From Prochlorococcus sp. HOT208_60m_813I02 (lineage in GTDB: Bacteria; Cyanobacteriota; Cyanobacteriia; PCC-6307; Cyanobiaceae), in the NCBI GenBank assembly GCA_002025865.1, contig MWOR01000150.1, forward strand, positions 1 through 43,654: a stretch of 43,654 bases of DNA. Reading direction: 5' to 3'. A program made the position numbers and the translations under genes. A model generated the notes under the pieces. That model ran no database searches. It was given only the letters and a program-made list of their open reading frames with translations, and was not told the origin of the DNA. Position 1 is the first letter of the stretch. Every line of letters begins with the position of its first letter. Below are positions 1-43,654 of the stretch, in pieces.

Positions 1-300
1 GCCACTACCTGTTTGCCAAACCTTTAGGGGAAACTGTGAATCGTGAAGCCCATCAAGTATTTCCTTACATGCCTCTACAATCAAATCTTTTTTCCTTTTA
101 TCTATTAAACCTAAATTGAAATTCGCAATTGAAGCAGCTTTTTTTATGAGGGTGAGCGAATAAATTAACTCAATTGGAATTAATTCTTCTCCAATAGAAA
201 AATTTATTATCGATCTTTGTGTTTGAGCGCCCCACAAAGCTTCAATGGGAACCTCTATTGTTCCCATACTATCTTTTTCAATCCTAAAGTTTTTTGTCAT
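1..300 (-). CDS. fumC: Fumarate hydratase class II, N-terminal part (cut by window edge)
   Basis: Fumarase interconverts fumarate and malate in the cytoplasm. The first 100 codons are present, running from an ATG at 298-300 off the left edge. The N-terminus reads MTKNFRIEKDSMGTIEVP and then ALWGAQTQRS, the typical start of class II fumarases. The last visible residues, VWQTGSG, match the conserved motif near residue 100 of the family. The gene follows purB on the same strand after a gap of about 48 bases, so the two may be co-transcribed. Both enzymes belong to the fumarase/aspartase fold superfamily, but the TQRS and QTGSG motifs separate this one from argininosuccinate lyase and PurB. Confidence 0.93.
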   Translation of the reverse strand, partial: MTKNFRIEKDSMGTIEVPIEALWGAQTQRSIINFSIGEELIPIELIYSLTLIKKAASIANFNLGLIDKRKKDLIVEACKEILDGLHDSQFPLKVWQTGSG

Positions 301-348
301 TATTCCTCTGAAAACACTGGTTTAACTTAGATAAGGTTTTCAGTAATC

Positions 349-1644
349 CTAGATACCTAACTTCTCCCATATTACACTTAAATTATTGAGATGAATTGAA
401 GGATTAAAACATTCTTCTAAGTCACTTTGATCAATAAGATTCATTATTTCATTATCTCTCTCTATATTTTGTTTGAAATTCCCATTCTGAGTATTCCAGG
501 CCTGATGAGCATTTTTTTGAACTAATCTATAAGCTTTTTCTCTAGAAAAGCCCTTCTCTACAAGCAAAAGTAAAACTTTCTGACTAAAGATTACACCACC
601 ATGTATATTTAAATTTTTGAGCATATTTTTTGGATAAACTTCCAAATTGCTTACTATATCTTTCATTTCTCTGAGCATAAAATGCAAACAGATTGATACG
701 TCAGGTAACATAATACGTTCATTGGAACTATGGCTTATATCTCTTTCATGCCAAAGTGGAACATTTTCCAGTGCTGTTAAGACGTAACTCCTCAAAATTC
801 TTGATAAACCGCTTACTCTTTCACTTCGAATAGGATTTCTTTTATGAGGCATCGCAGAACTTCCTTTTTGCCCTTTAGTAAAGCCCTCCTCAACTTCTAA
901 AACATCAGTCCTTTGTAAATTTCTTATTTCAGTTGCGAATCTATCTAGAGAAGCGCCAACTAGTGCAATAGTTTGAACATATTCTGCATGCCTGTCTCTC
1001 GATATGACTTGCGTACTTGCTGTATCTGGTTTTAAGCCAAGTAAATCACAAGTTATTTGTTCTACTTTAGGATTCGTATTAGCGTAAGTTCCCATTGCAC
1101 CACTAATTTGTCCAATAGCTACAGATTCTTTCAGTGTTAACAATCTTTTTTTGTTCCTTATTATTTCTGCTAACCATCCAGCAAGTTTAAAACCAAAGGA
1201 AATTGGCTCACCATGAATTGCATGAGATCTACCAATCATTAATGTATTTTTATGCTTCCTTGCTAATAATCTGACTTCATTTTCTAGGTTCTCAATTTCT
1301 GCTAATAACAATTCGCAAGAATCTTTTAACTGCAGAGATAAACCGGTATCAAGTACATCACTACTTGTCATGCCAACATGTATATATCTTCCAGAATCTC
1401 CTACAAATTCATTAACACTTGTGAGAAATGCTATAACATCATGTTTAACTTCTTTCTCAATTTCTGTAATTCTAGATTCATCAAACTTTGCATTTGAACG
1501 TATCTCTTTCATGGCATTCTCAGGAATTTTCCCCAAAGAAAAATTTGCTTCACATGCAGCTATTTCAACCTTAAGCCAACTCTGGAATTTTGCGCTATCA
1601 GTCCAGATTTTCCCCATTTCGGGCAATGTGTAACGCTCGATCAC
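349..1644 (-). CDS. purB: Adenylosuccinate lyase
   Basis: PurB is a cytoplasmic homotetramer of purine synthesis. It cleaves SAICAR to AICAR plus fumarate, and adenylosuccinate to AMP plus fumarate. The protein has 431 residues, the usual length. It starts MIERYTLPEMGKIW, shows HVGMTSSDVLDT near residue 90 and GRSHAIHGEPISFG near residue 138, and carries the family signature GSSAMPHKRNPIRSE at about 261-275, which includes the mobile-loop catalytic serine. The fumarate it releases is the substrate of the fumC gene just downstream. The start is the ATG at 1642-1644, facing the divergent region before tlyA. Confidence 0.97.
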   Translation of the reverse strand: MIERYTLPEMGKIWTDSAKFQSWLKVEIAACEANFSLGKIPENAMKEIRSNAKFDESRITEIEKEVKHDVIAFLTSVNEFVGDSGRYIHVGMTSSDVLDTGLSLQLKDSCELLLAEIENLENEVRLLARKHKNTLMIGRSHAIHGEPISFGFKLAGWLAEIIRNKKRLLTLKESVAIGQISGAMGTYANTNPKVEQITCDLLGLKPDTASTQVISRDRHAEYVQTIALVGASLDRFATEIRNLQRTDVLEVEEGFTKGQKGSSAMPHKRNPIRSERVSGLSRILRSYVLTALENVPLWHERDISHSSNERIMLPDVSICLHFMLREMKDIVSNLEVYPKNMLKNLNIHGGVIFSQKVLLLLVEKGFSREKAYRLVQKNAHQAWNTQNGNFKQNIERDNEIMNLIDQSDLEECFNPSIHLNNLSVIWEKLGI

Positions 1645-1709
1645 AATTTTTATTAATTATCAATTTAAACTTTATAACCAAAATCGAATTATTGCTCTAT
1701 ACCTTAAAG

Positions 1710-1787
1710 ATGTACTTGCCATTGAACATATTTGCCTGGCTATTATTTTCTTATGTAACATTTTTGTGGCTAGTTAAGAAAGCTTAA
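1710..1787 (+). CDS. Candidate 25-residue single-span membrane peptide
   Basis: This short reading frame lies in the divergent gap between purB and tlyA. It starts MYLPLNIFAWLLFSYV and ends WLVKKA, giving one hydrophobic span and a positively charged tail, the layout of the tiny photosystem and cytochrome b6f subunits of cyanobacteria. I do not recognise it as a known Psb, Psa or Pet subunit. The ribosome-binding site is weak. The frame is also open upstream into purB, so it could be chance. It is listed because its composition is membrane-like and the gap is otherwise empty. Confidence 0.3.
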   Translation: MYLPLNIFAWLLFSYVTFLWLVKKA

Positions 1788-1925
1788 ATATAAAAATGTT
1801 TGCATTTATTCCTTTCGTTAATAATGGGTAATTTTTTAGTTCTTATTTAAAATTGGAAGGTATTAAATAATTTGGATCTTAATCTTGTAGAAGTTCATTA
1901 TTCAGTCTTTTTTATTGATTATTAG

Positions 1926-2730
1926 ATGATTAAAAAAAGTAGATTAGACCTTTATCTTCTTAAAAGAGGTTTATGTGAAACTCGTCAAAAAGCCCAAGGT
2001 TTAATTCTTGCAGGCAAGGTTAGAGATATAAATGGAAAAGTATGGGATAAACCTGGACAACAAGTATTAATTGGATCTGAATTTTTTATTGATTCCGAAC
2101 CTATGTTTGTATCAAGGGGGGGCGAAAAATTAATGGAGGCATTTAATAAACTTGAAATTAAAGTAAAAGATAAAATATGTATTGACGCAGGAATCTCTAC
2201 TGGGGGATTTACTGATTGCTTATTGCAACAAGGAGCAAAGTTAGTTTATGGGATAGATGTTGGTTATGGGCAGACTGCGTGGAAGATTAGAAATAACCCA
2301 AAAGTAATACTTTTTGAACGAACTAATATTCGAAATTTAAAACGTAATGATCTTTTATCTAGAAGTAATAAATTACCAAATTTTGTGGTTGCTGATTTAT
2401 CTTTTATTTCATTAAAATTAGTTTTTAAATCAATTGGTAATTTATTAGAAGGTGATTGTATTGAGGGAATATTTTTAATTAAACCCCAATTTGAGGTCGG
2501 TAAAGATAAAGTCAGCAAAGGGGGCGTTGTTCGCAATCCTAAATTTCATACTGAGGCTATAGAGTCTGTAATTTATTCTGCAAAGAATTTCCAATGGAAT
2601 ATAAAGAATTTGATAGCTTCTCCTCTAGTAGGTCCTGCTGGAAATCATGAATATTTAGCTTGTATGACCTTAGGAAGTCAATCAAATACTAAGATTAATA
2701 GTGAATATATACAAAATTTAGTAAAAAAAA

Positions 2731-2738
<8 letters not shown>
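1926..2738 (+). CDS. tlyA: TlyA family rRNA 2'-O-methyltransferase (S4 + FtsJ domains)
   Basis: The 270-residue protein has an N-terminal S4 RNA-binding domain (about residues 4-64, RLDLYLLKRGLCETRQKA). A Rossmann methyltransferase domain follows, with the SAM-binding motif IDAGISTGGFTD near residue 89, VVADLSFISLK near 155 and IKPQFEVG near 187. In characterised members this enzyme methylates ribose 2'-OH groups of rRNA; the old name haemolysin A is historical. The gene converges on glnB with a single base between the stop codons. Its last codons overlap the hairpin that probably terminates glnB. Family assignment is firm; the exact target nucleotide cannot be read from sequence. Confidence 0.92.
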
Positions 2739-3102
<364 letters not shown>

Positions 3103-3348
3103 TTAATTGTTTTTTGGAAAAACATCCAACATTGAAATATCAGAAAAACATTTAACATTAAGGCCTGCATTCTTGGCGTCTTCAATTAATAGTTGGGAAT
3201 TTTCTTCAGAAATTATTACTGTACTATTTGACAACGCTTCCCATTGATCATTCTCAAAGTGTGTTTGAAGCCATAACATTCCAATTGAAGTTTTTGGTTG
3301 AAGAGATTTATTTAAGTTGTTATCGATAGTTATTAAACAAATGTCCAT
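3103..3348 (-). CDS. Conserved picocyanobacterial protein of unknown function (81 aa)
   Basis: The 81-residue protein begins MDICLITIDNNLNKSLQP and contains IGMLWLQTHFENDQWEALS in its first half. The second half (STVIISEENSQLLIEDAKNA) looks like an alternating beta-alpha pattern. There is no signal peptide or membrane span, so it is probably cytoplasmic. It lies 24 bases upstream of glnB on the same strand and may share its transcript. That would make a link to nitrogen signalling possible, but nothing in the protein itself shows it. I do not recognise the family. Confidence 0.75.
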   Translation of the reverse strand: MDICLITIDNNLNKSLQPKTSIGMLWLQTHFENDQWEALSNSTVIISEENSQLLIEDAKNAGLNVKCFSDISMLDVFPKNN

Positions 3349-3538
3349 TAATTTTTCATTGAACTAAACACATATAAACCTTTCGGCAGACATTATGAAT
3401 GTTGCTATTGATACAAAATTAAGATTTAACATCTTTTGATTTAGTCAATTGTAATACTTAGATTAGTTGATACTTTTGCGAATTTTTATCTTTATATATA
3501 GTTTTTATATAGGTTTAGTAAAAAAGGTTCTACTAAAA

Positions 3539-3949
3539 ATGAGTACAGCTAAATTAGAAGATTCGACTCAAAGACCTCTATATGGTGAAAGAATTATTGA
3601 AGAATCAAAAATAATTTGTTTCGATAATCCAAATAAGAAAAGAATTTATGAAATTTCTATTCAGTTACCTGAATTTACATGTAAGTGCCCCTTTTCTGGT
3701 TATCCAGATTTTGCAAAGCTAAATATTATTTATCAACCTAATTTGAAAGTCTATGAGTTGAAATCTTTAAAGCTTTATATTAATAATTTTAGGGATATAA
3801 AAATATCACATGAGGAAGTTGTGAATAGAATTATGGATGATTTAGTGAATGAAGGTTCACCTCACTGGATACATTTAAATGCTGCATTTAACCCCAGAGG
3901 GAATGTTTCTATGCAGTTAGATATTTTTAGTGGGCAGAAAAGAAATTAA
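3539..3949 (+). CDS. queF: 7-cyano-7-deazaguanine reductase (NADPH-dependent)
   Basis: QueF reduces preQ0 to preQ1 in the synthesis of the tRNA nucleoside queuosine. The 136-residue protein is the short unimodular type. It shows the catalytic cysteine and aspartate in [10 protein letters not shown] (Cys50, Asp57), then [15 protein letters not shown], which includes the conserved substrate-binding glutamate. The frame is open upstream to 3467, but the ATG at 3539 (MSTAKLED) is chosen because the upstream part is hydrophobic and unlike the family. The gene ends 4 bases inside the convergent ccs1. Confidence 0.93.
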
Positions 3950-5232
3950 AAATTTTTTATTTCGTCTGATAATTTAAAAAATTCTTTTTTAAAACCAACT
4001 AGATTTTTATTACTAAGGCCTCCAATAGATAACTTTTGTGATTCTTTATTTACCAGAATCCATAATTGGTTAGTTGGTATAAGACTTATTATTGTTCCAA
4101 AAATTATTAAGATAAAAGAAAAGTAAATAAATGGTATAGACGGATCATTTTTAATTATTAATCCACTGCTGGGGATTATTTTTTTCAGAGATATTTTTGA
4201 AGAGTTAACTTCTAAAGGATCGTCATTGATATAGAGATTATTCCCGGAAAAATTTTCTATATTTGAAATTTGAAGTGGACCATTTTCATTATCTATTGTT
4301 AAAAGGAAATTTTTTTTAGTCTCCGATCCTAATTCAACTAAAACTCCCCAAACTTGATTACCGATTTCTGGAATCTCTTTTAATTGTAATTGATAAAGGA
4401 TATTATCTATTTCTAAAACAACATATGATATTGCCCAATCTGCTTGATAAATAGTTAATCCTTTAAACCTGATTGGGTTATTAACTTTGGTTGTTTTTAT
4501 TTCATTTAGATTCATATCTTCAGAAGAAAAATTTAATTTTGAAATAAACTGTTTGGGTACACCATCACTTTCACGTTCTATAGAAAAATCGACTAATTTT
4601 ACATTGGCTTTTGAGTTTGTGCTCTCATTAACAAGATCTAAAGTTTCTCCAGGCAGTAAATATTGTTCTTTTGATTGACTTGTAAAACTTCCATATGCTG
4701 AACCTATAAGTAAGACTATTAATCCGATATGTACAACTAAAGGACCGATTTTTCCAATTAACCCCTTTCTTGCAGAAATATGACTATTAAATTTGTATGT
4801 TTTCCATCCTTTTTTTTTAAGTAATAAATCTACTTTTGATATATGCTCTCCATCTTGATTGATTGGATGACTTGTAGTTAGTTGCAGTTTGCTAAATTTT
4901 TTTTCGCTCTTATATTCAATCCATTTTAATGAAGCTTTTAATGAAGGAATTTGTCTCCTGAAGCTACAAGCTGCCAGAGAAATGCAAAGAAGAATTAATG
5001 TAAATAAAAACCAAAAGCTTGTATATATATGATCCAATTGAAGTTTTAAGACTTTTTCTCCATCTAAAAATCCAAAAATGGGAGCACTATCGAAATTATC
5101 AATATAGAATTTATTATTACTACCTTGAGGTATAAAGGTACCTATTCCACTCGCGATTGCAATGAAGATTATTAGCGATATAGCGAATCTTAAACTTGAT
5201 ATTTTTAAAATTAGATTCTTAAAAATAATCAT
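3946..5232 (-). CDS. ccs1: Cytochrome c biogenesis protein Ccs1/CcsB (ResB family)
   Basis: Ccs1 works with CcsA in the System II pathway, which delivers haem to apocytochromes c on the lumenal side of the thylakoid membrane. The 428-residue protein has membrane spans near residues 15-32, 70-90 and 160-180, a long hydrophilic lumenal domain, and a last span near 368-390 ([20 protein letters not shown]). The segment after residue 155 ([22 protein letters not shown]) contains a conserved family histidine. The start codon abuts the ccdA stop codon with no gap, so the two are almost certainly one operon in one pathway. Confidence 0.92.
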
Positions 5233-5889
5233 TTAAATCCAATTTGAAAATAAATTTAATAACCCTAGGGAAACTAAAAATATTCCACTTAAAGTCGGAA
5301 TTATTTGACTAAATTTTCTAAGAGCTAAAAATTGCTTTAAGTTTTCTGCAGTAGCTCCTGCAATGATTAATGGTGTTACTTGGCCTATTCCAAAGAAAAA
5401 TAAAAAAATAATAGATATTATAGGGTTTTTAGCTTGCGATACCCAAGCCAAAAGAGTTGCTAAAACTGGAGTAATGCAAGGTGAAGAAGCTATTCCAAAG
5501 GTAGTCCCTATGGCAAAAGGTGCTATAAATTTTGGTATTTTATCTTCAATTATTTTTATATCAGGTCCATTCGGAAATTGAAACTTTAGAATTCCTAATA
5601 AATTTAAACCCATTATTATTGCTACTAGGGCAACAAATGAAGTGTAATAAGATGGAATTTGCCCATATATTTTACCTAAGAATCCACTCGCAGCCCCCAG
5701 TGCAACAAGAGAAAAAACTACACCTCCTGAAAAACTAATAAGTTTAAATTTATTTTTCTCTGTTCCGCCTACATAAGCAATTGTCACTGGCAGTAAGGAT
5801 AATGAACATGGCCCAAGACTTGTTAAAAGTCCTGCGCTGAAAACTAAAAATATAGTAAATGGACCAGGACGATTAAGACCATTCTGCAT
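5233..5889 (-). CDS. ccdA: Thiol:disulfide transporter CcdA (short DsbD-like)
   Basis: CcdA carries reducing equivalents across the thylakoid membrane to keep apocytochrome c cysteines reduced for haem attachment. The 218-residue protein has about six membrane spans. The redox cysteines lie in SLGPCSLSLLPV, near residue 28, and SSPCITPVLATLLAW, near residue 136, each followed by proline-containing membrane segments as is typical of the family. It is immediately upstream of ccs1, its functional partner. Confidence 0.93.
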   Translation of the reverse strand: MQNGLNRPGPFTIFLVFSAGLLTSLGPCSLSLLPVTIAYVGGTEKNKFKLISFSGGVVFSLVALGAASGFLGKIYGQIPSYYTSFVALVAIIMGLNLLGILKFQFPNGPDIKIIEDKIPKFIAPFAIGTTFGIASSPCITPVLATLLAWVSQAKNPIISIIFLFFFGIGQVTPLIIAGATAENLKQFLALRKFSQIIPTLSGIFLVSLGLLNLFSNWI

Positions 5890-5971
5890 AAGCAGATTAC
5901 CCTTTTGAGATAATTCCGAAATAACTAAATTTAATGATTCGATAGCTTGAATTTAATCCTTTAAATTCTAA

Positions 5972-7207
5972 CTAATTAAGAGTCTTTCGCGTATTAATCA
6001 TACCAAGGAATCCTGTTGACTCTAATGAACATCTAACTAACATCCCTGCAATAAAAAAAGACGCAATTAATGAATTGCCACCATAACTAATGAAAGGTAA
6101 TGGTAACCCTGTAGTAGGCATTGAACCTGTTGCTACAGCAATATGCATTATTGATTGACCTGTCAATAACACACCACATCCGATAGCAACTAATTTTGTA
6201 TAATTGTTCCTGCACTTAAGACTAATTCTTAGGCTTATATAAGAGAAAAATGCTAAAAATCCTAAGAATAAAGTACACCCCAAAAAACCAAATTCTTCTG
6301 CAAAAATGGCAAAAATAAAATCTGTATACATAAACGGCAGATACTGTAATTTTTGTATCGACAGTCCAAAACCTTGACCGAATAGACCACCTGAACCTAT
6401 AGCTAATAAACTTTGAACCAATTGAAATCCACTTTCCTGTTGATCTTTCCAAGGATTAATAAATGAAGTAACTCTAAGTTTTTGATATTCGTTATTAAGG
6501 ATGCTGATACATCCAGTAATTAATCCTATTGAAGCAAATGAGCAAAGAGAGCTAAGTTTTACTCCCCCACATAAACCCATTACCCAAAGAAGAATTCCAG
6601 TTAATGATGCATTACTTAAATTAGGCTGTTTAAGTATTAATAAAATTAAAAAACCAAAGGTTATAATTGAAATTAATTTTTTATCATTCTTTACTAGATT
6701 CCAATGTGCGAAAAGATTAGAAGCTTCTAGAATGAGAAAAGGCTTTATTAATTCAGATGGCTGCAGACGTAAAAACCCTACTTCTAGCCATCTTGAAGAT
6801 CCATTAACTGTAATTCCAGTAAGGTTGGTAAGGAAAATCAAAAAGAATAAAATATAAAAAATAATTCTTGAAAATTTTAAAAGATTTCTAATATTTGTAT
6901 TAAGTACGAAATAAAATAAACCAATTCCTGGAATTGTCCAAATGATTTGTTTTTTTAAGAAGTAAGCCCAATTTCCCATTTCCCTACTAGCCACCCACCA
7001 ACTTGATGATCCTAGTATGCATATTCCTAATATTGACCAAATTCCAATGATGACAGTGAGAATTTTTGCTTCATAAGGCCATATCGCCCAAGGTAAGGGA
7101 AATATAGATTCTGTTAAATTGCTGAAATTTTTTTTGTAATTAGAACTAAAGGTTTTTTTTCTTTTAGAAATTCTTCTATATTTTATTTTTTCTTGACTTA
7201 TCTCCAA
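5972..7207 (-). CDS. ftsW: FtsW/RodA/SpoVE family lipid II polymerase, probably FtsW
   Basis: This integral inner-membrane SEDS protein polymerises peptidoglycan at the division septum with a cognate class B penicillin-binding protein. It has 411 residues and about ten spans. It shows the family hallmarks GSSRWLEVGFLRLQPSELIK, LPFMYTDFIFAIFAEEFGFLG and TGLPLPFISYGGNSL near the C-terminus. The first 35 residues are basic and cytoplasmic. RodA is the alternative; the GxSRW and PSE motifs fit both, and FtsW is preferred because Prochlorococcus is spherical. The gene is divergent from the ATP synthase operon. Confidence 0.9.
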   Translation of the reverse strand: MEISQEKIKYRRISKRKKTFSSNYKKNFSNLTESIFPLPWAIWPYEAKILTVIIGIWSILGICILGSSSWWVASREMGNWAYFLKKQIIWTIPGIGLFYFVLNTNIRNLLKFSRIIFYILFFLIFLTNLTGITVNGSSRWLEVGFLRLQPSELIKPFLILEASNLFAHWNLVKNDKKLISIITFGFLILLILKQPNLSNASLTGILLWVMGLCGGVKLSSLCSFASIGLITGCISILNNEYQKLRVTSFINPWKDQQESGFQLVQSLLAIGSGGLFGQGFGLSIQKLQYLPFMYTDFIFAIFAEEFGFLGCTLFLGFLAFFSYISLRISLKCRNNYTKLVAIGCGVLLTGQSIMHIAVATGSMPTTGLPLPFISYGGNSLIASFFIAGMLVRCSLESTGFLGMINTRKTLN

Positions 7208-7473
7208 TTTTTTAAATGTATATTTACTATTGAGACGTTTAATTGAGATTTTGCCAAGTCTTTTATTAACGTTTTAAAGTGTTAACGCAATTAAAAAGAT
7301 GACTTTTCATAAATTTTATTTTTGAAGAATTAAGTAAAAAATGGCCTACAGATTTACCATAAATCTTAAGAATTAATTTTTTATAAAAAAAAACTAGCTA
7401 AAAGGCACCTCTCCGTGATAGATTCCGTGAGTTTATATACTTACTTAAAACTATTCAGAGGGGTTTCTAAATT
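7208..7473. promoter_or_regulatory. Divergent ftsW / ATP synthase operon regulatory region
   Basis: 266 bases without a gene. Before atp1 there is a direct repeat CCGTGA at 7413-7418 and 7425-7430 (12-base spacing, about one helical turn), followed by an AT-rich stretch with TATATAC. The segment CACCTCTCC (7405-7413) can pair imperfectly with AGAGGGG (7457-7463) just before the start codon, so the leader could mask the ribosome-binding site. This is inference from base complementarity only. Confidence 0.4.
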
Positions 7474-7950
7474 ATGTTCACATCAGTGGACTCAAATAGA
7501 AAAAAACTTGAGCATCCTTCAAATGAGAATGTTCAATCTCCTCAATCCCTGAATAATTCGATCATCAAAGAAAGCAAATCTGGCATTGCCAATCAAATAG
7601 ACCATTTGCTTTCCCAAAATGATGAATACACAAAATTGCAATTAACAATTTTTGGAATTACTCTTATTGTTTCTATTTTATTAGCATCAATAACTGGAAT
7701 TTTTCTAGGCTTTAATTTTGGTTTTAGTATCTTTATAGGTGCAATTGCCGGCATTTTTTACCTACGTTTGCTTGCCAAAAGTATAGGGAAACTTGGTAAA
7801 GAATCATCAGGTGTATCAAAATTGCAACTATTAGTTCCAGTTTGCCTCTTTATTTTTGCGAGCAAGCTAGGATCTTTGAATATTTTTCCTGCGATGATAG
7901 GTTTTTTCATTTATAAGCCTTCACTCATTCTTTATTTTTCACGTTCTTAA
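7474..7950 (+). CDS. atp1: ATP synthase accessory protein Atp1 (AtpI/UncI-like)
   Basis: First gene of the main ATP synthase cluster. In other bacteria AtpI-type proteins help assemble the c-ring. The 158-residue protein has a hydrophilic N-terminal tail of about 50 residues. Then come four likely membrane segments: ITLIVSILLASITGIFLGF (about 62-80), IFIGAIAGIFYLRLLA (about 88-103), LLVPVCLFIFASKLG and FPAMIGFFIYKP. It is 24 bases upstream of atpB on the same strand. The family is poorly conserved, so position in the operon carries much of the assignment. Confidence 0.85.
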   Translation: MFTSVDSNRKKLEHPSNENVQSPQSLNNSIIKESKSGIANQIDHLLSQNDEYTKLQLTIFGITLIVSILLASITGIFLGFNFGFSIFIGAIAGIFYLRLLAKSIGKLGKESSGVSKLQLLVPVCLFIFASKLGSLNIFPAMIGFFIYKPSLILYFSRS

Positions 7951-7974
7951 GTAAATTTTTTTTATTCAAAACAA

Positions 7975-8700
7975 ATGTTTTTTAATTCCTTGCTAACAAA
8001 TTTTGCAGCATTAGAAGTTGGTCAACATCTTTATTGGAAAATTGGAAATATCAGACTACATGGGCAGGTTTTTTTAACATCTTGGATTTTATTAGGAGCG
8101 TTATTAGTTTTTATTTCTTTAGGAACTAAAAAGATGGAAAATGATCCTAAAGGCCTTCAAAACTTGCTTGAGTTCCTCTGGGATTACATAAGAGATCTTG
8201 CTAGGACGCAAATAGGTGAAAAAGTTTATAGAGATTGGATGCCATTTATTGGTACTTTATTTTTATTCGTCTTTGTTAGTAATTGGGGAGGAGCTTTAAT
8301 TCCTTGGAGATTGATTAAGTTACCAAGTGGAGAATTAGGAGCACCTACTGCTGATATCAATACGACTATAGCCTTGGCTTTATTGGTTTCACTTTCTTAT
8401 TTCTATGCAGGTTTAAGCAATAAGGGTTGGAGATACTTCGAATACTATGTACACCCAACTCCGATTATGCTTCCTTTCAAAATTCTAGAGGACTTTACGA
8501 AACCTTTATCACTCTCTTTCAGGCTATTTGGAAATATTTTGGCTGATGAACTTGTTGTTGGAGTTCTAGTCTTTTTAGTTCCGTTAATTCTCCCAATACC
8601 TGTTATGTTCCTAGGATTATTTACTAGTGCAATTCAGGCATTGATTTTTGCAACTTTAGCGGCCTACTACATTGGAGAAGCTGTTGAAGAACATCACTAA
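7975..8700 (+). CDS. atpB: ATP synthase F0 subunit a
   Basis: Subunit a forms the proton half-channels of the thylakoid ATP synthase against the c-ring (the gene is called atpI in chloroplast nomenclature). The protein has 241 residues and five to six membrane spans. The essential arginine is Arg183 in [13 protein letters not shown]. The conserved C-terminal helix ([23 protein letters not shown]) closes the protein. The length and the [17 protein letters not shown] start are typical of cyanobacteria. Confidence 0.97.
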
Positions 8701-9110
<410 letters not shown>

Positions 9111-9178
9111 AAGTTAATATTGCTTCTAATTCTTATTAGCAATATTTAAATTTAATTTTTTAATTTCAACTGAATCAT

Positions 9179-9640
9179 ATGTTGGCCTTTAATTTTTTTG
9201 GTGCTACTGAAGGTGGATTATTTGATATAAATGCCACTTTGCCACTAATGGCAATACAAGTAGTTGCGCTTACTTACATATTAAATTCTCTTTTTTTTAA
9301 GCCTGTTGGCAATGTTGTAGAAAAAAGAGAAAAGTTTGTAAGTAATAATATTATTGAGGCCAAAAATAAACTTGCTGAGGTAAAAAAATTAGAAGCTGAT
9401 TTATTAACTCAGCTTCAAAGTGCTCGTACACAAGCCCAAAGAATTGTGAGCGAAGCTGAGAATGAGTCTGACAAGCTTTATAAAGAAGCACTAGAACTTG
9501 CCAACAATGAAGCAAATGCTTCAAAAGAAAAAGTAAGACTAGAAATTGAAAGTCAGACGTCCGTTGCTCGTGATCAACTTTCTAAACAGGCTGATGATCT
9601 AAGCGAACTTATTGTTAATAGATTGATTCTAGAAAAATGA
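9179..9640 (+). CDS. atpF2: ATP synthase F0 subunit b'
   Basis: One of the two different peripheral-stalk b subunits found in photosynthetic bacteria and chloroplasts (also called atpG). The 153-residue protein has a single N-terminal span at about residues 21-41 ([19 protein letters not shown] lies in and before it). A long charged helical coiled coil follows, rich in Lys, Glu and Ala. It lacks the N-terminal extension of subunit b encoded next. Its stop codon overlaps the atpF start (ATGA), which suggests coupled synthesis of b' and b in equal amounts. Confidence 0.95.
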
Positions 9641-10149
9641 ATTTAACTCTTTTAGCTACAGAAGGTTTTGGATTGAACTTCAATTTATTCGAAACTAATA
9701 TCCTTAATTGGGCTGTAGTGGTTTTCGGTCTTTATAAATTTTTGCCTGGTTTCTTAGGTAAAATGCTTCAAAAAAGGAGAGAAGGAATCCTTCTTGAATT
9801 AAAAGATGCTGAAGATCGACTCCTAAATGCAACTCAAGCTTTAGAAAAGGCGAAGAAAGATTTATCTTCAGCAGAAGAAAAAGCTTCTCAAATAAAAGCA
9901 GATTCTCTTAAAAGATCTGAATCAATCAGAATGGAAAGTGAGAAAAAAGCGATAGAGGAGATGGCACGAATTAAACAAAGTGCAATCTCTGATGAGAGCT
10001 CTGAAGCATCCAGAGCAATTTCTCAACTAAGAAAAGAAGCTGTTGAACTTGCAATTAAGAAAGCTTTAGAATCTCTCCCAAATCGACTTGATAAAACTAC
10101 ACAAGAAAATTTGGTAACTCAATCAATTAACAATATTGAGGTGAACTAA
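9637..10149 (+). CDS. atpF: ATP synthase F0 subunit b
   Basis: The 170-residue peripheral-stalk subunit pairs with b' to hold the F1 head still. One membrane segment lies near residues 24-42 ([19 protein letters not shown]). A long charged amphipathic helix follows ([20 protein letters not shown] and onward), ending near [17 protein letters not shown]. It overlaps the gene upstream by four bases (ATGA) and the gene downstream by one base (TAATG). Both arrangements are typical of translational coupling. Confidence 0.96.
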
Positions 10150-10691
10150 TGCCACTTTTAAATTCAGTTACTACACCATACGCAGAGGCATTACTTCAAG
10201 TTGTGAATGAAAATTCGCAAACTGAAGAAATGGTTTCTGAGGTTAAACAACTTTTGGAATTAATAAATGATTCCCCTGAACTGGAGAAGGCATTATCCTC
10301 TCCTATTTTAGAGACAGATGCTAAGAAGAAAATCATTATTGAAATTTTTTCAAATAATGTTAATTCTTCTTTAATGAATTTCTTAAAATTATTGGCCGAT
10401 AGGCAAAGAATTGGAATCCTCACTTCAATTCTTGATAGGTTTTTAGAGATTTACCGAGAAAATAGTAATATTGCTTTGGCAACTGTTACTTCTGCAGTCG
10501 AGCTTACTGATGAACAGAAAGGTTTAATTACCAAAAAGATCATCAATATTGCTGGAACAGAAAAATTAGAACTTGTAACTAAAATCGACCCATCTCTTAT
10601 TGGTGGTTTCGTCGCCAGTGTAGGATCAAAAGTAATTGATGCTTCCCTTGCTTCACAAATTAGAAAACTTGGCTTATCCCTTTCCAAGTAA
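10149..10691 (+). CDS. atpH: ATP synthase F1 subunit delta
   Basis: The delta (OSCP-like) subunit joins the peripheral stalk to the top of the alpha3beta3 head; it is atpD in chloroplast nomenclature. The 180-residue protein has an N-terminal helical domain (PYAEALLQVVNENSQTEEM). Its C-terminal domain carries the conserved end segment KIDPSLIGGFVASVGSKVID, followed by SLASQIRKL. The start codon shares a base with the atpF stop codon. Confidence 0.96.
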   Translation: MPLLNSVTTPYAEALLQVVNENSQTEEMVSEVKQLLELINDSPELEKALSSPILETDAKKKIIIEIFSNNVNSSLMNFLKLLADRQRIGILTSILDRFLEIYRENSNIALATVTSAVELTDEQKGLITKKIINIAGTEKLELVTKIDPSLIGGFVASVGSKVIDASLASQIRKLGLSLSK

Positions 10692-10709
10692 CTTTTAAAT
10701 CAACCTTAA

Positions 10710-12239
<1,530 letters not shown>

Positions 12240-12257
12240 ATTTATTTAGGAGATACC

Positions 12258-13208
12258 ATGGCAAATCTTAAAGAGATTAGAGATCGAATTGTTTCCGTTA
12301 AAAATACAAGAAAAATAACGGAAGCCATGAGACTTGTTGCAGCTGCAAAAGTTAGGAGAGCTCAAGATCAAGTTCTTAAGAGCAGACCTTTTGCAGATAA
12401 ACTTGCACGAGTCTTGGAAAATATTCAATCTAGAGTACAATTTGAGGCCATCGACTCTCCTCTATTATCCAAGAGAGAAGTGAAGAGTATCTCCTTGGTT
12501 TGTATAACTGCGGATAGAGGTTTATGCGGTGGTTACAATACAAATATTATAAAAAAGGTAGAAATAAGATACGCAGAATTAATCAAACAAGGTTATCAGC
12601 CAAATTTAATTTTGGTAGGGAAGAAAGCTATTGGATATTTTCAAAATAGAAAGGATAGATATGTAATTAAAAGTACTTTCAAAGAACTAGAACAGGTACC
12701 CACAGTCAAGGATTCTGAAGGAGTTACAAATGAGATTTTAGCCGAATTTCTTTCAGAAAATTCTGATAGGGTGGAAATTATTTACACGAAATTCATCACT
12801 TTAGTTAGCTGTGCCCCTGTCGTTCAAACACTATTGCCACTTGATCCTCAAGGAATCGCTGAGGAAAATGATGAAATTTTTAGGTTGACTACAAAAGAAA
12901 GTAAGTTAATTGTTGAAAAATCAAATATTGAAAAAAGTGATTCAGAGAAGTTGCCATCAGATATTGTTTTTGAACAAAGTCCTGATCAACTATTAGATTC
13001 CTTATTACCTTTATATTTACAGAATCAGGTACTAAGAGCTCTTCAAGAGTCGGCAGCTTCTGAACTAGCTTGCAGGATGACTGCTATGAATAATGCAAGT
13101 GATAATGCTAAAGAATTAGCAAGCACTTTGAATCTAACCTATAACAAAGCCAGACAAGCAGCTATTACACAAGAAATATTAGAAGTTGTAGGAGGCTCAG
13201 CAGTTTAG
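12258..13208 (+). CDS. atpG: ATP synthase F1 subunit gamma
   Basis: The gamma subunit is the rotating central shaft (atpC in chloroplast nomenclature). The 316-residue protein has the paired N- and C-terminal helices: it starts [20 protein letters not shown] and ends [20 protein letters not shown]. The Rossmann-like middle ([18 protein letters not shown]) carries the family signature. The extra middle segment near residues 195-240 is typical of cyanobacteria, and it lacks the two regulatory cysteines of plant chloroplast gamma. A good ribosome-binding site (AGGAG) precedes the ATG. Confidence 0.97.
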
Positions 13209-13224
13209 CAATAAGATTTAGGAT

Positions 13225-13551
13225 ATGCCTGAATACAATATCAAAGTTCAATTTGAGCAAAAGACTTTTAGTTTTTTATGTTCTGAGGATCAAGATATTA
13301 TTTCAGCGGCAAAAATGAATGGAATTGATTTACCAAGTAGTTGTTGTTCAGGAGTTTGTACAGATTGTGCATCCATGATATTGGAAGGATCCGTAGATCA
13401 GGAAGATGCTATGGGATTAAATGATGATTTACGGGAAAAGGGCTTTGCACTTTTGTGTGTAGCATACCCCAAGTCAGATTTGAATATTGTTATTGGTAAA
13501 GAAGTCGAAGATGATTTGTATAATGATCAATTTGGTAAATATCAAAAATGA
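13225..13551 (+). CDS. 2Fe-2S plant-type ferredoxin
   Basis: The 108-residue soluble electron carrier binds one plant-type 2Fe-2S cluster through Cys40, Cys45, Cys48 and Cys78, in SSCCSGVCTDCASMI and LLCVAYPKSD. Cys41 is an extra cysteine next to the first ligand. A short C-terminal extension past the normal end (EVEDDLYNDQFGKYQK) is unlike major PetF. It is therefore more likely one of the specialised minor ferredoxins than the main photosynthetic one. It lies 16 bases after atpG on the same strand and overlaps the next small gene by 4 bases. Confidence 0.9.
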   Translation: MPEYNIKVQFEQKTFSFLCSEDQDIISAAKMNGIDLPSSCCSGVCTDCASMILEGSVDQEDAMGLNDDLREKGFALLCVAYPKSDLNIVIGKEVEDDLYNDQFGKYQK

Positions 13552-13739
13552 AATTAAGTTCAGTTGATTATTATTTAGATTGGCCAGTTTCAATAAAATT
13601 AAAAAATTTAAGGGAATTCATCATTACAAATTTAGAAAAAAAAGGAGATTTAATTCGATGGTCAATTGTTGATATTCAAAATTCTATTGACTCTTTTGGA
13701 ACAAAAAAACTTAGAATTAAAGCTGTCATAGCTAATTAA
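13548..13739 (+). CDS. Conserved cyanobacterial protein of unknown function (63 aa)
   Basis: The 63-residue basic protein starts MKLSSVDYYLDWPVSIKLKN and ends KKLRIKAVIAN. Its start overlaps the ferredoxin stop codon as ATGA, so the two are probably translated together. The layout, one helix (LREFIITNLEKKGDLIRWSI) between short beta segments, suggests a small soluble alpha/beta protein. It may be a partner of the ferredoxin, but only the coupling supports that. I recognise no named domain. Confidence 0.75.
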   Translation: MKLSSVDYYLDWPVSIKLKNLREFIITNLEKKGDLIRWSIVDIQNSIDSFGTKKLRIKAVIAN

Positions 13740-13766
13740 AAAATATAAGTTGAAATATTTTTAATA

Positions 13767-14825
13767 ATGGAAAATTCACCAACAATATTTATTGTTCCAA
13801 CTGGTATTGGTTGTGAAGTAGGAGGTTTTGCTGGGGATGCACTTCCTACCGCTAAATTATTAGCATCCGCAAGTGGATGTTTAATTACTCATCCAAATGT
13901 TATGAATGGAGGTACTCTTTCTGAAAAAGATAAAAATATTTTTTATGTTGAGGGTTATAGTTTAGACCGACTTGCTAAAGGAGAAATCGCTTTAAGGAGG
14001 GTAAAGCAACAGAAAATTGGGATAATTTTTGATTCAGCCATTGAAAAAGAAATATTAGTAAGACATTTACAAGTTGCTGATGCATGTGTTTCTACTTTAG
14101 GGATTAATGTTCATTCTTATGTGATTACAAAAAAGCCATTAAACATAGTTATTGATTCTGATTCTTCAAAAATAAGTGGTGGCACAATTGAAAATCCTGA
14201 TATTCTAATTGATGCTGGAAAATGTTTAATAGAAAAAGGAGTTACGGCAATTGCAATTGTGGCAAAATTTCCAGATGATCCAGATCCTTTAGAAACAAAT
14301 GTCTATCGAGAGGGAAAAGGGGTTGATCCTATTGCTGGAGTCGAAGCAGTTATAAGTCATTTAATAAGCAAATTTTTAAAAGTTCCATGTGCTCACGCAC
14401 CTGCTTTAAATCCAATTGAATTGAATGAAAATTTAGATCCTCGTGCAGCTGCAGAAGAAATAGGATACACTTTTTTACCATCTGTACTGATTGGTTTAAG
14501 CAATGCACCTGATATTGTTGAATTGCCTGCTAAAAATGAATCAATCTCACTACACCCTGATCAGATTGAATCGATTGTTGTTCCTAATGGTGCATTAGGA
14601 GGAGAAGCAGTACTAGCAGGGATTGAAAAAGGTTTAAATATTATCTCTGTAAAAAATCAAAATACATTAAAAGTGACAAATGAATTTTATAAATATCCCA
14701 ATCTTTTTGAAGTTGATAATTACTTAGAAGCTGCAGGTATAATTCTTGCTATCAAAAAAGGTATCAACCTTGATTCAGTTAAACGGCCTTTAAAAAAAAT
14801 CCAACAGTGTTCTTATAGTGATTAA
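13767..14825 (+). CDS. DUF3326 family protein
   Basis: The 352-residue soluble protein starts ENSPTIFIVPTGIGCEVGGF. The glycine-rich IVPTGIGCEVGGFAGDALP segment near the start and IVVPNGALGGEAVLAGI near residue 270 are characteristic of DUF3326, a family found in cyanobacteria and plants without known activity. DDPDPLETNVYREGKGVDPI near residue 170 is another conserved block. The gene ends 4 bases inside the convergent nadE. No function is assigned. Confidence 0.88.
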   Translation: MENSPTIFIVPTGIGCEVGGFAGDALPTAKLLASASGCLITHPNVMNGGTLSEKDKNIFYVEGYSLDRLAKGEIALRRVKQQKIGIIFDSAIEKEILVRHLQVADACVSTLGINVHSYVITKKPLNIVIDSDSSKISGGTIENPDILIDAGKCLIEKGVTAIAIVAKFPDDPDPLETNVYREGKGVDPIAGVEAVISHLISKFLKVPCAHAPALNPIELNENLDPRAAAEEIGYTFLPSVLIGLSNAPDIVELPAKNESISLHPDQIESIVVPNGALGGEAVLAGIEKGLNIISVKNQNTLKVTNEFYKYPNLFEVDNYLEAAGIILAIKKGINLDSVKRPLKKIQQCSYSD

Positions 14826-16518
14826 TAAGATATTGCTATGGGAACTCTCCAGTCACTTCCTAATGATTGACTGCTTAATTTTAGGATTGGAGGTGCCTGC
14901 TTTCTTTTAAATTCCGCTTTTTTTATGAGTGAGATAATTTTTAAAATTAAATCTTTTTTATAACCATCTTCTTCTAGTTGTTGTAAATCTTTTTTCTCTT
15001 CAATAATTCCTTTAAGAATATTATCTAAAATAGAATAAGGTGGGAGAGAATCAGTATCTAATTGATCAGGACCTAATTCGGCACTTGGAGCTTTCGTACG
15101 TATATTTTCTCCAATTATATCTACATTAGTATCTAATTTATACAACTTTCTACGATTAATTGAATCTTCACTATCAAGCCAATTGCATAATTTAAAAACA
15201 TTAGTTTTATATAAATCCCCAATTACAGATAATCCCCCATTCATATCACCATAAAGTGTGCAATATCCTACAGCCAGTTCTGATTTATTGCCTGTTGAGA
15301 GTAACAAATGCTTTTCTTGATTTGCTAAAGCCATAAGAAGTGTGCCTCTTATCTTGACTGAATATTTTGATTTGTTATTTCAGCCATCTCGAATGATATG
15401 GTTTTTATAAATGATTCTTCAAAAGAGGTCATCAAGTTTTCAATTGGAATGCTCTTGAAACTTATCTTTAATCTTCTTGCTAAATCTTTTGCATCACTCT
15501 TCGAATGAGATGAGCTCCACTTAGAGGGCATTGAAACGCAATAAACATTATCACTTCCCAGAGCCGCTGTAGCAATTGCTGAGACAAGTGCTGAATCAAT
15601 ACCACCACTTAATCCAACTAGAGCTGTTTTAAATCCACATTTTTTTGCATAATCTTTAACACCAAGGACTAATGCATCAAAAATTGATGACATTTCGGAG
15701 TTTTCAAATTCATTTTTTTCAGGTTTTGTTTGCTCAATTTCCCAGCTGGAGAGATCTTCCGAAAAAGATTTTAGTTGCTTAATTTTTGATCCATTCTTGT
15801 CAAGAATAAAACTATTTCCATCAAAAATTAAATTATCATTTGCTCCAATCTGGTTGACATAAATAAGCGGTACTTGAAGATATTGTGCTGCAACACTAGA
15901 AACCTTGGATCTTAGCTCTAACTTTTTCAGAGTATATGGGGAGGCTGATAAATTTACTAAAATATCAACTTTTTTTTTCTTTAAATCAATAATGGGATTT
16001 TTTCTATGGATTCCTCTACCTTCTATATCTTTGTTGACCCATAAATCCTCACATATAGTAAAGCCAAGTCGCCAAGTTTTATTCTTAATTTGTTTAATCA
16101 ATACGGAAACTTTTTCTTCTGATCTAAAGTATCTTTTCTCATCAAATACTTCATACGTGGGAAGAATAATTTTCCGAGCAATTATTTTCCATTCACCGCC
16201 CTCAACCAACGCAATAGAATTATAAAGATTAGGGAAAAAAGAATCATTTATTATCTCAGCTATTCCGATTGATATGCTTAAGTTTCCATATTTTTTATTA
16301 ATATCTAAAGCTAATTGATCAAGAATTTGGTATTGATTGTTGATTAAATTTTTTTTAAAAAGTAAGTCATTTGCAGGATATCCCCATAATGACAATTCTG
16401 GAGTAAGTAGAAAATCAGCAGAAATTGAGCTGGCTTTCGAAGCAATATTAAGTATTTTTTTTGCATTGCCCTCTAAATCTCCAACAACTGGATTTATTTG
16501 GGCAAGTAAAAATTTCAT
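14822..16518 (-). pseudogene. nadE: Glutamine-dependent NAD+ synthetase, split by a one-base frameshift
   Basis: NadE makes NAD+ from nicotinate adenine dinucleotide, ATP and ammonia taken from glutamine. The N-terminal amidase domain shows the Glu41, Lys116 and Cys156 triad (LLTPELSLWGYP, ARKIILPTYEVF, TICEDLW). The synthetase P-loop SGGIDS is at 304-309. The first reading frame stops at 15349 after TNQNIQSR. The rest resumes in another frame (ALANQEKHLLLSTGNKSELA through 14822). At 15350-15353 the minus strand reads AGATAAG; one extra A (AGAATAAG) would restore QSRIRGTLLMALANQ and give a 565-residue protein of normal length. No other defect is visible. A sequencing error is possible because the gene should be essential. 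Confidence 0.9.
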
Positions 16519-17093
16519 TCAACTAATTTGATGGATTCATATAAATTGTTCTTCTTAACTATATCTATTAATGACGACGGTAAATTAGAACAATTAAAAT
16601 TTAATCTAAAATTAGAACTTGAAATGTTTGGGGTTTTGATGGTTGCAATCTTAAATTTAACTTTATAAGTCTCTAACATTTTAATAGTATTTGATTCAAC
16701 AGGATATCCATCTCTTAAAATTATAAAAAAACTTACCTCTGAAATAATTTTGTCAAAATTTTTCCAGTAGAAAATATCTTTAATTAAATCACTCCCAATA
16801 ACAAAATCTAAATTATTAAATTTATAAATTTCTTTACATTTTTTGATTGACTCTACTGCCCATTGGCTACTTATTTTTTGATTAAATAAAATTTTCGGAT
16901 TATCTAAATCATCAATAAGAGTTTTTAATAAATGGATACGAATTGAGATATCCTCTATGTGCTTTTTTTTTGGGTTGTTGCTTACATAGCTAATGGTAAA
17001 AGCATAAATTTTGGATAATTCTTCAAGAATTTTTTTGTGTCCAATTGTAGGTGGATCAGCACTCGTACCAAATAAAGCAATGCTTTTTTCCAT
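16515..17093 (-). CDS. nadD: Nicotinate-nucleotide adenylyltransferase
   Basis: NadD adenylates nicotinate mononucleotide, the step directly before NadE in NAD+ synthesis. The 192-residue protein has the nucleotidyltransferase motif GTSADPPTIGHKKIL at residues 9-23, with the expected histidine of the HxGH-type motif reduced to IGH. The C-terminal ISSSNFR matches the ISSTxxR motif. DFVIGSDLIKDIFYWKN fits the substrate-binding core. Its stop codon overlaps the nadE start as ATGA, so the last two pathway steps are coupled. Confidence 0.92.
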   Translation of the reverse strand: MEKSIALFGTSADPPTIGHKKILEELSKIYAFTISYVSNNPKKKHIEDISIRIHLLKTLIDDLDNPKILFNQKISSQWAVESIKKCKEIYKFNNLDFVIGSDLIKDIFYWKNFDKIISEVSFFIILRDGYPVESNTIKMLETYKVKFKIATIKTPNISSSNFRLNFNCSNLPSSLIDIVKKNNLYESIKLVE

Positions 17094-17101
17094 TTTAAGT
17101 T

Positions 17102-18343
17102 TTAAGGTAGAAAACTAACAAAATTATTATTAAGATTTCTATTTGAAAAATAAATATTTATGTAGTTAAAAATCTCTGGATCATTAAAATTCATATTTTG
17201 GATCAAAACAGCAGGTTCTATATAAGAAGCTTTGCTTCTTATAAATATCTCTTTTGCTGCTAATTTCCCTAGAATTTTTGTAGAATAAATCGCGATTGCT
17301 GCTTGAATAATTGCTATGGGTCCATAAGGTAATAATGAAAGCCCATAAGTAAAAGGTGCTGTTAAAAGAATTAGTTTCTTCATAATGTTGAAAGAGGTAT
17401 TAACGCCGACTTGAGTTATTCCTAAACATAAATTATTAATGGATATATTTTTAAATATTTTTTTTGTAGATTCACCTTTCAATTTTAAGCCGTAAATCTT
17501 ACTTAATTCGTTAATCAATGCAGTATCTAGTGCAAAACTACCAGCAACATCAAATAAAATAAAAGGATTAAGAGCTACTGCGGATGCCTTTATAGTCGAA
17601 AATTTACCAATAGTTGATTGAGCTAATTTTTGCCTCCTTTTCAATCTTTGCTCTTTTATTTTCAAAAACAATTTGTCAGCTAATTGAATTGAATTGAGGG
17701 TTAATAGTATTTCACCATATTGATTGATTAATTTTGCTACGTAATTTTTAAGATTGTTTTCCTTATTAATAATTAAGGGAATATTTAAATCTTTTGGAAG
17801 CTTAAACTTTATATTTTCAATTATTTCTTTTAATTCATTTTTTTTGAATAGATCGATTTTGTTTAAAATTAAAATAATTTTTTTTCCATCTCTTATAAAA
17901 GAGCTGATTTCGTTTAACTCATTTCTATTTAAATCTCCCGAAATTATAAAAAGAATAAGATCTGAATGATTTATGTAAGAGTAAACTTTATCTGGGAATT
18001 TAATATTGCAGAAATCAAATCCTGGAGAATCTAGCAGCTCTAAACTATTGAGTGTATTATCATTGAGAGTCAACGTTTCCGATTGTATTTTTTTTGTTGT
18101 CCCATTAATAATATCTGTTTTGAATATGTCTTTTTTTAATAAAGAATTTAAAACAGAAGATTTTCCGACACCTGATTTACCATAGGCGCCAATTCTTAAT
18201 TTTTTTTCTTTGAGTCTTAAAAGTTGTTGATTAAAAGAAATTATTTCTCTATTAAGAAAACTTTTTTCATAATTGGTAAGATCAATAGTCTCCCACCATT
18301 TTTTTAATAGTAAATAATTTTCTTTAATTTTAAAATGTTTCAT
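17102..18343 (-). CDS. Era-like GTPase with hydrophobic C-terminal half (DUF697-like)
   Basis: The 413-residue protein has a G domain: P-loop GAYGKSGVGKSSVLNSLL near residue 53, the DxxG segment LLDSPGFDFCN near residue 104, and NKIDLF for guanine specificity near residue 160. The C-terminal half has long hydrophobic stretches (SAVALNPFILFDVAGSFALD; LLTAPFTYGLSLLPYGPIAI). These resemble DUF697/YcjF-type domains that associate with membranes. The gene overlaps the CNNM gene upstream by 4 bases and lies 8 bases before nadD. The cellular role is unknown. Confidence 0.82.
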   Translation of the reverse strand: MKHFKIKENYLLLKKWWETIDLTNYEKSFLNREIISFNQQLLRLKEKKLRIGAYGKSGVGKSSVLNSLLKKDIFKTDIINGTTKKIQSETLTLNDNTLNSLELLDSPGFDFCNIKFPDKVYSYINHSDLILFIISGDLNRNELNEISSFIRDGKKIILILNKIDLFKKNELKEIIENIKFKLPKDLNIPLIINKENNLKNYVAKLINQYGEILLTLNSIQLADKLFLKIKEQRLKRRQKLAQSTIGKFSTIKASAVALNPFILFDVAGSFALDTALINELSKIYGLKLKGESTKKIFKNISINNLCLGITQVGVNTSFNIMKKLILLTAPFTYGLSLLPYGPIAIIQAAIAIYSTKILGKLAAKEIFIRSKASYIEPAVLIQNMNFNDPEIFNYINIYFSNRNLNNNFVSFLP

Positions 18344-19323
18344 GATTTATTTTTCCACCAACCGGCTAATACAGATAACACAGCTTCTGCACCAATAATT
18401 CCCACAAATCCCCCGAATTCATCTACTACTACTTTCACTCCTTTATGATTCTTGTCAAATTTAGTTAATAATTGATCTGCTTTAATCATTTCGGGAATGT
18501 AGTCCACAGGTTCGCAAATTTCTGATAATAATTTTTTATTTTCCCCACTAATTAACCCTGCTAACATTTTCTCACGCTTTACTACCCCTTGTATTTTGTC
18601 AACTTTATCTCCCAAAATAACCCACCATGGAGAGCGGTCAGACATAATGAGTTTTGAAATTTCATCAAGATTTGATGACCCATCAAGACAAGGTGCCGAT
18701 ACTCTAGGGGTCATTAAGTCTTTTGCTTTTAAGTCATTTAATTGAAAAACCTTAAATATCATTGCTGCCTCATCAGCCTCTATCAAACCTTTCTGGCTTC
18801 CAATTTTTGCCAACTGTCTAATTTCTTCTTCATCAGTTGAAATTTCGTTTTCTGCTGTAATAACTGGAAATATCTGTTCAATTAATATTATGAATGGCCT
18901 CAGTAAAGTATTTAACATTCGCAAGATAGGAACAGATAATAGTGCTATTTGAACTGAAAATCTTGTACCAAGAGCTTTTGGTAGTACTTCTCCTACTAAA
19001 ACAACAAGTATGTAAAAAGCTACTGAAAAAAGGGTTAAACCAAAACTGCTATTAATTACCAATGCTCCGTATACTCCTAAAATAAGACTGCCAATTATAT
19101 TAAATCCATTATTAGTAATAGTAATTACAGTTAGTGTCCTCCCAAGATGTTTTCTAAGTTTTAGAAGTTGATTTGCAGAACTTTTTGGCTTTTGTCTAGA
19201 GGCAATTTCTAAAAGTCTTATTGAATTTACAGCTAAAAAAGCTGCTTCTACTCCCGAACAGCATGCTGATCCAATTAAAATAAAAACTATAAGTAAAATT
19301 AATCCGTAAACACTTGGTTCCAT
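18340..19323 (-). CDS. CNNM/DUF21 membrane protein with CBS pair (TlyC/CorC-like)
   Basis: The 327-residue protein has an N-terminal DUF21 transmembrane domain of about 150 residues. It includes ACCSGVEAAFLAVNSIRLLE and TITNNGFNIIGSLILGVYG, and a Pro-containing LVVLVGEVLPKALGTRFS. A cytoplasmic CBS pair follows (KDLMTPRVSAPCL near residue 203). Proteins of this family transport or regulate Mg2+ or other divalent cations; haemolysin is a historical name. It lacks the C-terminal CorC_HlyC domain of longer members. It is the first gene of the minus-strand operon with the GTPase, nadD and nadE. Confidence 0.88.
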   Translation of the reverse strand: MEPSVYGLILLIVFILIGSACCSGVEAAFLAVNSIRLLEIASRQKPKSSANQLLKLRKHLGRTLTVITITNNGFNIIGSLILGVYGALVINSSFGLTLFSVAFYILVVLVGEVLPKALGTRFSVQIALLSVPILRMLNTLLRPFIILIEQIFPVITAENEISTDEEEIRQLAKIGSQKGLIEADEAAMIFKVFQLNDLKAKDLMTPRVSAPCLDGSSNLDEISKLIMSDRSPWWVILGDKVDKIQGVVKREKMLAGLISGENKKLLSEICEPVDYIPEMIKADQLLTKFDKNHKGVKVVVDEFGGFVGIIGAEAVLSVLAGWWKNKS

Positions 19324-19397
19324 TAAGGTAGATTAGTTACTAAATTTGTTTTATTTCATTCTTCCATTTTTTTTTAAAACACGCCAATACAGAATTT

Positions 19398-20723
19398 ATG
19401 TTTGAACCTGACCATAAAGTTTTTGAAGAAAGAAGAGAAATTTTCTTGAACAAATTAGATGGAAAAGCTGCCATTATTCCAGGAGCTAATCTTGTAAAGC
19501 ATCATGCCGATTGTGAATACCCTTTTAGACAAGATAGTAATTTTTGGTATTTAACTGGGTTCGATGAGCCAGATGCAATCGCTCTTTTCTTATCGCATAA
19601 GCCAAAGGGAGAGAGATTTATTATGTTTGTTGCTCCAAAAGATATTATAAGCGAAGTCTGGCATGGCTTTAGATGGGGTTTAGAAGGCGCTGAAAAAAAG
19701 TTTAATGCGGATAAGGCTCACTCAATAAACGAATTAAAAGATTTACTTCCAGCCTATATAAATGGTTCTGACGAACTTGTTTTTTCTATTGGTAAGCATC
19801 CATCAGTTGAGAAAATAATACTGGAAATTTTTTCACAACAACTTGAAAAACGCTCAAGATTAGGCATTGGTGGAAATTCTATAAAATCTCCAGAAATTTA
19901 TTTAAATGAGATGAGATTAATTAAAAGTGAATTTGAAATTAAGAGAATGAGAGAGGCCATTCAAATCTCAGCAGAAGCTCATGAATTAGTTAGAGAATCA
20001 ATCTCATCAAAGAAAAATGAAAGACAAATTCAGGGTCTTCTAGAGGGATTTTTTCTGGAAAAAGGGGCGAGAGGACCAGCTTATAACTCAATTGTTGCTT
20101 CAGGAGATAACGCATGTATTTTGCATTACACTTCAAATAATTCACCCTTGAATAAGGAAGATTTATTGTTAGTGGATGCTGGTTGCTCACTAATTGATTA
20201 TTACAATGGAGACATAACAAGAACTATTCCAATTGGTGGTAAATTTTCTAATGAGCAAAAAGTTATCTATGAAATCGTATTAAGTGCGCAGAAAAATGCA
20301 ATTAATAGTGCTTTAAAGGGATCGAATTCTAGTCATGTTCATAATGTTGCTTTAACAATTCTTATAGAAGGATTAAAAGAAATTGGGTTATTGTCAGGCA
20401 GTACTGAGGAGATAATTGAGAATCAATCTTATAAACATCTTTACATGCATAGAACTGGACATTGGCTCGGCTTAGATGTTCATGATGTTGGAGCATACAG
20501 AATGGGGGACTATGAAGTGCCATTACAGAGTGGAATGATTCTTACAGTAGAACCTGGGATCTACATAAGTGATAGGATCCCAGTACCTGAGGGACAACCC
20601 CTTATAGATGAGAAATGGAAAGGCATAGGGATAAGAATAGAAGACGATGTTCTGGTCACAGATACAAACCCAGAAGTTTTAAGTATTGCTGCACTAAAAG
20701 AAATTTCTGATTTAGAATTTTAA
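19398..20723 (+). CDS. pepP: Xaa-Pro aminopeptidase
   Basis: This cytoplasmic di-metal peptidase (M24B) removes an N-terminal residue preceding proline. The 441-residue protein has an N-terminal creatinase-like domain (HADCEYPFRQDSNFWYLTGF). The pita-bread domain follows, with metal ligands in VDAGCSLIDYYNGDITRT (two Asp), HRTGHWLGLDVHDVG (His), ILTVEPGIYI (Glu) and GIRIEDDVLVT (Glu). All five ligands are in place, so activity is expected. Confidence 0.95.
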   Translation: MFEPDHKVFEERREIFLNKLDGKAAIIPGANLVKHHADCEYPFRQDSNFWYLTGFDEPDAIALFLSHKPKGERFIMFVAPKDIISEVWHGFRWGLEGAEKKFNADKAHSINELKDLLPAYINGSDELVFSIGKHPSVEKIILEIFSQQLEKRSRLGIGGNSIKSPEIYLNEMRLIKSEFEIKRMREAIQISAEAHELVRESISSKKNERQIQGLLEGFFLEKGARGPAYNSIVASGDNACILHYTSNNSPLNKEDLLLVDAGCSLIDYYNGDITRTIPIGGKFSNEQKVIYEIVLSAQKNAINSALKGSNSSHVHNVALTILIEGLKEIGLLSGSTEEIIENQSYKHLYMHRTGHWLGLDVHDVGAYRMGDYEVPLQSGMILTVEPGIYISDRIPVPEGQPLIDEKWKGIGIRIEDDVLVTDTNPEVLSIAALKEISDLEF

Positions 20724-20777
20724 AATTTGACTTATCAAGTTAATAGATTTATTTTTTATTAAGTTTTAATCTCAAAA

Positions 20778-20936
20778 ATGAATAAGTCCGATTCATATGA
20801 TTCGAAACTATCTCAAGCAAGAGGCTTAGCTAGTCAGCTTGGCATGTTCGCAGAAGAAAACGATATCCCCAAAGATCTTTGGGATTCATTGGAAGCCACT
20901 ATTTATGATTTTTATGAAGTATCTCATGATAGATAA
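20778..20936 (+). CDS. Small acidic conserved protein (52 aa)
   Basis: The 52-residue frame starts MNKSDSYDSKLSQARGLASQ and ends YDFYEVSHDR. It is acidic and helical, with LGMFAEENDIPKDLWDSLE in the middle and no membrane span. It sits 54 bases after pepP on the same strand. The composition and full use of the gap between pepP and PSRP-3 support a real gene. I do not recognise a family. Confidence 0.65.
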   Translation: MNKSDSYDSKLSQARGLASQLGMFAEENDIPKDLWDSLEATIYDFYEVSHDR

Positions 20937-21042
20937 AAATCCTTTTTATAAATTATCAATTAAAAAAATCAAAAAAATTTGAATAAATCAATCAAAATGT
21001 GACCATATACTGATAAATTATTTATTAAATATAAAAAAGTGA

Positions 21043-21510
21043 ATGACCTCATCAGATAAGTCAAATCAAAATTCAAAAGAAAAAAAGAGTGATGCACCAA
21101 ACTCTAAAAATTCTTCTCCTAATTCAGGTATGATGGGAGCCACAGCTGTATTGGCAGCTGCCACAATTGATGAAGATGGGGTACCTACTGGTTATACCCC
21201 TAAACCTGATGAAGGAAGGTTCATCATTAAAGTATTATGGTTACCTGATAATGTGGCTTTAGCAGTGGATCAAATAGTAGGTGGAGGCCCAAGCCCTCTT
21301 ACTGCGTATTATTTTTGGCCAAGAGATGATGCTTGGGAAAAATTAAAAAGTGAACTTGAGAATAAAGGTTGGATTACAGATAACGAAAGAGTAGAGATAT
21401 TGAATAAAGCTACTGAAGTGATAAATTATTGGCAAGAAGAGGGTAAGACAAAAAAGTTAGAAGAAGCCAGATTAAAGTTTCCCGAAGTAACTTTTTGTGG
21501 AACCGCTTAA
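21043..21510 (+). CDS. 30S ribosomal protein PSRP-3 (Ycf65 family), extended N-terminus
   Basis: PSRP-3 is a component of the small ribosomal subunit found only in cyanobacteria and plastids. The C-terminal 95 residues carry the whole domain: [20 protein letters not shown], then [19 protein letters not shown], then [17 protein letters not shown]. Ahead of it is a 55-residue Ser/Asn/Lys-rich, low-complexity extension with [15 protein letters not shown]. An alternative start inside the extension cannot be excluded. The gene converges on atpC, with 3 bases between stop codons. Confidence 0.9.
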
Positions 21511-21513
21511 ATA

Positions 21514-21918
21514 TCAGTTCTTTGCCGCTTGAATCCTAGCCTCAGCCTTTGAAACCTCTTTCAAGGCTTTAATTTTCTCTGAATTTTTTTCATATTCAGA
21601 AAATTTGCTAATTACTAATTTTGCTTCTTTAAGATCTTGTTCAGCATTTTGAACATTAATTTCAGAACCAATTTCAGCATTATTTACTAAAACTATAACT
21701 TCATCTGATTCAATTTCAGCGAAGCCTCCCATAAGAGCTATTGATTTCCACTGGGAATTCATTCTTAGCCTTAAAACACCAATATCTATAGCAGTAACTA
21801 AAGAAATGTGTCCTGGTAGTATACCAAGTTGACCAGTAGTACTAGGAAGGATCACTTCTTCAGCTTCGCCTTGGTAAACATTTTTATTAGGAGCTAAAAC
21901 TTTTAGAGAAATTGCCAT
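21514..21918 (-). CDS. atpC: ATP synthase F1 subunit epsilon
   Basis: Epsilon is part of the rotor at the foot of gamma and regulates ATP hydrolysis (atpE in chloroplast nomenclature). The 134-residue protein has the N-terminal beta sandwich ([20 protein letters not shown], then [19 protein letters not shown]). The C-terminal alpha-helical hairpin follows ([19 protein letters not shown]). It lies 40 bases after atpD on the same strand, the usual two-gene cyanobacterial beta-epsilon operon. Confidence 0.97.
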
Positions 21919-21958
21919 TAATTTTAAATTATTGAAGGTTAAATATATATGTAAATAT

Positions 21959-23637
<1,679 letters not shown>

Positions 23638-23949
23638 ATGGCAGCTGTTTCACTTACAGTCTCTACAGTAAAACCACTGGGAGATAGAATATTTATTAAA
23701 GTTTCCGCATCTGAGGAAAAAACTGCTGGGGGCATTCTTTTGCCTGATTCAGCTAAAGAAAAACCACAGGTTGGAGAAGTTGCTCAGGTGGGCCCTGGCA
23801 AACTTAATGACGATGGTTCTCGACAAACTCCAGAAGTGAGTATTGGCGATAAAGTTTTGTACAGCAAATATGCTGGCACAGACATTAAATTGGGAGGAGA
23901 TGAATATGTCTTGCTCTCAGAAAAGGATATTTTAGCTGTAGTAAGCTAA
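23638..23949 (+). CDS. groES: Co-chaperonin GroES
   Basis: GroES is the heptameric lid of the GroEL folding chamber. The 103-residue protein contains [20 protein letters not shown], the mobile loop [17 protein letters not shown], and [20 protein letters not shown]. The start at 23638 ([15 protein letters not shown]) gives the normal cyanobacterial length. It is followed after 51 bases by groEL in the classic operon order. Confidence 0.97.
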
Positions 23950-23973
23950 AATGTTTGTTTCAAAAATTATTAA

Positions 23974-25638
<1,665 letters not shown>

Positions 25639-25667
25639 CTAAACAATTATTTTTTAATCAATTTTTT

Positions 25668-25699
25668 AAAAGGGATCATTCAAAATGGTCCCTTTTTTT
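25668..25699 (+). terminator. Rho-independent terminator of groESL
   Basis: AAAAGGGATCATT-CAA-AATGGTCCCTTTT followed by further T residues: 12 of 13 pairs, with a three-base loop. The flanking A and T runs make it usable in both directions, so it may also terminate the convergent secG. Confidence 0.9.
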
Positions 25700-25708
25700 A
25701 TTCAACTT

Positions 25709-25936
25709 TTATGAAATCCAACCAGCGCTAAGAATAATTGCGAGAGACAAAAATATCAATAAAAAAGTCCAAGTTATTTTATTTAGAGAGGCTTCTGCAC
25801 TACTTGCGCTGTTAAACATAGAACTTCCACTAGCGGCTATTCCTCCCATTCCATCACCTTTGGGACTATGAAGTAAAACTAAGAGAATGAGAATAACTCC
25901 AGAAAACACCCAAATCCAACTAATAATTTGAATCAT
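25709..25936 (-). CDS. secG: Preprotein translocase subunit SecG
   Basis: SecG is the small accessory subunit of the SecYEG channel. The 75-residue protein has two membrane spans (IISWIWVFSGVILILLVLLH and ITWTFLLIFLSLAIILSAGW). They are separated by the conserved polar loop SPKGDGMGGIAASGSSMFNS. Length and loop are typical. It lies 22 bases after gpmI on the same strand. Confidence 0.94.
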   Translation of the reverse strand: MIQIISWIWVFSGVILILLVLLHSPKGDGMGGIAASGSSMFNSASSAEASLNKITWTFLLIFLSLAIILSAGWIS

Positions 25937-25958
25937 TGGTTAAAAAATTTTATTAACT

Positions 25959-27581
25959 TTAAACATGTTGAACTACTTTATTATAACCCTTTAATTCAAT
26001 TTCTTGAATAAGCGACTTTCCTGTCATTTCTATTGGTATTGGTAGATTTAATAATTGTAATAAAGTGGGAGCAATATCTGCTAAGCCCGCGTTTTCTCTT
26101 AAATTAATTTCATTTCCCATATTTGGTATTTTTCTTTTTTCACCTTCTACCAAAATTAATGGAACTTTATTTATTGTGTGTGCTGTCCATGGTTCTCCTT
26201 CAGATCCTTTCATTACCTCTGCGTTACCATGATCGGCTGTAATAACAATACTTCCGCCCATTTCTCCAGTAGCATTAACTATTTGACCTACACATTTATC
26301 TACTTTTTCTATAGCTTTAATTGTTGCATCCATGTTGCCTGTATGACCAACCATATCAGGATTGGCAAAATTGACTACAACAAAAGCATAATTCCCGCTT
26401 TTAATTGCTTTAGAGCAACTAATAGTTAATTCCTCCGCAGACATTTCGGGTTCCATATCGTAAGTTGCGACTCTTGGAGATGGAATCAAATGTCTCTCCT
26501 CTCCAGGTAAAGGAATTTCAATTCCTCCATTGAAAAAGTATGTTACGTGAGGATATTTTTCAGTTTCTGCGGTTCTATATTGTTTCAGTCCGTTTTCTGA
26601 CACTATTTGGCCTATAAAATTATTTAGTGATTCGGGAGGAAATGCAACTTTAACGGGAAAGTTCGGATCATATTGAGTAAAAGTAACAAAATCTAGATTT
26701 GGATAATTTTTTCTTTTAAAGTCTGAGAATTCATTCACAGAAAGGGATTTAACTATTTGTCTTGCTCTGTCAGGACGAAAGTTAAAGCAAATCAAACTAT
26801 CCCCATCTTTAAGATAGTTTTCAGACATTCGTATGGGCTCTATAAATTCATCGGTTATGTTTTTGTCATAACTTTTTTCTAAGTAATCCTTGGGAGAAAT
26901 ATTTGTTATTTGAATATCTGGATCAGTCAAATTAGAATATGCTTTTTTTGTTCTATCCCATAAAAGATTTCTATCCATAATCCAGTATCTTCCGCATATG
27001 GAAGCTATTTCGCCTACGTTATATTTTTTTATACATGCTTCTATTTGATTTAAATATTTCGAAGCACTTTTTGCAGGAGTGTCTCTACCATCAGTAATAA
27101 TATGGATTGCAACTTTTTTAAGTTTATTATCAGATGCCCATTTTATTAAACCTAATAAATGATCGATATGACTATGAACTCCTCCATCAGAACATAATCC
27201 CGTGATATGCAAAGTAGAATTATTTTTCTTTAATGAAGCAGCCATCTCTTTTAACTCATTGACCAATCCTAATTGATTATTTTTTACAATATTCGAAATC
27301 CTTACAAGTTCTTGTTGTATTATTCTTCCCGAACCAATAGTAAGGTGCCCCACCTCTGAATTGCCCATTTGACCATCTGGTAGGCCTACATCAGATCCAC
27401 TGGCACTTATAAGGGTGTGGGGGTAAGCATGCCATAATGAGTCCATGATTGGTGTACTGGCACTTTTTATAGCATTATCTGATTTTTCTTTTCGATATCC
27501 CCAACCATCTAGTATTGCAAGAACTACAGGGCTCTGAGGAACACTTAAATTTTTTATATTTTTGCTGCTAATCTTTGACAT
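25959..27581 (-). CDS. gpmI: 2,3-bisphosphoglycerate-independent phosphoglycerate mutase
   Basis: GpmI interconverts 3- and 2-phosphoglycerate using two Mn2+ ions. The 540-residue monomeric enzyme has the metal-binding [16 protein letters not shown] near residue 23, the phosphorylated serine Ser75 in [27 protein letters not shown] near residue 130, FRPDRARQI near residue 270, and the C-terminal metal site [17 protein letters not shown] with [11 protein letters not shown]. Full length, with no defects seen. Confidence 0.97.
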
Positions 27582-27718
27582 ATTTAGATCAAATTCATTG
27601 TTAACTGATCCAACCTTAAATTTAGCCTCAAACGTTACTCTTTAACAATTTATATTTAACATAGTTAGCTTTTGCTAATTTATGAAAATATTAGATTAAT
27701 TTTATTTCTTGATAAATC

Positions 27719-28255
27719 ATGTCCAAGAAGTCAAAAAAGATTGTAATACTTACTGAAGTTGAACTTAGAAAAACTATTTCTCGTTTAACTTGCGAAATTA
27801 TCGAAAAAGTAAAAAAACTGGATAACCTTCTATTGATTGGTATTCCGACAAGAGGAATTGCTCTGACCGAAGTGCTAGAAAAGGAATTATTCTCTAGAAC
27901 AGGTTTAAGAGTTAGAAAAGGAACAATTGATCCAACTTTTTATAGAGATGACCAAAATAGAGTTGGAACTCGCCTAATACAAGCTGCTGATATTCCAACT
28001 CCTATTGAGAAAAAAGAAATTCTTTTAATAGATGATGTAATTTACACAGGTAGAACAATAAGAGCTGCAATGGATGCTTTATATTCATGGGGCAGACCTC
28101 AAAGGGTTATGTTATTGGTAATGGTAGATAGAGGTCATAGAGAATTACCTATTCAGCCAGATTTTTGTGGTAAAGAAGTGCCAACTAGTAAAATTGAAAG
28201 TATTAGTTTACGTTTAAATAATGTTGATAATGAAGAAGGAGTTTTTCTTGAATAG
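27719..28255 (+). CDS. pyrR: PyrR: bifunctional pyr regulator / uracil phosphoribosyltransferase
   Basis: The 178-residue type I phosphoribosyltransferase has the PRPP loop LLIDDVIYTGRTIRAAMDA at about residues 102-120, plus LIGIPTRGIAL near residue 39 and the flexible loop DPTFYRDD near 71. In Gram-positive bacteria PyrR binds pyr mRNA leaders to control transcription. Whether the cyanobacterial protein does so, or mainly salvages uracil, is not shown by the sequence. No pyr gene is adjacent; it converges with the Hsp70-like gene. Confidence 0.92.
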   Translation: MSKKSKKIVILTEVELRKTISRLTCEIIEKVKKLDNLLLIGIPTRGIALTEVLEKELFSRTGLRVRKGTIDPTFYRDDQNRVGTRLIQAADIPTPIEKKEILLIDDVIYTGRTIRAAMDALYSWGRPQRVMLLVMVDRGHRELPIQPDFCGKEVPTSKIESISLRLNNVDNEEGVFLE

Positions 28256-28262
28256 CTATTTT

Positions 28263-29831
28263 TTAGAAGATATTTCCTAAATTATATTCTCCAAAAAATT
28301 CATCTTTAACATCAAAACACTTAACCAATAAATCAGCATTTTTCGTAATTTTAAAAAAAAGTTTTAAAGTATCTTCTCCAATATTAGAATTATTTTTTAA
28401 TACTATTTTGAGTGGTTTTTTGTCCCATTTTATAATTTCTTCTTCATTTTGAATCTCTGATAACTTTGGTAATCCATTTTCAAAAATAACATCATATGCT
28501 CTTTCTTTTTGTGTCTCTCCAATTATTATTTCGAATATTTTCTGATTGTTTTTACTGGCTTGAAGGATCAGTTTAAAGGGTGTCTCTGTTGGCCATGTTT
28601 GACCTTTGCAAAAAATAGGATGCCAAAAGTGTTTTTGCTCTCTTTTATTAAATAATCTTATAGATAATCCTTTGTTTAATATGTCTTTAATTTTTACTCC
28701 CGGGGTCATCGCTAAAGCTCCTAAAGCTATTGATTCAATAGGGGGTGGTGACTTTATTTGAATTTTTGGAATTTTTTTTGTTATCCATTCTTTAATCAAT
28801 GGTATTTGAGTTCCTCCACCAACCAAAACTATTGCATTTAAGTCTTCAATTGTGCAAAATTTACCTCTTGCTTGATTTAATAAATCTTTTAGTAAAGAGT
28901 TAAGGTGATTAAGAAAATTATTTTCAATGAGTATTTTCTCAAATATTTCTTTACTTAGATAAAATTCACTATCGTTATTTTTTTCAGTAAATAATTTTAT
29001 TGGATATTTATTTTCATATTTTATTGCAGATGAGCTTAGTTTACATTTTATTTTTTCTGCCTTAGAAAGATTTTTAATATAATTATTACCTGGAATAAAA
29101 TAATCAACTATCCATTGATCAATATCTTTCCCACCAATTTTTGAACCTGTTTTTCCAATTATTTCAGCACACCTTATTTTTTGTTTAGAAATTGAGCTTA
29201 CATCATTACCTCTAAATTTTAATAGTTCAGCTATTGGACCAGATTTTCCTTCTCCCCCCTCTATTTTGACTATATTCATATCGACTGTACTTCCTCCAAT
29301 ATCTAATGTCATAATTTTTGAGCCAAATGGTACATTTATTCCTAAACTTGCCGCAGTTGGCTCATCAACAAGGGCTATTTCATCTACAGATATTTCTTCG
29401 CAAAGGTTAACTAACCATTCTCTGTATCCCTTATAAGTATCTATGGGAGCAGTTAAAACAAGTCTTTTGATCTCATACTTGTGCGGAATATTTGCCCACA
29501 AAATTTGAAAAAATTTTTCGCCACATTCATTAGGGTTTAAAATATTTTTTTGGTTAATTTTTTCAATAGAATTTCCTATTAATCTTTTAAAGTTCGAATG
29601 AAAAAATAAATCAGAATTTAAGTTATCCCTCATATTTAGAGCACTAATGCCAATTTTTGTAATCTTTGAAGGTTCCTCAAACCAAACTGCTGAAGGAATA
29701 ACTCCTGGAGATGATGTAATATTCGGTATTTCAACTAAAACAGAATTTATTTCTTTTTGATCTTGAAAAGCAACAACAGTATTAGTGTTCCCTAAATCGA
29801 TAGCAAGTGTTCCAGATAAACTTTCTTCCAT
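28263..29831 (-). CDS. Hsp70 (DnaK-like) family protein, short form
   Basis: The 522-residue protein has an actin-type ATPase domain: phosphate-1 loop LAIDLGNTNTVVAFQD near residue 9, FKRLIGN near 83, LVDEPTAASLGI near 158, phosphate-2 loop MTLDIGGSTVDMNIVK near 174 and adenosine motif IVLVGGGTQIPLIKEW near 333. A beta-rich region after about residue 395 resembles the substrate-binding sandwich. The helical lid of standard DnaK (about 640 residues) is missing. It is probably a specialised chaperone-like ATPase rather than the main DnaK. It converges on pyrR and is divergent from rpoZ. Confidence 0.85.
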   Translation of the reverse strand: MEESLSGTLAIDLGNTNTVVAFQDQKEINSVLVEIPNITSSPGVIPSAVWFEEPSKITKIGISALNMRDNLNSDLFFHSNFKRLIGNSIEKINQKNILNPNECGEKFFQILWANIPHKYEIKRLVLTAPIDTYKGYREWLVNLCEEISVDEIALVDEPTAASLGINVPFGSKIMTLDIGGSTVDMNIVKIEGGEGKSGPIAELLKFRGNDVSSISKQKIRCAEIIGKTGSKIGGKDIDQWIVDYFIPGNNYIKNLSKAEKIKCKLSSSAIKYENKYPIKLFTEKNNDSEFYLSKEIFEKILIENNFLNHLNSLLKDLLNQARGKFCTIEDLNAIVLVGGGTQIPLIKEWITKKIPKIQIKSPPPIESIALGALAMTPGVKIKDILNKGLSIRLFNKREQKHFWHPIFCKGQTWPTETPFKLILQASKNNQKIFEIIIGETQKERAYDVIFENGLPKLSEIQNEEEIIKWDKKPLKIVLKNNSNIGEDTLKLFFKITKNADLLVKCFDVKDEFFGEYNLGNIF

Positions 29832-29928
29832 ATGAAATTAATTAAAACAATTAAGTTCTTTTTGTAATTTATGTTTTGAAATGGTCGAATAAATTGTAAA
29901 ATACATTTTATAGTAAAAAATTTTTTTT

Positions 29929-30165
29929 ATGAATATATCTAACAATGCAGGAATTGATTCTAATGATCTTGCAAAGAGAGGTGAGAGCTTGATAAGAAAA
30001 TCAACTAATAGATATTTAACTACAGTGAAAATTGCTTTCAGAGCTAAGCAAAGACGTTTTGATGATTTTGATGGTTTATTAGAAGAATCAACTATTAAAC
30101 CGGTTCAAAGGTCAATTATTGAACTAAGTGATGAGCAAGATCAACCAGATTTACTTCCAGGCTAA
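29929..30165 (+). CDS. rpoZ: RNA polymerase omega subunit
   Basis: Omega helps assemble RNA polymerase by binding the beta' subunit. The 78-residue protein has the cyanobacterial form, with [20 protein letters not shown] near residue 13 and [19 protein letters not shown] following. The [12 protein letters not shown] tail is typical. The gene is divergent from the Hsp70-like gene and only 2 bases ahead of the DUF1818 gene. Confidence 0.93.
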
Positions 30166-30167
30166 TT

Positions 30168-30539
30168 TTGGTAAAAGACCAAAAAAGATGGAGATTACTT
30201 AAAGATTTAAAAAAAGGCAAATTTTGCTTTTTGATTGGTGTTGATAATTGGTCAATCGAGTTACAAAAAAGTGAATTCAATTCACTGTACTTTCTACTCT
30301 TAAGCATTAATGAACAACTATTATTTATCAAAGATGAACTAATGGATGAAGAATCTATTACTTTAGAATTAGAACAATTACCTTGGTATATTCACTTAGA
30401 GGGAAAAAAAAATGAATGGAGTTTAAGGTTTGTTTTTGAAAGCCAAGACCAAACTAGATCCTTTGAAATGTATTGGCCGATACCAATTGCACAAAATTTA
30501 TTTTATGAAATAAAAAACATGTGGGAATCAATGGATTAA
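30168..30539 (+). CDS. DUF1818 family protein
   Basis: The 123-residue soluble protein contains WRLLKDLKKGKFCFLIGVDN, WSIELQKSEFNSLYFLLLSI and the end PIPIAQNLFYEIKNMWESMD. This layout matches DUF1818, a cyanobacterial and plastid family of unknown function. The start is a TTG two bases after the rpoZ stop codon; no nearby ATG or GTG gives the full domain. Such close spacing suggests translational coupling with rpoZ. Confidence 0.85.
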   Translation: MVKDQKRWRLLKDLKKGKFCFLIGVDNWSIELQKSEFNSLYFLLLSINEQLLFIKDELMDEESITLELEQLPWYIHLEGKKNEWSLRFVFESQDQTRSFEMYWPIPIAQNLFYEIKNMWESMD

Positions 30540-30851
30540 AAGATAAATAAAATTGGAAATTTTAGAAAAAATTTCCCCTTCCCAAAAAAAATTTTTCACA
30601 ACTTTTCCACAGTATTTTAAAAAAAAATATCTGATGATCTAAAGCATGTGGAAAACTTCTGATTTTATATAAATCTTTATATTTAAGTAAGATTTTATTT
30701 TACAAAATTAATATCCATGACTCGCCTTTTCACAACAGAATTCTCATTATTCTATAACCTGAGATTGTCTCTCAATAATGATTGTTGACGATTTAGTTAT
30801 TTTGGAGAACACTACATTTTGTAGATTTAAATTTCAACAAGTTTTTCCAAT
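30540..30851. promoter_or_regulatory. 312-base gap with two inverted DnaA-box-like sites
   Basis: No convincing gene. The cyanobacterial DnaA-box sequence TTTTCCACA is present exactly at 30603-30611 and, on the other strand, at 30647-30655 (TGTGGAAAA). Two near matches (TTTTCACAA) lie at about 30593 and 30728. The surrounding DNA is extremely AT-rich. This could be a DnaA-regulated promoter or a minor DnaA-binding cluster; there is no dnaA or dnaN nearby to suggest an origin. Confidence 0.4.
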
Positions 30852-31103
30852 ATGCAAGAGTTAAATTACGACGAAAATTCAAAAGTGTTAAATCATAAAG
30901 ATGAAGTAATAAGTTTCAAATGTGAACTTCAAGAAAATCTTCAAAATGCTATGAAAGAATTCGTTGAGGAGCATCCCAACTGGGATCAATACAGGATACT
31001 ACAAGCCGCTATTGCAGGTTTTTTGATGCAAAAAGGGTTTCAAAATAGGGATTTAACGAGACTCTATATTGGAAATATGTTTTCAATGAATTTTAAGGAT
31101 TAA
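30852..31103 (+). CDS. DUF2811 family protein
   Basis: The 83-residue soluble protein has the DUF2811 core EVISFKCELQENLQNAMKEF, FVEEHPNWDQYRILQAAIAG and FLMQKGFQNRDLTRLYIGNM. The family is widespread in cyanobacteria and has no known role. The N-terminal 17 residues are variable. The gene converges on the EVE-domain gene, with 7 bases between. Confidence 0.85.
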   Translation: MQELNYDENSKVLNHKDEVISFKCELQENLQNAMKEFVEEHPNWDQYRILQAAIAGFLMQKGFQNRDLTRLYIGNMFSMNFKD

Positions 31104-31110
31104 AAATTTT

Positions 31111-31569
31111 TTATATTTTTTCTAGTAGTATTTTTGCAATATCATTTCTGACAGGTAATATGGATAACCTATTTCCTTTTTTTACGACTAATAACTCATC
31201 TTCATTAAATAAATTCTTTAATTCAGGTAAACTTAAAATCTTATCTGATTTAAATTTATATTCTACTTTTACACAATCCCACCTCGGATTATCAGGTTTC
31301 GATTTTGGATCAAAATATTTTGAATCTTGATCAAATTGAGTAGGATCTACAATATTTAGATCTATTACCTCCATAAGTCCCACAATACCTGGGGGTTTAC
31401 AATTCGAATGATAGAAAAAAATTTTATCTCCTTTATTCATTTTTCTCATAAAATTTCGAGCCTGATAATTTCTTATTCCGTCCCATAAAGTTACACCGTC
31501 ATTTTTTAAAGTATCTATGCTGTAAGCATCAGGCTCACTTTTCATTAGCCAGTAATTAACGTCAGTCAT
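31111..31569 (-). CDS. EVE domain protein (thymocyte nuclear protein 1-like)
   Basis: The 152-residue protein is a single EVE domain (PUA/ASCH-like fold). It has YWLMKSEPDAYSIDTLK at the start, WDGIRNYQARNFMRKMNKGD near residue 29, FFYHSNCKPPGIVGLMEV, and DNPRWDCVKVEYKFK near residue 92. EVE domains bind modified cytosine or other modified bases in DNA or RNA. The partner here is unknown. Its 5' end and upstream region are duplicated at 35416-35489. Confidence 0.92.
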   Translation of the reverse strand: MTDVNYWLMKSEPDAYSIDTLKNDGVTLWDGIRNYQARNFMRKMNKGDKIFFYHSNCKPPGIVGLMEVIDLNIVDPTQFDQDSKYFDPKSKPDNPRWDCVKVEYKFKSDKILSLPELKNLFNEDELLVVKKGNRLSILPVRNDIAKILLEKI

Positions 31570-31614
31570 ATTAAGGGATTAAGAGAATATTGCAAATCGT
31601 GAATGAATCGTGAA
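31541..31614. repeat. EVE 5'-region direct repeat, copy 1 (functional side)
   Basis: This 74-base stretch contains the first codons of the EVE gene and its upstream DNA. It matches 35416-35489 in the same orientation at 56 of 74 positions without gaps; the first 30 positions differ by one base. Upstream of the start it contains GTGAA at 31599-31603 and 31610-31614, an 11-base-spaced pair typical of response-regulator sites. The paralogous copy keeps the same spacing. Confidence 0.75.
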
Positions 31615-31675
31615 TGAAATATAAGATTTGCCTTTATAAAATCATTATCCATTAAAGCTTCTATTTAGGAAAGTG

Positions 31676-31741
31676 ATGGGTGGCATGGGGGTGCATAGGA
31701 CCGTGCAGCATCGTATATATGATCTGATACATTTCTGTTAA
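31676..31741 (+). CDS. Candidate 21-residue peptide in a locally GC-rich stretch
   Basis: A short frame (MGGMGVHRTVQHRIYDLIHF then Cys) with AGGA five bases before the ATG. The stretch 31676-31715 is clearly richer in G and C than its surroundings, so it is under some constraint. It may be a peptide or part of a small RNA; the sequence does not decide. Confidence 0.25.
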   Translation: MGGMGVHRTVQHRIYDLIHFC

Positions 31742-31745
31742 AAGT

Positions 31746-31895
31746 TTACGGGTACAACCTTTCAATAGCTTCTTTTTGTTCTTGCTTTTTTATGTCTTCA
31801 GCATCTAAAACAGGGCACGAGTTTTGATTTAGTGATAAGAGGAAAGTGCTTTTTTTGAATAGTTTGAAAAGTGGTATAAGTAATAAGTTTTTCAT
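31746..31895 (-). CDS. 49-residue protein coupled to the gene upstream
   Basis: The frame starts MKNLLLIPLFKLFKKSTFLL, a hydrophobic and basic N-terminus. A hydrophilic, charged end follows (LDAEDIKKQEQKEAIERLYP). Its ATG overlaps the TGA stop of the 62-residue gene at 31892-32080 as ATGA, the standard coupling arrangement. The N-terminus could be a short membrane anchor. Unknown function. Confidence 0.55.
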   Translation of the reverse strand: MKNLLLIPLFKLFKKSTFLLSLNQNSCPVLDAEDIKKQEQKEAIERLYP

Positions 31896-32080
31896 TTATT
31901 CTCAAGTTTCATATCAGAGAAGTCGCTTGCTATTGCATGAAGCATCCCTCCTACAAATGATCTAGGGCAACCAAGTTTGTTAACTAAAACTTCTGATTGT
32001 TTTTTGATATCTTCCCATGTAGGTCTGATATCCTCATTTATTTGTTTAAGGCTAGGTTTAAATTCTTCTGAATCATTCAT
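31892..32080 (-). CDS. Small conserved soluble protein (62 aa)
   Basis: The protein starts MNDSEEFKPSLKQINEDIRP and contains KLGCPRSFVGGMLHAIASDF near its end. The frame is open 30 bases further upstream to a TTG, but the ATG at 32078-32080 is preferred. It is probably soluble and helical. It overlaps the following 49-residue gene by 4 bases. No family recognised. Confidence 0.65.
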   Translation of the reverse strand: MNDSEEFKPSLKQINEDIRPTWEDIKKQSEVLVNKLGCPRSFVGGMLHAIASDFSDMKLENK

Positions 32081-32158
32081 ATTAAAAGGTATTAACTTAT
32101 TAAAATTCAAATGATAGTAAAGAAAATCTCATTCATTTAGATAAATATTCAATAAAAA

Positions 32159-32314
32159 TTACAAAATAAATTCTTTAGAAATTATTCTAAGCTGATTTAA
32201 ATTCAGATTATTTAAATAATTATTTGCAATCAATTTTTCCTCATTAATTTTGAGATCTTTAATCTCAGAAATAATGCTATTAGATATTAAATCAATTAAA
32301 TGTTCTTTATCCAT
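32159..32314 (-). CDS. Small amphipathic protein (51 aa)
   Basis: The frame starts MDKEHLIDLISNSIISEIKD and continues as a helix with regular hydrophobic spacing (LKINEEKLIANNYLNNLNLN) to KEFIL. There is no membrane span. It fills most of the gap between two genes of the same strand and ends 78 bases before the next one. Ribosome-binding site weak. Unknown function. Confidence 0.55.
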   Translation of the reverse strand: MDKEHLIDLISNSIISEIKDLKINEEKLIANNYLNNLNLNQLRIISKEFIL

Positions 32315-32515
32315 GACTTATATATAAACCCAAAACAAACATTAATTATTTAAAGTCTTGAACTCAACATATAAGTAAAAATACTCAGATAAATATAAAA
32401 CTCATAGGTTTGCTAAATCACTTTAGATGATTGGTATAGGGTGCACGCGAATTATCAGCTACTCACACTTGAGCTTTTTATGTAACATAATAAGTTTACA
32501 TAAAGTAACAATTAA

Positions 32516-32710
32516 ATGAAAAGACTTTTTCCTTATATAGCTTTTGCATGTTTAACTGGTTTTACAGCTACGACCGGTTTACCAGTTATAGCAGGCGGTT
32601 GTAGTAGCCACATGAACAAAAAAGCTGAAATCAAATGTGCTGAAGATGATACTGAATGTCAAATTGAAAAAGCTGAAAAGTTTGATTTAAGAGATTCTCT
32701 CAAGTCATAA
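32516..32710 (+). CDS. Small secreted cysteine-containing protein (64 aa)
   Basis: The 64-residue protein has a signal peptide: MKRLFPYIAFACLTGFTATT, then GLPVIAGG with a possible cleavage after VIAGG or nearby. The mature part of about 38 residues (CSSHMNKKAEIKCAEDDTEC) is charged and has three cysteines, suggesting disulfides outside the cytoplasm. An alternative is a lipoprotein with lipobox-like VIAGGC. The upstream DNA has a TATGTAA/TTTACATA inverted repeat (about 32479-32502). Unknown role. Confidence 0.7.
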   Translation: MKRLFPYIAFACLTGFTATTGLPVIAGGCSSHMNKKAEIKCAEDDTECQIEKAEKFDLRDSLKS

Positions 32711-32714
32711 AATT

Positions 32715-32819
32715 ATGACTCAAATCAGTTTTTTTATGAACTCTGCCCCAAGAGATTTAATCGAGTTCGTATTTTTTGCTGCTGTTGGTTTTACTGCAGG
32801 ATTATTGGGATTAATTTAG
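32715..32819 (+). CDS. 34-residue single-span membrane peptide
   Basis: The frame starts MTQISFFMNSAPRDLIEF and ends FFAAVGFTAGLLGLI, one glycine-rich membrane span at the C-terminus. It begins 4 bases after the stop codon of the secreted protein gene on the same strand. The two could form an operon. Such glycine-containing single-span peptides often bind larger membrane complexes, but no partner is visible. Confidence 0.55.
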   Translation: MTQISFFMNSAPRDLIEFVFFAAVGFTAGLLGLI

Positions 32820-32937
32820 TTATAGAAAATTGACCCATTCTTTTTTTCTCCTAACCTTTTCAAGTCTTTCTTTCTTTTATGTGATGGCTTGCTTATGGAG
32901 AGATTTAATTAATCAAAAGTAAAAAATATTTTTTAAA

Positions 32938-33081
32938 TTACCTTTTATAGATAAATCTTTGTATGTCTTCGAATAGATTAGATTTTGATTTGAAAAATCC
33001 ATTACTTTTTAAATAAGATTTTCCTTTTTCTATATTTTCAATTCTTTTTTCATAAGAATTTTCATCTAATTTTTTTTGCAT
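32938..33081 (-). CDS. Small basic protein (47 aa)
   Basis: The frame starts MQKKLDENSYEKRIENIEKG and ends LFEDIQRFIYKR. It is highly charged and helical, with no membrane segment. The length and amino-acid pattern fit other picocyanobacterial small proteins, and the reading frame is complete. No family recognised. Confidence 0.5.
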   Translation of the reverse strand: MQKKLDENSYEKRIENIEKGKSYLKSNGFFKSKSNLFEDIQRFIYKR

Positions 33082-33215
33082 AAAAAAATAGTCGGACTTT
33101 TATTCTGAATACTGCTCACAAAAAAGCGGTTACCTTAAATACAAAATTTAAATTCTTTTTTGAATTGCTTTTCATTCAAACTAAAAATCAAATAAAAAGT
33201 TTCTTTCTTAAATTA

Positions 33216-33353
33216 TTAAGACTCTTTTGATATCTTGTTCTTCATGTCCTCAATATTATTAATTAATTTGTCTAACCATTCTGTATTATCTTCTGGTTTT
33301 AAATATTTAATTTTTGGTTGATTAATTTCAAGAGTCTCAAAATCTCCACTCAT
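33216..33353 (-). CDS. Small helical protein (45 aa), paralogue of 38180-38296
   Basis: The frame starts MSGDFETLEINQPKIKYLKP and ends with NTEWLDKLINNIEDMKNKIS. That last block is nearly the same as NTEWLDQLINKIENMKNKIS encoded at 38180-38296 on the other strand. A strong ribosome-binding site (AAAGGAG) lies 6 bases before the ATG. The shared C-terminal helix with differing N-termini suggests a small family of helical interaction peptides. Unknown function. Confidence 0.7.
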   Translation of the reverse strand: MSGDFETLEINQPKIKYLKPEDNTEWLDKLINNIEDMKNKISKES

Positions 33354-33581
33354 AAATTCTCCTTTGTATATTCGTTTAACTACTTCTTTGTTCTAATTGA
33401 TTTGAACAAAATAATGCGTATCTAATGTGTGCGGTTTGATGAACATATTGGTACGGAAAGAGGTATCTTTTTTTTAGCCATTTAAATCTATTGCTGACTT
33501 AGATTAAAAACATGGTTGTCATGAGTCGGTTGCGTTGCTCCAACTGAAATCAACCATAAATTTTAAATTGCATCTAATAAA
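33354..33581. other. 228-base gap, nothing recognised
   Basis: The divergent region between the 45-residue gene and the 60-residue gene. It holds a G-rich stretch near 33425-33475 and ATGAGTCGG with no long frame. No hairpin with a T run was found. Confidence 0.3.
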
Positions 33582-33764
33582 ATGACTTACTACAGTTGCT
33601 TTGATCAAAAAGGAAACATAATTGCTCGCTGTCAGACTAAAGAAGATATAAATGTTCTTAAGAAAATGGGCAGACCAATAATGGAAATAAAAGAAATGAA
33701 AAAAGAGGAATCAGTTGTTTGTTCTTTAACTGGTAGTCCATCCGATTACAACGAAGATTATTAA
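33582..33764 (+). CDS. Small conserved protein (60 aa)
   Basis: The protein starts MTYYSCFDQKGNIIARCQTK and ends VVCSLTGSPSDYNEDY. A beta hairpin followed by a helix is likely (GNIIARCQTKEDINVLKKMG). It has three cysteines and no membrane span. The frame is complete, 4 bases before the next small gene. Its layout is typical of picocyanobacterial small soluble proteins; no named family. Confidence 0.65.
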   Translation: MTYYSCFDQKGNIIARCQTKEDINVLKKMGRPIMEIKEMKKEESVVCSLTGSPSDYNEDY

Positions 33765-33768
33765 GAGT

Positions 33769-33900
33769 ATGACTCAAAGAACACTTCAATTAAATCAACA
33801 TGGAAGATCAGTAGTTCTTTTGTTGGTTGCATTGAATAGCATTTGTACTTTCTTTTCTACTTTTGAAAAAGCATTAACTGATCGTGAAAGAGTGAGATAA
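33769..33900 (+). CDS. 43-residue protein with hydrophobic centre
   Basis: The frame starts MTQRTLQLNQHGRSVVLLLV and ends ALTDRERVR. The centre (SVVLLLVALNSICTFFSTF) can span a membrane. It begins 4 bases after the 60-residue gene and ends 51 bases before a strong terminator, so the two probably form one transcript. Confidence 0.6.
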   Translation: MTQRTLQLNQHGRSVVLLLVALNSICTFFSTFEKALTDRERVR

Positions 33901-33951
33901 AAATATTTAGTTATTTGTGGATTAACAGTAAATCAATAAAATTTAAGACAT

Positions 33952-33981
33952 AAAAAAAGACCCTATTACAGGTCTTTTTTT
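33952..33981 (+). terminator. Rho-independent terminator
   Basis: AAAAAAAGACC-CTATTACA-GGTCTTTTTTT: an 11-base perfect inverted repeat with an eight-base loop and a T run. It ends the two-gene unit 33582-33900 and is symmetrical enough to work in both directions. Confidence 0.9.
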
Positions 33982-34079
33982 AATGGTGACGACAGAAAGG
34001 AGATCTATTTAATAATCAGATTAAGAATTTTCTTAAAAATTAGTTTTGAAAGTAAAAGTAATTACTCACTTCTTCATGC

Positions 34080-34260
34080 TTTACAAACGACTTAATTTTT
34101 AAAATAGTTCAGAATTAAACCCGAAAGTTTAATTTCTGATCACTTAACTTACTTTCCGTAAAGGTTAGAAAAGTTAATTTACCTAGGTGTTGCAGACCAT
34201 TGGTTAGTGAAGATCTAATTGGTCAACCTTGGTCGAGTCGATCACCAGAACTGTCGTATA
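34080..34260. ncRNA. Candidate structured RNA region
   Basis: The 471-base gap from 33901 to 34371 holds no reading frame of note but two good hairpins. TCAGAATTAAAC(34109-34120)-CCGAAA-GTTTAATTTCTGA(34127-34139) has 12 pairs with one bulged base. GACCATTGGTTAG pairs with CTAATTGGTC within about 34195-34225, with a small internal bulge. Either strand could be transcribed. This may be a small RNA gene; sequence alone cannot prove it. Confidence 0.35.
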
Positions 34261-34299
34261 CATAAATTAATCGGTCTCGAATATTTTGCATGAATCCTT

Positions 34300-34331
34300 A
34301 AGATTGATTTAATCATGATTAATTAAATCTT
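34300..34331 (-). terminator. AT-rich hairpin downstream of the 86-residue gene
   Basis: AAGATTGATTTAAT-CATG-ATTAATTAAATCTT, about 11-12 of 14 pairs, containing the perfect palindrome TTAATCATGATTAA at 34309-34322. It lies 41 bases past the stop codon of the minus-strand gene 34372-34632 and probably ends its transcript, although it is AT-rich and thus weak. Confidence 0.4.
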
Positions 34332-34371
34332 TAATCATCAGACCACATCATATCTTAGTAAGCGTTTCAAT

Positions 34372-34632
34372 TTATTCAACTGGAGTTAGTGAATAGCAAA
34401 TGTCTTTATATCCATTTTCTTTATCCCACTTCTTCATCTCTGGAGTACTAGTAGCCGCTGCAAATCCTTCTAAATCCTTGACTTTTAGTATTAAGTGACT
34501 TTTATGTTCATTTACTTTGATGAGTTCATATTCTCCGACATATTTATGTCCCTCCTTTTCATGGAAATCGGCTACAAATTTATCAAAATCTTCAAAAGTA
34601 CAATCAAAAGTAGAAACTATTAAGGTATTCAT
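34372..34632 (-). CDS. Small conserved protein (86 aa)
   Basis: The 86-residue soluble protein starts MNTLIVSTFDCTFEDFDKFV and ends YKDICYSLTPVE. The alternation of beta strands and helices (HKSHLILKVKDLEGFAAATS, then TPEMKKWDKENGYKD) resembles a ferredoxin-like dimeric alpha/beta barrel of the kind found in small monooxygenase-like proteins. No catalytic residue can be named. Forty-six bases upstream is the clearest copy of the shared TTGACAGTCGATCTAA motif. Confidence 0.75.
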   Translation of the reverse strand: MNTLIVSTFDCTFEDFDKFVADFHEKEGHKYVGEYELIKVNEHKSHLILKVKDLEGFAAATSTPEMKKWDKENGYKDICYSLTPVE

Positions 34633-34645
34633 AAAAAAGATGGTT

Positions 34646-34678
34646 TTATCCCTCTATGTTAGATCGACTGTCAACCGT
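34646..34678 (-). repeat. Shared upstream motif, copy A
   Basis: On the minus strand: TTGACAGTCGATCTAA, then AGAGGGATAAAACC and a T6 run, directly before the 86-residue gene. About 80 percent of the 50 bases around it match copy C at 41704-41737. TTGACA resembles a -35 box; the following AGAGGG...T6 looks like an early hairpin. Confidence 0.65.
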
Positions 34679-34693
34679 ATTTAATAGTTATTT

Positions 34694-34960
34694 TTAAGCA
34701 GCATCATATTCTTCATCTTCAAGTTCTCTCATAAATCTTTTATCTAATAAGTAATCGTCTAAAAGCTCTGCAGCCATAAGCATCTCAGGAGCAGGTTCTT
34801 GTAAATTTTTATCTAATAAGTAATTGTCTACAAGGTCTAGATTGTTATTTTCTTTAATTTCTTTATCGCTGTCTAATAGCTCTCTTATGTAGGTATATAC
34901 AAGCTTTTTATCGTACCCACTTTCTCTAATTTCTTTCATCATTTCGATTGGAATTTTCAT
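34694..34960 (-). CDS. Acidic protein with internal repeat (88 aa)
   Basis: The 88-residue protein starts MKIPIEMMKEIRESGYDKKL and ends FMRELEDEEYDAA. It carries an internal duplication of about 23 residues: LVDNYLLDKNL and LLDDYLLDKRF. In the DNA, TTATCTAATAAGTAAT is repeated exactly at 34740-34755 and 34809-34824. It is strongly acidic, with no membrane span. The repeated YLLDK helices look like an interaction surface. Unknown function. Confidence 0.7.
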   Translation of the reverse strand: MKIPIEMMKEIRESGYDKKLVYTYIRELLDSDKEIKENNNLDLVDNYLLDKNLQEPAPEMLMAAELLDDYLLDKRFMRELEDEEYDAA

Positions 34961-35068
34961 AATCGTTAACCCCTATGTGAAAGCCTATATACGCATACTT
35001 ACGAAGATATAAAAAAAATGCAAGAAAGAGGAAGGATGGAAGAAGACTTCTATATTTAAATCTTATTT

Positions 35069-35191
35069 TTAATAATTAATTAATTTTCTCTTTCCATCTC
35101 TATTTTCTACTTTATTTATTCTTAACCCAATAAACAAAGCCCATATAAGTGCAAAGACAATTGGTAAGAAAATGATTGCAAGTTTCATCAT
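35069..35191 (-). CDS. 40-residue single-span membrane peptide
   Basis: The frame starts MMKLAIIFLPIVFALIWALF and ends with a basic tail (RINKVENRDGKRKLINY). That gives one N-terminal span with the positive end probably in the cytoplasm. An AGGA ribosome-binding site precedes the first ATG. Copy B of the shared motif lies 86 bases upstream, and an EVE-gene relic lies further upstream. Confidence 0.6.
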   Translation of the reverse strand: MMKLAIIFLPIVFALIWALFIGLRINKVENRDGKRKLINY

Positions 35192-35276
35192 TTTTTAATC
35201 CTGTTATTTGCAAAAATAATAACTTTTAAATCAATAAGAAAATATAGGTACTTTATCTAAAAAAGTAGGATCGAGG

Positions 35277-35296
35277 TTAGATCGACTTTCAATCAC
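35277..35296 (-). repeat. Shared upstream motif, copy B
   Basis: Minus strand GTGATTGAAAGTCGATCTAA, followed by CCTCGATCCTAC and T6. It has one difference from copy C in the 20-base core. It precedes the 40-residue membrane peptide gene by 86 bases. Confidence 0.6.
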
Positions 35297-35399
35297 AAAT
35301 TATCCTAAATCTTTACCTCAGAAAATGTCTTTATATTTATTAGTTTTGCTAGAATTTTGCTAAAATAGAATTTTAGAAAACTTGAAAAACCTAGTCATA

Positions 35400-35489
35400 T
35401 CAAGCTGGCACATAGTTCATTAGCTAGTAATTAACGTCAGTCATATCAGTTTGTTATGAGAAAGTTACAATGTGTGAACGGTGTGTGAA
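35400..35489 (-). pseudogene. Relic of the EVE gene start and its upstream region (direct repeat copy 2)
   Basis: On the minus strand the relic reads MTDVNY, stop, LMNYVPA, where the intact EVE gene reads MTDVNYWLMKSEPDAY. The tryptophan codon TGG has become TAG, and matching ends after about 16 codons. Upstream, 35416-35489 matches 31541-31614 at 56 of 74 positions. The GTGAA-N6-GTGAA pair (35474-35478, 35485-35489) is at exactly the same distance from the start codon. No other part of the EVE gene was found here. Confidence 0.75.
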
Positions 35490-35584
35490 CAGAGTGGTTA
35501 TTGAGTCTTCTCTGTAAGCGTTCAAATCATCGATTTATTTAATCTAATTTACCGTATAAAAAATAAATTAAAAAATATAGAAAC

Positions 35585-35610
35585 AGATCGCTGGATACAG
35601 ATCTTTTTTT
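35585..35610 (+). terminator. Weak terminator-like hairpin
   Basis: AGATC-GCTGGATACA-GATCT followed by TTTTTT. Only five pairs, so termination would be weak. It precedes the long hairpin at 35638-35734. Confidence 0.3.
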
Positions 35611-35637
35611 ACTTTATTAATTTATTAGAGCTAAATA

Positions 35638-35734
35638 AAAACCTAGTTATAGCTTGATTCTTAACCTTGCTGTTCTCACGGAATTGATTATCTGTTCACA
35701 TAGAGGTTATAAATTAAGTCTATTACTAGGTTTT
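35638..35734. ncRNA. Long imperfect hairpin, candidate small RNA
   Basis: Perfect outer arms AAAACCTAGT (35638-35647) and ACTAGGTTTT (35725-35734) enclose further pairing. TATAGC faces GTCTATT, and TTGATTCTTAACCT faces AGGTTATAAATTAA with about 12 of 14 pairs including one wobble. The helix is about 30 pairs long with a loop of about 36 bases. This is far longer than a terminator. It could be a small RNA, or a palindromic mobile repeat. No second copy was seen in the window. Confidence 0.45.
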
Positions 35735-35845
35735 GTGCTCTCTATAAGGGACTACGTACTTAATGCTTAAGCTGCTTCTGGAGCAAATATTCTGCTGTTC
35801 TCTTTCATTATTCTTATTTATTAAAACTACTTTATTATTTTCCAT
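35726..35845 (-). CDS. Candidate 39-residue protein
   Basis: The frame starts MENNKVVLINKNNEREQQNI and ends YVVPYREHKT. It begins one base after the stop codon of the 51-residue gene (TAA-A-ATG). That close spacing is the main support. It runs into the right arm of the long hairpin, and its composition is not distinctive. An alternative ATG in another frame gives only 13 residues. Confidence 0.3.
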   Translation of the reverse strand: MENNKVVLINKNNEREQQNICSRSSLSIKYVVPYREHKT

Positions 35846-35846
35846 T

Positions 35847-36002
35847 TTATTTACTTTTAAATAAATCTTGTATCACATAAACATCTTCTGCATTTGGATA
35901 TTTATTTTTAAAGACATTTATCGCACTACTTGGAGATGAAGCAAAAAGATTTACTTTTACTCTGTAGGTATCAACTTGTCCTGAGATGAGATATTTTTTC
36001 AT
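35847..36002 (-). CDS. Small conserved protein (51 aa)
   Basis: The frame starts MKKYLISGQVDTYRVKVNLF and ends DVYVIQDLFKSK. Two beta strands, a helix (SSPSSAINVFKNKYPNAED) and a third strand suggest a compact small alpha/beta domain, resembling the small repeat units of beta-alpha-beta DUFs seen in marine cyanobacteria. No membrane span. Unknown function. Confidence 0.65.
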   Translation of the reverse strand: MKKYLISGQVDTYRVKVNLFASSPSSAINVFKNKYPNAEDVYVIQDLFKSK

Positions 36003-36156
36003 CGACCTAAGTAAGTTTTTTGATAATTTCTTTTGGAATTTAAATATGAATCAGTATCAGATATATTCAATCAATCTTTAAAAAACTTAAGAATTAGATC
36101 TATTACGAAAAATTAAATTTAATAAAAAATAAATTGCAAGTGATTGTGAATTGAGC

Positions 36157-36339
36157 TTATTGTTGCTGTTGATCTTGTATCTTCTTTAGTTTTTCGTATT
36201 CAACGTGCAGAACACCTAGACGCCAAGCATCTTTCAAGCCTTTTACACCTCCCATTAATAGCTTTGCATCAGCTGGTGAATGTGACTTCATGTTCAAGAA
36301 ATCTTTTTTCCAAGATTTATCATTCCATTTATTAGTCAT
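36157..36339 (-). CDS. Small basic protein (60 aa), last gene of a micro-operon
   Basis: The protein starts MTNKWNDKSWKKDFLNMKSH and ends LKKIQDQQQQ. It is basic and helical, without a membrane segment. A clear ribosome-binding site (AAAGGA) precedes the ATG, and the gene lies 13 bases after the 27-residue peptide. Together with the two upstream membrane peptides it forms a three-gene unit. Confidence 0.65.
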   Translation of the reverse strand: MTNKWNDKSWKKDFLNMKSHSPADAKLLMGGVKGLKDAWRLGVLHVEYEKLKKIQDQQQQ

Positions 36340-36352
36340 TCAATTTATTCCT

Positions 36353-36436
36353 TTAGTAATGCCAAAGTAACCAAAATAATCCACATCCATAAATAATCCC
36401 CGTGGTTTCTATTAATGGCATTAGTATTTTTTTCAT
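36353..36436 (-). CDS. 27-residue membrane peptide, coupled
   Basis: The frame starts MKKILMPLIETTGIIYGCGL and ends FWLLWHY: one span rich in aromatic residues. Its ATG shares a base with the TAA stop of the 51-residue gene (TAATG), a standard translation-reinitiation arrangement. Such a short frame would be ignored alone, but the junction makes it likely to be translated. Confidence 0.55.
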   Translation of the reverse strand: MKKILMPLIETTGIIYGCGLFWLLWHY

Positions 36437-36591
36437 TAAATTAAAAATCTACCCATATCATTCATGAAAAACCAAATTGAGATTGAAAGATTTAATAATA
36501 CTGTGATAGAAATGGATACTATTAAAAACTTTTTACCAACTCCTGATTGATTTGCATCTTTACCGGCAACTGAAATCGACTCAAGTTTCAT
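36436..36591 (-). CDS. 51-residue single-span membrane protein
   Basis: The frame starts MKLESISVAGKDANQSGVGK, a polar segment. One span follows (KFLIVSISITVLLNLSISIW) and then a short end (FFMNDMGRFLI). The polar N-terminus and single span recall small subunits that dock on thylakoid complexes, though no known family is recognised. No strong ribosome-binding site is visible. It is the first gene of the unit continuing to 36157. Confidence 0.6.
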   Translation of the reverse strand: MKLESISVAGKDANQSGVGKKFLIVSISITVLLNLSISIWFFMNDMGRFLI

Positions 36592-36622
36592 TTCAAAAAG
36601 GAGCTAATTGCCCCTGATTGTA

Positions 36623-36641
36623 TTTTGATTGCCAATCAAAA
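36623..36641. promoter_or_regulatory. Perfect palindrome, candidate operator
   Basis: TTTTGATTG-C-CAATCAAAA, nine-base perfect arms around one central base. The loop is too short for an RNA hairpin, so a dimeric DNA-binding protein is more likely. It lies between the cupin gene and the micro-operon starting at 36591. Confidence 0.45.
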
Positions 36642-36662
36642 ATAATTGATTTGAAGTTAAAA

Positions 36663-37091
36663 TTATCCTTCTGCGGGAATTAAAATAGGAACATCTTTGG
36701 CTCCTATTGCTGCGAACCAAACTATCGCATTATCATTTTTTGCATTACCCATTGTATGTTTTGGTGTCTTTGGACCAACTATAAAAGTATCACCTGCTGT
36801 ATAGGTAAGATCTTCCATCCCTTGTCTTTTGACAACAATCGTACCCTGCTCAACATTGCCTAATAATGGAATTGGATGGGAGTGGAGCGGAACTATACCT
36901 CCTTCAGCCAACTCGACTCTTTGTAATCTTATTTCTGCTTTTCCTTTTGGGTATTTAAGAGCATCTCCATCCATAGTCTCAGAACCAACAAAAACTTCTT
37001 GTACATCTACAGGAGATTCTGCAGCTATAGAAATGCTTGGATTTATAAGTATTAATGCAAAAGCTAATGCGATGAATAAATTCTTAATCAT
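36663..37091 (-). CDS. Exported cupin-domain protein
   Basis: The 142-residue protein has a signal peptide (MIKNLFIALAFALILINPSI, then SIAAES with an A-A cleavage site). A single cupin fold follows. GGIVPLHSHPIPLLGNVEQG gives two histidines and the GNVEQG turn; YTAGDTFIVGPKTPKHTMGN gives the second motif with its histidine. The metal site His-x-His...Glu...His is therefore complete. It is probably a periplasmic metal-binding protein. A weak copy of the shared motif lies 124 bases upstream. Confidence 0.85.
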   Translation of the reverse strand: MIKNLFIALAFALILINPSISIAAESPVDVQEVFVGSETMDGDALKYPKGKAEIRLQRVELAEGGIVPLHSHPIPLLGNVEQGTIVVKRQGMEDLTYTAGDTFIVGPKTPKHTMGNAKNDNAIVWFAAIGAKDVPILIPAEG

Positions 37092-37473
37092 GAATTTGAA
37101 TTTCTATAAAATTATTTAGGCTTATAGTATTTATTTTTTAAATATCTGTCAGTAATTGATTTAACTTTTTATGTTTTTGTTTAAATCTTTTATTAGGAGC
37201 TAGCGCTACTAATTTTTAAATCGACTGTTAATGTAAATTTTTTCTAATTCTTTTTTGTAAATTAAATCTTAAATTATGTAGAGAAACTTATATAGAGGTC
37301 ATTTTTATATAAGTTATATAAATCAAATTAAGTAGTCATTTTTACCAATTAAATATATCTGTTGTTGAATAAATATATTTGTCCTTGAAAAGCTCCTAAA
37401 AAATACTTTTTCTTGAAATAAAGATTGACAAGACATTCATAAAAAAAACTTTTATAAAACATTAACTTCTTTT
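37092..37473. promoter_or_regulatory. 382-base divergent gap with inverted repeats
   Basis: No convincing gene. Contents: a plus-strand hairpin ATTAGGAGC-TAGC-GCTACTAAT with a following T run (37192-37217); a weak copy of the shared motif on the minus strand, TTAACAGTCGATTTAAA (37215-37231); a perfect inverted repeat AACTTATATA-N11-TATATAAGTT (37285-37315); and a TTGACA at 37425-37430 without a well-spaced -10 box. Confidence 0.45.
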
Positions 37474-37788
37474 ATGAATATGTTTCTAACCAACAAGACT
37501 CGCTTAAAAATTAAGGATATTTTAAAGAGGATTTCATTAGATGAACCTGTAGCATTGGAAGAAAGAATTTATGTAGAAAAGTTTGCAAAACATAATTCAA
37601 CTATATGGACATGGCTTAAGAAAGCTAATAGCTTGAGGAGATATGGCAAGCAAAAATCAGATGGAATAAATGGACTTATTCAGAATCTTGGCCTTGATGG
37701 CTTAGAAACTGAAAGTCATTTCGATCCCAAAAATGATGACCTTGCTGATTGGTTTAGTGGATCTCCTGATTGGGTGAGAAGAAGCTAG
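37474..37788 (+). CDS. Conserved marine picocyanobacterial protein (104 aa)
   Basis: The 104-residue soluble protein starts MNMFLTNKTRLKIKDILKRI. It contains EERIYVEKFAKHNSTIWTWL, a Lys/Arg-rich middle (KKANSLRRYGKQK), and the conserved-looking end DDLADWFSGSPDWVRRS. Helical, with no membrane span. The basic middle could bind nucleic acid. No named family. Confidence 0.75.
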   Translation: MNMFLTNKTRLKIKDILKRISLDEPVALEERIYVEKFAKHNSTIWTWLKKANSLRRYGKQKSDGINGLIQNLGLDGLETESHFDPKNDDLADWFSGSPDWVRRS

Positions 37789-37848
37789 ATCTCAAATTAA
37801 TAAAGTTGAAAATATTGTCGTAATAACAAAAAATAAACTACTGTAAAT

Positions 37849-37956
37849 CTAAAAATAAGGAGTGTATGGAATTTCTGTTTTCATTGAGTCGCCGTAATAA
37901 CATTCAGCTGACTTAAGTAAGATCCAATAAATGAAATTTAGAAATGATTTTTCCAT
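37849..37956 (-). CDS. 35-residue protein, paralogue of 42901-43020
   Basis: The frame starts MEKSFLNFIYWILLKSAECY and ends YTPYF. It shares the pattern F-x-NF-x-YW-x-L-x-x-SAE-x-x-YG-x-S with the protein at 42901-43020, and DNA similarity is visible across the same stretch. The aromatic N-terminal helix may lie on or in a membrane. Repetition of such a short protein in one window supports it being real. Confidence 0.6.
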   Translation of the reverse strand: MEKSFLNFIYWILLKSAECYYGDSMKTEIPYTPYF

Positions 37957-38179
37957 AGGAAGATCTATCACTATCTTAATTCAACTCAGAATCTCAAATA
38001 AAAACATCGTAGAAAATACTTAATAGAAGCAATTGAGATTTTCTTAGTTAATTTGTGATAGCTAAGTTTGTATGAAATGCTACTAAAGCTTCTCTTTTCA
38101 ATCGATTTGGTATTGTTGCTTATTGATTCCTGTAATTTCTGAAGATATATTTAATGGACTACATAAGCATAAGAAATTT

Positions 38180-38296
38180 ATGAGTACTCAAAATAGTCAG
38201 AACCATAAAAGACAAGAGCAAAATAATACAGAATGGTTAGATCAATTAATCAATAAAATTGAAAATATGAAAAACAAAATATCTAATACTTATTAA
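38180..38296 (+). CDS. 38-residue helical protein, paralogue of 33216-33353
   Basis: The frame starts MSTQNSQNHKRQEQ and ends NTEWLDQLINKIENMKNKIS plus NTY. The C-terminal helix repeats that of the gene at 33216-33353, with three conservative or minor changes in twenty positions. It is upstream of the lipoprotein gene on the same strand, 62 bases away. Unknown function. Confidence 0.6.
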   Translation: MSTQNSQNHKRQEQNNTEWLDQLINKIENMKNKISNTY

Positions 38297-38358
38297 ATAA
38301 TTACTTCTACTATCTTTTATCCTGCATTGATAATGTAGTTAAGTACAAAAAGTTGATT

Positions 38359-38676
38359 ATGAAAAATTTTATACTAATAATAGTTTCTTTATCTTTCCTA
38401 TCTTCTTGCAGTAATGACAAAGATTTTTTTCTCACTGAGGGGAACTCTTTGTTAAGTTGCGGAGGTAAATCTCGTATCATCGAAAATGATAAAGAAGAGA
38501 TCATAAATACTGAAGTTAAGGATTTAAGAGATGGAATTGGTAAATACGTTGAATTTACAGTTGTTGAGACTGATAAAAAAGGAGGCAAATATAGGATTAT
38601 TAATTGTTTCCCAAGTGAAGAACCACAAGATTCAATAATAAAAACCGTTAAAACAAATTATAAATTAAGTAATTAA
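38359..38676 (+). CDS. Small lipoprotein (105 aa)
   Basis: The protein starts MKNFILIIVSLSFLSSC, a lipoprotein signal peptide ending in the lipobox LSSC, so the mature protein is anchored to a membrane by its lipidated Cys17. The rest is hydrophilic, with two further cysteines (LLSCGGKSRII and RIINCFPSEE) that may form a disulfide. The ATG at 38359 is preferred to the TTG six bases upstream. No domain recognised. Confidence 0.75.
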   Translation: MKNFILIIVSLSFLSSCSNDKDFFLTEGNSLLSCGGKSRIIENDKEEIINTEVKDLRDGIGKYVEFTVVETDKKGGKYRIINCFPSEEPQDSIIKTVKTNYKLSN

Positions 38677-38813
38677 AAGTTATTTTTAAAAAGAACTAAA
38701 TTACTCTTTTTAAAATTTTTGAATTTAGGATAAATAGTAAGCGTTTCATAAAAAATATAGCTAGGCAAAATATATTTTTTTAGTATTATGCAAACAAATT
38801 TAAGGAGAATTAA

Positions 38814-39191
38814 ATGTCTATCATTACCGACAATACTGTGCTCGTTCACATTTATAGCGGGTTAGAATCCAAAAATAAAGTAACTTTAGGTTTATTAGTT
38901 GCTCTCGAAGCAGAAAAAAATGATCATAAAGTAACTCTTTTTCTTGCTGGGGACGGAGTAAACTTACTAAGTTGTAAAAAAGCTGGTGAAGTAGTTGGTC
39001 AAGGCACTGGAGATCTATATGATCATCTTGAAAATTTAAAGAACTCAAAAGTTAGCATATATGTCTCAGGACTATCAGCTAAATCAAGGGGTTATGATGA
39101 GAAGCTGTTAGAAGGATATAATGCAGAGTTTGCAATGCCTGATTTATTAGTTGATGAGTCAATCAAAGCAGATAGTGTCCTTTGTTATTAA
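38814..39191 (+). CDS. DsrE family protein
   Basis: The 125-residue soluble protein is a single DsrE/F-like domain. A beta strand and loop (VLVHIYSGLESKNKVTLGLL) are followed by LEAEKNDHKVTLFLAGDGVN. The loop LLSCKKAGEV has a cysteine at the usual place for a sulfur carrier, and another cysteine is next to the C-terminus (SVLCY). The family handles sulfur transfer, but several members have unknown roles. A strong ribosome-binding site (AAGGAG) precedes the ATG. Confidence 0.85.
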   Translation: MSIITDNTVLVHIYSGLESKNKVTLGLLVALEAEKNDHKVTLFLAGDGVNLLSCKKAGEVVGQGTGDLYDHLENLKNSKVSIYVSGLSAKSRGYDEKLLEGYNAEFAMPDLLVDESIKADSVLCY

Positions 39192-39213
39192 TTATTTATT
39201 AACAAAAAAAGTT

Positions 39214-40068
39214 TTAATCAGACATTTTTGATGATTTGATAATTTCCCATGCTTCTGATGCTGTGTCTGCATATTCGAAAAGATTTAGGTGTTCATCTTC
39301 AATCAATCCAAGATCAGCTAAATATTCAAAGTTAATTATCTTATTCCAATACTCTCTACCAAAAAGTATGATTGGTATTTTAGTTTTCATTCCTGTTTGA
39401 CAAAGTGTCAATAGTTCAAATAATTCATCTAGTGTTCCAAAACCTCCAGGAAAAAATAAAGCAGCCACTGATCGCATGACAAAATGGATCTTTCTTAATG
39501 CAAAATAATTAAACTTAAAGCAAAGACCTGGTGTTATAAAAGAATTAGGGATTTGCTCATTAGGAAGACTGATATTTAACCCTATAGATTTACAATTTGC
39601 TTCAAATGCACCTCTATTAGCAGCTTCCATAATTCCGGGTCCCCCACCTGTCACGATCACATGCGAATTACAGTTTTTATTTTGATTACTAATTGAAGCA
39701 AGTTTAGAAAACTCCTTTGCAGATTGATAGTAATGACTCATTAGAAGCAAATTTTCTAATCTATTTAAATTTCGTTTTAGAAGTATCGATTTAGGATTTT
39801 TTTTAATTAACTCTTTTATATTTTCAATTCTCTTCTTTGTATTTGATTCCTCTGTAATGCTTGCGCCTCCAAAAATAATTATGGTTGAAAGTATTTTATT
39901 TTCTTCAAGGATTAAATCTGGCTTAGTAATTTCAAGAAGCATCCTAACTCCACGCATTTCATTTCGGCGTAGTAGACCAATATCTTCGTGAGCTAATTTA
40001 TAAGTATCAGAATTAATAATTAAATTAAGGTTTTTTAAATTATTGCTAGGGGATATATGTTTTTTCAT
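39214..40068 (-). CDS. LOG family protein (TIGR00730-like, Rossmann fold)
   Basis: The 284-residue protein has the LOG motifs VTGGGPGIMEAANRGAFEAN near residue 140 and PGGFGTLDELFELLTLCQTG near residue 208. LOG enzymes cleave nucleoside 5'-monophosphates of the cytokinin type to the free base; many bacterial members are mislabelled lysine decarboxylases. This longer form has an extra N-terminal part of about 90 residues. The ATG at 40068 is chosen because it lies one base after the stop codon of the cupin-like gene upstream. Confidence 0.88.
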   Translation of the reverse strand: MKKHISPSNNLKNLNLIINSDTYKLAHEDIGLLRRNEMRGVRMLLEITKPDLILEENKILSTIIIFGGASITEESNTKKRIENIKELIKKNPKSILLKRNLNRLENLLLMSHYYQSAKEFSKLASISNQNKNCNSHVIVTGGGPGIMEAANRGAFEANCKSIGLNISLPNEQIPNSFITPGLCFKFNYFALRKIHFVMRSVAALFFPGGFGTLDELFELLTLCQTGMKTKIPIILFGREYWNKIINFEYLADLGLIEDEHLNLFEYADTASEAWEIIKSSKMSD

Positions 40069-40069
40069 T

Positions 40070-40588
40070 TTAAACAAGAGTTTTAACTTTTCTTTCTAGA
40101 GGATTAAATTTGACTCTTTTGATTTTGTTATTTTCGTAAATCCAATAAACAGGAGGACTTTTTCTTGCCTTAAGTAAATTAATTTTGTCTAATTTTTGAG
40201 GGGTAAATTCTTTAGAAGGTTCAAAAAATTTATCTCTTTTGGGTTGGTTTAAAACAATACTACCTTCTTTACCTGAGATAGATCTGTGATAAGTTCCTAT
40301 AGGAATTTCTAATGCTCCCATAGATCTATTTAAATAAATCACATGATGAGGTTCATCCCAAAAAGGATTTATTAAAACAAATTTCCTTTCTCCGGTGATA
40401 ACTAAATTGTGGTCAATTTGATGATAGTGAACGTAATATTGCTCATCTTTTAAATCATCTGGAGGAGATATAGCTTCCCCAGAATGGATCACAACATCAG
40501 AACCATTAGAAGTATCTATGCCTGCATCGAAGAATATTACTTTTGGAGTTTCTCTAAAAACATTTATTGGGAAGAATCTTAATTCCAT
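40070..40588 (-). CDS. Cupin-like cyanobacterial protein (172 aa)
   Basis: The 172-residue soluble protein contains QYYVHYHQIDHNLVITGERK, the likely first cupin strands with several histidines. WDEPHHVIYLNRSMGALEIP and then GTYHRSISGKEGSIVLNQ have the next turn and histidine. This resembles a double-stranded beta helix of the cupin or sugar-epimerase type. The last third (KINLLKARKSPPVYWIYENN) is basic. It is coupled to the LOG gene downstream. The reaction is not known. Confidence 0.78.
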   Translation of the reverse strand: MELRFFPINVFRETPKVIFFDAGIDTSNGSDVVIHSGEAISPPDDLKDEQYYVHYHQIDHNLVITGERKFVLINPFWDEPHHVIYLNRSMGALEIPIGTYHRSISGKEGSIVLNQPKRDKFFEPSKEFTPQKLDKINLLKARKSPPVYWIYENNKIKRVKFNPLERKVKTLV

Positions 40589-40667
40589 AGTGCTAACTCC
40601 CTTTTAGAAAATTTATAAATACTAATAAAAATTTTATTTTCTCTTGAAAAATAGCTATTCTATAATT

Positions 40668-40814
40668 TCAATTGCAACAAACCAAGCAATCTTCTTGATT
40701 TGGATAATCTATACATTCTTTATTCAAAGTTTCTTTTAAGAAATCTACTTTCATAACATAATCAAGATCTTTTAATTCTTTTTTTGGAACCGTGAACTGA
40801 GTTTGTAGTTTCAT
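40668..40814 (-). CDS. 48-residue cysteine-rich protein
   Basis: The frame starts MKLQTQFTVPKKELKDLDYV. The C-terminus is IDYPNQEDCLVCCN, giving four cysteines within the last fifteen residues, in the pattern C-x8-C-x2-CC. This arrangement suits a metal or Fe-S site or a redox disulfide. The ribosome-binding site AGGAG is strong. It follows the 33-residue membrane peptide after 15 bases. I recognise no named family. Confidence 0.65.
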   Translation of the reverse strand: MKLQTQFTVPKKELKDLDYVMKVDFLKETLNKECIDYPNQEDCLVCCN

Positions 40815-40829
40815 TTTCTATTCTCCTAA

Positions 40830-40931
40830 TTAATACTGTTTTTTGAATCCATTCCAAGTTTGAGAAAACCTTAATCCCAAATAAGAAATTAAAATTGTCC
40901 AAAATAAAATTTCTATACCTAAATTAGTCAT
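40830..40931 (-). CDS. 33-residue single-span membrane peptide
   Basis: The frame starts MTNLGIEILFWTILISYLGL and ends RFSQTWNGFKKQY: one hydrophobic span with a basic tail. AAAGGAGG, close to a perfect ribosome-binding site, lies 8 bases before the ATG. It heads a two-gene unit with the cysteine-rich protein. A diverged copy of the shared motif (TTTGTGATTGAAACT) lies about 85-95 bases upstream. Confidence 0.65.
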   Translation of the reverse strand: MTNLGIEILFWTILISYLGLRFSQTWNGFKKQY

Positions 40932-41156
40932 TTTCTTGGCCTCCTTTCTATCTGATTATTCTTTAGTACGGGTATTAAGTAAAAATCAAGCGTAAGAATA
41001 CCTAAAAGTTAAAGTTTCAATCACAAAAAATCTAATATTATAAATGATTGCAAGGAAAATATCTTCAAAAAATTTATTCTAACTTTAAAAAAATTTGTAT
41101 AAATTTTGCTTAGAGATTATATTCTCTTAATACTTTCTAAGGTCTGCCAGTATCTA

Positions 41157-41280
41157 TTATTCATCTAATCTATCTGCATATTCTCTTAAAATCTCAGCCA
41201 TCTTTTGAGGTGGAATTTCTTGTTGATATTCTCTACATTAAAAAAATTTTATCTAAGAAATCTTTTATTGAAGATGACAT
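41157..41280 (-). pseudogene. Fourth gene of the micro-operon, interrupted by a one-base frameshift
   Basis: The frame starts MSSSIKDFLDKIFLM and stops. In the next frame the sequence continues as CREYQQEIPPQKMAEILREY, then ADRLDE. Removing one A after the run of seven T (minus strand TTAATG) joins the parts into a 40-residue protein. The gene starts 4 bases after the 31-residue peptide stop codon. A sequencing error in the homopolymer is possible. Confidence 0.55.
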
Positions 41281-41284
41281 AAAA

Positions 41285-41380
41285 TTAGCGTTTCATTTTT
41301 AAAGTAAAGTATGCAAACCCACCAAGCAATAAAAGACTCACAACCCCATAAGTAATCGCTATGCCGTACATGTAAGTCAT
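41285..41380 (-). CDS. 31-residue membrane peptide, third gene of the micro-operon
   Basis: The frame starts MTYMYGIAITYGVVSLLLLG and ends GFAYFTLKMKR: one span with a basic tail. Its ATG overlaps the TGA of the 46-residue gene (ATGA). The coupling and the typical small membrane subunit layout support translation. Confidence 0.6.
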   Translation of the reverse strand: MTYMYGIAITYGVVSLLLLGGFAYFTLKMKR

Positions 41381-41517
41381 TTATTTATAAAGACATAAGC
41401 AGAATATAAATAAACTAAGAAAACTCCAATGGCTATTGAACTTCCATAAATAAGAAAGTTCCAAAATCTATATAATTTAGGTTTTTTAAATTCTTTTTCT
41501 TCTTCTTTAGTAATCAT
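41377..41517 (-). CDS. 46-residue single-span membrane protein, second gene of the micro-operon
   Basis: The frame starts MITKEEEKEFKKPKLYRFWN, a charged cytoplasmic end. FLIYGSSIAIGVFLVYLYSA spans the membrane, and the protein ends YVFINK. Both ends overlap their neighbours as ATGA (41514-41517 and 41377-41380). No named family. Confidence 0.65.
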   Translation of the reverse strand: MITKEEEKEFKKPKLYRFWNFLIYGSSIAIGVFLVYLYSAYVFINK

Positions 41518-41630
41518 TTATTTTCTTTTTCTTTGCTGGCAGCATTACCTTTTGCTCTTAATACCAAAGTTATCGTAAGGGCAGCGCTTAATATCACAGC
41601 ATCAATTAATAGGTGCGGGGAAATATTCAT
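41514..41630 (-). CDS. 38-residue single-span membrane peptide, first gene of the micro-operon
   Basis: The frame starts MNISPHLLIDAVILSAALTI and ends with a charged tail (RAKGNAASKEKENK): one span with the tail in the cytoplasm. It overlaps the 46-residue gene by 4 bases. No strong ribosome-binding site is visible. Copy C of the shared motif and its hairpin with a T run lie 60-107 bases upstream. Confidence 0.6.
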   Translation of the reverse strand: MNISPHLLIDAVILSAALTITLVLRAKGNAASKEKENK

Positions 41631-41691
41631 CAACTGAAAAGAGAAATAAGAAGAGTCATTATCTTTTCATAAATAAATCTATTAATCATTA

Positions 41692-41712
41692 AAAAAGAGG
41701 GGGTTATCCCTC
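41692..41712 (-). terminator. Hairpin with T run between motif copy C and the micro-operon
   Basis: Minus strand AGAGGG-ATAACC-CCCTCT followed by T residues: six perfect pairs. It is either the terminator of the 51-residue gene upstream (41784-41939), or an early terminator (attenuator) for transcripts starting at the motif. Confidence 0.75.
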
Positions 41713-41717
41713 TAAGT

Positions 41718-41737
41718 TTAGATCGACTGTCAATCAC
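41718..41737 (-). repeat. Shared upstream motif, copy C
   Basis: Minus strand GTGATTGACAGTCGATCTAA. It is followed by ACTTAGAGGGATAACC and the hairpin at 41692-41712. The surrounding 50 bases align with copy A at 34646-34678. It lies 88 bases before the first gene of the micro-operon. Confidence 0.65.
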
Positions 41738-41783
41738 AGTCTATTTTAGCTTTTTAGCTTCTCAAAAAAAAACAGTATTTTAT

Positions 41784-41939
41784 TTAGCCAGAGCAAGAGA
41801 AAGCACCTGCAAGAATGTTTTTAAAAATTGGTGCTTGACTTAAAGCATATAAAAAGAAAGTTGATGATGCGAGAGTAATAGCTACTTTAGAAGACCTATT
41901 AACTTTCAAATTTGAAACTTTTGCAAATGCAGAGTTCAT
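41784..41939 (-). CDS. 51-residue protein with hydrophobic centre and terminal cysteine
   Basis: The frame starts MNSAFAKVSNLKVNRSSKVA, then ITLASSTFFLYALSQAPIF (one probable span) and ends NILAGAFSCSG. AAGGA lies 6 bases before the ATG. The basic N-terminal segment before the span could also be a signal or targeting sequence. Unknown function. Confidence 0.6.
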   Translation of the reverse strand: MNSAFAKVSNLKVNRSSKVAITLASSTFFLYALSQAPIFKNILAGAFSCSG

Positions 41940-42015
41940 TTGTTCCTTGATTTATTGATTCTATAATAGCTGCAAAAGTTAAATATTCAGCATCAATATT
42001 TACCAAAGAATAATT

Positions 42016-42219
42016 TTATTGCTCCTTTTTCTTAGCTTGCATTTTTATTAGCTCAAATTCTTCTTTAGAAACTATTCTGATTTTGTATGCTGGATATCTT
42101 GTCTTCCACCATTTATTGATCGAAATAGCTACTCCTTCTAAATTTTGGGTACAAATATTGATCCATAGAGTTTTAGTTTCAACTTCTTTATAGAATTCCC
42201 AACTTGTAGGTGAAGCCAT
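42016..42219 (-). CDS. Small basic protein (67 aa)
   Basis: The protein starts MASPTSWEFYKEVETKTLWI and ends FELIKMQAKKKEQ. A conserved-looking core (GVAISINKWWKTRYPAYKIR) is rich in aromatic and basic residues. No membrane span. The frame is open 12 bases further to a TTG, but the ATG at 42219 is preferred. Unknown function. Confidence 0.65.
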   Translation of the reverse strand: MASPTSWEFYKEVETKTLWINICTQNLEGVAISINKWWKTRYPAYKIRIVSKEEFELIKMQAKKKEQ

Positions 42220-42231
42220 TAAAAATCGCAA

Positions 42232-42545
42232 ATGAAAAAATTCAATAAATTATGGGAAATAGTCCAAAAGCTAAAACTATTGTTGTTTTAATATGAGGAT
42301 TTAGTTGAAGATGTAGAGTTTTCATAAAGTGGTAATAAAAAACTTTTAACAAAAGATTTACATCACTTTCGCCTTCTAGGAAAGTATTACTTTAATTTTA
42401 TAACGAGTTTCAATTAAAAAATATCTCCCCAAAGAAGGGGCCAAAAATTGACCCCTCTTGGTGAAACTCTTCCAAAGAAACACCATTAAAATCTTACTCT
42501 GAAAGTTGCAAAGTTAAACAAATTAACAAAATCAAGATTAACAAT
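42232..42545. other. 314-base gap with a terminator
   Basis: The only clear element is the hairpin CCCC-AAAGAA-GGGG at 42427-42440, with a T run on the minus strand, which terminates 42546-42755. GGGG (42437-42440) can instead pair with CCCC (42452-42455). No convincing gene; the longest frame is 14 residues at about 42254. Confidence 0.4.
42415..42440 (-). terminator. Terminator of the 69-residue gene
   Basis: Minus strand CCCC-TTCTTT-GGGG followed by AGATATTTTTT. A second, overlapping pairing with CCCC at 42452-42455 is possible. It lies about 105 bases downstream of the 42546 stop codon. Confidence 0.6.
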
Positions 42546-42755
42546 TTATGCTGCCTTTTTAAAAGGGTTCATATTCCTTAAAAAGTTATTACTTTTGCGG
42601 GTACTCATTTTTCTATATCTTTGATTTATATCCAGGATATACTTTCTAGCTTTCTTATCACTTTCAATTTTCTTTTTTTGAAGACGTAAAGCCCTTAAAT
42701 CTTCTATGGACATGAGGCCATCATCTTTATTGAAATTTAAATGTTCAAATTGCAT
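42546..42755 (-). CDS. Small basic helical protein (69 aa)
   Basis: The protein starts MQFEHLNFNKDDGLMSIEDL. It continues with a long basic helix (ALRLQKKKIESDKKARKYIL) and ends FLRNMNPFKKAA. It is highly charged, with no membrane span. It may bind nucleic acid or a partner by the helix; nothing more can be said. Confidence 0.65.
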   Translation of the reverse strand: MQFEHLNFNKDDGLMSIEDLRALRLQKKKIESDKKARKYILDINQRYRKMSTRKSNNFLRNMNPFKKAA

Positions 42756-42900
42756 CAGTTTAAGAAATTAAGTTTCTTCTTTAAGTGCAAGATTAACAAC
42801 CTTATCTTTATTTGCAATAGAGATAATTAACCAACTTAAATCAAATTAGTTATTCAATTTTCAGAAAGCTATGAATTTAAGTATGAAAAACTTTCTAAAA

Positions 42901-43020
42901 TCAAGAAAAACTTTTGATTGAATTAGATGGAACTTCTACAGATACAAATGATTCTCCATAATGAGATTCGGCTGATCTTATCAGTAACCAGTAAAAGAAA
43001 TTTACTAAAGCTTTCTTCAC
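42901..43020 (-). CDS. 39-residue protein, paralogue of 37849-37956
   Basis: The frame starts with GTG: VKKALVNFFYWLLIRSAESH, and ends YGESFVSVEVPSNSIKSFS. It shares the NF-x-YW...SAE-x-x-YG-x-S pattern with 37849-37956. A stop codon lies three codons upstream in frame and no ATG is available, so GTG is the likely start. No ribosome-binding site is evident. Confidence 0.5.
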   Translation of the reverse strand: MKKALVNFFYWLLIRSAESHYGESFVSVEVPSNSIKSFS

Positions 43021-43342
43021 CAGGATTTAGTAACTAATTGAAATAAACTTATCATTTTTGTAATAGCAATATACAAAATAAATTTATTGCGCAATTAAGA
43101 TATTTACCTTATAAAGCATAGTTGAATATTAATTAAGAAAAATTTGCACTCTCAGGCTTTAGTTGGCGGACTAAAACCTCGTGGAGTATTGGACTTTAGC
43201 CCGCTCTATTTTTTTAGCAAAAGAAAAATAGCACTGCAAGGTAACAAGATCTCCAATTATTATATTTAATTCTGAATAAGCCTTTATTCGTTAATTGATC
43301 AAGAGTATCTGAGCAAATGTCGGTGTTGTTTATTGTATAATT
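43021..43342. other. 322-base gap containing a structured RNA element
   Basis: Apart from the alternative hairpins at 43155-43215 (listed separately) and the TATAAT at about 43336, nothing is recognised. No reading frame longer than about 15 residues stands out. Confidence 0.35.
43155..43215 (+). promoter_or_regulatory. Alternative-fold RNA with terminator, candidate attenuator
   Basis: Three segments compete. GGCTTTAGT (43155-43163) pairs with ACTAAAACC (43170-43178) at 8 of 9 positions. The same segment, as GCGGACTAAAACC (43166-43178), pairs with GGACTTTAGCCCGC (43191-43204) with 11 pairs and one bulge, and is followed by T7 (43209-43215). The second fold is a terminator; the first would block it. 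The following CTATTTTT/AAAAATAG repeat adds another stem. Confidence 0.45.
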
Positions 43343-43540
43343 ATGTTACAAACATTAGTTATATCAATGGATTCAGTATTTTTGCTCATTGATATATTCA
43401 TTCTAAGAATAATATTATTATTGATGCCTAAAGAAGGTTTAATTGTGAAAAAAATAATTAAATTTTTTAAACTACTTAAGAGAAGAATTGATATTTATAA
43501 TGCAGAGGCTGAATTAAAATTTATATTGGAAAATAAATAA
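43343..43540 (+). CDS. 65-residue membrane protein (start uncertain)
   Basis: The frame starts MLQTLVISMDSVFLLIDIFI, a hydrophobic N-terminus. A basic helix follows (KKIIKFFKLLKRRIDIYNAE), ending LKFILENK. TATAAT lies immediately before the first ATG, so transcription may start inside the frame, and the ATG at 43367 (MDSVFLL) is an alternative. It is coupled to the next frame by TAATG. Unknown function. Confidence 0.45.
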   Translation: MLQTLVISMDSVFLLIDIFILRIILLLMPKEGLIVKKIIKFFKLLKRRIDIYNAEAELKFILENK

Positions 43541-43654
43541 TGGGATTCCCACATTGCCCTATTTGTGTATTTCTAGCATTTGTTTCAGTTTTTATGGGAG
43601 TTACTCGTAGTTATATGTTTTATATTCTTTTTAAGGAGTTTCTGAGAGCAGAAT
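43540..43654 (+). CDS. Small CxxC membrane protein, cut by the window edge
   Basis: The frame starts MGFPHCPICVFLAFVSVFMG and continues VTRSYMFYILFKEFLRAE to the end of the window. The ATG shares a base with the stop codon before it (TAATG). The CPIC motif before the hydrophobic segment could bind a metal or form a disulfide. The C-terminus is outside the window. Confidence 0.5.
   Translation, partial: MGFPHCPICVFLAFVSVFMGVTRSYMFYILFKEFLRAE

Follow-up and report, generated by a model that had tools for sequence, protein, structure and literature searches.

A micropeptide operon of high-light Prochlorococcus and an upstream repeat element that may act as a joint for exchanging small genes

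Introduction

In the 43,654-nt stretch of Prochlorococcus DNA analysed here (the window), four minus-strand genes, A to D, appear to form a genuine micro-operon of high-light Prochlorococcus, which is probably translated by coupling. We favour, with modest confidence, the reading that this A-B-C(-D) operon belongs to a genus-wide pool of modules and that a short repeat element upstream both insulates it and, through the homology of a constant 16-mer, provides an exchange joint. The operon would then be one module in a pool of tiny genes, of which many carry the ~43-bp element at their head; the terminator-like hairpin of the element would insulate the module from upstream transcription, and the constant 16 bp would give homology for exchanging downstream modules between islands, islets and T4-like phages.

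To the question of how the streamlined genomes of Prochlorococcus gain and exchange small niche genes, a short genus-specific element that heads many small genes, in hosts and in viral contigs carrying T4-like genes, brings a concrete and testable seam. High-light Prochlorococcus is an abundant ocean photosynthesizer, and several micropeptide families with no match in the libraries searched are under selection in it. The preliminary description of this DNA dealt with the four frames and missed the element, which may have the role of an upstream joint for swapping modules between cells and viruses.

Results

Layout of the operon

The features are collected in Table 1. Direct reading bore out the frames A, B and C with their two ATGA junctions and the 4-base gap between C and D, as previously described, and the three frames proved to be conserved. 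The single membrane span claimed for each of A, B and C agrees with their maximal 19-residue Kyte-Doolittle values of 2.17, 1.91 and 1.92, compared with -0.41 for D of relatives; among 684 simulated ORFs with 30 aa or more, 13% attained 1.6. The C-terminus of A probably lies on the inner side of the membrane (C-in).

Table 1. Operon region and further copies of the constant 16-mer in the window
Feature	Position	Strand	Description
Gene A	41514-41630	(-)	38 aa; single hydrophobic span; K/R-rich C-terminus
Gene B	41377-41517	(-)	46 aa; single hydrophobic span after a charged N-terminus; overlaps A by ATGA
Gene C	41285-41380	(-)	31 aa; single hydrophobic span and a basic C-terminus; overlaps B by ATGA
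Gene D remnant	41157-41280	(-)	frameshifted here; 41-aa soluble two-helix hairpin in relatives
Gene E	41784-41939	(-)	51 aa; upstream; usual left neighbour of the repeat element
67-aa gene	42016-42219	(-)	upstream; served to find alternative occupants of the site
Repeat element, ~43 bp	41691-41733	(-)	upstream of A; constant 16-mer, hairpin and T-run
Constant 16-mer TTGACAGTCGATCTAA	41718-41733	(-)	part of element
Terminator-like hairpin AGAGGG-ATAACC-CCCTCT	41696-41713	(-)	part of element
T-run	41691-41695	(-)	part of element
Further 16-mer copies	34659-34674, 35277-35292, 37216-37231		0, 1 and 2 mismatches, respectively

The fourth frame, previously given as 40 residues after one frameshift, corresponds to a real gene; in relatives its product is one residue longer and soluble, and the copy in the window is broken. 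This copy runs in frame for 15 codons from its start at 41280 and then breaks, its conserved tail (41157-41234) lies in a different frame from the start, and alignment with the copy in locus L003 indicates a net loss of 2 bases. Because 50 of the 83 loci described below have either a broken D or none, we take the frameshift to reflect decay rather than programmed frameshifting, of which no sign was seen in the window D.

When chains are defined as three ATG frames of 30-70 aa with junctions of -4 to +5 bases, the window contains one on the minus strand (A-B-C) and one on the plus strand, against a mean of 0.07 and a maximum of 1 per window in 40 simulated windows. Taken alone, the A-B-C arrangement is only modestly above chance, and conservation is therefore the real test. 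The plus-strand chain comprises three small frames (30, 64 and 34 aa) at 32427-32819. A possible fifth gene, a 9-codon leader frame (MTLLISLFS) that ends at the start of A, was dismissed because several of 73 loci have lost its start or stop codon; the leader stretch is kept as DNA although the frame is not. Elsewhere in the window, an ATPC RNA motif at 8726-8816 was the only Rfam match above the gathering score.

Conservation and selection

We compared 83 loci including the window's own, 23 of them picked by a B match and 60 by an A match; the latter were spread along the identity ranking of A matches, with most of the identical top left out. In this set, the choice of which favours A and B, A was intact in 81 loci, B in 73, C in 69 and D in 33. 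The corresponding counts were 21, 19, 16 and 11 among the B-picked loci and 60, 54, 53 and 22 among the A-picked loci. The overlapping arrangement on which the preliminary description built its argument is conserved in relatives, both 4-base overlaps being kept in 61 of the 83 loci.

In these loci, all chosen through a match to A or B, pN/pS was calculated over distinct copies that are intact and of standard length, a restriction that lowers the value for D. It was 0.23 for A (n=70), 0.35 for B (61), 0.45 for C (61) and 0.31 for D (28), compared with 0.92-3.93 in the two shifted frames; substitutions thus depend on codon position, and A is by this measure the best conserved of the four genes. 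Judged from these patterns, A, B, C and D are real genes under purifying selection, and D is apparently decaying at the operon site. The opposite view, that the frames arose by chance in AT-rich intergenic DNA, can point to the frequency of two-frame chains in simulation (3.7 per window), yet frame conservation and codon-position bias refute it for A-C, and we give it practically no credence.

Matches of A were found in 185 of 249 genus genomes and in 72 of the 83 that are at least 90% complete. B was matched in 23 of 24 sampled genus genomes, the window's own included, and in none of 276 family genomes of other genera. C was matched in 23 of those 24 and in 8 of those 276, with one strong match (G219) and seven weak ones. 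The range of D is far broader than that of B or C, the two others searched for outside the genus: besides 173 of 249 genus genomes (67 of the 83 near-complete ones), matches occurred in 89 of 300 family genomes, spread over 31 of 59 genera.

D and C in other gene chains

Genome G152, which we take to be MED4, carries a chain of D followed by frames of 61, 29 (C), 51, 37 and 48 aa, with junctions of -1, +2, -4, 0 and -1 bases; A-B lies elsewhere in this genome and is followed by a DUF1651 gene that overlaps B by one base. In the MED4-like loci L017 and L019, a DUF1651 gene stands directly 3' of B in place of C-D. C is present in other micro-gene chains as well. Genomes G017 and G406 each have two A-B loci, with B broken in the A-b-C-D copy of both; in G017, A of the second A-B locus is broken as well. 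This state, two A-B loci with a broken B in the A-b-C-D copy, is seen at L102 and L094.

Outside the genus, D lies 39-50 nt upstream of a ~230-aa protein in 16 of 55 D loci and, starting from the protein, in 18 of its 30 loci; some genomes are common to both sets (L259-L273, L304-L333, L334-L373). The ~230-aa protein resembles the first half of integrase-like frames of ~410-460 aa. Among the genus genomes checked for it only G136 matched (E 9e-6), and none was seen beside the operon. We propose that D, a soluble hairpin protein, is mobile, was added at the 3' end of the operon and is now being lost. The four-subunit membrane complex suggested earlier is not supported in that form: D is soluble, leads an independent life in other genera and behind the element, and is missing or disrupted at most of the 83 loci, C recurs in other chains, and L017 and L019 lack C-D after B.

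Anatomy and distribution of the repeat element

The anatomy of the element was examined in 84 copies with at most 2 mismatches to the 16-mer, from 40 fetched stretches of 9 genomes. A perfect stem of at least 5 pairs (G-T allowed) followed by T's is present in 56 copies and the stem is lacking in 28; at least two unlike stem kinds occur, AGAGGG/CCCTCT and AAGGAGC/GCTCCTT. The hairpins fold only moderately better than shuffled sequences (z -1.6 to -2.1); together with the T-run they are terminator-like and may terminate upstream transcription. A promoter scan found 4 promoter-like sites versus 5.8 expected, which is not above shuffles. A sigma-70 promoter was considered and not adopted: TTGACA is present, but by eye there is no consistent second hexamer, its spacing differing between the hairpin kinds. 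At position 2225 of L475 a palindromic copy was observed, in which a second copy on the opposite strand uses the same hairpin.

With at most 1 mismatch, the 16-mer occurs in 4-18 copies in each of 24 same-genus genomes, in which a reversed control pattern has 0 copies; among 276 other genomes, four have a single hit each. The window contains four copies at up to 3 mismatches, compared with 0.56 expected. The copy at 34659-34674 starts 42 nt before the ATG of an 86-aa gene (34372-34632).

The element is frequently placed at gene starts. In 41 of the 84 copies, a frame with 25 or more codons has its first ATG 41-47 nt from the element start, compared with any such ATG at that distance for 108 of 4200 random positions (2.6%) in the same stretches; 43 copies have none there. 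The genes behind the copies are unlike in sequence. Among 27 D copies outside the cassette (L207-L244), 24 have, by visual inspection, the element or a variant, which in a few cases has several mismatches, with the T-run ending at or next to the D ATG (exceptions, L241-L243), and 11 cassette D copies follow C instead. Of 73 distinct cassettes, 66 have the 16-mer upstream of A when up to 3 mismatches are allowed; it begins 101-105 nt before A (103 nt in the window). The 81 loci with intact A comprise 64 with both the element and E, 7 with the element only, 1 with E only and 9 with neither; E lies within 400 nt upstream in 65 of them.

Different occupants at one site

With the upstream gene of 67 aa as the starting point, alternative occupants of the site were sought in 14 genomes that lack an A match (11 shown to have none and 3 absent from the match rows). 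Five genomes gave a locus, of which four were read (L496-L499) and the fifth, L495, has its downstream side at a contig end. In L497, E and the element are followed at once by D, and in L496 by unrelated DNA. In L498, E is broken, the element is missing and a gene that looks by eye like a high-light-inducible one is present; L499 is a distant, different locus. E in L496 and in L497 is identical to that of the window at 142 of 156 positions each, and the 16-mer at 16 of 16. Identity is 27/47 and 30/48, respectively, in the spacer between E and the element, 22/26 and 18/27 in the hairpin part, and 49/104 and 47/89, with many gaps, over the next 120 bases. These comparisons fit an exchange of DNA behind the element, and a deletion would also explain L496. 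Because the spacer differs too, the change of occupant may already begin ahead of the element. Behind the element of L496, the DNA at ~2030-2090 resembles, by eye, the final part of a tRNA gene encoded on the opposite strand.

Copies in viral contigs and phage records

Copies of the element lie beside T4-like genes in two IMG/VR contigs (L246 and L418), which are uncultured contigs and can be misassembled. In L246, genes for a T4-like RNase H and PhoH are followed by the element, D and then the start of a DUF4268-like gene (below cut-off); the same DUF4268-like gene follows D in the host stretches L088 and L090. In L418, element copies stand on both sides of a 142-aa cupin directly upstream of uvsX, and this cupin is 96% (137/142) identical to the window cupin at about 36663-37091. 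The IMG/VR search, which took the exact 16-mer only, gave 17 stretches, with the hairpin in just three: L409, which thus also has the element, L418, and L420, which is the same contig as L246. We take the remaining stretches to be chance matches.

None of 50,697 phage records matched most of the element. A 48-nt query matched 47 phage records, mostly of Vibrio phages, and the two Vibrio phage records read (H15 and H33) have a similar hairpin without the 16-mer. These terminator-like hairpins, which resemble the second kind of the element, lie at L514 160-185 and L515 155-175; one of the two phages is placed in Schizotequatrovirus (Straboviridae).

Protein families

Searches of Pfam, NCBIfam and PHROG gave no match above cut-offs for A, B, C or the D tail of the window, Pfam also gave none for intact D, and profile searches of PDB sequences yielded nothing below E 0.4. 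A match of B to NDUF_B12 (E 0.019) and weak matches of D to DUF7433, Toxin_36 and others were all below cut-offs and were taken as chance. The predicted model of D is a bare helix hairpin with helices at residues 3-19 and 25-40 (pLDDT 81, pTM 0.40).

Discussion

Judged from their sequences, A, B and C are single-pass membrane proteins that most likely act together on a membrane complex; for A-B, perhaps with C, acting together in the membrane is plausible. They might serve a photosynthetic or respiratory membrane complex as small accessory subunits, comparable with the products of psbEFLJ, but we consider this unlikely. Their sizes, single spans and tight operon are like those of known small subunits, A is the best conserved of the four genes, and a putative high-light-inducible gene occupies the same site in L498. 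However, neither the family libraries nor the PDB sequences gave a match above cut-offs, no Pfam match to the chlorophyll-binding domain of high-light-inducible proteins was found in A, B or C, and psbL lies elsewhere in all four complete relatives searched (it was not found in the incomplete own genome). Moreover, B is broken or absent in 10 of the 83 loci and A has no match in 11 of the 83 near-complete genomes, and these genes therefore do not encode an essential subunit. Very short hydrophobic peptides that lie near a pool common to phages and are patchily lost could instead be membrane-acting stress or anti-phage effectors of a toxin-like kind, gained and lost with islands. Passages of Steglich 2008 propose toxin-antitoxin roles for two overlapping MED4 ncRNA pairs holding a possible short peptide (PMC2518516). 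Three different conserved peptides in a fixed order and under purifying selection speak against such effectors, as does the failure to see B and C in the viral contigs searched, and we regard this role as quite improbable.

The frames, their overlaps, purifying selection, the mosaic composition of the modules and the repeat with its copies in viral contigs are shown by the data, and from these we infer recombination at the element, termination, coupled translation and a common function in the membrane. As to the element, the reading that we prefer, an exchange joint heading modules of a genus-wide pool, has to be weighed against its being an abundant intrinsic terminator with a conserved leader, placed near small genes for regulation, while the shuffling is ordinary island recombination that ignores it. 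A hairpin with a T-run is what an intrinsic terminator would look like, 23 of the 84 copies have a same-strand frame upstream that ends at most 9 nt before the element (in 4 of these inside its first bases), and the spacer before the element also differs between occupants. A terminator, however, does not need a constant 16-mer 5' of its hairpin; this 16-mer is kept while the hairpin kinds differ, and different occupants stand behind the element at one site. We therefore see the terminator-only explanation as a possibility on the doubtful side. Against the exchange joint, two alternative occupants of one site are few, recombination itself was not observed, and a constant part of only 16 bp is short for RecA-type exchange; the differing spacer further lowers our confidence in this reading and in the one given next. 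The copies that lack a stem or a start codon at 41-47 nt, the 103-nt distance to A in this operon and the loci without the element count against the joint as well. We speculate, as a serious possibility that falls somewhat short of probable, that one exchange system is common to T4-like phages and high-light Prochlorococcus: the 43-bp terminator-like element, in many cases fused to the start codon behind it, would be the general joint for swapping micro-gene modules, and micropeptide chains such as A-B-C-D would be built and rebuilt by adding modules to it.

Comparison with known systems

PeSLs, as studied by Arbiol 2010 and Comeau 2014, are reportedly mobile regulatory cassettes of T4-type phages. 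They combine a stem-loop terminator with an early promoter and mark exchange sites of T4-type phages at which modules are shuffled. The element likewise is a short intergenic stem-loop in many copies, may be linked with a shuffling of small modules and occurs in viral contigs with T4-like genes; a putative stem-loop terminator, hairpin plus T-run, is found in 56 of the 84 copies and in the window. The PeSL papers are cited in a passage of PMC4503421. Unlike PeSLs, the element is found mainly in a bacterial genus, has a constant 16-mer before the hairpin, often has its T-run abutting a start codon and has no promoter that stands out. It resembles PeSLs in anatomy, but as its promoter and recombination roles are at most putative, we do not call it a PeSL.

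A 48-bp repeat in Prochlorococcus genomic islands is said to have been described by Coleman 2006 in Science. That repeat is probably the same element: its size is similar, and 12 of the 15 element copies in MED4 are clustered at 347-360 kb and 1347-1365 kb. We know of no report on this repeat that mentions copies abutting start codons, its place before the operon or copies beside uvsX and phoH in viral contigs.

The genes psbEFLJ are four tiny membrane-protein genes in a row; the operon has no sequence relation to them, and psbL lies elsewhere, as noted above. Integron cassettes have an attC site 3' of each gene and depend on the IntI integrase, whereas the element lies on the 5' side of genes. 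The literature searched, which covers few subscription journals and no supplements, contained no description of the operon or of the arrangement of the element at start codons. With regard to the picocyanobacterial integrase element, as presented in passages of PMC10187409, we took the ~410-460-aa frames for its integrase, D lying outside the genus upstream of the protein that resembles their first half; a difference is that none was seen by the operon.

In the passages covered, Steglich 2008 reports 113 new MED4 ORFs of 33-130 aa detected by arrays; the A-B-C-D order, the overlaps, the family relations and the element are not described there (PMC2518516). The same passages place Yfr11 at 358606-358754 of MED4 (PMC2518516); by our reading this position adjoins the D-61-C-51-37-48 chain.
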